A DNA stretch of 52,193 bases, from NCBI GenBank assembly GCA_016208915.1, contig JACQXE010000024.1, forward strand, positions 1-52,193, in the 5' to 3' direction. Positions within the stretch are counted from its first letter, which is position 1; every line of letters begins with the position of its first letter. This DNA is from Nitrospirota bacterium. GTDB lineage: Bacteria > Nitrospirota > Thermodesulfovibrionia > Thermodesulfovibrionales > UBA1546. This document shows, piece by piece, positions 1 to 52,193 of the stretch. Made by a program: the position numbers and the translations under genes. The notes beneath the pieces were generated by a model. The model saw nothing but the letters and a program-made list of their open reading frames with translations. It did not search any database and had not been told where the DNA came from.

Positions 1-1
1 G

Positions 2-472
2 GAGGAGACAGTAGAGGTAATCTTAAGCCATGTGCTAAAAGGCAAGGACATCGCATTCCCAACCCTCGGAGACCCTCTCCTTTACAGCACATTTTTTTAT
101 ATCCATGATAAACTTTTAAATTTATTGCCTTCACTTCAGGTGGTTATTGTCCCTGGAGTTTCCTCAATGAGTGCATCTTCAGCATCAGCAGGGATGCCTT
201 TATGTCTTGGGAGTGAAAGGTTAGCGCTTCTACCCGCCACATATGAAGAAGAGAAGCTAAAAGAAACCCTCCTTAGTTTTGATACGGTTATCTTAATGAA
301 GGTTAATAAGATATTTGACAAAATACTTGGTATTCTTGAGGAGTTGGGGCTTGTAGATTCTGCGGTAGTCGTAGAGATGGCAAGCACAGACAAGGAAAGG
401 ATTATAAAAGATCTGCGGTCAATCAAAGGTGAGAACCTACATTACTTTACAACGATGATAATAAAAAAATGA
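2..472 (+). CDS. cbiL: Precorrin-2 / cobalt-factor II C20-methyltransferase, 5' end outside the window
   Basis: SAM-dependent enzyme that methylates C20 of cobalt-factor II (precorrin-2) in the corrin pathway; cytosolic. The frame is open from base 2 and runs into a GDPLLYSTF segment, the SAM-binding motif of this family, so the true start lies upstream and the first methionine-like codon (GTG at 32) is internal. VPGVSSMSASSASAGMPL and the FDTVILMKV strand are also typical of CobI/CbiL. About 157 residues are visible of a protein usually near 230. The stop overlaps the next start (ATGA), so translation is probably coupled to cbiF. The 3' end is intact. Identity is firm; the cobalt-first form is inferred from the CbiG next door. 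Confidence 0.9.
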   Translation, partial: EETVEVILSHVLKGKDIAFPTLGDPLLYSTFFYIHDKLLNLLPSLQVVIVPGVSSMSASSASAGMPLCLGSERLALLPATYEEEKLKETLLSFDTVILMKVNKIFDKILGILEELGLVDSAVVVEMASTDKERIIKDLRSIKGENLHYFTTMIIKK

Positions 473-1224
473 GTAAAGTCTATTTCATAGGAGCAGGCCC
501 TGGAGATCCTGAGCTTATAACAATCAGGGGCAGAAAAATCATCGATGCTGCTGATGTTGTGATCTATGCAGGAAGCCTTGTCAATCCTGAACTCCTCGAA
601 GGCATAAAGGCAGAGATATTTAATTCTTCAAAAATGATTCTTGATGAGATAGTAGAGATTATGAGGAATTCAACAGACAACGGCAGAACTGTCGCCAGAC
701 TTCATACAGGGGACACATCATTTTACAGTGCCGTATCAGAACAGATAGAAAGACTTCGTGCATTAAACATAGAATATGAAGTTATTCCCGGTGTTTCATC
801 TGCAATGGCTGGCGCAGCAGTACTCGGACAGGAGCTTACCATACCAGAGATAACTCAGACAGTGATATTTACCAGAATTGAAGGAAGAACCCCTGTGCCT
901 GAAATGGAAAAGCTTAGCGAGTTAGCAAAACACAGAGCAACAATGGTGATCTTTCTGAGTGTAAGAATGATCGAAAAGGTAAGAGATGAATTGCTTCAGG
1001 GTTATCCTGAAGACACACCTGTTGTAATTATTGAAAAGGCAACATGGAAGGAACAGAAAGTTGTAAGAGGACAGTTAAAGGACATCGTAATGTTAGTTAA
1101 GGATGCAGGCATTAAAAAGACCGCATTGATCTATATCGGAGATGCGCTGAGGGCATCAGCAGAATCGCTGGGGAAGAAATCAAGGCTTTATAATAAGGGT
1201 TTTAAACATGGATACAGACAATAA
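469..1224 (+). CDS. cbiF: Cobalt-precorrin-4 C11-methyltransferase
   Basis: Methylates C11 of cobalt-precorrin-4 in anaerobic cobalamin synthesis. It is 251 residues, normal length for CbiF/CobM. The N-terminus carries the VYFIGAGPGDPELIT nucleotide-binding loop and a YAGSLV segment diagnostic of this methyltransferase; HTGDTSFYSA (about residues 80-89) and VIPGVSSAMAGAA (about 105-117) are the remaining SAM-pocket motifs. It starts inside the cbiL stop (ATGA) and its end overlaps the cbiG start by 17 bases, so the three genes form one operon. No repeat insertion is seen, unlike its downstream neighbours. Confidence 0.93.
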   Translation: MSKVYFIGAGPGDPELITIRGRKIIDAADVVIYAGSLVNPELLEGIKAEIFNSSKMILDEIVEIMRNSTDNGRTVARLHTGDTSFYSAVSEQIERLRALNIEYEVIPGVSSAMAGAAVLGQELTIPEITQTVIFTRIEGRTPVPEMEKLSELAKHRATMVIFLSVRMIEKVRDELLQGYPEDTPVVIIEKATWKEQKVVRGQLKDIVMLVKDAGIKKTALIYIGDALRASAESLGKKSRLYNKGFKHGYRQ

Positions 1225-2446
1225 AACTGCAATATTTTACATAACAGATAACGGTCTTAACCTTGCAGAAAGGCTCAAAGGGCTTTATCCTGAAGCTTAT
1301 ATCTCAAAGTTTAAACCAGAAACTATAACTGGAATTTGGGAAGAATACAGAAGAATCATTTTTATTATGGCAACAGGTATTGTCGTAAGGACTATTGCAC
1401 CACTAATAAAAGACAAAAGGATAGACCCGGCTGTTATTGTTCTTGATGAAAAAGAGGAATATGCCATAAGCCTTTTAAGCGGTCATCTTGGAGGCGCAAA
1501 TAAGATTGCACGGGAGATTGCAGGTTTTCTTGGCGGACAGGCAGTTGTTACAACAGCATCGGATGTTAACAACCTGCCCGCCATAGATCTATGGGCAAGG
1601 GAGAATGGTCTGATTATAGAGAACTGGGATATAATCCCTCAAGTCGTAACAAGGTTTTTAAACAATAATACATTAAGGATTTATTCCGAGATTGATATAA
1701 AACTGTCTAAAGAGTTTTTTATGGTAGATAATCCGCAATATGCTGATATGCTGATTACAAATAAAAAGGAGATAGGTTTAAATGTCATTCCCGTGAAAAC
1801 GGGAATCCAGAAGAAAAAGACAAAAGAACTGGATTCCTGCTTCCGCAGGAATGACGAAAAACAGACCATCTACCAATTTTATCTCCGACCTAAAAATCTG
1901 ATTGTAGGAATTGGCTGTAACAGCGGGACCTCTGCAGGTGAGATTGAAGATGCTGTGAAAAGAGTGCTGGCTGAAAAAAATTTCTCTTTCCTCTCAATTC
2001 ATAGTGTCGCAACAATTGACATCAAGGCAGATGAGAAAGGCCTTAATGAATTTGTCCGGGCATATGGATTTTCCATAAAGACATTTGCTGCTGATGAGTT
2101 GAACAGCTTAAAGGGCATTCAAAAATCAGCGTTAGTCTTTAAGACCACAGGCGCTTATGCAGTGGCAGAGCCAGCAGCATTGCTTGCATCAGGTAGTAAT
2201 AACGTGCTTGTACCAAAACAAAAGATAGGTAATGTAACAGTAGCAGTAGCGGAATTAAGATCAGAGCACAGAGCAAAGAACATGGAACAAAGACAGAAAG
2301 GTAAATTATACATCGTTGGCACCGGGCCAGGAGGCATTGCCCACATTACACCTTATGCACAAAATGCTATAAGAAAATCCGATGTGATAGTGGGATACAG
2401 TACCTATCTTGATTTGATACAGGGGCTCATTAAAGATAAAGAATGA
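1208..2446 (+). CDS. cbiG: Cobalt-precorrin-5A hydrolase CbiG, fused to the truncated start of CbiH
   Basis: CbiG opens the lactone ring of cobalt-precorrin-5A and releases acetaldehyde. Residues about 45-125 hold the N-terminal domain (MATGIVVRTIAPLI, SLLSGHLGGANKIA). The C-terminal domain begins at PKNLIVGIGCNSGTSAGEI (about residue 230) and extends to about 355. Between them, residues about 193-218 are encoded by a dispersed palindromic repeat inserted in frame (VIPVKTGIQ ... LDSCFRRND), exactly at the interdomain linker. From about residue 366 the frame continues into KLYIVGTGPG and VGYSTYLDLIQ, the N-terminus of CbiH, then stops. A CbiG-CbiH fusion is therefore the likely ancestral state. 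The CbiG part looks intact apart from the linker insert. Confidence 0.9.
   Translation: MDTDNKTAIFYITDNGLNLAERLKGLYPEAYISKFKPETITGIWEEYRRIIFIMATGIVVRTIAPLIKDKRIDPAVIVLDEKEEYAISLLSGHLGGANKIAREIAGFLGGQAVVTTASDVNNLPAIDLWARENGLIIENWDIIPQVVTRFLNNNTLRIYSEIDIKLSKEFFMVDNPQYADMLITNKKEIGLNVIPVKTGIQKKKTKELDSCFRRNDEKQTIYQFYLRPKNLIVGIGCNSGTSAGEIEDAVKRVLAEKNFSFLSIHSVATIDIKADEKGLNEFVRAYGFSIKTFAADELNSLKGIQKSALVFKTTGAYAVAEPAALLASGSNNVLVPKQKIGNVTVAVAELRSEHRAKNMEQRQKGKLYIVGTGPGGIAHITPYAQNAIRKSDVIVGYSTYLDLIQGLIKDKE
1784..1855. repeat. Palindromic GTCATTCC-type repeat inserted in frame in cbiG
   Basis: A 72-bp element running from GTCATTCCCGTGAAAACGGG to CTTCCGCAGGAATGAC, made of two small hairpins and ending in inverted GTCATTCC/GGAATGAC termini. 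Seventy-two bases is a multiple of three, so cbiG stays open across it. Related copies lie at 4993-5085 and 10382-10462, both non-coding. Confidence 0.92.
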
Positions 2447-2460
2447 GATGCTTAGAAACA

Positions 2461-2549
2461 GTAACGAGTTATTAGTAACGAGTAACAAGTTAAAGAACAA
2501 AAAGGATTCCGAAGGCTCGTCACTCGTCACTCGTTACTCGTCACTTGTT
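2461..2549. repeat. Inverted 'taacgagt / actcgtta' repeat across the cbiH break
   Basis: The left half (2461-2489) repeats units like GTAACGAGT; the right half (2516-2549) repeats their reverse complement, ACTCGTCACTCG. It is a hairpin-forming repeat that replaces the middle of cbiH. The same family recurs inside ybeY at 29327-29356. Confidence 0.85.
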
Positions 2550-2966
2550 GATGTTGAAGTCATCCCCGGCGTCTCTGCCTTGAATGCCTGTGCCGCAAGG
2601 CTTGGAGCGCCGCTAATGCATGATTTCGCATGTATAAGTCTATCAGACAGGCTAACACCATGGGGTACGATAGAAAAAAGAATTGAGACAGCATCATTGG
2701 CTGATTTTGTAATTGTTCTTTACAATCCAAAAAGTACAGGAAGAACAGAACACATTAATAGAGCAAGGGATATTATTTTAAAATACAGACATCCCGAGAC
2801 ACCCGTAGGGATAGTACGGGCTGCAATGAGAGAGGACGAGAAGATAACAATCACAAACCTTAAAAATATGCTTAACAATGATATTGATATGCAGACGACT
2901 ATTATAATAGGCAATTCTCAGACATTCATATGGAATGGATGGATGATTACCCCGAGGGGATATGAA

Positions 2967-2975
2967 AGGAGGTGA
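2967..2975 (+). promoter_or_regulatory. Full-consensus ribosome-binding site for the 53-residue peptide gene
   Basis: AGGAGGTGA is perfectly complementary to the usual 16S rRNA 3' end and lies six bases before the ATG at 2982. It overlaps the cbiH stop codon. It is the strongest site noticed in the window and supports the small gene as real and highly translated. Confidence 0.85.
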
Positions 2976-2981
2976 GAGAAT

Positions 2982-3143
2982 ATGAATAAGATGAAAACCA
3001 CTACTTCTAAGAAAAAACACAGCAACGGCGTGAAATCAAAGGCTCATGCCATTTCTTATCATTTGAAATGCGCAAAGACAGCCAACGGCTTGACCCACTT
3101 CGTGATGTATGGCGATGTTCCGAACAAGAAGATGCCGTTATAG
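2982..3143 (+). CDS. Small peptide, probable RiPP precursor (CbpA-like)
   Basis: A 53-residue, lysine- and histidine-rich peptide. It starts MNKMKTTTSKKKHSNG, has a single Cys at position 30 (SYHLKCAKTANG) and ends GDVPNKKMPL; histidines fall at 13, 22, 27 and 39. It has no signal peptide or membrane segment. A perfect ribosome-binding site precedes it and a radical SAM/SPASM enzyme gene follows, the usual arrangement for a precursor and its modifying enzyme. I recall NCBI family names 'modified peptide precursor CbpA' and 'peptide-modifying radical SAM enzyme CbpB' for such a pair near cobalamin genes, but cannot check the match. Placement after cbiH and before the cobalamin riboswitch suggests a cobalt or corrinoid role; that is inference. 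The site and type of modification are unknown. Confidence 0.75.
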   Translation: MNKMKTTTSKKKHSNGVKSKAHAISYHLKCAKTANGLTHFVMYGDVPNKKMPL

Positions 3144-3165
3144 GTGCAGGAAGCGGAGAGCGTGT

Positions 3166-3222
3166 GACTCGGAGACACGGAGAAAAAATCTACCGTGTCT
3201 TCCTTCCACTGTGTCTCCGATT
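3166..3222. repeat. Inverted repeat between the peptide gene and the radical SAM gene
   Basis: GACTCGGAGACACGGAG is answered by CTGTGTCTCCGATTC across a short centre. It is one of two palindromic repeats filling the 190-base gap. It could act as an attenuator between the abundant peptide message and the enzyme message, or be an inert dispersed repeat. Confidence 0.75.
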
Positions 3223-3243
3223 CTTCTCCTGCAGAAGAAGTTT

Positions 3244-3297
3244 GTAGCCGCAACCTTTAGGTTGCGTAATATATCGCAGGCTAAAGCCTGCGGCTAC
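3244..3297. repeat. GTAGCCGCA...GCGGCTAC palindromic repeat
   Basis: Two tandem hairpins (CGCAACCTTTAGGTTGCG and CGCAGGCTAAAGCCTGCG) lie inside outer GTAGCCG/CGGCTAC arms. This is a compact double-hairpin dispersed repeat about 20 bases before the ribosome-binding site of the radical SAM gene. Confidence 0.88.
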
Positions 3298-3333
3298 GCA
3301 AATGAAATGCAATAAAATAAGGAGAATAAAGAA

Positions 3334-4668
3334 ATGAATAACAATCGTGGTCTTTCTTTTTCTGATATCAACACTGACTGGAAGTTGGCTCTCGATGCTG
3401 ATAATGTGTTCTGGGGACTTATACCCAAAAATGGCGAAAGCGATTTCCTGCTGCCGGATGACCTGATAACACTGTACAAAGATAAAAGAAGCCATTTTGA
3501 TAAAGATCTTTATGATTTCAGATTTAAAACAGACTTAAATTGCATATACATCGACCCTACTGACAGATGTAATGCAAACTGTACCTACTGTTACATTCCT
3601 CCGAAGATGAGGAAACACGGCACCCAGATGAGCGGCAAAGAGTTAAATGCTGCGTTGAAGAAGATTGCCCAGCACTTTAAAAATGCAAAGAAAAAACCGG
3701 TGATTGTTTTTCACGCTGCTGAGCCGCTGCTGGTGAAAGATATCCTGTTTGACTGCATAAAAAAATTCAGCGCCAAATTCGTTTTCGGCATTCAGACAAA
3801 TACACTCCTTCTCGAAAAAAGAGATGTGGAGTTTATGAAAAAATACAGAGTCGGCGTAGGCATATCGCTTGACGCGCCCGATGCTCATACAAACAATCTC
3901 TCAAGGGTAACGGCAAAAAGCAGAGGCAATTTTGATAAAGCTGTTCAGGCATTAGACTGGTTTAAAGGCTATGAAGGGTTGAATGTAATCTCGACTGTCA
4001 CAAGGTTCAATGTCAAAAAGCTTTCAGAGCATGTAAGATTTCTTCATAAGAAAAGAGTGCCGTGCATACTTTTGAACCCTGTAAGGGTGACACAGAAACA
4101 GGCATTGAAACAGAAGCCGGATGAAAAGGAGTTTGCGAAAGAATTAATACGGGCAGTTGAAACGGCAATAGAGCTTACAAAGAAGTCAGGCAGGCAGATC
4201 GTTGTAGGCAACTTTGCAAATGTCATCCTCGCAATAATATCGCCTGTCGCCAGACGCATGATGTGTGACATCTCTCCTTGCGGCGGAGGAAGGACATTTC
4301 TTACAATCACTGCAAACGGCGATATGGTTCCTTGCGGAGAGTTTATCGGCTTCAAAGAATTCTCAGGAGGGAACATCTTCGAGACATCGATTTCAAAGGC
4401 AATGAACTCAGAGCCCTTCAGAAAAATAAGGGCAAGAATTGTGGAAAAAATTGACGGGTGCGATGCCTGTGATTACAGAAATATATGTGGTTCTCCATGC
4501 CCTGCAGAGTTATATGCACGAGGTAATATGTACCAGCCGGCAATATTTTGTGAGTTCTATAAGGAGATAATAAGATATGCATTTAAATTAATAGCTGAAG
4601 GCAAAGTTAAATATCTACTGAGGAAAGATTCAATGGGACAGCTTAGATATGAGTATAAATATGCGTAA
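3334..4668 (+). CDS. Radical SAM/SPASM peptide-modifying enzyme (CbpB-like)
   Basis: A 444-residue radical SAM enzyme. The CxxxCxxC cluster motif is at Cys79, Cys83 and Cys86 (DRCNANCTYCY). GISLDAP and STVTRFN follow the usual barrel order. The C-terminal third is a SPASM domain with many cysteines: MMCDISPCGGG, GDMVPCGEF, then CDACDYRNICGSPC and a last Cys near IFCEFYKEI, fit to hold auxiliary Fe-S clusters. Such enzymes install thioether, C-C or epimer changes in ribosomal peptides; the likely substrate is the 53-residue peptide upstream. AAGGAG at 3318-3323 precedes the chosen ATG. A cobalamin riboswitch follows the stop. SPASM proteins also include sulfatase-maturating (anSME) enzymes, but no sulfatase is near. 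Confidence 0.85.
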   Translation: MNNNRGLSFSDINTDWKLALDADNVFWGLIPKNGESDFLLPDDLITLYKDKRSHFDKDLYDFRFKTDLNCIYIDPTDRCNANCTYCYIPPKMRKHGTQMSGKELNAALKKIAQHFKNAKKKPVIVFHAAEPLLVKDILFDCIKKFSAKFVFGIQTNTLLLEKRDVEFMKKYRVGVGISLDAPDAHTNNLSRVTAKSRGNFDKAVQALDWFKGYEGLNVISTVTRFNVKKLSEHVRFLHKKRVPCILLNPVRVTQKQALKQKPDEKEFAKELIRAVETAIELTKKSGRQIVVGNFANVILAIISPVARRMMCDISPCGGGRTFLTITANGDMVPCGEFIGFKEFSGGNIFETSISKAMNSEPFRKIRARIVEKIDGCDACDYRNICGSPCPAELYARGNMYQPAIFCEFYKEIIRYAFKLIAEGKVKYLLRKDSMGQLRYEYKYA

Positions 4669-4671
4669 ATA

Positions 4672-4888
4672 ATGCTGCCTTTGGCAGCACAAATGAAGTA
4701 TCTGAGGGGAATCCCGTGAGAAACGGGAACTGCCCCGCAACTGTGAAGGGAACGAAAGCCATTAAAAATAGTGAATAGTGAACAGTGATTAGTGAATAGT
4801 AAAACTGACACTGAACACCGACACTGGCCACTGGTAATAACTGGGAAGGCCGGCGAGTAGGACGCCCTGAGTCAGGAGACCCTTGATA
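4672..4888 (+). promoter_or_regulatory. Cobalamin riboswitch upstream of the TonB-dependent receptor
   Basis: It shows the B12-element hallmarks in order: a GAGGGGAATCCC / GAAACGGGAA arm, ACTGCCCCGCAACTGTGA (4729-4746), GCCACTGG (4827-4834), GGGAAGGCCGGCGAGTAGGA (4843-4862) and GAGTCAGGAGACC (4870-4882). The segment between the CAACTGTGA box and GCCACTGG is unusually long and made of tandem-like repeats (see separate entry). It should switch off btuB-tonB when cobalamin is plentiful. Exact edges are approximate. Confidence 0.92.
4770..4829. repeat. Tandem-like 'agtgaata / gacactg' repeats inside the riboswitch
   Basis: Units such as GTGAATAGTGAACAGTGATT are followed by GACACTGAACACCGACACTG. 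They sit in the variable region of the riboswitch, leaving conserved boxes on both sides intact. The family looks the same as the one encoding CSLFTIHSSLL in the btuB signal peptide (opposite strand). Confidence 0.8.
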
Positions 4889-4928
4889 CCTCTCAAAACT
4901 AATACCCTTCGAGGGAAGAGGAGTTTTT
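4889..4928 (+). terminator. Possible intrinsic terminator of the riboswitch expression platform
   Basis: CCTCT (4889-4893) can pair with AGAGG (4917-4921) around an inner CCCTTCGAGGG hairpin, followed by AGTTTTT. It lies just after the last conserved riboswitch box, where a switchable terminator is expected. The stem is weak in places. Confidence 0.5.
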
Positions 4929-4962
4929 ATGAGACGAGATACAGGATAGTCATCAGTCAATG

Positions 4963-4989
4963 GTAGGGGCGAGGTAACCTCACCCCTAC
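4963..4989. repeat. Palindrome GTAGGGGCGAGG...CCTCACCCCTAC
   Basis: A near-perfect 27-base inverted repeat with a very short centre, first of three hairpin repeats stacked between the riboswitch and btuB. It could form a stable stem in the leader RNA. Confidence 0.85.
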
Positions 4990-4992
4990 TCT

Positions 4993-5085
4993 GTCATTCC
5001 GCACTTGATGCGGAATCCAGGATTTTCTGTGAAAACAGGGATCCAGACATATGATTTACTGGATTCCCACTTTCGTGGGAATGAC
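4993..5085. repeat. GTCATTCC-type composite palindromic repeat
   Basis: It starts GTCATTCCGCACTTGATGCG and ends with GTGGGAATGAC, with an inner hairpin pair. It has the same termini as the copy inside cbiG (1784-1855) and the one before hemC (10382-10462). The inner parts differ but stay self-complementary. Confidence 0.9.
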
Positions 5086-5096
5086 ACAAAGAAAAT

Positions 5097-5114
5097 CCTG
5101 TAGCGAGCTACAGG
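5097..5114. repeat. Short palindrome CCTGTAGCGAGCTACAGG
   Basis: An 18-base near-perfect inverted repeat about 40 bases before the btuB start. It is the third hairpin in the stacked repeat block of the leader. Confidence 0.75.
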
Positions 5115-5154
5115 GAATTGTCGAGTTAAAAATTTAAATTTAGGAGGAAAACTA

Positions 5155-6997
5155 ATGAATAGATTTTGGCTAATGATTCTGTCCTTAACTTGTTCACTGT
5201 TTACTATTCACAGTTCCTTGTTGTGGGCAGAGAAAAAGATAAAGATTGAAGAGGTTATTGTTACTGCGGCAAAGATTGAGGAGGCTGTTGAGGAGACAAC
5301 GAGCGACGTTATCGTGGTTAGGGGTGAGGACATAAAGAAGATGAATGTTGAGTTTGTGACAGATGTCTTCAGGAAAATTCCGGAGATAAACCTTGTCCAG
5401 AATGGAGGTTCCGGAGGGAATGCAGGAGTTTTTCTCAGAGGTGCAGACACAAAGCACAGCCTTGTGATGATAGACGGAGTAAAGGTAAAAAGCACAACAA
5501 CAGGCTCATTCGATTTTTCAGGTATAAATGTAGATGACATAGAGAGGATTGAGATAGTTAAAGGCTCTCAGAGCACCCTCTATGGCTCTGAGGCAATGGC
5601 AGGCGTAATAAATATTATCACAAAGAAGGGAGAGGGCAAACCCAAGATTGATGCTTCTTTAGAAACAGGGTCATATGGAACCTATAAACCCTCTGTCAGC
5701 ATCTCAGGCGGCAGTAAGAAGCTGGAGGCTTACAGGTTCTTACTACCACACTGACGGCTTCTCAAAGGCAAAGAGCGGGGTTGAGAGGGACGGATACAGA
5801 AATGCCTCACTTTCCGGCAGATTCGGGGTTAAGCCTTCTGAGAAAACGGAGTTCGAGCTTTCAGGTAAATACTACTATGACCGCTCCGAACTCGACGGCT
5901 ATAATTATTTAAGAAGGCAGACAACGGATGACGTAAATTATGTCCAGCATGGGAACCACTACATGTTTTCGGGAAAGGGGAAATTCTATCTCGTCAAAAA
6001 CTGGGAGCAGATACTTACGTTGTCAACTGTAAAGGACGCGCTCAAAGGCAGAGACCCGGACACTTCATCCAACAACTCTGATGTGACTACAGGGATGAAC
6101 ACTGCTGACTGACAAAATAATTTCTATCTCACGGATGCGTATGTGCTGACAGCAGGCGCTGAATACAGAAACGAGAAGGGAAGGAATAAGGGGAACTTTG
6201 ACGATTCTGTTAATAACAGGGCGCTGTATCTCAATAACAAGCTTAAGCTTTTCAAGGATAGCCTTATCCTGAATACAGGGCTCAGGTACGACAACCATGA
6301 AACAGCAGGGAGCAAGACAACTTACAGGGTCGGTGCACTTTATGACATAAAGCCGGTTGACCTCAAGATTAAGGGAAGCTATGGAACAGGATTCAGGGCG
6401 CCGTCTCTCAATGATCTCTTCTATCCTTTTTATGGCAACCTGACCCTTAAACCGGAGGAAACCACAGCATGGGATATCGGACTTGAGAAGGGAATTATGA
6501 AGGACAGGGCAACGCTGTCTCTCACATATTTCGAGCAGAGGTATAAGAACCTTATACAGACGGATCCGATGACATGGCTGGCAGCCAACATAGCAAGAGC
6601 AGAAGTTAAAGGTATAGAGGCTGATGCGGTTCTAAAACTTACCTCAAATGTGAATGTGAAGGCAGGATACACTTACCTTGATGCAAAAGACAAGGACACG
6701 AATCAGAGGCTCACAAGAAGGCCTCAGGATAAATTCGGCTTTGGCGCAGATTATCTTGGAAAGGATATGTCGCTTGGTGCAAGCTACACATTCGTGAGCG
6801 AGAGATATGATTCTTCTGTGAGAAGGGACCTCACCTCTTATCATCTTGTGAATATGAGCGGAAGTTATAAACTTACAAAATGGCCCTCGATATTCGGAAG
6901 GGTTGAAAACCTCTTTGATGCAAATTACGAAGAGGCAGGAAGTTATAAAACTCCCGGGTTTTCGATATATGGGGGGATAAGGATAGCAACACTATAA
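5155..6997 (+). pseudogene. btuB: TonB-dependent outer-membrane receptor, BtuB-like, with frameshift and in-frame stop
   Basis: By position a corrinoid (B12) importer: a 22-strand outer-membrane barrel with N-terminal plug, powered by TonB. EEVIVTAAKIEEAVEETTSDVIVV is the TonB-box/plug start (quoted here as EEVIVTAAK); the plug continues through FLRGADTKHSLVMIDGVK and GSQSTLYGSEAMAGVINIIT. The frame shifts near 5700-5735, where SGGSKKLEA should run on to LTGSYYHTDGFS one frame over. A TGA at 6110-6112 interrupts ...GMNTAD before QNNFYLTDAY, where Trp (TGG) would fit. The remainder continues to a typical barrel end, RIATL. The signal peptide (LTCSLFTIHSSLLWA) is partly made of a dispersed repeat. 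It starts after AGGAGG at 5141-5146. The two lesions may be genuine decay or sequencing error. Confidence 0.85.
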
Positions 6998-6998
6998 G

Positions 6999-7829
6999 AT
7001 GGTATTCAATAGAAGCATTTTATTTTCAATCATTCTACATGTGATGATTGTAACTGCTGCTATTGCAATAAACGGCAGGGGCAGGGAGTATCATGCCCCT
7101 GCCGACCATATTCTTGTCTTGCTGTTCAGTGATATCACGGGCAGTTCACCAACATCTTTGAAGGAAGTAAAAATTGAAAAATCAGTTGCCCCCGGGAAAA
7201 AGGAGATACGGGAGACTATTACAAAAAAAGATAATCCAGTGATTTCTCTTAGTAATGAAGCTTTAAATTCACCTGTTGTTCGGAATGCAGAAGAGGTTGA
7301 GAGTAAAGATATTATGAAATTCGGCTCGGCAGCGGTTATTGGAAACCCAAATGTTTCTTCAGGACAAACACCCATGCTGCACAGCAGCACAAAGGGCAAT
7401 AAAAATAATCCCCCCTCACCCCCCTTTGACAAAGGGGGGATGGGGGGATTTTCGGAGCAAAATATGGGAATAAAATGGGAGGCAGCGGTTTATGACTCAC
7501 CAAAAATTCAGTCGGGTGAGAATTCGGGGAGTTCAAACAAAGGCGGCGCACAGGCAGTTAATTTGCTCATCAGGGCTGCGATAGAGAAGGTAAAGACCTA
7601 TCCTGTGCTTGCAATGAAAAGGAGGATTGAAGGCATACTGATGACAGAATTCATTATAAATTCAAAAGGGTATTCTGAGAATGTGGCAGTAGCAAAGAGC
7701 TCAGGTTATGAGATCCTCGACTCTGCCGCGATTGCTATAATAAAGAGGGCCGCGCCTTTCCCAAAAGTCGAAGGACAGATTTCAATACCGATTACGTTTT
7801 CGCTGAAGAATACGGGTACTTACGAATAA
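6999..7829 (+). CDS. tonB: TonB family energy transducer
   Basis: A 276-residue inner-membrane protein that couples proton motive force to outer-membrane receptors. It has one N-terminal membrane segment (about residues 6-24, SILFSIILHVMIVTAAIAI), a long disordered linker, and a C-terminal TonB domain from about residue 185: YPVLAMKRRIEGILMTEFII, then SSGYEILDSAAIAIIKRAAPFP and IPITFSLK. The linker contains an in-frame GC-rich repeat coding NPPSPPFDKGGMGGF (about residues 137-151). It starts one base after the btuB stop, so it shares the riboswitch-controlled message. No exbB or exbD is nearby. If btuB is really broken, this TonB may serve other receptors. Confidence 0.9.
   Translation: MVFNRSILFSIILHVMIVTAAIAINGRGREYHAPADHILVLLFSDITGSSPTSLKEVKIEKSVAPGKKEIRETITKKDNPVISLSNEALNSPVVRNAEEVESKDIMKFGSAAVIGNPNVSSGQTPMLHSSTKGNKNNPPSPPFDKGGMGGFSEQNMGIKWEAAVYDSPKIQSGENSGSSNKGGAQAVNLLIRAAIEKVKTYPVLAMKRRIEGILMTEFIINSKGYSENVAVAKSSGYEILDSAAIAIIKRAAPFPKVEGQISIPITFSLKNTGTYE
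7407..7452. repeat. 'CCCCCTTTGACAAAGGGGGG' repeat in frame in tonB
   Basis: An inverted repeat centred on CCCCCCTTTGACAAAGGGGG with CCCCCC/GGGGGG outer tracts. It codes PPSPPFDKGGMGG in the proline-rich linker of TonB. Relatives occur in pbpC (24870-24919) and in the TPR protein (45673-45720). Confidence 0.9.
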
Positions 7830-7948
7830 AACAATCTAACGACTAAGGAGGTACTCCGTCCGCAATGGTGACTTGTTAGGCAATTATTTCATTTAATCCT
7901 TTTGCATAACAAAAGCTAAGAGGTGCGGCAGTCTTTTGTGCGTGTCCC

Positions 7949-9055
7949 TTAAAATTTTCTTAAGATTTTGTAGTATGTGTCTCTTTGAGCTGGAATAAAA
8001 CCCGCGTTTTTTATTGCCCTGATGATGTCTTCCATTTCGACTCTGTAACTCACGCCTGTTGATGCAACCACATTTTCCTCAATCATTGTAGAGCCGAAAT
8101 CATTAGCCCCAAATCTCAAGGCAACCTCTGCAATCTTTAGACCCTGAGTCACCCAAGAAGCCTGAATGTTTTTAATATTATCGAGATATATTCTTGAAAG
8201 TGCAAGCACACGCAGATATTCCACAGCAGTAGCAGGATGAAGAGCAGAAGTGCCATAGCGCAGAAGTGCAGAAGTCTTTCTATTCCCTTTTACTCTTTTG
8301 CTCTTCCGCGCTAACTCTGTATTCCCCGGCTGGAAGGTCCATGGAATAAATGCAGTGAATCCTCCTCCGCCTGAGGCAGACTTATCCTGCAATGTTCGTA
8401 TTGCATCGAGATGTTCGATTATATCCTCTGGTTTTTCGATGCTGCCAAGCATCATTGTTGCTGTTGTCCTCATTCCAAGCCTGTGGGCCTCTTCCATTAC
8501 CCTAAGCCATGAGGACGATTTTATCTTTTTTGGACTGAGTATCTCCCTGACCCTGTCAGAAAGTATCTCTGCGCCTCCGCCGGGTATCGAATCGAGCCCT
8601 GAAGTTTTCAATATTTTTAAGGTTTCCATGATTGTAAGGTCTGATTTGTCTGCTATGTAGAAAATCTCAGGAGGAGAAAAGCCATGAACATTTATATCAA
8701 AGCGTGACTTTATATTTTTGAGCAGATCAATGTAATATTCAATTCCGAAATCAGGATGAAGTCCTCCCTGAATAAGTATCTGTGTTCCGCCGAGGTCTAT
8801 TGTCTCTTCTATTTTTTTGAACAACTCGTCTTTATTTAAAACATAAGCATCTCTGTCTTTTTTATCTCTCCAGAACGCACAAAAAGCGCACTTGTTTATG
8901 CAGATATTCGTGTAATTGATATTCCTGTCAACGATGAAGGTAACAATTTTTTCAGGATGAATCTCTTCCCTCATCTCATCAGCCCTCTGGCCAAGGTCGA
9001 GGAGGTCAGCGTTTTTTAATAAAGATAATGCCTGTTTTTTATTAATTCGGTTCAT
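7949..9055 (-). CDS. mqnC: Cyclic dehypoxanthine futalosine synthase (radical SAM)
   Basis: A radical SAM enzyme of the futalosine menaquinone pathway that makes the spiro ring of cyclic dehypoxanthinyl futalosine. The CxxxCxxC motif is in NICINKCAFCAFWR (about residues 53-60). GGTQILIQGGLHPDFGIEYY, IPGGGAEIL and FTAFIPWTFQPGNTEL are MqnC signatures. The protein is 368 residues. Between PGNTEL and ATAVEYLR there are about 20 extra residues (KRVKGNRKTSALLRYGTSAL) coded by repeat-like DNA at 8241-8310, at a loop usually only a few residues long. It starts 14 bases after mqnE, in one operon with it. The rest of the pathway is not in the window. Confidence 0.92.
   Translation of the reverse strand: MNRINKKQALSLLKNADLLDLGQRADEMREEIHPEKIVTFIVDRNINYTNICINKCAFCAFWRDKKDRDAYVLNKDELFKKIEETIDLGGTQILIQGGLHPDFGIEYYIDLLKNIKSRFDINVHGFSPPEIFYIADKSDLTIMETLKILKTSGLDSIPGGGAEILSDRVREILSPKKIKSSSWLRVMEEAHRLGMRTTATMMLGSIEKPEDIIEHLDAIRTLQDKSASGGGGFTAFIPWTFQPGNTELARKSKRVKGNRKTSALLRYGTSALHPATAVEYLRVLALSRIYLDNIKNIQASWVTQGLKIAEVALRFGANDFGSTMIEENVVASTGVSYRVEMEDIIRAIKNAGFIPAQRDTYYKILRKF
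8241..8310. repeat. Repeat-like insert in mqnC
   Basis: Imperfect units GCAGAAGTGCCATAGCGCAG and GCAGAAGTGCAGAAGTC are followed by TTTACTCTTTTGCTCTTCCG. It encodes the extra loop of MqnC. Unit boundaries are uncertain. Confidence 0.5.
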
Positions 9056-9069
9056 GCATATTCATATTC

Positions 9070-10137
9070 TTAATGAACTTTTCTATAAAACGAATCCCGC
9101 TCAACTGGAATCTTGCCTGCTTTTTTAATCATATTTTTAAGCTCGTCAGCAGCAAGCCCTTTGCTGCTCAATGCGCCTGCTGAATGAGTAATCTTCTCTT
9201 CGATTATCGTCCCGTCAATATCATCAGCGCCAAACAAAAGCGCAAGCTGTGAAATTTTCTCTCCGAGCATTATCCAGTATGCCTTGATATGCGAAAAATT
9301 ATCGAGTATAAGTCTGCTTATTGCAATCGTCTTAAGGTCATCTATGCCTGAAGAATATGACCCGCCAATCTCTGTGTTCTTAGGATGATATGCCAGTGGA
9401 ATAAATGCTTGGAATCCATTTGTCATGTCCTGCAGTTCTCTTAATCTCAAGAGATGATCAATCCTCTGCTCATAGTTTTCTATATGTCCATAGAGCATTG
9501 TCGCATTAGTTTTTATCCCTGCCTTGTGTGCAATCTCCATTACAGCAAGCCATCCGTAGCTTGAAAGTTTTTCAGGACAAAGCTGATTTCTCACTCCCAT
9601 ATCAAATATCTCTGCGCCTCCGCCTGGCATAGTATTAAGCCCCTGTTTCTTTAATTCAAGGAGAACATTTCTGATGCTTTGACCGCTTATCTTTGCAAAA
9701 TACTCAATCTCAGTTGCTGTGAATGCCTTTATGTGGATCTTAGGAAATGCCTCTTTTATTTTTGACAACATTTTAAGATAATATTCAAATGGCCAATCAG
9801 GATGAAGACCGCCTGTGATGTGAACCTCGGTAAAAGGCTGAAGGCTAGAGGCTTGAGGCTGGAGTTTTTTGATGATTTCTTTGATACTTAACTCGTATGC
9901 GCCTGCTTCTCCTTTTGAGCGGCTGAATGCACAGAATTTGCAGCGGTTAACGCAGATGTTTGTTGGATTGATATGAATGTTTCTTATGAAGTATGCCTTA
10001 TTGCCATTCTTCTTTTTGGCAACATAAGACGCAAGTTTTCCGAGTGTGAATATATCATCACTCTCAAAGAGCCTTACAGCATCTTCTTTTGAGAGTCTCT
10101 GACCGGAAAGGACTTTGTCTCTGATATTTTGGAGCAT
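9070..10137 (-). CDS. mqnE: Aminofutalosine synthase (radical SAM)
   Basis: First radical SAM step of the futalosine pathway, joining SAM and 3-enolpyruvyl-benzoate derivatives into aminodeoxyfutalosine. It is 355 residues. The cluster motif is NPTNICVNRCKFCAFSR (Cys at about 58, 62, 65). TEVHITGGLHPDWPFEYY, TMPGGGAEIFD, and GFQAFIPLAYHPKNTEI separate it from MqnC. Before TEVHITGG there are about eleven extra residues (LQPQASSLQPF) from a short repeat. It is upstream of and co-directional with mqnC. No convincing ribosome-binding site was picked out; the ATG gives a full-length N-terminus. Confidence 0.92.
   Translation of the reverse strand: MLQNIRDKVLSGQRLSKEDAVRLFESDDIFTLGKLASYVAKKKNGNKAYFIRNIHINPTNICVNRCKFCAFSRSKGEAGAYELSIKEIIKKLQPQASSLQPFTEVHITGGLHPDWPFEYYLKMLSKIKEAFPKIHIKAFTATEIEYFAKISGQSIRNVLLELKKQGLNTMPGGGAEIFDMGVRNQLCPEKLSSYGWLAVMEIAHKAGIKTNATMLYGHIENYEQRIDHLLRLRELQDMTNGFQAFIPLAYHPKNTEIGGSYSSGIDDLKTIAISRLILDNFSHIKAYWIMLGEKISQLALLFGADDIDGTIIEEKITHSAGALSSKGLAADELKNMIKKAGKIPVERDSFYRKVH
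9834..9864. repeat. 'aaggctgaaggctagaggct' repeat in mqnE
   Basis: Degenerate tandem units of GAGGCT/AAGGCT over about 31 bases, coding QPQASSLQP in frame at a surface loop. A simple low-complexity tract is an alternative. Confidence 0.6.
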
Positions 10138-10157
10138 TTACTATTACACCACAGTTA

Positions 10158-10310
10158 ACATAAGACAGACAGCCTCAGAATCTTTATAATCGACATGATT
10201 TTTATATGGCAGAACTTTATTCATTTAATGGCAAGGTTTTTCTTCAAATCGCTCAAAAGGTCTTTTTTATAAGGTGTCGTATAAAAATTCTTCATCTGCC
10301 TGTCTTATGT
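10158..10310. repeat. Intergenic element with long paired arms, type 2 copy 1
   Basis: The stretch between mqnE and hemC (10138-10486) has no gene. It holds arms ACATAAGACAGACAG (10158-10172) and CTGCCTGTCTTATGT (10296-10310), 14 of 15 complementary. Inside lie AATCGACA (10188-10195) and TTTTATAAGGTGTCGT (10265-10280), whose CGACA and TGTCG also pair. A second element at 38016-38175 has the same inner boxes with different arms. Possibly a miniature mobile element or structured RNA. Confidence 0.55.
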
Positions 10311-10332
10311 GTTTTAATATTTTATGTTTCCC

Positions 10333-10361
10333 TTGAAGCTTTTCTGTAGAGATATTATACT
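10333..10361 (+). promoter_or_regulatory. Sigma-70-like promoter for hemC
   Basis: TTGAAG (10333-10338), a 17-base spacer and TATACT (10356-10361). It points to hemC with a leader of roughly 120 bases that contains the palindromic repeat at 10382-10462. Confidence 0.55.
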
Positions 10362-10381
10362 ATAACAGCTACTGTTTATCT

Positions 10382-10462
10382 GTCATTCCCGCGCAGGCGG
10401 GAATCCAGACATTTTTATAAACAGGGATAAAAGACATGGATTCCTGTTTTCACAGGAATGAC
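10382..10462. repeat. GTCATTCC-type palindromic repeat in the hemC leader
   Basis: It starts GTCATTCCCGCGCAGGCGGG and ends TTCACAGGAATGAC. It stops 24 bases before the hemC start, so it would lie in the 5' untranslated RNA. Same family as 1784-1855 and 4993-5085. Confidence 0.92.
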
Positions 10463-10486
10463 ATTACAGAAAGAGAGATAAATTAG

Positions 10487-11470
10487 TTGAGAAAAAAGAA
10501 AATCATAATCGGCACAAGGGGAAGCAAGCTTGCTTTGTGGCAGGCAGAGTGGATTAAGTCTGAACTCCAGAGACTCAATCCCGGGTTGGAAATCAAGCTG
10601 AACAAGATAAAGACAACAGGAGACAAGATTCTCGATGTTCCATTGGCAAAGGTCGGAGGAAAAGGCCTTTTTGTAAAAGAGATAGAAGAGGCGCTTCTCA
10701 GCGCCAAGGCAGACTTGGCAGTTCACAGCATGAAGGATGTGCCTACTGATTTTCCAAAAGGACTTCATCTTGCAGTTATATGTAAAAGAGAAGATCCGAG
10801 GGATGCGTTCATCTCACAAATTAAAAGTGAAAAGTTAAAAGTAAAGAGTTTTAAAGAGTTGCCTAAAGGCGCTACTATCGGGACAAGCAGTCTCAGGCGT
10901 TCATGCCAACTGCTCAGCATAAGACCTGATTTAAAGATCGCACAGTTGAGAGGAAACCTTGATACAAGACTGAGAAAACTTGATGAAGGCCAGTTCGACG
11001 CAATAATACTTGCAGCAGCAGGTGTGAAAAGGCTCGGATGGTCAGAGAGGATTACAGAGATAATCGAGCCAGAAGTCAGCCTTCCTGCAATAGGTCAGGG
11101 AGCAATCGGAATAGAGTGTAGGATTGACGATAAGTTTATTAATCAGCTTATCGCCCCATTGAATCATAAGGAGACATATGTTTGTGTAAAGGCTGAGAGG
11201 GCATTTCTTAAAAAACTTGAAGGAGGGTGTCAGGTGCCCATAGCTGCGCATGCGAGGCTGGTACAGAGGCCGGAAGATAAAGACTATTCACTGAAAATGG
11301 ATGGGCTTGTTGGCAGCGTTTCCGGAGACAGGATTATCAGAGGCAATATTGAAGGCAATTATCATGATGCCGAGGCGCTTGGGATCAGGCTCGCAGAAGA
11401 TCTCCTTTCAAGAGGCGCAAAAGAGATACTCGATGAAGTTTATGGCAGAAACATCCCGCCTGCCTGTTAA
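10487..11470 (+). CDS. hemC: Hydroxymethylbilane synthase (porphobilinogen deaminase)
   Basis: Joins four porphobilinogens into hydroxymethylbilane, the shared precursor of heme and corrin. It is 327 residues. [19 protein letters not shown] is the N-terminal signature; [22 protein letters not shown] and [10 protein letters not shown] follow; [12 protein letters not shown] carries the cofactor-binding Cys. The start is TTG at 10487, chosen because it directly gives [12 protein letters not shown]; a GAGAGA stretch lies upstream. [20 protein letters not shown] contains a short in-frame repeat (10821-10856). The gene stands alone with its own promoter. Heme genes hemA and ccsB are 15 kb away on the other strand. 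Confidence 0.93.
10821..10856. repeat. Short 'aaagtgaaaagttaaaagt' repeat in hemC
   Basis: Imperfect direct units of AAAAGTGAAAAGTTAAAAGT coding SEKLKVKSF between the DAFIS and [11 protein letters not shown] segments of HemC. Could be a low-complexity tract, but it matches the pattern of in-frame inserts elsewhere. Confidence 0.55.
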
Positions 11471-11637
11471 CAGCGATATAGCAGGCTGAAGCCGCAGAAA
11501 ATTTCAGGCTAAAACCAAGGTTTTAAATATTATAAAATTGTAATAAGCATATAACAATTAATTATATCAAAAAAGTATATTTCTGAAATTTTTCTGATAG
11601 AATACCATGGAAAGTTTTTTATGCGTTAGGCAAGGGG

Positions 11638-13014
11638 ATGCGGGATAAATACAAAACAAAAGACCAGTTGATAAAAGAGTTAGTAAGATTGCGCAGGCAG
11701 CTTGCCCGTTTGAAAAAAACAAAGGGTGAAATTGATCTATTGACAGGTCTGCCCAATCGTTCTCTTGTTTATGACCGCCTGAGCCAGTCGTTGCTCCATG
11801 CGCGCAGAAAAGGCAAGGCAGTGGCAGTTATTTTTTTGTGCCTCGATAATCTAAAGCTTATCAATGACAATCTTGGCCGGAAGATCGGCGACAAATTGAT
11901 AAAGGAGACTGCCAAGAGATTAAAGAATAGCCTCCGTAGAGGTGATACTGTGGCGAGGCCCGGAAGAGACGAGTTTATAATTCTTCTGCCCGAAATAGCT
12001 AAAATGGAAGATGCGATAATTGTCACCGAAAAATTCCAGTCTGTCTTAGGAACACCCTACCTTATAGGAAAACATGAGATATTTGTAAATGCGAGGACTG
12101 GCATCAGCCTTTATCCTGATGACGGAATGGATGCCGATACCCTCTTTAAATGCTCCTATACAGCAATGAATCATGCGAAGGGAGACGGGTGCGCATATAA
12201 GTTCTTTTCGCGTTCGATGGAGGCAAAGGCGCGAGAGCGGCTTACTCTGGAGAATGGTCTAAGACAGGCATTAAAAAAGGCTGAATTCGTTTTGCATTAC
12301 CAGCCCAATGTCGCAATAAAAACAGGAAGGATTATAGGGATGGAAGCGCTTGTCCGTTGGAATCATCCCGAATTAGGTATTATAGCGCCGTCTAATTTTA
12401 TTCCTTTTGCAGAGGAAACAGGGCTTATTGTACCGCTTGGCGAATGGGTACTTTACAGGGCATGTAAACAACAGATTGCATGGCAGGAGACAGACATAGC
12501 GCCTGAACGTATCGCTGTTAACATATCAGTACGTCAGCTTCAGGAACAAAACATTATAGAGACAGTAAGCAGGATACTGAAAGAGACGGGTCTTAGTCCG
12601 AACAGACTGGAACTTGAACTTACAGAAAGTTTTATGTGCAATGATGACGGAGAGGCCATGACAAAACTCCTTAAGTTTAAGGAGATGGGAATAAGCATCT
12701 CGATTGACGATTTTGGCACAGGATACTGCTCATTGAGCTATCTCAAACAGTTTCCGATCAACAAATTAAAGATCATGGATTTTTTTGTGCGCTCAATCGC
12801 AATAAATCATATTGACTCTGCGATCACAAAGCTTATCGTTGATATCTCACACTTGCTTCAGCTGAAAGTAGTAGCTGAGGGCGTTGAAACAAAAGAACAG
12901 CTTGTTATGCTGAGTTCGCTGGGATGCGATGAAGTACAGGGTTATCTGTTAAGTGAGCCGTTGCCTGCTGATTTAGCGACAAATGTTCTTTCTAAAAAAA
13001 CCTGCCTATTTTAA
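11638..13014 (+). CDS. GGDEF-EAL protein, cyclic-di-GMP phosphodiesterase-like with degenerate cyclase site
   Basis: A 458-residue cytosolic protein: a short coiled-coil N-terminus (about 1-30), a GGDEF domain (about 35-195) and an EAL domain (about 205-455), with no sensor or membrane segment. The cyclase motif reads GRDEF (RPGRDEF), so diguanylate synthesis is probably lost, though GTP may still bind. In the EAL domain the motif is intact (GMEALVRW), as are NISVRQL, ELTES, DDFGTG and AEGVE. The usual KID is KIM in [10 protein letters not shown], losing a metal-site Asp, which may weaken the phosphodiesterase. The gene is upstream of, and overlaps by nine bases at its end, the convergent purF. 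A 167-base gap before it holds only AT-rich sequence and a degenerate hairpin near 11483. Confidence 0.9.
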
Positions 13015-14406
13015 AAAAAGCTCCATCTGCTCGAGATGTTCTCCTGGAAAACTCATAGGATAATTGTTGTCGAAGCAGGCTGTGCAGTAATTATGGGAAT
13101 CAGGAACTATATTTTTTAGCCCCTCAAGGCTGAAATAGGCGAGGGAATCAGCAGTTATGTATTTCTTTATTTCTTCTACCATGTGAGTTGAGGCAATCAA
13201 TTCCTGCCTTGTTGGCGTGTCAATGCCGTAGAAACATGGTCCTATAGTCGGAGGAGAGCTTATCCTCATATGCACCTCTTTGGCGCCGCCGCCTTCCCTG
13301 AGCATCTTTACTATTTTTTTACTCGTGGTTCCTCTCACAATTGAATCATCAACAACTATTACCCTTTTTCCCTGAAGAAGCTTTCTAACAGGGTTGAGTT
13401 TGATCTTAACGCCAAAGTGCCTTATGCTCTGCTTCGGCTCTATGAATGTTCTTCCTATGTAGTGGTTTCTTATGAGCCCGAAATCAAATGGTATCTTGCT
13501 CTCTTCTGAGAATCCTATTGCTGCCGGCACGCCTGAGTCAGGCACTGGGATCACGAGGTCTGCATCCACAAAAGACTCTCTTGCAAGCTGCTTTCCGAAT
13601 TCCTTTCTAATATGATTCACATTTTGACCCCCGAAAATATAACTGTCAGGCCTTGAAAAATATATGAACTCAAATATGCATGATGCCTGTCTCGGAGCAA
13701 CCAACGGTCTCATTGACCTGATCCCATTTTCATCAATGATGAGCAGTTCGCCGGGTTCGATATCGCGTATGTATGCTGCGCCTATCAGATCAAAGGCGCA
13801 GGTCTCGGATGCAATGGCATATGCGCCATCAACCCTTCCCAAGCTGAGAGGCCTTACGCCGTATGCATCCCGAACTGCAATGAGTTCCTTTTCCCTGAGT
13901 ATCAAAAGGCTGAATGCGCCGCTAATCTGCTTAACAGCCTGGGTAACCCGCTCATAGAAATCATTTCCCTTAGCATGCGCAATAAGATGGACTATTACCT
14001 CGCTGTCAGATGTTGACTGGAATATAGCGCCTTCTTTTTCGAGTTCTTCCCTGAGTTCAGCTGCATTTACTATATTGCCATTATGGGCTATCGCCAAGGG
14101 TCCCAATGCGAAGTTTGCTGTTATAGGCTGAACATTTTTTAAGACGCTGCTCCCTGCTGTTGAATAGCGGTTATGTCCTATTGCAATATGGCCCGGAAGT
14201 TTTTTGAGGCGTTTTTCGCTGAAAATATCAGCAACAAGTCCCATGGCCTTATCAAGGTGAAGATGTCTTCCGTCAGACGAGCATATTCCGGCACCTTCCT
14301 GCCCTCTGTGCTGAAGGGCATAAAGACCGAGATATGCGAGGTTTGCTGCCTCAGGATGTCCATAGACACCAAAAACACCGCACTCTTCATGAATTTCATG
14401 AAACAT
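13006..14406 (-). CDS. purF: Amidophosphoribosyltransferase
   Basis: First committed step of purine synthesis: PRPP plus glutamine to phosphoribosylamine. It is 466 residues. The catalytic Cys9 follows a short propeptide ([13 protein letters not shown]). The glutaminase domain has [12 protein letters not shown] and [11 protein letters not shown]; the PRPP site is [31 protein letters not shown] near the end is typical of the Fe-S type of the enzyme (Bacillus-like). It stands alone on the minus strand, converging on the GGDEF-EAL gene. Confidence 0.95.
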
Positions 14407-14515
14407 AGATTATTTTAACATATATGAGGGACTATGGTCTGAGATAGAATAGTTTCTTTGGTGATATAATATAGTCATACGAAAATGAATGAGTAGTTCG
14501 CATAAGGAGGTTTTT

Positions 14516-15247
14516 ATGAGAAGAATAAGGGTATTAAGCACTGTTTTGTTCCTTTTGTTTTTTTTAACAGCATGCAGCACGGCTTATAAGGCTACGCCAT
14601 TAGCTTTCAAGACTCCTGGAGCATATTCCAATGCGCAGGAGGTCGCAGGTGCAATGGTGGGGGCAAAGGCATATATTGATTCTAACGAGGCAGTAGAAGC
14701 CTTTGGTTTTGATATAAGAGGAGCAGGCATGCTGCCTGTTCAGATTGTATTTGACAACAATGGTAAACATTTTCTTGAAATTAATGCATCTCAGACATTT
14801 CTTGAAGACAAGGATGGCAACCTCTGGCCGATTCTTTCCAGCGATATTGCATATGAGCGTGCAACTAAATATGCCCAAACAAAACAGATATTCAAGGAAG
14901 GAGCCTATCATGGTTTTTTAGGCGCTGTTGCAGGTGCAGCAATAGGTGCTGCTATAGGTATTGTGTCAGGTGAGAATGTTATTGCGACAGCTGGCAAGGG
15001 CGCAGCCATCGGGGGAGCAGGCGGAGCTGTTATTGGAGGCGCCAGCGGATATGAATCAGGAGAGGCACGGAGGACTATTATAAGCGACTTAAAGCAAAAA
15101 TCATTGCAAACGAAATCCATCGAGCCCAAGGGACTGTCATACGGTTTTATATTCTTCCCGGGTGAGGCCAAATCAGCAAAACAGCTCAGGATACAGATAA
15201 GGGAAAAGGATACAGGAGCTTTGCACGTTCTCCAAATGAGCCTTTGA
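14516..15247 (+). CDS. Glycine-zipper lipoprotein
   Basis: A 243-residue predicted lipoprotein of unknown role. The signal peptide (RRIRVLSTVLFLLFFLTAC) ends in the lipobox LTAC, with lipidation at the Cys followed by Ser-Thr. A glycine-zipper segment lies around residues 130-180 (GAAIGIVSGEN, GAAIGGAGGAVIGGASG), a pattern that inserts in membranes or oligomerises. The start at 14516 is chosen because AAGGAGG at 14502-14508 is correctly spaced; an in-frame ATG at 14489 lacks a site. TATAAT at 14465-14470 may be a -10 box. It is a single gene, followed by a hairpin. Confidence 0.75.
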   Translation: MRRIRVLSTVLFLLFFLTACSTAYKATPLAFKTPGAYSNAQEVAGAMVGAKAYIDSNEAVEAFGFDIRGAGMLPVQIVFDNNGKHFLEINASQTFLEDKDGNLWPILSSDIAYERATKYAQTKQIFKEGAYHGFLGAVAGAAIGAAIGIVSGENVIATAGKGAAIGGAGGAVIGGASGYESGEARRTIISDLKQKSLQTKSIEPKGLSYGFIFFPGEAKSAKQLRIQIREKDTGALHVLQMSL

Positions 15248-15259
15248 GATACTGTAATG

Positions 15260-15287
15260 AAGGGCTGGGATGATGATTCCAGCCCTT
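15260..15287 (+). terminator. Hairpin after the lipoprotein gene
   Basis: AAGGGCTGG and CCAGCCCTT form a perfect 9-bp stem with a ten-base loop, 12 bases after the stop. No clean T-run follows, so it may be a weak or Rho-assisted terminator. Confidence 0.5.
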
Positions 15288-15354
15288 TCACTCCCGTGAC
15301 TTTTTTAGGCTTTTTTGGTATATTTTTTTTCAAAATAAAACCTTATATCATTAA

Positions 15355-16401
15355 ATGTTTAATATGACAATCTGTGAACAGACAGAAGATATAGAGAAAA
15401 AGGCCCTTCACCCAAAGGCGTGTCGCAGCGCTCTTAGCAAAGGCAGGAAGAAGCCTGAGAAAGAGGATGAGATACGCACCTGTTTCCAGCGTGACAGGGA
15501 CAGGATAATCCATTCAAAGGCATTCCGAAGGCTGAAACATAAGACACAGGTATTCCTCGCCCCAAAGGGAGACCATTACAGGACACGCCTTACGCATGTT
15601 CTTGAAGTATCACAGATAGCAAGGACGATTGCACGCGCATTAAAGCTGAATGAAGATCTCACAGAGGCGGTTGCACTTGGGCATGACCTCGGACACACGC
15701 CTTTCGGGCATGCCGGTGAGGCAATACTGCGGGAAATACATCCCGGGGGATTTGACCACTTTAAACAGAGCCTGAGGGTTGTGGACTTTCTTGAGCAGAA
15801 CGGGAAAGGGCTAAATCTGACCTACGAGGTAAGGAATGGCATAGTGAAACATTCAAAGGGCAAAGGGGTTATTATGCCCGAGACAAAGACGGAAAGAGCT
15901 GATACGCTTGAAGGTCAGGTCGTACGGGTATCAGACATCATTGCATATGTGAACCATGATTTAGATGATGCGCAGAGAGCAGGCGTGATCAGAAAATCAG
16001 ATATGCCTGAAAAAATCATAAGGGTTCTTGGCGATACACATTCAAAGAGGATAGACACTATGGTAAAAGATTTCATATATTATTCCCTCAAATCAGACCT
16101 TGAAAAGCCGGGCATGAGCGAGGAAGTATCAGCAACAACATATAAACTCAGAGACTTTCTTTTTGAATATGTATACGAGAGCGATATGATAAAGAAGGAA
16201 TTCAAGAAGGCGAAAAAAATATTAAAAGATTTATACGAATACTATCTCAACCATATAGAGGACATCTTCAGCGATATCCCTATGGAGAAAAAACTCAACA
16301 GGCACAGAATGGTATGCGATTTTGTGGCAGGGATGACTGACCGCTTTGCGATGATGACCTACGAACGCCTGTTCCTGCCCCAGCAGTGGACAGTTGTTTG
16401 A
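15355..16401 (+). CDS. dgt: dGTP triphosphohydrolase-like HD protein
   Basis: HD-superfamily hydrolase that removes triphosphate from dNTPs. It is 348 residues. The metal site is visible: [17 protein letters not shown] (first His), [14 protein letters not shown] (His-Asp pair) and a later Asp in [35 protein letters not shown] at the N-terminus is a strong family signature. The start is uncertain: ATG at 15355 and ATG at 15364 are both in frame and neither has a clear ribosome-binding site. A2M follows after 24 bases and may be co-transcribed, though the functions are unrelated. Confidence 0.9.
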
Positions 16402-16425
16402 GTGATTCTATCCAAGGAGGGTTTT

Positions 16426-19400
16426 ATGAAACATAAGTCCTTGTTCCTATCCTTAATTATCTTCTCTGTTTTCTTGAGTCTCAACAGCGCGTATTCTTCT
16501 CAGGATGCACGTGTTGAAATCTTTTCTCCGCAGGGTGAAGTAAAAAATGCAAGACAGGTCTCTGTGAGATTCTCCGAGCCGATGGTGCCATTTGGCGACC
16601 CGCGTCTTGTAAAGCCTTTTGATATAAAATGCCATGAGAAAGGATATGAAAGGTGGGCTGACAGCAAAAACTGGATTTATGATTTTGACAGGGATATTCC
16701 TGCAGGAGTAATCTGCGAGTTTGCTTTAAAGCCTGCTTTAAAGACCCTTTCAGGCAAGTCTGTTAAAGAACAGCAGTTCTCTTTTTCAACAGGAGGTCCT
16801 GCGGTAATAACATCCGAGCCTTATCAGGGCGCTGAACGCATAGATGAAAATCAGGTATTCATTCTCACGCTTGATGCAGAAGCTGCCGAGGAATCAGTTA
16901 CCTCAAATGTTTCGTGTGCAATTGAAGGCATAAACGAACGCGTTGGCATAAGGATTCTTAAAGACAAAGAGAGAGAAATAATACTGAAGACACAGCGATA
17001 CAGAGGCAGTAAGTCTCCGGTGGTCGTTCTGCAGTGCAGGCAGAGTTTCCCTGATAATTCCAGAGTGGATTTGATATGGGGAAAAGGCGTTTCATCTCTC
17101 AGCGGTGTAAAAACTACTAAAGAGCAGGTGCTTCCCTTTAAGGCGCGACCTCCTTTTACGATCTCGTTAAGTTGTGAGAGGGAAAGTGCTAAAGCAGATT
17201 GTATTCCTCTGCTGCCAATGCGCCTTCGTTTTTCTTCTCCTGTCTCATGGAATATAGCAAAAAACATTGTCCTGCGCACTCACAATAAGACATATAAGCC
17301 GGAAAAAATATCTGCTGATGAAGATGAAGAGGAAGACAAGGCAGACAGCGCTTCGGAAGAGGCTATCACATCAAGCATATTATTTAAAGGTCCATTTCCG
17401 GAAAGCACCTCCTTCATCATTGAACTCCCCAAGAACATAGTGGATGATGCGGGAAGGAGTCCTGCAAACAGAGATAAATTCCCTCTTGATGTCAGAACAG
17501 ATGTTTATCCGCCGCTTGCCAAGTTTTCAGCGCGTTTTGGCATCGTAGAGCTTAAGGAAGATGCGACCCTTCCAGTAACACTCAGAAACCTTGAGCCTGA
17601 GGTCAGGACAAGGATGCTCAGGGTGGAAAAAAAGAAAGAAGGGATTATTGATAAAACAAAGAAAGGGATAGAGAAATTACTGGATAAGGCAGTGGATATC
17701 GGAAGTTCAATCCTTCCGGATTCAATAAAAGAAAAGAACAAGTTAGTAGAAGGATTAAAAGGCAGAATACATAAAGTGCATGTAGATAAAGATGAAAAGA
17801 TTATTGATTGGCTGAGGAAGGTTGCATCGGTAGGGCGCGAAGATTCTGTCATGAAGGGTGAAGGGGATGTAAAAGAATTTTCGGTTCCAAAGCCAGGCGG
17901 CGCAAAGGCATTTGAAGTAGTGGGGGTTCCATTGAAGGAACCAGGTTTTTATGTTGTTGAGATGGAAAGCCAGATACTCGGTACATCATTGCTCGGAGAG
18001 CAGAAAGCTCTATTCGGATATGGACAGCAGAAACCAATGTATGTGCCCACAGCAGTCTTGGTTACAAACCTTTCAGCACATTTCAAGTGGGGGAGAGAAT
18101 CTTCTTTGGTGTGGGTTACAACGCTGGATAAGGCAGAGCCAGTAAATAATGCATCGGTTTCAATAAAGGATTGCAATGGAAAAGCGGTTTGGACTGGCAA
18201 GACTGATGAAAAAGGCATTGCTAAGATAGGACTCCGGTTGCTGCAGGAAAATGACCTTCCTCACTGTTCATACAAGGTTAATTATAGAGAGTCATCCAAT
18301 GCACTTCAGGGCATAGGCAGAGGATTATTTGTCTTTGTCAGCAGCGGTAATGATATGACATTTGTGCATTCAAGTTGGGATGACGGCATTGAACCGTGGA
18401 GATATAACCTTACAAGAGCAGACTACAGAGGCCCGATAATTGCCCATACCATATTTGACAGAAGCCTTTTAAGGGCAGGCGAGACTGTTCACATGAAGCA
18501 CATTGTGCGGAAACATACAATGTCGGGGTTTTCATCTCTCAATAAGCAGAAACTGCCGCAGACGATTATGATTCAGCACATGGGAAGTGATGAGAAATAT
18601 GAGTTTCCATTGAAATGGGATTCAAATAGCATTGCAGAGACAGAATGGAAGATTCCTAAAGATGCAAAACTCGGGCGCTATGAGATTGCTCTCTTAAACA
18701 AAGAAGCAAAAAAGACGAAATCCCAAACCGCTACTGCCAGACCCGAAGTAGAAGATGAAGATCATTTTGGACGTTATGGCATAACATCAGGATATTTCAG
18801 GGTAGAAGAATTCAGGGTGCCATTAATGAAAGCGATTATACAGCCGCCGAAAGAGTCATTGGTCAATGCCTCAGAGGTGGATATTGATCTCCTTGTCGCA
18901 TATCTATCAGGAGGAGGCGCAAGCAACACACCTGTAAAATTAAGAAGCCAGATTCAACCAAAGTATGTACGCTTTGATGACTATGAAGATTTTATATTTG
19001 CCAATGGTGAGATTAAGGAAGAGGTAATCAGAAGGTCGGGCTACGAGTATATAGATGAAGAGCGGATAAGAGATGCCCACCCAAAAATTCAGACCAGTGA
19101 ACTGAGACTTGATAAAGCTGGAGGTCTAAGGACAAAGCTTACAAGTCTGCCAAAGGTCTCGGTTCCGAGTGATATTCTTACAGAACTCGAATTCATGGAT
19201 TCAAATGGTGAGGTTCAGACAGTTTCACAGAGGATACCGCTATGGCATTCAAAACTGCTTGTCGGCATAAAGCCTGATTCATGGGCGCTGTCAAAGGACT
19301 TATTTAAGTTCCATACAGTTGTTTTAAATATTTCAGGAAAGCCTGCTGCAAATACAAATGTGAAAATAGAATTGTTCCAGAGAAAGCATTATTCTCACAG

Positions 19401-22293
19401 AAAGAGGCTTGTAGGTGGATTCTATGCTTATGAGCATGTAACAGAGACAAAACGCATCGGACATTTATGTGAAGGGAAATCAGATGCAAAAGGGCTTCTA
19501 ATCTGTGAAGTGCAGTCGCCTGTCTCCGGAAATGTCATTCTCCAGGCACAGGCAACCGATGACGCAGGAAATGTTTCAGTGACTCACAGAGACGTATGGG
19601 TTGCAGGTAAAGGCGAATGGTGGTTCGATGTCTCTGATAACGACAGGATTGACCTTCTCCCCGAAAAGAAAAAATACGAACCAGGTGATATTGCAAAATT
19701 CCAGGTAAGAATGCCGTTCAGAGAAGCAACCGCACTTGTCACAGTTGAGCGCGAGGGGATAATGGAAGTGTTTATAAAAAAACTGTCAGGTAAAACACCT
19801 GTCATAGAAATACCGGTAAAGAACAATTATGCTCCGAATGTCTTTGTGTCTGCTCTTGTAGTTCGCGGCCGCGTTTCAGGTATCCAGCCAACCGCACTGA
19901 TTGACCTCGGGAAACCTGCCTACAAGCTTGGCATTGCAGGAATTGATGTGGGATGGAGGGCGCACGAACTTAAGGTCAAGGTTTCTACTGATAAAGAGGT
20001 TTACAGAATCAGAGAAAAGGCACATGTAAAAATAAAAGTAAAACGTGCGAATGGAAGGCCTCTTCCTAAAGGCAGCGAGATTGCTGTCGCTGCTGTTGAT
20101 GAGGGACTTCTTGAACTCATGCAGAACAAAAGCTGGCAGCTCCTTGAAGCGATGATGGGGAAAAGAGGATATGAGATAAAAACCTCCACAGCTCAGATGC
20201 AGGTGGTAGGCAAGAGGCATTATGGATTAAAGGCATTACCGCAGGGCGGCGGAGGCGGAAGACAGATGACAAGAGAACTGTTTGATACGCTCCTGCTCTG
20301 GAAAGGGCGTGTTATTTTAGATGAAAAGGGAGAGGCATCAGTTGAAATACCATTGAATGATTCACTGACGAGTTTCAGGATTGTTGCGGTTGCTAACGCC
20401 GGGGCCGGTTTATTCGGTACAGGGCAGACGACCATAAGGACCACACAGGACTTGATGATACTTTCAGGCATCCCGCAGCTTGTGAGAGAAGGTGACAGAT
20501 TCAAGGCAGGTTTTACAATAAGGAATGCATCCAAACGCAAAATAGATGTGGAGGTTAAAGCAAAGATTAAATATCCTGATGAAAAAGAACTTGATGTGAT
20601 TAGCGAATCTCTCTCTGCAGGCGGGGCAAAAGAGATTGGATGGGAGATTAATGTCTCTTATGGCATTGAAAACATCACATACGAAGTGACCGCAAAAGAA
20701 AAGAACGGGGATGCGCAGGACAGCCTTAAGGTCAAACAGAGGGTTGCGGAAGCAGTTCCTGTAAGAACATTTCAGGCAACTATCACACAGATAGACAAAA
20801 GCTTTAGCATGGTTATTGAAAAACCAAAGGATGCGCTCTCTGGGAGAGGCGGTGTTAATATCTTGTTAAAACCTAAACTCTCGGATGGTCTTGGCGGTGT
20901 TGTCTGGTTTATGAAGCGCTATCCTTACACATGCATGGAGCAGAAAGTGTCAAGAGCAATTGCGTTAAAGGATGAATCCTTGTGGAAGACTGTTATAGCA
21001 GAACTGCCTTCTCATCTTGATGCAGACGGACTTGTAAAATACTTTCCGACAATGCGTCTTGGGAGTGATGCCCTTACATCTTACATCCTGTCCATAGCTC
21101 ATGAGGCTGGATGGGAGATTCCAGAACATATAAAAGACCGCATGGAGCAAGGCTTAAGAGGATTTATTGAAGGGAAGGTCATAAGATACTCATCTCTTCC
21201 AACAGCAGACCTCTCAATTAGAAAAATGGCTGCAATGGAGGCTTTATCAAGAACTGGGAAGGCTGAACCAAAGCTCCTCGGCTCAATAACATTAGAGCCG
21301 AATCTCTGGCCGACATCTGCTGTGATTGACTGGATAAATGTGTTAACGAGGATGCCAAATATTACCAATAGAGATAATAGACTTAAAGAGGCAGAGCAGA
21401 TCCTCAGGTCAAGACTTAACTTTCAGGGCACAACTATGGGTTTTTCAACAGAGGGGATGGATAACCTCTGGTGGCTCATGGTATCTGCAGATGTAAATGC
21501 TGTAAAGAGCATACTCGCATTCTTAAATTTTGATAAGTGGAATGAGGATATGCCGAGACTTGTGAGAGGGGCTTTAAGCCGTCAGTATAAAGGTGCATGG
21601 AATATCACTACTGCAAATGCATGGGGAATGCTTGCAATGGAAAAGTTTTCAAAAAAGTTTGAATCAATACCTGTTGCAGGCATGACATCGGCAGACCTTG
21701 ACGGAAAAACAAAAGCAGTGGAATGGGAAAAGTCTCGCGAAGGCAGAAGTTTTATGTTTGGCTGGCCAAAGTCAAAAGAGAATTTGTCAGTCACTCATCA
21801 AGGTACAGGAAAGCCGTGGATTACAGTGCAGAGCCTTGCTGCAATACCATTGAAAGAACCATTCTCAAGCGGCTACAGAATCAAGAAGACAATAATCCCC
21901 ATTGAGCAGAAAGCAGAAGGCAAATGGAGCAAGGGTGATGTAATGAAAGTCAGGCTTGAGCTTGAGTCTCAGGCTGATATGACATGGGTTGTTGTGAATG
22001 ACCCGATTCCTGCTGGAGCAAGTATTCTGGGAACAGGACTCGGAAGGGATTCGCAGCTTCTTACAAAAGGCGAGGAGAGCAAAGGATGGGTCTGGCCTGT
22101 ATTTGAAGAACGCTCATTTGAGGCATTCAGAGCATATTATGAGTTTGTGCCAAAAGGCAAATGGACTGTTGAATATACTGTAAGGCTCAATAACAGCGGC
22201 ATATTCCATCTTCCGACAACAAGGGTTGAGGCGCTTTATTCGCCTGAGATGTTGGGCGAGATGCCAAATGAAAAAATAGGAATAGGAGAATAA
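16426..22293 (+). CDS. Bacterial alpha-2-macroglobulin (protease trap)
   Basis: A 1955-residue periplasmic protease inhibitor that traps proteases by bait cleavage and thioester attack. The signal peptide (KSLFLSLIIFSVFLSLNSAYS) has no lipobox Cys, unlike the lipoprotein form in E. coli (YfhM). MG-type beta domains fill the first half; the thioester motif CMEQ is at Cys1503 (YPYTCMEQKVSRAIAL) and an alpha-helical thioester domain follows (MAAMEALSRTG, WLMVSADVNA). GWVWPVFEERSFEAFRAYYE near the end is the receptor-like C-terminal fold. The start is set by AAGGAGG at 16414-16420. pbpC downstream is the classic partner, which repairs the wall after a protease breach. Confidence 0.92.
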   Translation: MKHKSLFLSLIIFSVFLSLNSAYSSQDARVEIFSPQGEVKNARQVSVRFSEPMVPFGDPRLVKPFDIKCHEKGYERWADSKNWIYDFDRDIPAGVICEFALKPALKTLSGKSVKEQQFSFSTGGPAVITSEPYQGAERIDENQVFILTLDAEAAEESVTSNVSCAIEGINERVGIRILKDKEREIILKTQRYRGSKSPVVVLQCRQSFPDNSRVDLIWGKGVSSLSGVKTTKEQVLPFKARPPFTISLSCERESAKADCIPLLPMRLRFSSPVSWNIAKNIVLRTHNKTYKPEKISADEDEEEDKADSASEEAITSSILFKGPFPESTSFIIELPKNIVDDAGRSPANRDKFPLDVRTDVYPPLAKFSARFGIVELKEDATLPVTLRNLEPEVRTRMLRVEKKKEGIIDKTKKGIEKLLDKAVDIGSSILPDSIKEKNKLVEGLKGRIHKVHVDKDEKIIDWLRKVASVGREDSVMKGEGDVKEFSVPKPGGAKAFEVVGVPLKEPGFYVVEMESQILGTSLLGEQKALFGYGQQKPMYVPTAVLVTNLSAHFKWGRESSLVWVTTLDKAEPVNNASVSIKDCNGKAVWTGKTDEKGIAKIGLRLLQENDLPHCSYKVNYRESSNALQGIGRGLFVFVSSGNDMTFVHSSWDDGIEPWRYNLTRADYRGPIIAHTIFDRSLLRAGETVHMKHIVRKHTMSGFSSLNKQKLPQTIMIQHMGSDEKYEFPLKWDSNSIAETEWKIPKDAKLGRYEIALLNKEAKKTKSQTATARPEVEDEDHFGRYGITSGYFRVEEFRVPLMKAIIQPPKESLVNASEVDIDLLVAYLSGGGASNTPVKLRSQIQPKYVRFDDYEDFIFANGEIKEEVIRRSGYEYIDEERIRDAHPKIQTSELRLDKAGGLRTKLTSLPKVSVPSDILTELEFMDSNGEVQTVSQRIPLWHSKLLVGIKPDSWALSKDLFKFHTVVLNISGKPAANTNVKIELFQRKHYSHRKRLVGGFYAYEHVTETKRIGHLCEGKSDAKGLLICEVQSPVSGNVILQAQATDDAGNVSVTHRDVWVAGKGEWWFDVSDNDRIDLLPEKKKYEPGDIAKFQVRMPFREATALVTVEREGIMEVFIKKLSGKTPVIEIPVKNNYAPNVFVSALVVRGRVSGIQPTALIDLGKPAYKLGIAGIDVGWRAHELKVKVSTDKEVYRIREKAHVKIKVKRANGRPLPKGSEIAVAAVDEGLLELMQNKSWQLLEAMMGKRGYEIKTSTAQMQVVGKRHYGLKALPQGGGGGRQMTRELFDTLLLWKGRVILDEKGEASVEIPLNDSLTSFRIVAVANAGAGLFGTGQTTIRTTQDLMILSGIPQLVREGDRFKAGFTIRNASKRKIDVEVKAKIKYPDEKELDVISESLSAGGAKEIGWEINVSYGIENITYEVTAKEKNGDAQDSLKVKQRVAEAVPVRTFQATITQIDKSFSMVIEKPKDALSGRGGVNILLKPKLSDGLGGVVWFMKRYPYTCMEQKVSRAIALKDESLWKTVIAELPSHLDADGLVKYFPTMRLGSDALTSYILSIAHEAGWEIPEHIKDRMEQGLRGFIEGKVIRYSSLPTADLSIRKMAAMEALSRTGKAEPKLLGSITLEPNLWPTSAVIDWINVLTRMPNITNRDNRLKEAEQILRSRLNFQGTTMGFSTEGMDNLWWLMVSADVNAVKSILAFLNFDKWNEDMPRLVRGALSRQYKGAWNITTANAWGMLAMEKFSKKFESIPVAGMTSADLDGKTKAVEWEKSREGRSFMFGWPKSKENLSVTHQGTGKPWITVQSLAAIPLKEPFSSGYRIKKTIIPIEQKAEGKWSKGDVMKVRLELESQADMTWVVVNDPIPAGASILGTGLGRDSQLLTKGEESKGWVWPVFEERSFEAFRAYYEFVPKGKWTVEYTVRLNNSGIFHLPTTRVEALYSPEMLGEMPNEKIGIGE

Positions 22294-22320
22294 AAAGCTA
22301 TCTAATTAAGGGAGGATAAA

Positions 22321-23535
22321 ATGGTTAAGAGAATCGCTGCAATAGTTATTATGCTTATCATTGCCAGTATCGCATGGATGATTCTTGGAGGCACAACAAG
22401 AAGTAGAACTTATGACCAGACATCAAAACTTTATGGGAAGGTAGAAGGGCTTTGGGGATCGCTTCATGTACAGAATGCCCCGTTTGTCTATTATGAAACA
22501 AAAACTCAGAAGAAGGTTCAAAATGATAAAGGTAAAGTTGAAATAGTTACTGAGATAACTACACACAGAATTAATCTTGAGGCAAGTGACATAAATGTTG
22601 ACTTTGATCTTACACATAGAAAGAAAGGTCTTTTGTGGTATGACACATACAAAGTAAATTTTCTTGCAAAATACACAATCAAAAACCCATTATCCCATCA
22701 AGAAGATTTTAAGGTAAATTTTTCATTCCCTTCGCAGAATGCAATCTACGACAATTTTCGCCTGTTTGTAAATGGAAAGCCTATAGAAATAAATGATTTC
22801 TCACAGAAAACAATAACAATTCCTGTCGCATTAAAAGCAAATGAAGCAGGGTTGATAGAAATAGGATACTTATCACAAGGAATGGATAAATGGTTCTATA
22901 AGTTCGGGGAAACTGTAAGCAGGGTGAAAAACTTTTCTTTAACAATGACAACCAATTTTACCAATATAGATTTCCCTGAAAATACTATTTCGCCATCAAC
23001 AAAAGAAAAAATATCTTCAGGATGGAAGCTCGACTGGCAATATGAAAACCTTATCTCTGGGTTTCAAATAGGCATGGACATGCCGAGCAAACTTAATCCA
23101 GGCCCCCTTGCCAGCAGGATAAGCTTTTTTGCACCTGTATCTCTCATCTTTTTCTTTTTTGTCGTATTTATGATTAGCATAATAAAAGATATTAAGATTC
23201 ACCCTATGAATTATCTTTTTCTTGCAGCTGCATTTTTTGCATTCCACCTGCTGTTTTCATATACTGTTGATCATCTGGATATCTATCTGGCATTTCTGAT
23301 TTCTTCTGTTGTCTCCATGTTTCTGGTTATTTCATACATGCGCATTGTTGTCGGAGCCAGATTCGCTGCAATCGAAGTGGGAATCTCTCAATTCATTTTC
23401 CTCATACTATTTTCACTCGCACACTTCTTTGAAGGGTATACAGGGTTAACTGTAACAATTGGCGCTATTATTACACTTGGAGTTATGATGCAGTTGACAG
23501 CAAGAATTAACTGGGAAGAGAAGTTCAAGAAATGA
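22321..23535 (+). CDS. Inner-membrane protein, CreD-like
   Basis: A 404-residue membrane protein. It has one N-terminal helix (about residues 4-24), a periplasmic beta-rich part with a SDINVDFDLTHRKKGLLWYD stretch, and five or so C-terminal helices from about residue 260 (APVSLIFFFFVVFMISII, MNYLFLAAAFFAFHLLFSY, YLAFLISSVVSMFLVISYM) ending in a TARINWEE tail. The tail and helix pattern resemble CreD (cell-envelope integrity protein) as I remember it. It lies between A2M and pbpC with a GGAGG site at 22311-22315, which suggests an envelope role. Exact function is unknown. Confidence 0.65.
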   Translation: MVKRIAAIVIMLIIASIAWMILGGTTRSRTYDQTSKLYGKVEGLWGSLHVQNAPFVYYETKTQKKVQNDKGKVEIVTEITTHRINLEASDINVDFDLTHRKKGLLWYDTYKVNFLAKYTIKNPLSHQEDFKVNFSFPSQNAIYDNFRLFVNGKPIEINDFSQKTITIPVALKANEAGLIEIGYLSQGMDKWFYKFGETVSRVKNFSLTMTTNFTNIDFPENTISPSTKEKISSGWKLDWQYENLISGFQIGMDMPSKLNPGPLASRISFFAPVSLIFFFFVVFMISIIKDIKIHPMNYLFLAAAFFAFHLLFSYTVDHLDIYLAFLISSVVSMFLVISYMRIVVGARFAAIEVGISQFIFLILFSLAHFFEGYTGLTVTIGAIITLGVMMQLTARINWEEKFKK

Positions 23536-23560
23536 AAACCTTATCTTTCTCAGTAATTTT

Positions 23561-23623
23561 GAGGCGCTTTATTCGCCTGAAATGTTAGGGGAGATGCCGA
23601 ATAAGAAGGAAGAGATAGAATAG
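23561..23623 (+). pseudogene. Orphan copy of the 3' end of the alpha-2-macroglobulin gene
   Basis: GAGGCGCTTTATTCGCCTGA is shared exactly with 22228-22247 in the A2M gene, and similarity runs on to a stop: 23561-23623 codes EALYSPEMLGEMPNKKEEIE, against EALYSPEMLGEMPNEKIGIGE at the A2M C-terminus. Nothing of the rest of an A2M gene is present. It looks like a scar from a second A2M copy that was deleted, or from a duplication when the CreD-like gene came in. Confidence 0.85.
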
Positions 23624-23646
23624 ATTTAATAAAAAGGAGGTAAGAA

Positions 23647-24066
23647 ATGAAAAGGTATGCAGGGATTGTTGTTTTCTTGATTTTTGTTATCACAGCATGG
23701 ATGGTCTGTGAAACTTATGCTCAGAAAGGTTCTGCTCAAGCCGGAGGTTTTAAAGTTGAGCGCATGGCTGTTTGCGCTAAAATTGAAAACAAAGAACCGG
23801 TAGATGTAAAAGAGGTTTTTTCATCTGCAACAGAGAAAGTTTATGTTTTTATAGAGTTCCGTGATGTTGCTGAGGACACCACTGTCAATGTTATCTGGCG
23901 ACATGGAGATAAAGAAATGCTTAAAACCTCTCTTCCTCTGAAAAAAGGACTTAAATGGAGAACTTATGCTTCTAAGAATCTATACGGATTAAAGGGGAAC
24001 TGGAAAATAGAGCTTGTTGATTCAACTGGAAAAGGAGTAAAAGCACTTATATTCAAGGTGGAATAA
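23647..24066 (+). CDS. Secreted DUF2914-domain protein
   Basis: A 139-residue exported protein: signal peptide (YAGIVVFLIFVITAWMVCETYA) with cleavage near residue 26, then one small beta domain, ERMAVCAKIENKEPVDV to the end. The alternation NVIWRHGDKEML, LKWRTYASKNLYGLKGNWKI and VKALIFKVE fits DUF2914 as I remember it (W.H.G ... WR.Y..K ... G.W). The role is unknown. GGAGG precedes the ATG. It lies between the CreD-like gene and pbpC, and so belongs to the envelope-defence cluster by context. It has no membrane helix other than the signal. Confidence 0.7.
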   Translation: MKRYAGIVVFLIFVITAWMVCETYAQKGSAQAGGFKVERMAVCAKIENKEPVDVKEVFSSATEKVYVFIEFRDVAEDTTVNVIWRHGDKEMLKTSLPLKKGLKWRTYASKNLYGLKGNWKIELVDSTGKGVKALIFKVE

Positions 24067-24087
24067 CCGAGCAATGCCAGACAAAGA

Positions 24088-26256
24088 ATGAAAACGCTGA
24101 CTTTCATTACAGCTTTTTTTATCATCGCATCCCATGCCTATGCCTTCACTTCATTTCAGGAGGTGAAAGATTCCTACAAAAAGTCTGATGCGGTTTTGCT
24201 TGACAGGCATGGGAAGGTGATACATGAGCTTCGGGTTGATTTAAAGGGCAGAAGGCTTGACTGGGTTAAGATCAAGGATATTTCTCCTGCATTGATAAAA
24301 ACAGTTATCCATTCTGAAGACAGGAGATTTTACGAGCATCATGGAGTTGACTGGAAGGCAGCAGGCTCATCTGTGATAAAAAACCTTTTCAACAAAACTC
24401 CCCGTGGCGCAAGCACCATCACAATGCAGCTTGCATCAATTCTGGATAAAAAACTGAGAGCTAAGAATTCAAAAAGGACGCTTTATCAGAAATGGAATCA
24501 GATAACTGCTGCAAAAGAGATTGAAAAAACATGGACTAAGGAGGAAATATTTGAGGCGTATTTAAATCTGATAACATTCAAGGGAGAACTTCAGGGTATT
24601 TCATCCGCATCAAGGGGGCTTTTTGATAAAGAACCGAATGGCATTGATGAAACCGAATCCCTTTTGCTTGCCTCTTTGACCCGTTCTCCGAATGCCTCTG
24701 TAGAAAGTGTTATGAAAAAGGCGTGTATTCTTGGGAGTTCATTGAAAGCAGGTGTTAAGTGCGAGGATATTAATGCCCTTGCACAAAAAACATTAGCAGG
24801 TGTTTATTCAATAAGGCAGAGAGTCGCCATCGCACCCCATGTTGCTTATAAACTTTTGCTCAAGTCTCATTACCCCCCTTTTAATTCCCCCATTGATAAG
24901 GGGGGACATAGAGGGGTTGTTGTCTCAACCCTTGATTCTGCTCTCCAGCGTTTTGCCTTTGAGACATTGAAACAGCATTTAATGGCTGTAAAAAGGCAGA
25001 ATGTAAATAATGGAGCTGTTCTTATTGTAAATAATAAGACAGGGGATATACTTGCTTATGTCGGCGGGCTGGGCGAGGAGTCAGGCGCACGTTATGTTGA
25101 TGGAATCAAGGCAAAAAGGCAGGCAGGATCAACTTTGAAACCGTTTTTGTATGCAATTGCATTTGAAAAGCAGATTCTAACACCGGCCTCAATTCTGAGC
25201 GATAGCCCTCTGGATGTTCCTACAGCGCTTGGCATTTATAAGCCTGAGAATTATGAGAATGATTTTAAGGGTTTTGTCTCTGCACGCACAGCGCTTGCCT
25301 CATCTTTGAACATCCCTGCTGTGAAGACTCTTTCGTTAATCGGTGTAGAAGCCTTTATACAGAAACTTAAGCTTCTGGGTTTTAATCAGCTCCTGTCAGA
25401 TGATTTTTATGGTCTTTCAATCGCCCTTGGCTCTGCGGATGTCAGTCTCTATGAGCTTGTGAATGCCTACCGTACACTTGCTAATAAGGGCGTATGGAGT
25501 GGATTAAGGTTTAAATTTGAGAAGCAAAAAAAAGAACACCGACGTGCATTTTCTGATGAGGCTGCATTCCTGGTATCAAATATACTTTCCGACAGGGAAG
25601 CAAGAAGTGCGACATTTAATCTTGAAAATCCACTCTCTACAAAATTCTGGAGCGCTGTAAAGACAGGAACAAGTAAGGATATGCAGGACAACTGGTGCAT
25701 CGGGTATTCACAAAAATACACCGTAGGTGTGTGGGTTGGTAATTTCAGCGGTGAGCCGATGTGGAATGTGTCAGGCGTTACAGGCGCAGCTCCTATATGG
25801 CTTGAGGTTATGAATTATTTACACAAAAACGATCATGGGGCGTTTCAGAAAGCGCCAGAAAGAATAGTCACGCAGAAAATAAAGTTTGAGAACAACATAG
25901 AACCCGACAGAATAGAGTGGTTTATAAAGGGCACAGAGCCGATGGATTCTATAGCAGATAGTTCGCATGTTATTTTAAAAAACAGAAATGTTTCAATCCC
26001 GCGTATTATATATCCGGTAGATGGAACCATTATCGCAGTTGACCCTGATATTCCTGAAGATAGGCAACTTATTTTCTTTGAGGCAGAGGGAGTCAACAAT
26101 AATTTTGAATGGCTGTTGAATAAAGAAAAGGTAGGTGATTCGGGTTCAGCAGTTTCGTGGTGCCCCCAAAAGGGAAGATACCGTTTATCACTCGTAGATA
26201 AACGGAAGGGCGTTATTGACTCTATAACGTTTGAAGTTAAAGGCGCAGTTTATTAA
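24088..26256 (+). CDS. pbpC: Penicillin-binding protein 1C (glycosyltransferase-transpeptidase)
   Basis: A 722-residue bifunctional wall synthase. The GT51 domain has EDRRFYEHHGVDW and GASTITMQLA (about residues 77-115). The transpeptidase domain has STLK (Ser348, QAGSTLKPF), SLN (ASSLNIPA) and KTG (VKTGTSKD); the C-terminal BiPBP_C module begins near residue 640 (IPRIIYPVDGTII). Together these are typical of PbpC. An in-frame repeat adds YPPFNSPIDKGGHRGV between the two catalytic domains. The N-terminal hydrophobic stretch (TLTFITAFFIIASHAYA) could be cleaved or act as an anchor. It is the partner of A2M; the two are co-directional, 1.8 kb apart. Confidence 0.92.
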   Translation: MKTLTFITAFFIIASHAYAFTSFQEVKDSYKKSDAVLLDRHGKVIHELRVDLKGRRLDWVKIKDISPALIKTVIHSEDRRFYEHHGVDWKAAGSSVIKNLFNKTPRGASTITMQLASILDKKLRAKNSKRTLYQKWNQITAAKEIEKTWTKEEIFEAYLNLITFKGELQGISSASRGLFDKEPNGIDETESLLLASLTRSPNASVESVMKKACILGSSLKAGVKCEDINALAQKTLAGVYSIRQRVAIAPHVAYKLLLKSHYPPFNSPIDKGGHRGVVVSTLDSALQRFAFETLKQHLMAVKRQNVNNGAVLIVNNKTGDILAYVGGLGEESGARYVDGIKAKRQAGSTLKPFLYAIAFEKQILTPASILSDSPLDVPTALGIYKPENYENDFKGFVSARTALASSLNIPAVKTLSLIGVEAFIQKLKLLGFNQLLSDDFYGLSIALGSADVSLYELVNAYRTLANKGVWSGLRFKFEKQKKEHRRAFSDEAAFLVSNILSDREARSATFNLENPLSTKFWSAVKTGTSKDMQDNWCIGYSQKYTVGVWVGNFSGEPMWNVSGVTGAAPIWLEVMNYLHKNDHGAFQKAPERIVTQKIKFENNIEPDRIEWFIKGTEPMDSIADSSHVILKNRNVSIPRIIYPVDGTIIAVDPDIPEDRQLIFFEAEGVNNNFEWLLNKEKVGDSGSAVSWCPQKGRYRLSLVDKRKGVIDSITFEVKGAVY
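24870..24919. repeat. 'CCCCC...GGGGG' repeat in frame in pbpC
   Basis: CCCCCATTGATAAGGGGGG forms the central inverted repeat, with CCCCCCTTTTAATTC on the left. It codes YPPFNSPIDKGGHRGV in the linker between glycosyltransferase and transpeptidase domains. Relative of the tonB copy at 7407-7452. Confidence 0.85.
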
Positions 26257-26268
26257 GGAGGAACTTAT

Positions 26269-27537
26269 CTATTCTCCCTTCTCATTCAACCCATACAGTT
26301 TTTTTATTGTAGCAATGAGGACGTCCTTATCTTCTGAGTCTTCTTTTAACGCAGTAGTCGGGGGATGGATAAGTTTATTTACAAGCGCATTTGCCATGTA
26401 TTCAACAGCGCTTTTTTCTTTTTCACCGAGTACGGGAAACTTATTCAGTAGTTTTTCAATCTCTTCTTTCTTAATCAGGTCTGCTTTTTCTCTCAGTGCA
26501 ACAATGGTCGGGACAGCATCGAGCGATGACTGCCATCTCTGAAAAGTCTCTATCTCCTCGGCAATTATCCCTTCCGCCTTTTCAGCTTCTTTCTGCCTCT
26601 CAAGCTTGTTCGAATCAACAACGCCCTGAAGGTCATCAACATCATAGAGATAGACATTGTCAATGTCGTTTATCGCAGGGTCTATGTTGCGTGGAACTGA
26701 TATATCAATGATAAAAACAGGCTTATGCTTCCTTTCTTTCATGACCTTCTGCATCTGTTCCTTCATGAGCACGTATGTTGGTGCGCCTGTCGAGCATATT
26801 ACGATATCAGTATTTGTCATTTCGTGGATGAATTCTTCGAATCTCACAGCGCGGCCGTTGAACTCCTGTGCAAGATTACATCCTGTCTCGTATGTCCTGT
26901 TTGCAACCACAACATCCTTTACGCCGTTATTCATTAGATGCCTTGCTGCAAGTTCTGCCATCTCGCCTGCTCCAAGCAGCATGAATGATTTTGTCGAAAG
27001 GTCTTCGAATATCTTTTTTGCAAGCTCAACAGCAGCAAAGCCGATTGATACTGCATTTTCAGCTATCTTGGTCTCTGTTCTCACCCGTTTTGCAACTGAT
27101 ATAGCTTTTTTCATAAGCTTGTTGAGAAGAATGCCTGTTGTTTTTTTCCGGAGTGCAAACTCGAAGGCATCTTTTAGCTGTCCGAGTATCTGAGGTTCAC
27201 CCACAACCATGGAGTCGAGGCTTGACGCAACCCTGAAGAGATGTCTGACAGCAGTTACGTTCTCATATGTGTAAAGTGATTTTTCGATAGCGTTTCTGTC
27301 GAGACTGTGAAACTCAGAGAGAAAGTCCTTTATCGACTCATATGCCTTTGCCGGATTCTTTACATTTGTATAAAGCTCAACCCTGTTGCATGTTGAGAGT
27401 ATTACAGTCTCTTTTATCTCGGGAATCGTTGCAATCCTTTGAAGCCCATCTTCAAGCTTTGGACCGTTGAAGGCGAGCTTCTCCCTGACATCTATATCAG
27501 CAGTTTTATGATTAAGTCCTACAACAAAGATGTTCAT
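26269..27537 (-). CDS. hemA: Glutamyl-tRNA reductase
   Basis: Reduces glutamyl-tRNA to glutamate-1-semialdehyde, the entry step to heme and corrin. It is 422 residues. STCNRVELY holds the catalytic Cys at about residue 50; SSLDSMVVGEPQILGQLK is the signature, LLGAGEMAELAARHL the NADPH site, and a dimerisation helix bundle ends the protein. Its ATG overlaps the ccsB stop (ATGA), so it is the last gene of the long minus-strand operon. It converges on pbpC with a 12-base gap. Confidence 0.95.
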   Translation of the reverse strand: MNIFVVGLNHKTADIDVREKLAFNGPKLEDGLQRIATIPEIKETVILSTCNRVELYTNVKNPAKAYESIKDFLSEFHSLDRNAIEKSLYTYENVTAVRHLFRVASSLDSMVVGEPQILGQLKDAFEFALRKKTTGILLNKLMKKAISVAKRVRTETKIAENAVSIGFAAVELAKKIFEDLSTKSFMLLGAGEMAELAARHLMNNGVKDVVVANRTYETGCNLAQEFNGRAVRFEEFIHEMTNTDIVICSTGAPTYVLMKEQMQKVMKERKHKPVFIIDISVPRNIDPAINDIDNVYLYDVDDLQGVVDSNKLERQKEAEKAEGIIAEEIETFQRWQSSLDAVPTIVALREKADLIKKEEIEKLLNKFPVLGEKEKSAVEYMANALVNKLIHPPTTALKEDSEDKDVLIATIKKLYGLNEKGE

Positions 27538-28349
27538 AGGAACACGTGAAGACCTTTTTTGAGCATTTTAATACCGAAAAATGCAATCAGGATTGTAATA
27601 AATCCTAATATGGACAATATGGCAGCCCTTTTTCCTCTCCAGCCTGACATAAGCCTTGCATGAAGCACAGTAGCGTATATGAGCCATGTGATCAGTGACC
27701 ATACCTCGCGCGGATCCCATCTCCAGTAGCTTCCCCAGGCGCTCTCTGCCCATAGAGCACCTGTTATTATTGCGAGTGTGAAGAGAGGGAATCCGATTGT
27801 TATCAGTCTGTAATTTATCTCATCAAGGCTCTGAATGCTTGGGAGTCTCTGAAATAAGCCGCTCGGATGTTTTGATTTCAGGTAGTGTTCCTGAACAAGG
27901 TACATAATCCCCACGCCGAATGCCATTGCAAATGCAGCATTACCAAGGAATGCAAGAAGTGTATGGATTCCAAACCAGTTGCTCTGGAGAACAGGGCTGA
28001 GAGGTTTTATTTCGCGGGAAAGCATGGAAGAGGAAAGCATCAGGATGAATATAATAGGCATTATGAATGAACCTAATAGACCTACCTTATCCCTGAACTC
28101 GAGGATGAGGAATAGAAGGACTATGCACCATGAAAAGAATGAGGTTGCCTCATGGGGGTTTGATATCGGGATATGGCCTGCAACTGCATATCTGTAAATG
28201 ATGCTGACAGTATGGAGGAAAAAGCCGAAGACAACGAGCAGCAGCATTATCTTTGCTGTTGTTTTTGTTCCTTTGAAGAGTTCAATAGTTGCGATTATTG
28301 TTGCTGCAAAATAAAACGTGAGTGCAAGTTCAAAAGAAAGGACTCCCAT
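27534..28349 (-). CDS. ccsB: Cytochrome c biogenesis protein, CcsB/HemX type
   Basis: A multi-pass membrane protein of about eight helices in the heme-handling CcsA/CcsB/HemX family. The tryptophan-rich WWD-type motif WAESAWGSYWRWDPREVWSL sits before the last two helices and binds heme for attachment to c-type cytochromes. I chose the ATG at 28349 (271 residues), because it overlaps the stop of the small upstream gene (TGATG) and gives MGVLSFELALTF; a TTG nine bases earlier is also open. Location directly before hemA is common for HemX/CcsA relatives. Whether it works in cytochrome c assembly or controls GluTR level cannot be told here. Confidence 0.85.
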   Translation of the reverse strand: MGVLSFELALTFYFAATIIATIELFKGTKTTAKIMLLLVVFGFFLHTVSIIYRYAVAGHIPISNPHEATSFFSWCIVLLFLILEFRDKVGLLGSFIMPIIFILMLSSSMLSREIKPLSPVLQSNWFGIHTLLAFLGNAAFAMAFGVGIMYLVQEHYLKSKHPSGLFQRLPSIQSLDEINYRLITIGFPLFTLAIITGALWAESAWGSYWRWDPREVWSLITWLIYATVLHARLMSGWRGKRAAILSILGFITILIAFFGIKMLKKGLHVFL

Positions 28350-28522
28350 CAGAAACAACCGAGCTGACAGGTTATTATTTTTATATTAAGTCTGTCAGCA
28401 GCCTTTCCAACGGTTTTATATGAAACACCAAGACTTTCTGCAACCATCCTTGCATTAGAGCAGGAGATCTTACCCCTGACAGCTTTTTTTTTCACTTCCT
28501 TCTCCAAATCGCTACCTTTCAT
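28349..28522 (-). CDS. Small conserved 57-residue protein, helix-turn-helix-like, ending CQLGCF
   Basis: A 57-residue protein: MKGSDLEKEVKKKAVRG, then ISCSNARMVAESLGVSYKTVGKA (quoted in part as ISCSNARMVAES and LGVSYKTVG), then AADRLNIKIITCQLGCF. The middle resembles a helix-turn-helix. The C-terminal CQLGCF with a Cys pair, and a third Cys at 21, suggest metal or cluster binding. Its ATG overlaps the mobB stop (ATGA) and its stop overlaps the ccsB start (TGATG), so it is coupled on both sides and surely translated. I remember similar short proteins ending QLGCF in Geobacter-like genomes, without a known function. The molybdopterin neighbour hints at a molybdenum or tungsten link. Confidence 0.8.
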   Translation of the reverse strand: MKGSDLEKEVKKKAVRGKISCSNARMVAESLGVSYKTVGKAADRLNIKIITCQLGCF

Positions 28523-29136
28523 TTCATAATCTCATCTATGTAAGTTATGCATTCAGAAAATCCTGACAGAGACGGGATTGAGACCTTAAATCTTTTTGAG
28601 CGTTCAGGAAGTTTTATCCCGGGTTCCTCTTGAAATAATATTATATCTGCCATTTCAATGACCTTCATGGCGCTGTTTTTCAGAGATTGAAGATCCCTCC
28701 CAACTATAAATATTACTATATCAGGGTTTAAAAACTCAATCGCGCTGTTGCCCTCTATGAGTATTCCCCCAAGATGTGATAGCCTGTCGAGGGCTAAGGG
28801 AAGGACTTCTCTAACTTCTTCAGGCGGTGTTTGCACCCACAGCACCTCTTCTGCGCCTGCAGTCAGAAGCCTTTCTGTATCTTTGTCCTTCAGTCTTAAT
28901 ATTTCAGGGTCGTCTGTTATGGATGAGTAGAAGGCTGTTTTTGTATATTTGATTGCGCCCCAACCTTTATTAGTTGCAAGTTGCTCTCCTCGGCGAGTCG
29001 CCAGAGGCGACAAGTTGCAAGCGAGGAGTGATTTTTGAGAAATAAGGTGTTGCAGGAGTGCAACTGCGACAGTGGTTTTGCCTGCGCCGCTATGGCTTCC
29101 ACCTATGCCTATAAGGAAGGGCTTTCTTGTTTCCAT
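28519..29136 (-). CDS. mobB: Molybdopterin-guanine dinucleotide biosynthesis protein B-like GTPase
   Basis: A 205-residue P-loop NTPase. The Walker A motif is GIGGSHSGAGKTTVAV (residues about 10-25). GWGAIKYTKT matches the AIKxT segment of MobB, which helps MobA form the guanine dinucleotide molybdenum or tungsten cofactor. LIEGNSAIEFLNPDIVIFIVG is the Walker B-like strand. Between LIS and GWGAIKY it has an extended loop (QKSLLACNLSPLATRRGEQL...), which is repeat-derived. It overlaps ybeY by 28 bases and the small protein by four. A tungstate transporter is 6 kb away. A related dethiobiotin synthetase fold is a less likely reading. Confidence 0.75.
   Translation of the reverse strand: METRKPFLIGIGGSHSGAGKTTVAVALLQHLISQKSLLACNLSPLATRRGEQLATNKGWGAIKYTKTAFYSSITDDPEILRLKDKDTERLLTAGAEEVLWVQTPPEEVREVLPLALDRLSHLGGILIEGNSAIEFLNPDIVIFIVGRDLQSLKNSAMKVIEMADIILFQEEPGIKLPERSKRFKVSIPSLSGFSECITYIDEIMK
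28972..29028. repeat. Inverted 'agttgcaagttgc / gcgagg' repeat in mobB
   Basis: AGTTGCAAGTTGCTCTCCTC and CGACAAGTTGCAAGCGAGG flank a GGCGAGTCGCCAGAGGCGAC centre. It codes the extra loop of MobB in frame. Confidence 0.7.
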
Positions 29137-29648
29137 ATCTTTGTCAAAAGCTCTCTTTCCTTTTCTCTCATTTTCTTTGCAGAGTATCCGCTTCTCTCAT
29201 GGGCGTACCCAATCAGGTGGAGTATCCCATGCACAAGAAGCCATCTTAATTCATCTCTGAATGAAAACTTATGCTCTTCAGCCTGTCTTTTTGCCGCCTG
29301 AAGATTTATGACAATGTCGCCCAAAATAAGTGACGAGTGACAAGTGACGAGCGAGGATTTTTTAGCTGAATGCCGAATGCTGAACGCTGAAGGCTTATGC
29401 TGCGGGAAGGAGAGTACATCAGTGGTCTTGTCTATACCACGATATGCAGAGTTCAGGACTCTCATCATGCCGTCATTCACAAGGAGAATGCTGAGTTCAG
29501 TTTCTTTAAGCCCGAGCAGTCTTAGAGCCCTTTTTGAATCACTCGCTATTTTTTGGGAATCTATTTTGATCAGTCGTTGCTGGTTTTTTATTGATACTGT
29601 CATTGTTTTGCGGGACCAATTGTTTTTCTCCGTTAATCCCCTTTTCAT
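29109..29648 (-). CDS. ybeY: Endoribonuclease YbeY
   Basis: A zinc-dependent RNase for 16S rRNA 3' processing. The metal motif HGILHLIGYAHERSG is complete. SILLVNDGMMRVLNSAYRGIDKTTDVLSFPQ and LGDIVINLQAAKRQA are also family motifs. Between LSFPQ and LGDIVI there are about 25 extra residues (HKPSAFSIRHSAKKSSLVTCHSSLI), coded by two back-to-back repeats; normal YbeY has a short loop there. The start is uncertain: ATG 29648 has AAGGA six bases before it, while ATG 29603 (MTVSIKNQQ) fits the usual N-terminus. The gene overlaps its upstream neighbour by about 65-110 bases and mobB downstream by 28. Confidence 0.88.
   Translation of the reverse strand: MKRGLTEKNNWSRKTMTVSIKNQQRLIKIDSQKIASDSKRALRLLGLKETELSILLVNDGMMRVLNSAYRGIDKTTDVLSFPQHKPSAFSIRHSAKKSSLVTCHSSLILGDIVINLQAAKRQAEEHKFSFRDELRWLLVHGILHLIGYAHERSGYSAKKMREKERELLTKIWKQESPSL
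29327..29356. repeat. 'agtgacgagtgac' repeat in ybeY
   Basis: Tandem-like units AAGTGACGAGTGACAAGTGA coding (on minus) SSLVTCHSSL. Same family as the cbiH break at 2461-2549, which codes SSLVTRYSSL. Confidence 0.85.
29364..29393. repeat. 'gctgaatgccgaatgctgaa' repeat in ybeY
   Basis: Imperfect GCTGAATGC units, coding (minus) AFSIRHSA. It adjoins the previous repeat with an eight-base gap, giving a compound insert in frame. Confidence 0.8.
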
Positions 29649-31104
29649 TGTTTCCTTCTGCCGCCTGGTTTGTTTCTGCATTGAAATCAAAGCCCGGGTA
29701 GTCTATCCTTTTGTGCAATATGCCTGTCAATATATATGAAAAGCGCCTTTTTATCTCGGATATGTCTTTGAGCGTCAGCTCGCACTCATCGAGCTGACCG
29801 TCAAGAAAGATGTGATTTATTATCCTGTCAACAAGCGCGGCAATTCTCGCAGGCGTTACATCATGCAGAACTCTTGATGCTGCCTCAACAGCGTCAGCCA
29901 TCATAACCAGCGCTGTTATGCGCGTCTGGGGTTTTGGCCCCGGATATCTGTACTCCTCTTCAGTAGGCCTGTTTTCACCTTCCTGTACCTTTGCCTTCTG
30001 ATAAAAATAGGCCATAAGTCCTGTTCCATGATGCTGTTGTATGATATCAATCAGCGGTTCTGGAAGTTTGTACTGCCTGGCAAACTCTACCCCTTCTTTC
30101 ACGTGTGATGCGATAATCATGCTGCTCATGTGCGGGGTGAGCTTGTCATGCTTGCTGAGAGAACCACTCTGGTTTTCAACAAAATATTCAGGCATCTTTA
30201 TCTTTCCTATGTCATGGTAATAAGCGCTGACTCTGGCGAGCAGAGGATTAACGCCTATTGTTTCTGCTGCAGATTCAACAAGATTGCCAACAATCACGCT
30301 GTGGTGATAGGTCCCTGGAGCGGCTATCATAAGGTTTTTCATCAAGGGCTGTTCTAAATCGAGGAGCTCAAGGAGGCTTATGTCTGTAGTGACTTTAAAC
30401 ATGTATTCAAGGATAGGAAGTATCACTGAAACAATAGCGATTACGCTCAGGCCTGAGAGCAGGGCAAATACTACAGATGGGGCAGCAACTACAGATATAA
30501 ATTCTCCTGCAAAAAGAAGAAGAATGCCTGCTGTTATGGCGTTCGCTATGCCAACGTAAAAACCGCCTCTCAGGATGGCTGAACGCTTTTTGCATCTTAT
30601 GACGCTGAATGCGGCTGTAAGGCTTCCGACAAAGGCATAGAAAGGATACATTGCATCATTAAGCCAGAGGCCGCTCAGGAGGCTTACAATAAAAGAAAAT
30701 ACAATTGCTGTATGGAAGTCGAATAAAAGTGTGACCAGCATTGCGCCTGCAGGTATCGGTATTCCGAATAATGTGCTTTTAAGTGGTATGGATCCGAGCC
30801 CTCTTGCGAGGTTTGTGAGTAAATATTCAAAAAATCTTCCAATGAGCAGGGTGCTTACAATCATGAAACCGAGGAGTACGAGCATGTTGTAGTTTTTCAG
30901 ATAAGATGGTTTGTACCTGAGTATGTCCCTGTACAGGATAATCAGGAGGATACATGTCATGAGGAACCCGCCGAGGAGATATTCGACTCCTGTTTTTTGC
31001 TGTATAGAAATGGCGGACAGGAAACCGAATACAATCAGCAGGGAATACTTTTTGGCGTCAACCTTCTTAATTGCTTTTGGAATCTTCTGCATTACGTTTT
31101 TCAT
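29539..31104 (-). CDS. 7TM-HD (HDIG) membrane phosphodiesterase, PgpH-like
   Basis: A 521-residue protein with about seven to eight membrane helices (residues about 20-260) and a C-terminal HD domain. PGTYHHSVIVGNL gives the first His and SAYYHDIGKIKMPEYF the HD pair; HHGTGLMAYFY and MMADAVEAASR complete the site. This family includes PgpH, which degrades cyclic-di-AMP. It lacks the large extracellular N-terminal sensor domain of classical PgpH. The gene sits in the conserved phoH-pgpH-ybeY order and overlaps phoH by 38 bases. The C-terminal tail (after RIDYPGFDF) is unusually long, polar and overlaps ybeY. The substrate is inferred from family. Confidence 0.85.
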   Translation of the reverse strand: MKNVMQKIPKAIKKVDAKKYSLLIVFGFLSAISIQQKTGVEYLLGGFLMTCILLIILYRDILRYKPSYLKNYNMLVLLGFMIVSTLLIGRFFEYLLTNLARGLGSIPLKSTLFGIPIPAGAMLVTLLFDFHTAIVFSFIVSLLSGLWLNDAMYPFYAFVGSLTAAFSVIRCKKRSAILRGGFYVGIANAITAGILLLFAGEFISVVAAPSVVFALLSGLSVIAIVSVILPILEYMFKVTTDISLLELLDLEQPLMKNLMIAAPGTYHHSVIVGNLVESAAETIGVNPLLARVSAYYHDIGKIKMPEYFVENQSGSLSKHDKLTPHMSSMIIASHVKEGVEFARQYKLPEPLIDIIQQHHGTGLMAYFYQKAKVQEGENRPTEEEYRYPGPKPQTRITALVMMADAVEAASRVLHDVTPARIAALVDRIINHIFLDGQLDECELTLKDISEIKRRFSYILTGILHKRIDYPGFDFNAETNQAAEGNNEKGINGEKQLVPQNNDSINKKPATTDQNRFPKNSE

Positions 31105-32044
31105 ATTTCTCGTACGCCCTTATTATTTCCTGAACAAGTTTATGTCTTACAACATCCCTTTCAGAGAAATATACAACCTTTATACCGCTGATGTCACTTA
31201 ATATCTTATCTGCCTCAACAAGACCTGAGGCCTTTCCTATCGGCAGGTCTATCTGGGTTATGTCTCCTGTAATTACTGTCTTAGAGTTAAAGCCGAGCCT
31301 TGTAAGGTACATCTTCATTTGCTCAGATGTTGTATTCTGAGCCTCATCAAGTATTATAAATGAATCATTCAATGTCCTGCCCCGCATAAAAGCCAGTGGC
31401 GCAATCTCTATAATGCCGCGCTCAATAAATTTGCCTGCCTTTTCAGCCTCTATCATATCGAAGAGCGCATCATAAAGGGGTCTGAGATAGGGGTTAATCT
31501 TGTCATGCATGTCGCCAGGTAGAAAACCGAGTCTCTCACCTGCCTCGACAGCAGGCCTTGCAAGTACTATTCGGCTTGCCTGTTTTTTCAGAAGTGCATT
31601 TATTGCCATCGCCATTGCCAGATATGTCTTGCCTGTGCCTGCTGGCCCTATCCCTATCACTATGTCATAATTTCTTATTGCCTCGATGTACTGTCTCTGG
31701 GTATCTGTCTTGGGTATTATAAATCTCTTCTTGGATGATACAGGTATATTGTTAAGAAACAAGTCCTTAATAGATGTATCATGGCCCTCTGCTATTGATT
31801 TTATGGCATAGCGTATATCTTCAGGTTTTAAGAGATAGCCTTCTGAGCTTATAAAGCGCAGTTCATTAATAAGCTCCTCTGCTTTTTCAGAGGGCTCTTG
31901 TTCGCCATGGATAAGCACCTTGTTGCCTCTGAAACTTACAGTGATCCCGAATGCCTCTTCTATAAGCTTCAGGTTTTTATCGAACCCGCTGTAAAGGAAG
32001 GCAAGTTCCTTATCACCGTCGAATTCTATCTCTTTTGTTACCGT
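31067..32044 (-). CDS. phoH: PhoH-family ATPase, apparently using an ACG start codon
   Basis: An ATP-binding protein of the PhoH (PhoL) family: IGIGPAGTGKTYLAMAM is Walker A, FIILDEAQNTT Walker B, VITGDITQIDLP follows. The first normal start codon (GTG, 31918) would remove a well-formed N-terminal KH-like domain. The frame is open upstream to a TAA and reads TKEIEFDGDKELAFLYSGFD and NLKLIEEAFGITVSFRGNKV, a good match to this domain. In that stretch there is no ATG, GTG or TTG. The only plausible start is ACG at 32044-32042, with AGGAG five bases upstream. That gives 325 residues, normal for the family. A C/T sequencing error (CCATGG) is the alternative. It overlaps the SPOR gene by seven bases. 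Confidence 0.85.
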   Translation of the reverse strand, partial: TVTKEIEFDGDKELAFLYSGFDKNLKLIEEAFGITVSFRGNKVLIHGEQEPSEKAEELINELRFISSEGYLLKPEDIRYAIKSIAEGHDTSIKDLFLNNIPVSSKKRFIIPKTDTQRQYIEAIRNYDIVIGIGPAGTGKTYLAMAMAINALLKKQASRIVLARPAVEAGERLGFLPGDMHDKINPYLRPLYDALFDMIEAEKAGKFIERGIIEIAPLAFMRGRTLNDSFIILDEAQNTTSEQMKMYLTRLGFNSKTVITGDITQIDLPIGKASGLVEADKILSDISGIKVVYFSERDVVRHKLVQEIIRAYEKYEKRNAEDSKSN

Positions 32045-32688
32045 GGCTTCTCCTGTTTAGGGGCATGGTAAGGAACATTGTCCTTTTCATGCATTCCTTC
32101 ATTTTTGAATGTTACAAAGGCCTTTAGCCCGTCTTTGTTTTTAAGCTTTATCGCAAGAACCTCTGCATCCTTTTTGCTTGCAAATTCACCTGTCCTTACC
32201 TTGAAAACCTTTGAATTTCTTGCAGTTGACTGTTTTATATATGCCTCATACCCTTTTTTTTTGAGCGTATTCTCGAGTTCCTCAGCATCGGCTGAGCTTT
32301 TAAAAGCGCCCACCTGAACTGTATATATGACTGCGGCCTGTGGAATTATTTCTTTTTTGGGTTCTGATTTTGGTTCTGATGTCTTTGTCTTTGGTTCTGA
32401 GGCTTTCTGCTCTTTCTCCATTTCTATTTGTTGGGGCACTGAAGCAGATTGAGGTTGATTATCCTGCAGCGCCTGTTCCCGCACAGCAGGAGATTTTTCC
32501 TGTTGCGGTTCAGTTTCAGGAGTAGGGGCTGGTGTAATTATCTGGGTAGAAGAAGGAAGTTCGTTTGATACGCTTTTCCCAACGAAATAACCGAGGCTGA
32601 AACTTAGAGAGGAAGTTATCACAACTATTAATATGATTATTTTTCTGCCAGGCATGGATTTCTTAAAATTTCCCCTTGAAACTGACAT
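32038..32688 (-). CDS. SPOR-domain membrane protein
   Basis: A 216-residue protein with one N-terminal membrane helix (about residues 17-36, IIILIVVITSSLSFSLGYFVG), a Pro/Gln/Glu/Lys-rich linker (about 50-115) and a C-terminal SPOR domain that binds denuded glycan strands, often at the septum. YTVQVGAFKSSADAEELENTL, KGYEAYI, FKVRTGEFASKKDAEVLA are typical. It is upstream of phoH, whose ribosome-binding site lies in its last codons. The gene starts four bases from the queA stop. A cell-division or wall role is inferred from the domain. Confidence 0.88.
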   Translation of the reverse strand: MSVSRGNFKKSMPGRKIIILIVVITSSLSFSLGYFVGKSVSNELPSSTQIITPAPTPETEPQQEKSPAVREQALQDNQPQSASVPQQIEMEKEQKASEPKTKTSEPKSEPKKEIIPQAAVIYTVQVGAFKSSADAEELENTLKKKGYEAYIKQSTARNSKVFKVRTGEFASKKDAEVLAIKLKNKDGLKAFVTFKNEGMHEKDNVPYHAPKQEKPR

Positions 32689-32691
32689 GTT

Positions 32692-33729
32692 TCATAAAAT
32701 AAGCATAGCATCACCATAAGAGAAAAATCTATATTTATGGGCTATTGCTTCATTATACGCCTTCATGAGGTTTTTGGGGCCGCAAAGGGCAGAGGTCAGC
32801 AGAAGCGGGGTCGAATGCGGAAGGTGAAAATTTGTAACCAGCGAATCAATAACATTGAACTTATATCCAGGATAAATGAATATGTTTGTATAGCCACAGA
32901 TCACTCCATTATGCCTGACACCCGAAGGAACAATTGGCCCATTGCTGGCCGATGACCATTGACCGCTTGAATTACCTTCTACTGCTCTTGTTGTAGTAGT
33001 GCCGACAGCAATAATTTTTCTGCCGGAATCCTTTGCTGCTTTTATTTCTTTTATGATATCAGAACTTATTTCAAAGTATTCGGAGTCCATAGAATGTTCC
33101 TCAGGTCTGTTTGTCCTGACCGGTTTGAATGTGCCGATGCCCACATGAAGGGTTATATATCTGACTGCCACACCCTTATCTTTTATCTGGTCTATCAGGT
33201 CTCCGGTAAAATGAAACCCTGCAGTCGGCGCTGCAATCGAGCCTTCATTTGACGCATAGACTGTCTGGTACCATTCCTTGTCCATAGGATTAGGCCTTCG
33301 TTTTATGTACGGAGGCAGGGGCATGTCTCCATGTCTCCGTACATTTTCCATGAAATCACCCGAATAGCTGAAACGTGCAATTCTGCCTTCTGATATCTCT
33401 GCTGAAAAGTTTTCTGATATGGTTATTATCCCGCTGTATTTTTTCCGGGATAGTATTTCCCATGTATCAGGGCATATCTCTTTTATAAGGAGAAACTCTA
33501 TCTTTCCTCCTGTTGGTTTAATGCCTGTAAGCCTTGCAGGGAATACCCTCGTATTGTTCAGAATAAGCATGTCCCTTTTGTTGAGGTATTCAGGAAGATT
33601 ATAGAATCGTGTGTGTTCTATCCTGCCGTCTTTGTGGAGCACCAGAAGCCTTGAATGATCTCTTTTCCCAGAAGGCTTTTTTGCAATCAGCGTTTCTGGA
33701 AGGTAGAAATCAAGATCAGCGACCTTCAT
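32692..33729 (-). CDS. queA: tRNA preQ1(34) S-adenosylmethionine ribosyltransferase-isomerase
   Basis: Transfers ribosyl from SAM to preQ1-tRNA to form epoxyqueuosine. It is 345 residues: FYLPETLIAKKPSGKRDHSRLLVL at the start (quoted up to FYLPETLIAKKP), LNNTRVFPARLTG, AAPTAGFHF, HVGIGTFKPVR and YRFFSYGDAMLIL at the end. After VGTTTTRAVEG there is an extra loop (SSGQWSSASNGPIVPSGVRH), partly repeat-derived, before GYTNIFIYPG. It overlaps the spoIID-like gene by 14 bases. queH, the last step of the pathway, is two genes upstream. Confidence 0.95.
   Translation of the reverse strand: MKVADLDFYLPETLIAKKPSGKRDHSRLLVLHKDGRIEHTRFYNLPEYLNKRDMLILNNTRVFPARLTGIKPTGGKIEFLLIKEICPDTWEILSRKKYSGIITISENFSAEISEGRIARFSYSGDFMENVRRHGDMPLPPYIKRRPNPMDKEWYQTVYASNEGSIAAPTAGFHFTGDLIDQIKDKGVAVRYITLHVGIGTFKPVRTNRPEEHSMDSEYFEISSDIIKEIKAAKDSGRKIIAVGTTTTRAVEGNSSGQWSSASNGPIVPSGVRHNGVICGYTNIFIYPGYKFNVIDSLVTNFHLPHSTPLLLTSALCGPKNLMKAYNEAIAHKYRFFSYGDAMLIL
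32935..32970. repeat. Short repeat-like insert in queA
   Basis: GGCCCATTGCTGGCCGATGA and CCATTGACCGCTTG are degenerate units of a TGGCCA/TGACCA repeat, coding QWSSASNGP in frame. The unit structure is weak. Confidence 0.5.
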
Positions 33730-34750
33730 AGAGTTGTATCTCTGTTCCCGGATAAAAAAAGGAGAGTATTTCCCTGTAAGTCTTGCCTTTTTTTGCCATC
33801 TCGAGCGCGCTCCATTGACAGAGACCTACACCATGTCCGTAGCCTTTACCCTCGAGTATCATTGAGTCTCCGTCCCTGACAAGGCTGAACTTTGTGCTGG
33901 GAAGCCTCTGCCACCCAAGGAGTTTCCGGAATTCAGTTGCCTTAATTGTAATCTGCTCTGATTCGGTATCAATGCATAGATCTTTTGCCCTATCTGTGGA
34001 GGTGAATGATTTGATTTTTATATCTTTTATTCCGGATACGTGCAATGACTTTTCTATCTCAGACAGCGGTATCTTTCTTTCCCACACCCAGTACGGAGAC
34101 TCCTCACAGCTTGATTCTACCGGCTTTAGATAAGGAGAACTCTTGCCAAAGACCTCTTCAGGGGATTCTGTCCTGCCGCCGCATGTTGAGTGATAAAGGG
34201 CCTCGATGGGCTTATTATTGAAAGTCAGTATTTCACCTTCTGTATGTTCTACAGCATAAGCTATTCTCGGATCACTGGAATTCCCCTTGTATACCTGATG
34301 CAGAACAGAAGATGTGAGATGATAAAAGGAGTTTCCGTTCATGTTTTTTTGATATAAAGCGTAGGTCCTTGAAATAACAGCCTGTACCTTAAGCGCTTCC
34401 ATTTCCCAATTTGTTCCGACCTCGGACTGGACTACACTTTTTACATAATCCTCAAAAGGAACCTCATTTATAATATAAAGACCGTTCTGTCCTTTCCACA
34501 CCTCAATTTCGCCTTTGTAATGGATTCCGCTGAGAAGGAGATCTCCTTTTATCTTGTCGCTTACCTTTTCGAGCTGCTCATCTTTTTCAGGTATCTTTGG
34601 GTAATTTTCATCGAGTATGAGAACTTTTATTGTATTAGCAAAAACATCAGCAGGCAGCAAACAGCTATCAGCTATCAGAATAAACACAAAAAAGAAAAGA
34701 CAACTTATTTTTATATTTATAGCTGAGAACTGACTGCTTAAAACTTTCAT
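33716..34750 (-). CDS. SpoIID/LytB-domain peptidoglycan-processing protein
   Basis: An exported protein of 344 residues with a signal peptide made of ISCLFFFVFILIADSCLLPA (about 13-33) and the SpoIID domain from NEVPFEDYVKSVVQSEV to the end. SRTYALYQKNMNG, STCGGRTESPEEVFG and GYGHGVGLCQWSALEMA are family signatures. SpoIID is a lytic transglycosylase acting on stripped glycan. In a non-sporulating genome this domain is usually called LytB/amidase enhancer. The signal-peptide region carries two bits of dispersed repeat (34648-34740). I chose the ATG at 34750 with GGGAG upstream over an earlier one that overlaps DUF2905. Confidence 0.87.
   Translation of the reverse strand: MKVLSSQFSAINIKISCLFFFVFILIADSCLLPADVFANTIKVLILDENYPKIPEKDEQLEKVSDKIKGDLLLSGIHYKGEIEVWKGQNGLYIINEVPFEDYVKSVVQSEVGTNWEMEALKVQAVISRTYALYQKNMNGNSFYHLTSSVLHQVYKGNSSDPRIAYAVEHTEGEILTFNNKPIEALYHSTCGGRTESPEEVFGKSSPYLKPVESSCEESPYWVWERKIPLSEIEKSLHVSGIKDIKIKSFTSTDRAKDLCIDTESEQITIKATEFRKLLGWQRLPSTKFSLVRDGDSMILEGKGYGHGVGLCQWSALEMAKKGKTYREILSFFYPGTEIQLYEGR
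34648..34740. repeat. 'agctatcagctatcag / agctgagaactgactgc' repeats in the spoIID signal-peptide region
   Basis: CAGCAAACAGCTATCAGCTA (34656-34675) and AGCTGAGAACTGACTGCTTA (34721-34740), about 45 bases apart and roughly inverted. They code parts of the signal peptide. The same family occurs in the TPR protein at 45721-45757. Confidence 0.7.
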
Positions 34751-34751
34751 G

Positions 34752-34979
34752 CTATTTTCTCCCAAATATCCAGAATACCAGTGTGAGGATGATACTTATC
34801 AGGATACTGGTAGCAAGCGGAAAGTAGAACGTGAAATTTTTTTTATGTACGATAATATCTCCGGGGAGCCTTCCTATCCATGGAATCTTTCCTGAAAAGA
34901 GAAGCAGCGCCCCTGCGGCAGTGATAACTGCACCAATTATTAAGAGAAGTCTTCCTATGTATTGAGTGCTGTCAGCCAT
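34752..34979 (-). CDS. DUF2905 membrane protein
   Basis: A 75-residue protein with two membrane helices (YIGRLLLIIGAVITAAGALLL and FPLATSILISIILTLVFWIF, about residues 7-26 and 52-71). GKIPWIGRLPGDIIVHKKNFTFYFPL is the DUF2905 signature (seen from GKIPWIGRLPGD). The function is unknown. The frame is open further upstream, through 93 bases of a dispersed repeat that would add MLNSFQHL...LNQVQGD; I set the start at MADSTQYIG instead because it begins the family domain. Its stop lies one base before the spoIID-like start. Confidence 0.8.
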   Translation of the reverse strand: MADSTQYIGRLLLIIGAVITAAGALLLFSGKIPWIGRLPGDIIVHKKNFTFYFPLATSILISIILTLVFWIFGRK

Positions 34980-35006
34980 AATATAATGTGTGCCCTCTCT
35001 TTGTCT

Positions 35007-35075
35007 GTCACCCTGAACTTGATTCAGGGTCTTATGCTTTTGCTTTATTAGATGCTGAAACGAGTTCAGCATGAC
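35007..35075. repeat. GTCACCCTGAA...TTCAGCATGAC palindromic repeat
   Basis: Starts GTCACCCTGAACTTGATTCA and ends CGAGTTCAGCATGAC, with two inner hairpins. It lies between queH and DUF2905; next to it, 35076-35110, AAATTTTGAATTTT-like tracts code the queH tail. It is a widespread type of dispersed bacterial repeat. Confidence 0.9.
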
Positions 35076-35087
35076 ACTTTCGAATTT

Positions 35088-35642
35088 TTAAACTTTGCAT
35101 TTTGAATTTTGAGTTTTTTTGGTGTATCTCTCCATCTCAGAATAAATGCATCCGCAATATTTCTGCCTGTAAAGGCCGAGGCTTTTTGAGATTTCAACGC
35201 CTTCTTTCCATCCCGGCCTGAAATCCTCAAGAAAGAAATGGACCGAATGCTTTTTCTCCATCTCCTTGCCTGCATTTATTATAACATCAAACTTCTGGTA
35301 GGGGCTTACAAGCAGAGAAGTTGTGAATCCGTCAACCCCTGTTTCTTTAGCCCTTTTTGCTGTTTCGTCAAGCCGCATCGTATAACATATGCGGCATCGG
35401 CCTTCGCTGCCGTTATCGGTCATTCTTATGAAATCTTTCAGTCCATAGTAATCAATATACTCAATATCGAACTTCCACGAGTCCTGAAGCATTTTCAATG
35501 CATTAAGACGAAGGCTATATTCTGTATATGGATGTATATTGGGATTAAACCAAAGTCCTGATATGCTGATGCCCTTTCCGGTCAGAGTCTTAACAGGATA
35601 AAGGCTGCAGTTAGCACAGCAGATATGCATCAGAAGCTTCAT
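35088..35642 (-). CDS. queH: Epoxyqueuosine reductase QueH
   Basis: Reduces epoxyqueuosine to queuosine in tRNA, the non-cobalamin alternative to QueG. It is 184 residues. Metal and cluster cysteines are in HICCANCSLYPV (residues about 7-12), GRCRICYTMRLDETA and YCGCIYSE. GLWFNPNIHPYTEY and TTSLLVSPYQKFD are also family motifs. The C-terminal KKTQNSKCKV is coded by A/T-rich repeat DNA and looks like an added tail. First gene of the eleven-gene minus-strand run that ends in hemA. Use of QueH spares B12, of interest given the broken B12 genes in this window. Confidence 0.93.
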   Translation of the reverse strand: MKLLMHICCANCSLYPVKTLTGKGISISGLWFNPNIHPYTEYSLRLNALKMLQDSWKFDIEYIDYYGLKDFIRMTDNGSEGRCRICYTMRLDETAKRAKETGVDGFTTSLLVSPYQKFDVIINAGKEMEKKHSVHFFLEDFRPGWKEGVEISKSLGLYRQKYCGCIYSEMERYTKKTQNSKCKV

Positions 35643-35750
35643 AAGATATTATAACCAATCTGTTCCTTGCTTGTCTTTTCGTTATTCCCTGTAGCATATT
35701 ACTCTATGCATAAGAACAAAGTAGAAACAATCAGCAAAGGAAGCGACAAG

Positions 35751-36566
35751 ATGAAGATATGTTATCTAACGGCAGTGTTTTTAGCAGCGCTTCTCTGTGC
35801 AACGCTTTCTGCACGAGCTGAGGAGATTATCTGCGCATCAACAACAAGCACAGAGAATTCCGGACTCTTTGGCCATATTCTGCCGGTCTTCGAAAAGAAA
35901 ACTGGGATAAAGATAAAAGTTGTGGCCCGGGGTACGGGCGCTGCAATTGAGATGGGGAAGCGGGGCGACGCTGACGTGGTTTTTGTTCACGCCAAGGAGC
36001 AGGAACTCAAGGCAGTTGAAGAGGGTTTTTTTGTGAACCGACATGATGTCATGTACAATGACTTTGTCGTAATAGGTCCTCCGGAGGATCCTGCAAAAAT
36101 AAAAGGCACAAAGGCGACAATGGATGCGTTCAGAAAGATAGCGTCAGGCAGCTTTACCTTTGTTTCCCGTGGCGATAATTCCGGCACACACACAAAGGAG
36201 CTTTCGATCTGGAAAAAAACCGGCATCGAACCAAAAGGTCAGAAGTGGTATCTTGAAGTCGGTCAGGGCATGGAAAAAACACAGAGGATTTCCAATGAGA
36301 AGCGGGCATATACTCTCACAGACAGGGGCACATGGCTTGCGACAAGGGACCAGGATAAGCTCGATATGGTCATCGTCCATGAGGGAGATCCCGCTCTTTT
36401 CAACCAGTACGGCGTGATGGCGGTAAATTTTGAAAAGCATAAGCATGTGAAATACAAAGAGGCGATGGAGTTCGTAAACTGGATAATATCAAAAGAGGGT
36501 CAACAGGCAATTGCATCGTTTAAGGACAGCCTCGGCAACCAGCTTTTCTATCCGAATGCGAAATAA
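35751..36566 (+). CDS. tupA: Tungstate ABC transporter substrate-binding protein
   Basis: A 271-residue periplasmic binding protein with signal peptide (KICYLTAVFLAALLCATLSARA). The mature N-terminus ASTTSTENSGLFGHILPVFE and GRGTGAAIEMGKRGDADVVFVHA-like segment (seen as GTGAAIEMGKRGDADVVF) are TupA signatures, as is FVSRGDNSGTHTKE. It binds tungstate over molybdate. The start at 35751 follows AAAGGAAG; an open frame from 35667 was not used. Heads tupABC. Tungsten enzymes such as aldehyde oxidoreductases are not in the window, though mobB is. Confidence 0.92.
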   Translation: MKICYLTAVFLAALLCATLSARAEEIICASTTSTENSGLFGHILPVFEKKTGIKIKVVARGTGAAIEMGKRGDADVVFVHAKEQELKAVEEGFFVNRHDVMYNDFVVIGPPEDPAKIKGTKATMDAFRKIASGSFTFVSRGDNSGTHTKELSIWKKTGIEPKGQKWYLEVGQGMEKTQRISNEKRAYTLTDRGTWLATRDQDKLDMVIVHEGDPALFNQYGVMAVNFEKHKHVKYKEAMEFVNWIISKEGQQAIASFKDSLGNQLFYPNAK

Positions 36567-36614
36567 TTTTATATATAGGGCAGCGGCGGCTGTCTGTCGC
36601 CCTTCGCTTTAACA

Positions 36615-37316
36615 ATGGAATTTCTTCTGATCTCATTCTCAAAGGCTGTCTCGCTTGTGCTCGGCTTTGACAGAGAGCTTCTTCATATAAGCCTGTTGTC
36701 TCTGAAGGTTTCGGGGCTTGCACTTATAATAGCAACTGCAACAGGTCTTCCGGTCGCTGCCCTCCTGGGGCTTAAGAAAATCCCTTTCAGGGGTCTGTTA
36801 GTAAGCATATTCAACACGCTTATGGGCCTTCCGCCTGTAGTGGTCGGACTCTTTGTGTATCTGCTCCTTTCACGTAGTGGACCCCTCGGATTTCTGGGGC
36901 TACTTTATACGCCGTCAGCTATGATAACAGCGCAGACAATCCTTTCATTCCCTATCATTGTCTCTCTCTGCCATGCTGCAATCGTGGGCGTTGATCCTGT
37001 GATCAGGCAGGCATCTCTGACACTGGGCGCTACTGAGGCGCAAGTTGCAGCAGCAATCATACGGGAGGCCAGGTATGGCATCATGTCAGGTATCATCGCT
37101 GGGTTCGGCAGGGTTATGGCAGAGATCGGCGCAATCCTAATAGTCGGCGGCAATATTGCCGGATATACAAGGGTTATGACAACCACTATTGCACTGGAAA
37201 CAGACAAGGGCAACTTCGAGCTTGCCCTCGCGCTGGGAATAATACTCCTTGGTCTCTCGCTCATTATCAATGCTGTTCTCCATCTGGTTCAGAAGAAAGG
37301 GACAATAAAAAGATGA
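36615..37316 (+). CDS. tupB: Tungstate ABC transporter permease
   Basis: A 233-residue permease with about five or six helices (LALIIATATGLPVAALLGL, MGLPPVVVGLFVYLLLS, ITAQTILSFPIIVSLCHAA, ALALGIILLGLSLIINAVL). The cytoplasmic EAA-type loop reads ASLTLGATEAQVAAAIIREA. GFGRVMAEIGAILIVGGNIAGYTR is typical of TupB. It starts about 50 bases after tupA, with no strong ribosome-binding site, and overlaps tupC by four bases. Confidence 0.92.
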   Translation: MEFLLISFSKAVSLVLGFDRELLHISLLSLKVSGLALIIATATGLPVAALLGLKKIPFRGLLVSIFNTLMGLPPVVVGLFVYLLLSRSGPLGFLGLLYTPSAMITAQTILSFPIIVSLCHAAIVGVDPVIRQASLTLGATEAQVAAAIIREARYGIMSGIIAGFGRVMAEIGAILIVGGNIAGYTRVMTTTIALETDKGNFELALALGIILLGLSLIINAVLHLVQKKGTIKR

Positions 37317-37963
37317 GCCTTTCACTGAAAATAGAAAATGTCTGGAAATCCTACAACAGGGAACCTGTACTGAAAGGCTGTACGTATTCATTCGACAAGG
37401 GCGGCATATACGCCCTGATGGGACAAAACGGCTCGGGCAAATCAACTTTGCTGAGGATATGTTCGATGATCGAAAAGCCTGATAAAGGCATTGTTTCCTA
37501 TATATCCGCTGGAAATGTTCTTGAGCAAGACATATCCCTGAAAAGAAAGATTACCCTTGTTCTGCCGACAGTAGGGGTGTTCAATGACTCGGTTTACAGG
37601 AATGTCGCCTATGGCCTGAAGATAAGAGGCATACCCTATAAAGAAATCAGGGAAAGGGTCTGCAATATTCTGGAACTTGTAAAACTCACGCACAAAAAAG
37701 ATCAGCATGCACTTACACTCTCAAGCGGCGAGACCCAGAGAGTAGGGATTGCAAGGGCCTTAATTATAAAACCGGAGATGCTCTTTCTCGATGAGCCCAC
37801 GGCGTCGGTAGATACGGCAAATACAAAAATCATCGAAGATGTCATTCCTGAGATGAAAAGCAGAGGTATTACTATTATACTGACAACTCATGATCAACTA
37901 CAGGCAAAGAGACTTGCGGATCAATTGCTCATTGTTAAGGATGGGAAGCTGATTAACGGATAA
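37313..37963 (+). CDS. tupC: Tungstate ABC transporter ATP-binding protein
   Basis: A 216-residue ABC ATPase. Walker A is GQNGSGKSTLL, the signature LSSGETQRVGIARAL (a slight departure from LSGGQ), Walker B MLFLDEPTASVD, and the switch His is in LTTHD. It is in an ATGA overlap with tupB. Lacks the extra C-terminal molybdate-sensing (MOP) domain of ModC. Fuels tungstate import. After its stop, 37964-38225 has no gene but carries a paired-arm repeat. Confidence 0.93.
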   Translation: MSLSLKIENVWKSYNREPVLKGCTYSFDKGGIYALMGQNGSGKSTLLRICSMIEKPDKGIVSYISAGNVLEQDISLKRKITLVLPTVGVFNDSVYRNVAYGLKIRGIPYKEIRERVCNILELVKLTHKKDQHALTLSSGETQRVGIARALIIKPEMLFLDEPTASVDTANTKIIEDVIPEMKSRGITIILTTHDQLQAKRLADQLLIVKDGKLING

Positions 37964-38015
37964 ATTGAATTTACTTATTTTATTAGAGTTGTCCAAAATA
38001 AGGCTTATGAAAAGG

Positions 38016-38175
38016 CTGAACGCTTCATAAATACAATGAATCGACAGAATATTAAGATGTGCAACCTCGTTTTGATAAGAAGCTTTAAATGGAACAATAT
38101 GAGAGATGTTTTTATGAATAATCGGATGTGGATTAATTTTATAAGGTGTCGTTATTGTATTTCTTCAGCATTCAG
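38016..38175. repeat. Intergenic element with long paired arms, type 2 copy 2
   Basis: Arms CTGAACGCTTCATAAATACA... (38016-38037) and ATTGTATTTCTTCAGCATTC... (38154-38175) are complementary at 18 of 22 places. Inside lie AATCGACA (38039-38046) and TTTTATAAGGTGTCGT (38137-38152), the second shared exactly with 10265-10280. The arms differ in sequence from those of the other copy; the middle is mostly unlike. Confidence 0.5.
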
Positions 38176-38225
38176 TCTTTTTTTAGTTATTCTATACAGT
38201 ACTGTTAGTTTATGAATTATCTATG

Positions 38226-40091
38226 TTATCCTGAATTTTTAAGTTTTTCTACAGTTGGGAATAAAGCAATATCTGTATGGGGCAGGAAGAGCGCTGACAT
38301 ATATTCATCCATAAAATTTCTCGAGGCAGAGAGTTCCATGTAGGTCATCTTCTGCGCAATCTCCTCAGCCTCTTTTCTGAGTCTTTCCGAAAGCAGACAG
38401 AGGTATGCGCCTGCTATGGATGTATTGCCGAGGAATCTGAATCTCTCTTTAGGGAGATCCGGGAGCATACCGAGTATGATGGCTTTGTCCACATCAAGAT
38501 AATTTCCAAATCCTCCGGCTATATAAACCCGTTCTATATTATCAAGGGTAAATCCGACTTCTTTTATAAGCATGGACACGCCGGCATATATGGCTGCCTT
38601 TGCCCTAAGAATATTTTCTATATCAGCTTCTGTCAGGACGATATCTTTTTCACCTCTGTAAAGCACAAATTCAACCCCGTCTTCGCCTTCTCTTATTCTG
38701 TCAGTCTTGAGTTCCCTTACGAATTTGCCCTTCTGGTCTATAATTCCTTTGAGAAACATCTCTGATATCGCATCAATCATTCCTGAACCGCATATCCCAA
38801 CCGGGTTTGAATTCCCGATTACACCCAATTCAGGTTCATGTGTATTGCGATCTATTTTCACGGATTCGATCGCGCCTTCGGTTGCGCGCATACCATGCTT
38901 TATTCCGCTTCCCTCAAAACACGGTCCAGCAGAGCATGCCGCAGTCATAAGCCATTCATTGTTCCCTATGGCAATCTCTCCATTTGTTCCTATGTCCATG
39001 AAAAGGGCGATTTCATGGTTCCGATGCATCTTTGAGGCAAGCACGCCTGAGACTATATCTCCTCCAACATAGCTTGCAACGCATGGAAGCGTATAAACAG
39101 GAGCCTGATTGTTTATGTGGAGCCTTGCAGTCCCTGCCTTCCACATCGGAAAGAAATTTACTGTAGGGATATACGGCTCTTCTCTGATGTATTGCGGGCT
39201 GAGTCCCCAGAAGATATGGGACATTATCGTGTTCCCTGAGATTACCGCTGTCTCTATCATTTCTCTGTTAATCTTATGTTTTTCTATAATCGTTTCTATC
39301 AGTTCATTAATGTCTTCGATAACAGCATCCCTGAGTTCGTGGAGCCCTCTGCCTTCAGTAGCATGAACTATCCGTGTAATAACATCATCGCCATGTCTTA
39401 TCTGTGAGTTATACGTTGAGCCGACATCAATGAGACTTCCATCAGAAAGATCAACAATATATACAACAATTGTGGTCGTCCCGATATCAACAGCAAGCCC
39501 ATATCTCACTGAATCTTTTCCATCTGCTACAAAGATAGCTTCTGGTCCGCCAACGTATGCAAGACTGATCTTCCAATTGGGGCTTCTCATCCTGTCTGCC
39601 ATTGACGATATAAAACCATGAGAAAATCGCATCTCCTTTATCCCTTTCAGGTCAAGCTCCCTTCGGAGTCTCTCAAGGTCACCGATATGGTCCTGAATAG
39701 TAGGAGGCGGAAGTTCGAGATAGAGCCTTTTTACTATTAGAGATATCTCTCCGTCGAGCGAGCGGAAAAGTTCTGATAGGTCTTTTGCTTTTGAGAGCGC
39801 AATCTTGTCTCCTACGACAAGCCTTGTTTCTTCTAATATCTCTAAAGATATATCTTCTTCTGGAAAAGTATGACAGGCAAGGACAATCCCTTTGTTCCTG
39901 TCAGCCTGCGAAATTTTTCCGGTTTTTGACGTCCTGTATCTTCCGCCGAGTACTTTTACCCTGCATTTTCCGCATGTCCCTTTTCCCCCGCACGCAGCAA
40001 TAAGATATATCTCATGCCTTTTCAGCGCATTAATGATGCTCTCTTTGTTTAAAACCGAAATGCTTTTTCCTGTTGTGAACTTTATATTCAT
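38226..40091 (-). CDS. RACo-like ferredoxin/ASKHA ATPase, corrinoid activation protein (DUF4445)
   Basis: A 621-residue protein: N-terminal [2Fe-2S] ferredoxin with Cys34, Cys40, Cys43 (ACGGKGTCGKCRV) and Cys at about 74 (VLACHTF), a linker, and a C-terminal ASKHA-fold ATPase with YGLAVDIGTTTIVVYIVDL, FMDIGTNGEIAIG and VYIAGGFGNYLDV. Proteins like this (RACo, AcsV) reductively reactivate oxidised Co(II) corrinoid proteins using ATP. The N-terminal MNIKF is reached by the ATG at 40091. There is no corrinoid protein or methyltransferase gene next door, so its client is unknown. It is followed by the three-copy intergenic element. Confidence 0.88.
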   Translation of the reverse strand: MNIKFTTGKSISVLNKESIINALKRHEIYLIAACGGKGTCGKCRVKVLGGRYRTSKTGKISQADRNKGIVLACHTFPEEDISLEILEETRLVVGDKIALSKAKDLSELFRSLDGEISLIVKRLYLELPPPTIQDHIGDLERLRRELDLKGIKEMRFSHGFISSMADRMRSPNWKISLAYVGGPEAIFVADGKDSVRYGLAVDIGTTTIVVYIVDLSDGSLIDVGSTYNSQIRHGDDVITRIVHATEGRGLHELRDAVIEDINELIETIIEKHKINREMIETAVISGNTIMSHIFWGLSPQYIREEPYIPTVNFFPMWKAGTARLHINNQAPVYTLPCVASYVGGDIVSGVLASKMHRNHEIALFMDIGTNGEIAIGNNEWLMTAACSAGPCFEGSGIKHGMRATEGAIESVKIDRNTHEPELGVIGNSNPVGICGSGMIDAISEMFLKGIIDQKGKFVRELKTDRIREGEDGVEFVLYRGEKDIVLTEADIENILRAKAAIYAGVSMLIKEVGFTLDNIERVYIAGGFGNYLDVDKAIILGMLPDLPKERFRFLGNTSIAGAYLCLLSERLRKEAEEIAQKMTYMELSASRNFMDEYMSALFLPHTDIALFPTVEKLKNSG

Positions 40092-40103
40092 AAATAATAA
40101 ATG

Positions 40104-40256
40104 AATGGCAGGATATAGTATTTGAGCGGCATTATTTTGCTGATATTCCGACAGTAAGAATATAAATAATCGAGAGGCAAAATACCTCGCAGGTCGGAAC
40201 GACCGACCTGCCTGCTGGCAGGCAGGGAAGGAGCGAAAATGCGATATCCTGCCATT
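40104..40256 (+). repeat. Structured intergenic element, copy A
   Basis: Closing arms AATGGCAGGATAT (40104-40116) and ATATCCTGCCATT (40244-40256) match perfectly. Inside: TTTGAGCGGC, hairpin CGGC-ATTATTTT-GCTG, GATATTCC, then GAGGCAAAATACCTC, a variable strong hairpin (40190-40226) and GGAGCGAAAATGC. It lies in the gap between asd and the RACo-like gene. See copies B and C. Confidence 0.85.
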
Positions 40257-40262
40257 TTATCC

Positions 40263-41285
40263 TTAATCTGCCATCTCTATAAGCTTTTCTGCTATCTGAA
40301 CAGCATTGAGCGCCGCGCCTTTCCTGAGATTATCCGCAACAATCCACATATTAATCCCGTTCTCTATTGATTCATCCTCTCTTATCCTTCCGACATAGGT
40401 ATCGTCCTTTCCTGCAATCTCAACAGGGAGTGGATATACATTCTTATCCGGAGCATCAAAGACAATAATGCCGGGCGCACCTGCGAGTATTGCCCTGACC
40501 TCATCAGGTGTCATCTTCTTCTCTGTCTCTATATTCAGGCTCTCTGAATGGCATCTGAAAACAGGCACGCGTACTGTTGTTGCAGTAACCCTGATAGAAT
40601 AATCCCCAATAATCTTCTGGGTTTCATTAACCATCTTCATCTCTTCTTTTGTGTATCCATTCTCGAGAAATTTATCTATATGTGGAAGTACGTTGAATGC
40701 TATCTGATGAGGATAGACGTTGCATTTTATCTCTCTGAAATTCAGAATGTCTGTTGTCTGCTGGAGGAGTTCGTCCATTGCCTTTTTGCCTGTTCCCGAG
40801 ACAGACTGGAATGTTGTCACAACAACCCTTTTTATCTTTGCTGCATCGTGAATGGGTTTTAAGACTACTACCATCTGGATTGTTGAGCAGTTTGGATTTG
40901 CTATGATTCCCTTATGCCATTTGAGGTCGTGAGTATTCACCTCCGGCACTACCAGAGGAACCTCAGGGTCCATCCTCCACTGGCTCGAATTATCGACAAC
41001 AACGCAACCTGACTTCGCTGCAACAGGAGCCCATATCTTAGACCTCTCAGCCCCTGCAGAGAAAAGAGCAATGTCAATCCCTTTGAAAGAATCTTCTTTT
41101 AAAGCCTCAACTGGTATTTGATTCCCATGAAATTCAAGATCTTTGCCTTCTGAGCGTTCAGATGCAAACAGCCTTATTTTTTCAACAGGAAAATTTCTCT
41201 GCTCAAGAGTTGATATCATCTCATTTCCAACAGCGCCAGTTGCTCCGACAACAGCTACCACATAACTATTTTTCTTTTTAATCAT
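40263..41285 (-). CDS. asd: Aspartate-semialdehyde dehydrogenase
   Basis: Makes aspartate semialdehyde for lysine, threonine, methionine and diaminopimelate. It is 340 residues. VAVVGATGAVGNEMI is the NADPH loop; the catalytic Cys is in IIANPNCSTIQMVV (about residue 130); FQSVSGTGKKAMDEL and the substrate His are in RVPVFRCHSESL. It ends six bases from the edge of repeat copy A. Divergent from the DUF488 gene, sharing a 111-base promoter gap (41286-41396). Confidence 0.95.
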   Translation of the reverse strand: MIKKKNSYVVAVVGATGAVGNEMISTLEQRNFPVEKIRLFASERSEGKDLEFHGNQIPVEALKEDSFKGIDIALFSAGAERSKIWAPVAAKSGCVVVDNSSQWRMDPEVPLVVPEVNTHDLKWHKGIIANPNCSTIQMVVVLKPIHDAAKIKRVVVTTFQSVSGTGKKAMDELLQQTTDILNFREIKCNVYPHQIAFNVLPHIDKFLENGYTKEEMKMVNETQKIIGDYSIRVTATTVRVPVFRCHSESLNIETEKKMTPDEVRAILAGAPGIIVFDAPDKNVYPLPVEIAGKDDTYVGRIREDESIENGINMWIVADNLRKGAALNAVQIAEKLIEMAD

Positions 41286-41396
41286 TGATTTTAATCCTTT
41301 CTCTACGAGTCGTAGCCTATCGCTTATTTTGAATAAAGTAATTTATCATACAGCAATGGAAAATTTCTATCTTTTGATGCTGCGAGAATCAGGGCA

Positions 41397-41840
41397 ATGG
41401 AAAATAGTCTTAAGCTCTTAAAGCGAATTTATACTCTCGGCACTGGCATAAGGAGCGAAGAAGACTTTATTGAGATTCTCCTGTCGTATGATATCAAGAC
41501 TCTTATTGACGTTAGGAGCTTTCCAAGAAGCAAGATCCCTGCATTCACCAGGGAATATCTTGAACGCCTTTTGCAGAGAGAAAACATATCATACGTCTAT
41601 CTGGGCAAAGAACTCGGCGGTTTCAGAAAAGGAGGGTATGAGGCGTATACTATGACTGAGGATTTCAAAAAAGGTATTGACGTATTGGAAGACATTGCAC
41701 AGAAAGGTCTTAGTGTAATCATCTGTGCTGAAAGATTCCCGTGGAAATGTCACAGAAAATGGATAGCAAGGGAACTTCACAGGCGCGGATGGCAGGTGGA
41801 GCACATAATAGATAAGGGTAAAGTATGGATACCGAAATAA
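41397..41840 (+). CDS. DUF488 protein
   Basis: A 147-residue protein of the DUF488 family. IYTLGTGIRSEEDFIEIL and LIDVRSFPRSKIPAFTRE open it (family form: IGYS, DVR.P.S), YLGKELGGFRKGGYEAY lies in the middle and the Cys-containing VIICAERFPWKCHRKWIA motif near the end. Function is unknown; the CAE...CHR motif suggests metal or nucleic-acid binding. It is monocistronic; the converging ychF lies beyond repeat copy B. Confidence 0.85.
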   Translation: MENSLKLLKRIYTLGTGIRSEEDFIEILLSYDIKTLIDVRSFPRSKIPAFTREYLERLLQRENISYVYLGKELGGFRKGGYEAYTMTEDFKKGIDVLEDIAQKGLSVIICAERFPWKCHRKWIARELHRRGWQVEHIIDKGKVWIPK

Positions 41841-41863
41841 GCCGATTTTAAATTATTTCTTAG

Positions 41864-42001
41864 AGGCAAAAGGGAACTATCTTTGAGCGGCTTATTTTGC
41901 CGATATTCCTAAAGTAATCAATAAAAATATCAAGAGGCAAAATCCTCGGAGGCCGCCTGAGGCGGACGAGAATGAGCGAAAAGATTGTTCACTCTTGCCT
42001 T
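41864..42001 (+). repeat. Structured intergenic element, copy B
   Basis: Closing arms 41865-41884 (AGGCAAAAGGGAACTATCTT) and 41982-42001 (AAGATTGTTCACTCTTGCCT) pair at 17 of 20 positions. Inside: TTTGAGCGGC, hairpin CGGC-TTATTTT-GCCG, GATATTCC, GAGGCAAAATCCTCGGAGG, small hairpin CCGCCTGAGGCGG, and GAGAATGAGCGAAAA. It lies between the convergent DUF488 and ychF genes, where it could also act as a terminator. Confidence 0.85.
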
Positions 42002-42042
42002 AATTCAAATACTATATCCTGCATATAGCGTTACTAATTCAG

Positions 42043-43128
42043 TTATACATTGAATCTGAAATTGATTATATCTCCGTCTTTTACCGCGTAGGTCTTACCC
42101 TCAAGCCTGAGAAGGCCTTTCTCACGGACACCAGCCATATTGCCGTGGGCAGTGAAGTCATCGAATGAAACAACTTCTGCCCTGATAAATCCCCGCTCAA
42201 TGTCAGAATGTATCTTGCCTGCTGCTCTTTGGGCGTCTGTTCCTTTCTGAATCGTCCATGCCCTCACCTCATCCTCGCCTACGGTGAGGAATGAAATAAG
42301 TCCCAAGAGTTCATATGAAACATGAATTAGCTTATTTAAGGCAGGCTCTGTTATCCTTAGGTCTTCGAGAAATGCCTTTGCCTCTTCAGGAGAAAGCTGT
42401 GCTATCTCCATCTCTATCTTTCCGCAGAGGCTTAATACGTTAACCTGTCTGCCTTTAAAAAATGCCTGAATCTCTGAAGTTGTTTCCTTGATTTTTTCAG
42501 GATTCAAATCCTTTTCTGCTATATTCACTACCACCACCATTGGTTTTATTGACATGAACTGGAGGTGTTTCATTGTCTTTTGTTCTTCCTCTGAAAAATC
42601 GATATCTCTTAAGGACATCTCTTTTTCCAACGCTTCTTTACACTTAGCGAGGAGTCTCTTTTCTGACTCATCAGGCTTTTTCCCTCTTTTCATTCCCTGC
42701 TCCATCTTCTCAAGCCTTTTTTCGACGAGCTCCAGATCCCCGAATATCATCTCCATCTCCACAGTCTCTGCATCACGCGATGGATTAACATTTCCTATGG
42801 GATGAATTATGGATTCATCTTCGAACCCCCTCACAACATGCACAAGGGCATCAGCATCTTTTATAAGATCAAAGACCTTTCTGTTCTGCTCTGTATCTCC
42901 TTTTGTGAGGCCGATGTAGTCTATGTATTCCACTGTTGCATGGGTTGTCTTTTTGGGCTTATAAATCTCAGAGAGTTTTTCTATCCTTGAATCAGGAACT
43001 TTTACGACTCCAAGATGTGGATCTGCCGTTACTGTGGGATAGATTGTTGTCTCAATGTTTAAGCCTGTCAGAGCATTAAAGATTGTTGTCTTACCAGAAT
43101 TTGAAAGTCCAATAATAGCTATCTTCAT
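42043..43128 (-). CDS. ychF: YchF-type GTPase/ATPase
   Basis: An Obg-related P-loop NTPase that binds ribosomes, often preferring ATP. It is 361 residues. The P-loop is IIGLSNSGKTTIFNAL, with Ser-Asn-Ser where most YchF have Pro-Asn-Val. ADPHLGVVKVPD, EYIDYIGLTKG, and HVVRGFEDE follow; a coiled-coil arm lies at about 130-200. The TGS-like C-terminus ends KTYAVKDGDIINFRFNV. Monocistronic; upstream, 43129-43395, has no gene but repeat copy C. Converges on DUF488. Confidence 0.93.
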   Translation of the reverse strand: MKIAIIGLSNSGKTTIFNALTGLNIETTIYPTVTADPHLGVVKVPDSRIEKLSEIYKPKKTTHATVEYIDYIGLTKGDTEQNRKVFDLIKDADALVHVVRGFEDESIIHPIGNVNPSRDAETVEMEMIFGDLELVEKRLEKMEQGMKRGKKPDESEKRLLAKCKEALEKEMSLRDIDFSEEEQKTMKHLQFMSIKPMVVVVNIAEKDLNPEKIKETTSEIQAFFKGRQVNVLSLCGKIEMEIAQLSPEEAKAFLEDLRITEPALNKLIHVSYELLGLISFLTVGEDEVRAWTIQKGTDAQRAAGKIHSDIERGFIRAEVVSFDDFTAHGNMAGVREKGLLRLEGKTYAVKDGDIINFRFNV

Positions 43129-43158
43129 GTTATCTCCTTAATTTGTAAAAGACATACA

Positions 43159-43286
43159 AAGAGAGCTTATAGCATTCTCTCTCATTCTCAGGCTTTGCCC
43201 TCCGAGGATTTTGCCTCTTTATTTTAATAAAAACTTATTGTTGGAATATCAGCAAAATAAACCGTTCAAATGCTATACCCTCTCTT
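43159..43286 (-). repeat. Structured intergenic element, copy C (minus orientation)
   Basis: Arms AAGAGAGCTTATAGCATT (43159-43176) and AATGCTATACCCTCTCTT (43269-43286) pair at 16 of 18 positions. Read on minus: TTTGAACGGT, hairpin CGGT-TTATTTT-GCTG (two wobble pairs), GATATTCC, GAGGCAAAATCCTCGGAGG, and GAGAATGAGAGAGAA. It lies between the divergent ychF and the next gene. Confidence 0.85.
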
Positions 43287-43395
43287 GCTCAGAGGATCAG
43301 GGAAACAATTAAACATTGTAACATAACTGCTTCGTAGACATTCTGGTATAATAAAATTTCAAATATTTAAAGTTTTTAAACAGGAGACACTGCAT

Positions 43396-43860
43396 ATGGC
43401 AAAGGAGATTCACAAAGATTTTTTCATACGCTATCACGCAGCAATATTCAAGGCCCTTGGGCTTGATGCAGTAAAACTCAATGTGAAGATAGGGAATATA
43501 ATTGCCACGGAATGGCTTAATAGCCTTGAAAAGAAACCAGAAACCCTCGAAGAATTAAGAGGCGCCCTCGAATCTTTTTTGAACAATGAACTGAGGTTTT
43601 CGCGCGACCCTAAAATAAAAATATATGCTGACGGAAGGGTTGAAGTGGATATCAAAAGATGTCATATATGCGATGCAAATGAACTGCTCAGGGGAAAGGG
43701 TGAGGAAATTGTCCCTATATGCCCTGTCTCTCAGGTCGTAAAATCTGTCTTAAGCCGCGGCATTCAGGGGTATAATGTAAATCTGTACGATCCGACCAAG
43801 AACGGCAGGATTGGTGAATGCATTTTAAATTTCAAAATGTTCAAAAAACCAGGGAGATAA
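43396..43860 (+). CDS. Unknown 154-residue protein with CxxC
   Basis: I do not recognise this protein. It is 154 residues, soluble, with no signal or helix-only membrane segment. The N-terminal half is helical (FFIRYHAAIFKALGLDAVKL, ETLEELRGALESFLNNEL); then comes a beta stretch (KIKIYADGRVEVDIK), then CHICDANELLRGKGEEIVPICPVSQVV, seen from CHICDAN to ICPVSQ, with cysteines at about 93, 96 and 113, and another in GECILNF. The Cys pattern suggests a zinc or cluster site and is distantly like V4R-type sensors. GGAGA lies 11 bases before the ATG. It stands alone; the next gene converges on it. Confidence 0.6.
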   Translation: MAKEIHKDFFIRYHAAIFKALGLDAVKLNVKIGNIIATEWLNSLEKKPETLEELRGALESFLNNELRFSRDPKIKIYADGRVEVDIKRCHICDANELLRGKGEEIVPICPVSQVVKSVLSRGIQGYNVNLYDPTKNGRIGECILNFKMFKKPGR

Positions 43861-43947
43861 TTCTGCAGGATAATTGAACTTGATATTCCCTTTGGCTTGC
43901 AGAGGGGAGGTTCCTTAAAAAACAATAGCTCTATAAAGATAAAAATT

Positions 43948-46134
43948 CTATCGATTTGTCTCTTGCCCAGTTTTACTTTGCTTAGTTTTTTTTATCTCAT
44001 AGACCTTAGTTAGGTTGTTACGGATAATTGGTTCAGCCGGATTTAATCTTGTTGCCATCTGAAGATGCTCAATAGCTTTATCCGTCAAACCCAAATCCGC
44101 ATAAATATTTCCTAGATTATTATGAGCCTCAGCGTCATCTGGATTTAATGCTAACGTAATCTGGTACTGATTAATAGCTTTATCTATCCATCCCTTTTTC
44201 CTATAGACAATCCCTATGTTGTTATGAGCTTCAGCATAATCTGGATTTAGTGTTAAGGCAATCTGATACTGTTCGATTGCTTTATCCGTCAAACCCAAAT
44301 CCGCATAAACAATTCCTATATTGTTATGAGCTTCAGCAAATTCAGGTTTTAATCTTATAGCAATCTGATACTGTTCAATGGCTTCAACTATCAGACCTTT
44401 CTTTCGATAGACCACCCCGAGATTAGAATGGGCATCAGCATAATCTGGATTTAGTGTTAAGGCAATCTGATACTGCTCTATCGCCTGATCTGAAAACCCC
44501 TTTTTATCAAAGGCATTTCCAAAATTGTTATGAGCTTCAGCATAATCTGGGTTTAGAGTTAAGGCAATCTGGTACTGTTTGATTGCCTCATCTATTAATC
44601 CTTTTTCCTTATAGACTACCCCGAGATTATTATGTCCTCTTGCTTTTTGGGGAGACTTTAATATCACATCTTCCCACAAAGTCAATTCATTCTGCCAAAC
44701 AGTATTCCTCGCATAAGCAGCACCAGAAAGGGCAATAATTATTAATGCAAATAAGGGTATAAATATCTTTTCTGCCTTTTGCCATTTGCTTTTGAGTTTC
44801 TCTATCATAATAAATATAGAAGTTGCTATTGCTACAAAAGCTCCTACGGAAGGCAGATATACTCTTTGTTCAAATATCACATCCCTTATCGGTATTATGC
44901 TTGACTCAACTGATAATGTTATGAAGAACAAGAAGATGCCAAAGGAAAGAAGACGGGAAGAAAGTTTCGAGTTTCGAGTTTCGAGTTTCGAGTTGGGATA
45001 ATTTGAACTGGAGACTTTAAATTGTGATTTGCATAACAGATATACAGCTAAGCATAATATTGATAACAAGAACAGAAAAGAAATAAGCACTGACGGTGTA
45101 AACAGTGAATGATATATCGGATAGTCATAATCAAGGTTCTGATTTATCGGCAGGAATATAAGCCTTATGTATGTTGTTATTACCCTCATCTCTGTCATTA
45201 GGTAATCCCATCGTGAGATATCCTGTGTCTCCCTTGCCTGCTCACTCAGATCTGAAATTATATCTCCCAAAGGCTTGTCCGTACCTATCATGCTTAATGG
45301 AATAATGATTATGGTTAGAAGAAAAGGCATGAGAACAAGAAGCTTTTTCTTAAGCGTAGATTTGAAGAATGTAAACTCATAAAGGACTATTATTATCGGA
45401 AGAGTGAAGGCTATTTCTTTTGTCATCATGGCAAGAACAGCAGAAAGAAGAGAAAGGAAATAGAAGATTAAGGTTAAGGCCAAGGTTGAGTTTCTCTTAA
45501 CCTCAACCTCAACCTGTTTTTGCCCCGCAAGTCTGCCTTTGACATAGAGAACCATCGAAAAAAGATAAAACATCGTTGCAAGCGATGTAACCCTCTGTAC
45601 TATATAAGTAACTGCCTGCGTCTGAATCGGGTGGGCTACGAAAAAAAGAGCGGAAAAAAGAGGGATGAATTGTAACCCCCCTCTGTCCCCCCTTAAATTA
45701 AGGGGGGATGAAGGGGGGTTATGACTGCTGATAGCTGAAAGCTGACTGCTGAAAAAAGGCGTGTTAAATGTCAGTCTCACAAAGAAATATACAAGTATTG
45801 CATTGATAATATGTATTGCAAGGTTAACTATGTGATAGCCTGTTACATCAAGCATTCCAAAATGATAGTTCAAGGCAAAGGTGAGATAGCCTATGAAACG
45901 CCGGGGATTATATTCATAGCCCTTTGAAGATGAGATGAAGTTATCAAGATGTTTTATTGAAGGGTTATCAACAATATTGGGTTCATCATCAAAGACAAAC
46001 GGCACATTGAATGTGTTTGAATAGGCGATTAAACCCACTACTGCTATGAGAAGAAGATGAAAAATCAGATTGTTTTGATAAAGAAATGCTGAAGATATTC
46101 TTGCTGTATTTGTTATGGTTTTATCTTCTCGCAA
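43948..46134 (-). CDS. TPR-repeat membrane protein, TMTC-like (GT-C fold)
   Basis: A 728-residue protein: about ten membrane helices in the N-terminal two-thirds, with NVPFVFDDEPNIVDNPSIK in the first outer loop (the DDE/FDDE acidic pair of GT-C transferases), then six or so TPR units from about residue 495. The TPRs are near-identical (AEAHNNIGIVYRKKGWIDKA, IEQYQIALTLNPDY) and continue to NNLTKVYEIKK. The family includes protein O-mannosyltransferase-like proteins, so surface glycosylation is a guess. Two in-frame repeat inserts are in extracytoplasmic or loop parts (FFSSQLSAISSHNPPSSPLN... and NSKLETRNSKLSSR). Separated from ruvB by 29 bases. Confidence 0.82.
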   Translation of the reverse strand: MREDKTITNTARISSAFLYQNNLIFHLLLIAVVGLIAYSNTFNVPFVFDDEPNIVDNPSIKHLDNFISSSKGYEYNPRRFIGYLTFALNYHFGMLDVTGYHIVNLAIHIINAILVYFFVRLTFNTPFFSSQLSAISSHNPPSSPLNLRGDRGGLQFIPLFSALFFVAHPIQTQAVTYIVQRVTSLATMFYLFSMVLYVKGRLAGQKQVEVEVKRNSTLALTLIFYFLSLLSAVLAMMTKEIAFTLPIIIVLYEFTFFKSTLKKKLLVLMPFLLTIIIIPLSMIGTDKPLGDIISDLSEQARETQDISRWDYLMTEMRVITTYIRLIFLPINQNLDYDYPIYHSLFTPSVLISFLFLLSILCLAVYLLCKSQFKVSSSNYPNSKLETRNSKLSSRLLSFGIFLFFITLSVESSIIPIRDVIFEQRVYLPSVGAFVAIATSIFIMIEKLKSKWQKAEKIFIPLFALIIIALSGAAYARNTVWQNELTLWEDVILKSPQKARGHNNLGVVYKEKGLIDEAIKQYQIALTLNPDYAEAHNNFGNAFDKKGFSDQAIEQYQIALTLNPDYADAHSNLGVVYRKKGLIVEAIEQYQIAIRLKPEFAEAHNNIGIVYADLGLTDKAIEQYQIALTLNPDYAEAHNNIGIVYRKKGWIDKAINQYQITLALNPDDAEAHNNLGNIYADLGLTDKAIEHLQMATRLNPAEPIIRNNLTKVYEIKKTKQSKTGQETNR
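44964..44993. repeat. 'gtttcga' tandem repeat in the TPR protein
   Basis: Four units of GTTTCGA in a row, coding (minus) NSKLETRNSKL in frame. A short tandem tract with a seven-base unit, so copy-number change would shift the frame. Confidence 0.85.
45673..45757. repeat. Two adjoining dispersed repeats in the TPR protein
   Basis: 45673-45720 is a CCCCCC...GGGGGG inverted repeat centred on CCTTAAATTAAGG; 45721-45757 has TGCTGATAGCTGAAAGCTGA. Together they code FFSSQLSAISSHNPPSSPLN and LRGDRGGLQ in frame, in a loop between two membrane helices. The families match tonB/pbpC and spoIID copies. Confidence 0.88.
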
Positions 46135-46163
46135 GGTTTTCTGTATTTTTATTTATATCTTGC

Positions 46164-47189
46164 TCAGAACAGTCCTGCTGGAATATTTACCCCAAGATGC
46201 TGGAATGCAAGTTTTGTGGCGAATCTGCCGCGCGGAGTCCTTTCGAGAAAACCTTCCTGCAGAAGATAGGGCTCGTACACGTCCTCAATGGTCTCTTTAT
46301 CCTCTCTCATGGCTGCTGAGATAGTGTCCACACCCACGGGTCCCCCGTTGAATTTCTCTATTATTGTTAAAAGGAGCTTCCTGTCTATCTCATCAAGTCC
46401 TTTTTCGTCAACATCGAGGGCTGTCAGCGACTCTTTTGTTATATTCAGATCAATCTCGCCATTACCCTTTACCTGCGCAAAGTCCCTGATCCTTCTTAGC
46501 AGTCTGTTTGCTATTCTCGGTGTGCCGCGAGAACGCGTTGCAATCTCAATGGCAGCATTATCTTTGATCTCTATCCCGAGGATCTGGGCAGACCTCAGTA
46601 CTATTTTTTTTAGCTCTAAGGGGTCGTAGAATTCCAGCCTGTTTATAACTCCAAACCTGTCTCTTAAAGGAGAGGTAAGCAGCCCTGTCCTTGTTGTTGC
46701 CCCGATTAATGTGAATTTTGGCAGGTTGAGTTTTAAAATCCTTGCATTTGGTCCCTGCCCGATGATTATGTCGAGCTGATAATCTTCCATTGCAGGATAA
46801 AGGACTTCTTCAACGATCCTCGGCAGGCGATGGATCTCATCTATGAAGAGTATGTCAAAGTCTGACAGATTGGTTAGTATCGCAGCAAGGTCCCCCGGCC
46901 TTTCAAGGACAGGTCCTGATGTTGACCTGATGTTGACCTTAAGTTCGTTTGCTATTATTGTTGCGAGTGTTGTTTTGCCTAATCCGGGCGGACCGCAAAA
47001 CAGCACGTGATCTAATGGCTCATTCCTCTGTTTTGTTGCAGTAATAAATACCTTAAGGTTTTTTTTTAGTTTTTCCTGTCCTACAAAATCGATGAATGTT
47101 TTTGGCCTGAGATTAAGCTCATACGATGCGTCTTCCTGTTTTATGTCAGGGTTTAATGGACTGTCTGAGGGATTGTCTTTGTGGATCAT
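46164..47189 (-). CDS. ruvB: Holliday junction branch migration ATPase
   Basis: AAA+ motor of the RuvAB complex. It is 341 residues. [19 protein letters not shown] at the start, Walker [12 protein letters not shown], Walker [13 protein letters not shown], sensor-1 GATTRTGLL, and [17 protein letters not shown] at the end are all present and typical. It begins six bases after ruvA, which itself overlaps smc. ruvC is not in the window. Confidence 0.96.
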
Positions 47190-47195
47190 ATATTT

Positions 47196-47780
47196 TTAGT
47201 TTTCGGGCGCTGCGTTTCCTGTAAGATATTTTAACGATTCTTTTAAAAGATTTTCTATGTCTCGATATCCTTTTTTATATGCCATTTCAAGGGACTCTTT
47301 CGCAACAGGTTTTTTATATCCAAGATTGACGAGCGCCGAGAGGGTATCATCAAAGATCCTGTCCTTAGGCTTTTCTGAGGAAGGCAGTTTCTCCCTGAGT
47401 TCAAGTATCAGCCTGTGCGCTGTTTTTTTGCCGAGGCCGGGTATCCTGCACAGGAGGGCAACATCCTCTGCCTCTAATGCACGGATGAAGTCATCATAGG
47501 ATATGCCGGAGAGGATATTCAATGCCATTTTCGGACCTATACCTGTTATGCCGAGGAGCGTGGTAAATATTTTTTTTTCATCCTCTGTATCAAACCCATA
47601 CAATTGGAGCGCGTCTTCTCGGACATGCGTATGGATATGTAAAAACACATTGCTCCCTTCCTCTGGAAGGTTTGAAAGAATACTGACAGGGACATTCACA
47701 TGATAGCCGACCCCATTAACCTCTATAATTACATTCTCAGGTCTTCTTGAGATGAGCCGTCCTCTTAATGAGCCAATCAT
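47196..47780 (-). CDS. ruvA: Holliday junction DNA-binding protein
   Basis: Binds Holliday junctions as a tetramer and loads RuvB. It is 194 residues, normal length. MIGSLRGRLISRRPENVIIEV opens it (from MIGSLRGRL); LLGITGIGPKMALNILSGI and RIPGLGKKTAHRLILELREKL are the two helix-hairpin-helix motifs; the C-terminal RuvB-binding domain starts near DTLSALVNLGY. Its ATG overlaps the smc stop by four bases, so smc-ruvA-ruvB are coupled. Confidence 0.96.
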   Translation of the reverse strand: MIGSLRGRLISRRPENVIIEVNGVGYHVNVPVSILSNLPEEGSNVFLHIHTHVREDALQLYGFDTEDEKKIFTTLLGITGIGPKMALNILSGISYDDFIRALEAEDVALLCRIPGLGKKTAHRLILELREKLPSSEKPKDRIFDDTLSALVNLGYKKPVAKESLEMAYKKGYRDIENLLKESLKYLTGNAAPEN

Positions 47781-50700
47781 GCCTCAGCAAGCTGCATCGA
47801 GATAACCTTTGATACGCCTGGTTCCTCCATTGTTATGCCGTAGATATAATCAGACGCCTCCATTGTTATTCTGTTATGCGTTATCACGATGAACTGTATG
47901 TCCTTTGAAAGTTCCCTTAACATCTTTATGAATCTTTCTGTGTTTGAGTCGTCCAGCGGGGCATCTGCCTCATCAAGTATGCACAGAGGAGTTGGTTTTA
48001 TGAGAAAACTTGCAAACAACAATGACAATGCAGTTAGCGCCTGTTCACCGCCTGAAAGGGAAAGTATGTTCTGGTTCTTTTTGCCCGGAGGCTGTGCAAT
48101 GATATCAATGCCTGTTTCAAGTATATTGTTTTCGTCTGTCATTAAAAGTTCTGCCCTTCCGCCTCCGAACAGCGCAATGAATACCTCTGAGAATTTCAAT
48201 TTGAGATCCTCGAATGCTTCCCTTAGCTTTTTCTTTGTTGTGCTGTTTATCTTTGATATTGCCTCTTCAAGCTCGGCTATCGCTTTATTGAGATCCTCCT
48301 GCTGCTTTGAGAGGAATTCATATCGCGAGCTAAGTTCTTCGTATTCTTCAAGTGTCCCGAGGTTTACAGGGCCTAATTCTTGTATCTTTGTCCTGAGTTC
48401 GTTGAGACGCTCTTCATCCTCAGGGAGCAGAGGCTCTACGCTCAATGTCTCTATCTCTGTTCCGAAATTTACTCTTATGTTTTCCCTGAGGTTCTCGATT
48501 TTTAATCTGTGTTCAGCCCGCTCAACATCGAGTTCTGAAATCCTTGCTGAGAGAGTGTCTATCTCATGCCTTAAGGCCTTGATTGCCCGCTCATAAGAGA
48601 GGATCTGCTGATTTTCATGTTCGAGTTCTTCCTTTATTACTGAGATGTCTTCCCTGAGTCCATCTGCATGGAGTACCAGCCCTTCGATCTTTTTTTCGTT
48701 TTCAGTTGCTTCTGCCTGCTTCTGTGTTATGCGTTCATTTACTGATATCATCTCTTCACTAAGGAGAGAATTTTTATGCAGTAGCTCTTCTATAGCGCTG
48801 CTTACTGCATCTTTTTCTTTCTGTACAGACTCCAGTCTTTCCTTATTCGATGTTATTGAGAGTCTGAAGTCTGTTGTTGAAGTGCGGTAATCTTCGTAGG
48901 CTGCTTTCTTCTGGCTTATCTCTTCCGTTAGTTCTGTCATCTCTTTCTCTGTGGCATTCTTTCTCGATTCGCCAGAGCCTATTTGAGATTCTCTTTCTTG
49001 TGCCATATTTTTGATGGATTCTTTCTCTTTTGAAATCTCTTCAAGTTCTATTGATAAATATGCGAGTTTTTTGTCTATCCTCTCCTTTTCTTCCTGATAA
49101 TTCTCAGCGGTTAGATTGGAGAGGGACATCTCTTTCTCAGTATTGATAATAGCTGCTTCGATATCCCTGATGCCTGATTCCTTGTCTGATAGTTCCTGCT
49201 GCAGCCTGTTCAGATCTTCCTGCATACGGTCTATAGAATCCTTATTTTTTCCTATAGAGCCCTCGATCTCTCTTATCTCCCTTTTTCGTCTCAGGACGCC
49301 CTTGCCCTCTCCACCGATGACTGCACCGGATGATTCAACTATATCTCCGTCAAGTGTAACAAACAACTGCCTGTTCCCTGAAGCCCGGATCAGCAAGGCT
49401 GTTTTTAGATCCTTTACTATCAGAATGCTCTTCAGAAGATTTTTTGCTATATCTGAAAATTCATTATCCACCTTTACGAAATCTATTGCCCTGCCGATTA
49501 TGCCTTCCGGGATATCTGATATGTCTTCAGTTGTTTCAGGACTTAGCGGCATAAATGCAATTCTGCCGATGCCTTTCTGTTTTACAGCGCTGACAGCATG
49601 TTCAATATCCTCAACAGATTTCATGATAAATGCATTAACCTTTTCTGAAAGGGCATTTTCGATCGCCCTCTCATAATCAGGGTCGACATTTATAATGTCT
49701 GACAGCGTTGAAATAATATGAAGGTTAGCTGCCTCTGAGAGTATCTCGCGGGTTGGCGCATCAAGGACCAGTTCTTTTAATGACTCCAGGCGGGATATAT
49801 TGGACGCAAGCGCCCCCTTCGTGTCAGACAGTTTATTTCTGAGATCCTCAATCTTTTCTCTTATGACTGAAAGTTCTGATGTGCATACCGCTTTTTTTTC
49901 GTTGAACAGAAGAATCTCATTATTTTTGTTCCTGAGAGAACGCTCTACGTCCTTGATCGAGGATTCTGTCTGGTTAAGCTGTATTCTCGAATCCTCAGAT
50001 TCTTTGATTATCGCGGCCTCTTTCCTGTTCAGCCCCTCAAATGAGTCCTGCATCCTGTTTAATTCATTTTTCAGGCTGCTTAACTCTTCTGACATCCTGA
50101 ATATCTCTCTCCTTCTTGACTCTATAAAGTCATTTTTTTCTTCGAGATCATTTTCCAGCGACTCAATAAGATCGTTATTCGATTTGAGTTTATTCTGGAG
50201 TTCTTCTATATCGGAAGAGAGTTTTGCCTCAATGCTGTTAAGTTCTTCCTGCTTTTCAGAAAGTCCTGTCCTTTTAATCTCGAACTCGTCTTTCTGTGAA
50301 TGCAGCTTTAGGAGGTATTCTTTAAGATTGTCCTTTTCTGTTTTCGATACGGCAATTAATTTTTCGATATCAGCTATTGACTTTTCAGCCTCTCTGAATT
50401 CCTGCTGAAGCTTCTCAAGCGATTTCTCTTTCTCGAGATGCTCAATGCGTTCTTTTTCTCCAGAGGTTTCGATCTTTGCGAGTTCTGCCCTTTTTATCGT
50501 CTCTGTTTCCTTCAGGGCATTATATTCAGAAAGTATCCTTTCCAATGATTCTCTCAGTGTCTGGTGTTCCTGTTTTGCAATCTTCAGTTCGATCGCATGC
50601 ATTTCTGACGAGAGTTTTTTATATCTCTCTGCCTTTTTGGCCTGACGGTCGAGAGAGTTTATCTGCCTTTTTATCTCTGCGACAATGTCGTTTATTCTCT

Positions 50701-51277
50701 GCAAATTCAGTCTTGATGAATCGAGCTTTGCCTGTGCCTCTGTGCGCCTCACTTTGTATTTCATGACGCCGGCGACTTCTTCGATGAGAAATCTCCTGTC
50801 CTGAGGTTTAGAGCTGAGTATTGCTGCTATACGGTTCTGTTCAAGTATCGAATAACTCTTAACCTCAAGCCCTGTGTCGAGAAACAGGTCTTTTATATCC
50901 TTTAACCTGCAGGGTGTCCTGTTTGCAAGATATTCGCTTTCGCCCGACCTGTACAGCCTTCTTGTCACGGCTGTCAGATCATGCGGGTTATCTCCGTTGC
51001 CCTGCGTGGGATCACCGAGTCCGGACATAATGAGGGTGACCTCTGCCAGTCCCTTAGGCTTTTTTGAGGCAGAGCCGTTGAATATCACTTCCTCCATCTT
51101 TTCGCCTCTCAGGCTTTTTGCGCTCTGTTCACCAAGCACCCACCGGAACGAATCGACCACATTGCTTTTCCCGCATCCATTGGGACCGACAATGCATGTT
51201 ATGCCGGGATGGAGGCTGAACGCAGTTCTGTCAGAGAAAGACTTAAATCCTATAAGTTCTATTTTTTCTATGCGCAT
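47777..51277 (-). CDS. smc: Chromosome segregation protein SMC
   Basis: An ABC-type ATPase that folds and separates chromosomes. It is 1166 residues. N-terminal Walker A is GPNGCGKSNVVDSFRWVLGE; coiled coil runs from about 170 to 500 and about 670 to 1000 around a hinge (about 520-640, with GIIGRAIDFVKVDNEF). The C-terminal head has LSGGEQALTALSLLFA and Walker B ILDEADAPLDDSN. Full length. The coding strand of the coiled coil gives long antisense open frames, which are not genes. Upstream of ruvA. Confidence 0.96.
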   Translation of the reverse strand: MRIEKIELIGFKSFSDRTAFSLHPGITCIVGPNGCGKSNVVDSFRWVLGEQSAKSLRGEKMEEVIFNGSASKKPKGLAEVTLIMSGLGDPTQGNGDNPHDLTAVTRRLYRSGESEYLANRTPCRLKDIKDLFLDTGLEVKSYSILEQNRIAAILSSKPQDRRFLIEEVAGVMKYKVRRTEAQAKLDSSRLNLQRINDIVAEIKRQINSLDRQAKKAERYKKLSSEMHAIELKIAKQEHQTLRESLERILSEYNALKETETIKRAELAKIETSGEKERIEHLEKEKSLEKLQQEFREAEKSIADIEKLIAVSKTEKDNLKEYLLKLHSQKDEFEIKRTGLSEKQEELNSIEAKLSSDIEELQNKLKSNNDLIESLENDLEEKNDFIESRRREIFRMSEELSSLKNELNRMQDSFEGLNRKEAAIIKESEDSRIQLNQTESSIKDVERSLRNKNNEILLFNEKKAVCTSELSVIREKIEDLRNKLSDTKGALASNISRLESLKELVLDAPTREILSEAANLHIISTLSDIINVDPDYERAIENALSEKVNAFIMKSVEDIEHAVSAVKQKGIGRIAFMPLSPETTEDISDIPEGIIGRAIDFVKVDNEFSDIAKNLLKSILIVKDLKTALLIRASGNRQLFVTLDGDIVESSGAVIGGEGKGVLRRKREIREIEGSIGKNKDSIDRMQEDLNRLQQELSDKESGIRDIEAAIINTEKEMSLSNLTAENYQEEKERIDKKLAYLSIELEEISKEKESIKNMAQERESQIGSGESRKNATEKEMTELTEEISQKKAAYEDYRTSTTDFRLSITSNKERLESVQKEKDAVSSAIEELLHKNSLLSEEMISVNERITQKQAEATENEKKIEGLVLHADGLREDISVIKEELEHENQQILSYERAIKALRHEIDTLSARISELDVERAEHRLKIENLRENIRVNFGTEIETLSVEPLLPEDEERLNELRTKIQELGPVNLGTLEEYEELSSRYEFLSKQQEDLNKAIAELEEAISKINSTTKKKLREAFEDLKLKFSEVFIALFGGGRAELLMTDENNILETGIDIIAQPPGKKNQNILSLSGGEQALTALSLLFASFLIKPTPLCILDEADAPLDDSNTERFIKMLRELSKDIQFIVITHNRITMEASDYIYGITMEEPGVSKVISMQLAEA

Positions 51278-51417
51278 ACGAAAACAGGTAATTTTTTAAT
51301 TCATGTAGTATACCGTTAAGCCTGTCTTTATGACAAGTAGTTTAATATTACTTCTATTGCTACCAGAAGTTTAGTTGATTAGAATAAAATTATTACAGTT
51401 TTGGATGCCGTATTGAA

Positions 51418-51446
51418 TTGACAAGAAATCCAGAATGTAATATTAT
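51418..51446 (+). promoter_or_regulatory. Consensus sigma-70 promoter for vapBC
   Basis: TTGACA (51418-51423), 17-base spacer, TATTAT (51441-51446). The expected transcription start, about seven bases on, coincides with the vapB ATG at 51453. No ribosome-binding site precedes that ATG, so the message is probably leaderless. Confidence 0.75.
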
Positions 51447-51452
51447 AGAATC

Positions 51453-51659
51453 ATGAAAACAACTATTGATATTCCAGATAATGAATTAAAGGAAGCTATC
51501 AGGTACACTGGAGCAAAGACCAAGAGGGATGCTGTGGTGTATGCAATTAAGGACTTTAACAGAAGGCGCAGGCTATCTGAGCTTGCCAAAATACTGGGCA
51601 CTTTTAAAGAGTTTATGACGCAGGAAGACCTCAGGGTAATGAGAGAAGATAAGAAGTGA
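51453..51659 (+). CDS. vapB: VapB-type antitoxin
   Basis: A 68-residue antitoxin. The N-terminal MKTTIDIPDNELKEAIRYTG is a ribbon-helix-helix-like DNA-binding domain (family form TTIDIDD.L...A), and the C-terminal FKEFMTQEDLRVMREDKK should wrap around the toxin and neutralise it. It overlaps the toxin gene by four bases. Predicted to repress its own promoter, which lies directly upstream. Start codon at or next to the predicted transcript start. Confidence 0.85.
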   Translation: MKTTIDIPDNELKEAIRYTGAKTKRDAVVYAIKDFNRRRRLSELAKILGTFKEFMTQEDLRVMREDKK

Positions 51660-52057
51660 GAAAAAGCCAAGTAGTCCTGATTGACACATCAAGCTGGATA
51701 GAAGCTTTGCGGCAAACAGGAAGGGGTGATATAAGACAAAAGGTATCACATTTGATGGCTGAGGGCATTGCAGCATGGTGCGATATGGTGGCTGTAGAGC
51801 TGTGGAACGGTGCAAGAGGTGATTATGAGAAACAGAAGCTGTCTGAACTTGAAAAAGAGATTATCTGTTTAAATACTACCCCAGAGGTTTGGCAGACGGC
51901 TAAGGTGTTAGCACAGAGATGCAGAAAACAAGGACAGACTGTCCCATCGTCTGATTTGGTTATTACAGCATGCGCATTACATCATGGTGTTGATATTGAA
52001 CATTGCGATTCCCACATAGAATTTATTTTAAAAGTTCATGCCCTGAAGGGAAAATGA
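51656..52057 (+). CDS. vapC: VapC-type PIN-domain toxin ribonuclease
   Basis: A 133-residue PIN-domain RNase, likely cutting tRNA or rRNA. VLIDTSSWIEALR gives the first acidic residue (Asp10); VAVELWNGAR the conserved Glu; SSDLVITACALHHG and the final CDSHIEFI the other acidic residues. Complete PIN signature. The start is GTG in a GTGA overlap with the vapB stop. Its stop is directly followed by the inserted IS end, so the element stopped just short of breaking it. Confidence 0.88.
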   Translation: MRKSQVVLIDTSSWIEALRQTGRGDIRQKVSHLMAEGIAAWCDMVAVELWNGARGDYEKQKLSELEKEIICLNTTPEVWQTAKVLAQRCRKQGQTVPSSDLVITACALHHGVDIEHCDSHIEFILKVHALKGK

Positions 52058-52058
52058 T

Positions 52059-52193
52059 CTTCCCCCGTTTTTACGGACACTAAGTTAAGTTAGGCTGCCA
52101 TAGCCTCCAGCTCAAATGATACCGGTGAACGGTATCCCAGGGCTGAATGCCTCCTCTGCCGATTATAGAACATTTCAATATATTCGAAAACAC
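52059..52193 (-). mobile_element. Partial insertion sequence (IS3 family), one end
   Basis: The likely terminus is near 52059-52078, where CTTCCCCCGTTTTTACGGAC (read on plus) could be the terminal inverted repeat. This is directly next to the vapC stop at 52057. Only one end is in the window, so the repeat and target duplication cannot be checked. Confidence 0.7.
52090..52193 (-). CDS. IS3-family transposase, C-terminal end
   Basis: The last 34 or so codons of an IS3-type orfB (DDE integrase). Read on minus: [20 protein letters not shown] then [13 protein letters not shown] and [18 protein letters not shown] is the C-terminal signature of IS3/IS150-group transposases. The rest lies outside the window. 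The stop is followed by about 30 bases up to vapC. Confidence 0.9.

Follow-up and report, generated by a model that had tools for sequence, protein, structure and literature searches.

A peptide probably modified by a radical SAM enzyme and under riboswitch control in relatives: a possible factor for cobalt supply or corrinoid handling in anaerobic B12 synthesis

CbpA, a peptide of 53 residues, and CbpB, a radical SAM/SPASM enzyme, are encoded one directly after the other among cobalamin genes in a 52,193-nucleotide stretch of DNA from a Nitrospirota bacterium (hereafter the window). The pairing of the two genes, purifying selection on the peptide, riboswitch control in relatives and the context of B12 operons were observed directly. 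It is inferred, with little doubt but from gene-level evidence only, that CbpB modifies CbpA, and with good confidence that the modified peptide serves the cobalamin economy of the cell; the pair probably helps cells to obtain cobalt or B12 by a route that has not yet been described. The further proposal that the riboswitch-induced, modified peptide serves anaerobic B12 synthesis as a factor that supplies cobalt (or handles corrinoids) is put forward tentatively.

The family itself is already known, as two named and uncharacterised NCBIfam models, and no paper on CbpA or CbpB was found in the literature searched (on CbpB and radical SAM, the model names, and precursor peptides with cobalamin operons). 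What is new is a precursor subfamily overlooked by the curated model, the direct control of both subfamilies by riboswitches, 1:1 pairing of the genes, their pattern of optional insertion, and conserved hairpins in the gap between them.

The peptide, the enzyme and their genes

The features of the window that bear on the pair are as follows.

1208..2975, + strand: cbiG and cbiH, 5' of cbpA; cbiH is interrupted and its middle is missing (profile matches)
2965..2975, + strand: Shine-Dalgarno sequence AAAGGAGGTGA of cbpA, overlapping the cbiH stop codon (sequence)
2982..3143, + strand: cbpA, 53-aa precursor peptide assigned to a divergent CbpA subfamily (open reading frame, alignment, selection)
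3054..3140, + strand: conserved C-terminal segment of CbpA, S25-L53 (alignment A2; pN/pS 0.09)
3166..3223, + strand: stem-loop 1 of the cbpA-cbpB gap (inverted repeat; whole-gap folding z -8.8)
3244..3297, + strand: stem-loop 2 of the cbpA-cbpB gap (inverted repeat; whole-gap folding z -8.8)
3334..4668, + strand: cbpB, 444-aa radical SAM/SPASM enzyme (TIGR04163, 498 bits; Pfam Radical_SAM and SPASM; AlphaFold2 pLDDT 86.8)
3568..3591, + strand: CX3CX2C radical SAM cluster motif, C79, C83 and C86 (invariant in 37 CbpB sequences)
4264..4551, + strand: eight Cys of the SPASM region, C311, C316, C334, C376, C379, C385, C389 and C406 (invariant in 37 CbpB sequences; aligned with anSMEcpe)
4655..4899, + strand: cobalamin riboswitch, 3' of cbpB and 5' of btuB (RF00174, 60.2 bits)
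5155..6997, + strand: btuB-like outer-membrane cobalamin receptor in three ORF pieces (TIGR01779, 156.9 bits for the first piece; Pfam Plug and TonB-dependent beta-barrel)

Upstream of cbpA, profile matches identified pieces of CbiL (its C-terminal part), CbiF, CbiG and CbiH, and only 6 bases separate the cbiH stop from the cbpA start; downstream of cbpB follow the riboswitch, btuB and tonB. A preliminary description of this DNA had reported a peptide gene with a perfect ribosome-binding site, followed by a radical SAM/SPASM gene, and the open reading frames, the sequence AAAGGAGGTGA and Pfam bear this out. Its remark that no protease or exporter adjoins the pair also holds, as none was found among the neighbouring ORFs of the window and their Pfam matches. 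The three ORFs of btuB (5155-6997) lie in different frames, and the counterpart at locus L031 is one ORF of 663 aa; the split may reflect either decay or sequence errors.

CbpA (MNKMKTTTSKKKHSNGVKSKAHAISYHLKCAKTANGLTHFVMYGDVPNKKMPL, 53 codons) is rich in lysine, with 11 Lys or Arg residues, one Asp or Glu, four His and one Cys. For its last 29 residues (SYHLKCAKTANGLTHFVMYGDVPNKKMPL), 46 distinct DNA versions gave a mean pS of 0.81 and a mean pN of 0.07, a ratio of 0.09; this segment is under strong purifying selection, which shows cbpA to be a real gene. It had been proposed that an alignment of homologues would reveal conserved residues, and in the 29 rows of alignment A2 C30, G36, L37 and H39 are indeed invariant. 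A small ORF stands just 5' of nearly every related cbpB and ends in [SA][YF][HR][LM][KR]C-x5-GL[ST]HF-x-[MF]YGD, and archaeal, planctomycete and canonical Nitrospirota relatives share the cross-phylum core C-x5-GL-[ST/A]-H-[FY]. In the N-terminal half neither length nor sequence is constant, and only the richness in lysine is kept. The cbpA genes of relatives are also preceded by an equally strong ribosome-binding site. A search of plasmids with the peptide gave no match. Modelled alone, CbpA reached a pLDDT of 58 with no predicted fold and no usable model, as would be expected for a peptide substrate.

The window peptide matched no Pfam model at E<=0.1 and no NCBIfam model at E<=1; nor did the CbpA model, TIGR04164 (cut-off 35 bits), find a match anywhere in the source genome. 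Scores against this model are graded: peptides of the window-type subfamily reach 12.6-14.7 bits or do not match at all, archaeal peptides reach 28.5-32.3 bits, which is still below the cut-off, the planctomycete peptide scores 47.5 bits, and planctomycete and canonical peptides together range from 47 to 63 bits. Profile A2, which was built with the archaeal and planctomycete rows included, recovers canonical CbpAs at 6e-8 to 5e-12. The window peptide can be tied to TIGR04164 because the archaeal, planctomycete and canonical peptides share its core and form a series of intermediate scores, and its partner enzyme is of the same family as theirs; as judged from its sequence, it belongs to a divergent CbpA subfamily and falls outside the family as TIGR04164 itself delimits it.

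CbpB matched the NCBIfam model TIGR04163 ('peptide-modifying radical SAM enzyme CbpB') with 498 bits, above the cut-off of 375. The family names CbpA and CbpB, which had been put forward in the preliminary description, are therefore secure for the enzyme; for the peptide they are denied by TIGR04164 and supported through distant homology only. The Pfam domains PF04055 (Radical_SAM) and PF13186 (SPASM) were found in CbpB, and 11 Cys are invariant across 37 CbpB sequences, three of them in CX3CX2C and the other eight within the SPASM region. Modelled with AlphaFold2 (mean pLDDT 86.8), CbpB is closest in structure to the peptide-modifying radical SAM enzymes CteB, anSMEcpe, ChlB, TigE and SuiB. 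No PqqD/RRE leader-binding domain was matched by Pfam, and the first 65 residues were modelled as three strands and one helix; an RRE domain is not obligatory in every RiPP enzyme. In a phylogenetic tree, window-type CbpB forms a clade separate from canonical CbpB (100/100), and scores against TIGR04163 are about 490-520 bits in the window clade versus 670-707 bits in the canonical one.

The gap between cbpA and cbpB folds into strong stem-loops (z <= -3.5) at 43 of 47 loci, as against 22 of the 69 other co-directional gaps of those loci (Fisher p about 6e-11). The comparison relied on a simple ORF caller and on equally simple shuffle counts, and the difference should be taken as strong rather than exact. 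Hairpin sequences were not alike between the loci inspected. Hairpins 3' of a precursor gene are familiar in RiPP operons, and those found here are consistent with an excess of peptide over enzyme.

A second, diverged block, with the order cbiF-cbiG/H-cbpA-cbpB-riboswitch, is present in the source genome on contig C35 (locus L003), and its CbpB scores 499 bits against TIGR04163. The first 141 bases of this block are identical to the start of the window contig; after them, identity to window positions 1-4900 ranges from about 52 to 99% along the block. As the two cbpB copies fall in different clades of the CbpB tree and the identity forms a mosaic, the copies are taken to be old paralogues, or one of them to be acquired, with patchy gene conversion. 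Both cbiH copies (window 2306-2446 and 2448-2975; L003 2255-2404 and 2461-2877) are without the stretch that corresponds to residues 51-95 or so of TIGR01466, a region which carries the SGGDPG motif in intact relatives. Intact cbiH, CbiC and CbiD were not found in the source genome, the assembly of which is split at repeats; the organism may be without its own corrin-ring synthesis, or the genes may be hidden by the assembly.

Low-complexity imperfect palindromes (GTAACGAGTAACAAG...ACTCGTCACTCG) were noticed at 2457-2555 of the window and in CbiG-CbiH of L024. In relatives they stand in frame inside CbiH or CbiG, where they read NSNELQVTSNK..SSLVTRHSSL, and they resemble the Rickettsia palindromic elements. 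A similar short repeat lies within the window riboswitch, at 4767-4826.

Distribution, cobalamin context and riboswitch control

Among 246 Nitrospirota genomes, cbpB is found in 19 and cbpA in 21, including all 19 (Fisher p about 2e-26). The two cbpA genes without cbpB (genomes G132 and G054) both lie at contig ends, and at locus L114 the opening codons of a canonical cbpB come after the contig-end cbpA; the reading of these two as peptide orphans was thus rejected, and as far as the data allow a test the pairing is 1:1. Two findings had been named in advance as ones that would refute a peptide-modifying system, and neither was made: no enzyme homologue without an adjacent peptide was found (19 of 19 cbpB genomes have cbpA), and conservation of the peptide reaches well past the source genome. 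The modification of CbpA is itself unproven and the pair is patchily distributed (19/246 genomes), which leaves room for the idea that CbpB has another substrate, or that the peptide is a mere leader ORF or a hitchhiking toxin-like element; the 1:1 co-occurrence and direct adjacency, the selection on CbpA at the amino-acid level, and an invariant core without immunity or export genes make this very improbable. An antimicrobial RiPP was rejected on account of the invariant core and the lack of a conserved exporter or immunity gene. No conserved leader peptidase or exporter was seen beside cbpAB in the loci of relatives.

Cobalamin-synthesis genes stand beside the pair in 49 of the 52 classifiable bacterial loci of the window-type subfamily; the three exceptions are a short contig (L045), a locus with btuB only (L067) and a locus with a riboswitch only (L059). 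With this count and the riboswitches of relatives, the link to cobalamin drawn in the preliminary description proves far stronger than was visible from the window. At least six different gene arrangements occur among those loci; arrangements, with two canonical members, are given below.

cbiA-cbiXC-cbiMNQO-cbpAB-(cobO)-cbiD/cobF-cbiET...
Window type: cbiL-F-G-H-cbpAB-riboswitch-btuB
Omnitrophota: cobT-S-D-cbiP-cbiB-cbpAB-cbiA-cbiX
L066: cbiXC-cbpAB-cbiD
L036: cobT-cobS near cbpB
L041: cbiP-cbiB-cobD near cbpB
L115: cbiP-cbiB-cobD-cbiX-cbpAB
L090, canonical member: cobD..cbpAB..CbiZ-importer-cobO
L114, canonical member: btuB-cobU-cobT-cbiP-cbiXC-cbpAB

In most Nitrospirota the pair is directly adjoined by cbiO of the cobalt importer, and in L066, L114 and L115 cbiX or cbiXC lies directly 5' of cbpA. 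The order cbiA-XC-MNQO-(cobO)-cbiD is kept in six Nitrospirota in which the cbpAB slot is empty; since these relatives run the same operon without the pair, cbpAB is an optional add-on to a working B12 operon, and an essential pathway step was rejected. Replacement of the CbiJ reductase was also rejected, because CbiJ is absent from most cbiD-bearing Nitrospirota, with or without cbpB. In archaea (L061, L062) and Planctomycetota (L064, L065) the pairs are not beside cobalamin genes, and no Rfam cobalamin riboswitch was found at these loci. At L061 the gene downstream of cbpAB resembles mtd of C1 metabolism, on a reading of the sequence only.

Two further observations concern the operons of relatives. 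A CobF-family enzyme occupies the cbiD position of an otherwise anaerobic operon in L012 (7853-8611; TIGR02434, 297 bits) and also in L014, L015, L020, L034 and L068, where it was identified by phmmer. CobF is known from the aerobic pathway, and its place here suggests a non-orthologous replacement, as far as sequence similarity can indicate. A protein of about 420-490 aa is encoded just 5' of cbpA in three lineages (L024 4108-5577, L031 4112-5398, L051 4396-5649); the L031 copy has a weak match to the N-domain of biotin-protein ligase.

At the stand-alone canonical pairs L089, L091 and L113, a riboswitch, an intrinsic terminator, a ribosome-binding site and cbpA follow one another with no gene between; the same order is seen at L059 of the window-type subfamily, where the sequence contains a stretch of N and its tail is repeated. 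Riboswitches also lead the operons that contain cbpAB in L012, L015, L020, L025, L033, L053 and L066. Transcription-terminating cobalamin riboswitches switch genes off when B12 is plentiful. As such a riboswitch stands directly before cbpA at four stand-alone loci of both subfamilies, it is inferred that the pair is repressed by B12 and made under B12 shortage. The notion that canonical CbpB is unlinked to B12 at L089 and L091 was rejected, the riboswitches there being directly 5' of cbpA. The window contig begins inside cbiL and its sole riboswitch lies 3' of cbpB; the placement of cbpAB between cobalamin genes and a riboswitch, as first described, is correct, but control of the window's own pair is not shown by it, and it is the relatives that show such control.

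Riboswitches of this kind are also known to control B12-independent isozymes, and the stand-alone loci directly behind them would fit a B12-independent backup. CbpA could accordingly be processed, in the manner of PQQ or mycofactocin, to a small redox or radical cofactor for an enzyme of the B12 pathway or for a B12-independent system that stands in for a reaction otherwise dependent on B12, and an invariant core with a variable remainder is typical of such cofactors. This seems unlikely, as the pair has no conserved neighbour that could be a partner oxidoreductase or peptidase, no core step can depend on it when six relatives run the operon without it, and the absence of CbiJ is not specific to carriers.

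Proposed role of the modified peptide

The preliminary description had suggested that the peptide handles cobalt or corrinoids, or signals their level; this remains an inference, and there is no biochemical evidence for any of the three. In the scheme proposed here, CbpB would bind the disordered precursor CbpA, cleave SAM with its radical SAM cluster, and make one or a few radical-dependent changes in the Cys30-x5-Gly-Leu-Thr-His39-Phe segment, of which a cross-link involving Cys30 and/or His39-Phe40 would be the likeliest. Since no exporter, signal peptide or protease was found for CbpA, the product is presumed to remain intracellular. The pair would be expressed when cobalamin is scarce, with cobalamin riboswitches repressing the carrier operons, and the product would aid B12 acquisition: most likely it would hold the cobalt brought in by CbiMNQO and hand it on towards the early chelatase CbiX, in parallel to CobW in the late-insertion pathway.

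Cobalt is favoured as the ligand for three reasons: genes of the cobalt importer and the chelatase recur beside the pair more often than any others, a helper at low cobalt would be optional, like cbpAB, and such a role is filled in the late-insertion route by CobW, from which the late chelatase receives Co(II) when cobalt is limiting (PMC7689651). Even so, that cobalt is bound by modified CbpA is no more than a reasonable conjecture from the gene neighbourhood, without metal-binding data; cobalt delivery is inferred to be the single likeliest role of the product, while falling short of an even chance, and the whole cobalt-supply explanation is held with corresponding reserve. Several facts stand against it. 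Genomes G132 and G211 are carriers with neither CbiC nor CbiD, the locus of G211 (L090) is one of corrinoid salvage (CbiZ, ABC importer, CobO), the source genome appears without CbiC, CbiD and an intact CbiH (although its repeat-split assembly may hide genes), and the archaeal and planctomycete pairs are outside cobalamin loci. A chaperone with one Cys and one His would also be poor in ligands, unless further ones arise through the modification or through dimerisation.

As some carriers are without CbiC and CbiD, corrinoid handling and a peptide-derived cofactor both remain possible. The modified peptide might bind cobalamin or cobinamide inside the cell and serve the uptake, retention or delivery of scavenged B12, and not cobalt insertion. 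G132 and G211 would suit such a function, as would the btuB gene that follows cbpAB and the riboswitch in the window and in relatives of the same arrangement, the CbiZ, ABC importer and cobO genes that adjoin L090, and btuB and cobU in the same run at L114; the invariant His could serve as a lower axial ligand. Most loci, however, adjoin a cobalt importer or chelatase and not corrinoid transport, and a core of about 29 residues leaves little room for a pocket that would take a corrinoid, so that corrinoid binding is considered improbable, though not to be dismissed. A regulator or signal of cobalt or corrinoid status would agree with the B12-dependent expression and the very high conservation of the peptide; it is doubted considerably more, since the neighbourhood shows no conserved gene for a receptor, sensor kinase, transcription factor, exporter or protease, and B12 is already sensed by the riboswitch.

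RiPP enzymes have been studied mostly for antibiotics. Here a near-invariant peptide has been kept in the B12 operons of groups ranging from Nitrospirota to Omnitrophota, and several lineages have it on its own after a B12 riboswitch, a pattern that points instead to a housekeeping role of a modified peptide in metal or vitamin supply. No dedicated cobalt-delivery factor is known to us for the early (anaerobic) B12 route, and CbpA is a concrete and testable candidate. If the cobalt-supply proposal is true, the product would be the first peptide natural product with a dedicated function in the metabolism of vitamin B12, and it would give early cobalt insertion the CobW counterpart that has been missing. 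The CbpA family is in addition extended by a large subfamily that escapes the current curated model.

Comparison with known systems

The closest known systems are those defined by TIGR04163 (rSAM_cobopep CbpB), the cut-off of which is passed by the window enzyme, and TIGR04164 (cobo_pep CbpA). They have in common with the window pair a small Lys-rich peptide directly 5' of the enzyme gene, the C-x5-GL-[ST/A]-H-[FY] core and the link to cobalamin. The canonical CbpA core reads GLSHYILMDKK and that of the window CbpA GLTHFVMYGDVPNKKMPL; canonical CbpA is detected by TIGR04164, whereas the window peptide is invisible to it.

PapB and CteB, the thioether-forming enzymes of ranthipeptides and SCIFF, are like CbpB SPASM radical SAM enzymes, and they act on a small Cys-containing peptide, as CbpB is inferred to do. 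PapB (NF047865) is the best NCBIfam match of CbpB in another family, at 134.3 bits and far below the cut-off of 340, and CteB gives its best matches among solved structures. Unlike these enzymes, CbpB has no PqqD/RRE domain and all eight of its auxiliary Cys positions are occupied; unlike their substrates, CbpA has one conserved Cys and a variable N-terminus. The pattern of eight auxiliary Cys is similar in anSMEcpe, which has the same fold as CbpB (target-normalised TM up to 0.83). CbpB reaches 109.7 bits against the anSME family, below its cut-off of 349, and anSME acts on a sulfatase, whereas CbpB has a presumed dedicated peptide substrate and a B12 context. Thioether chemistry was not adopted as the default for CbpB, as the eight auxiliary Cys are filled as in anSME and no site is open; since that mechanism needs an open cluster site, it is weakened but not excluded. 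The assignment of the cluster ligands is our assumption, resting on the alignment and on the anSME and CteB literature.

CobW is a functional analogue only. It provides an accessory supply of cobalt to a chelatase when cobalt is limiting, as proposed for CbpA; CobW is a GTPase of the late-insertion pathway, whereas CbpA is an unrelated short peptide encoded beside early-insertion genes.
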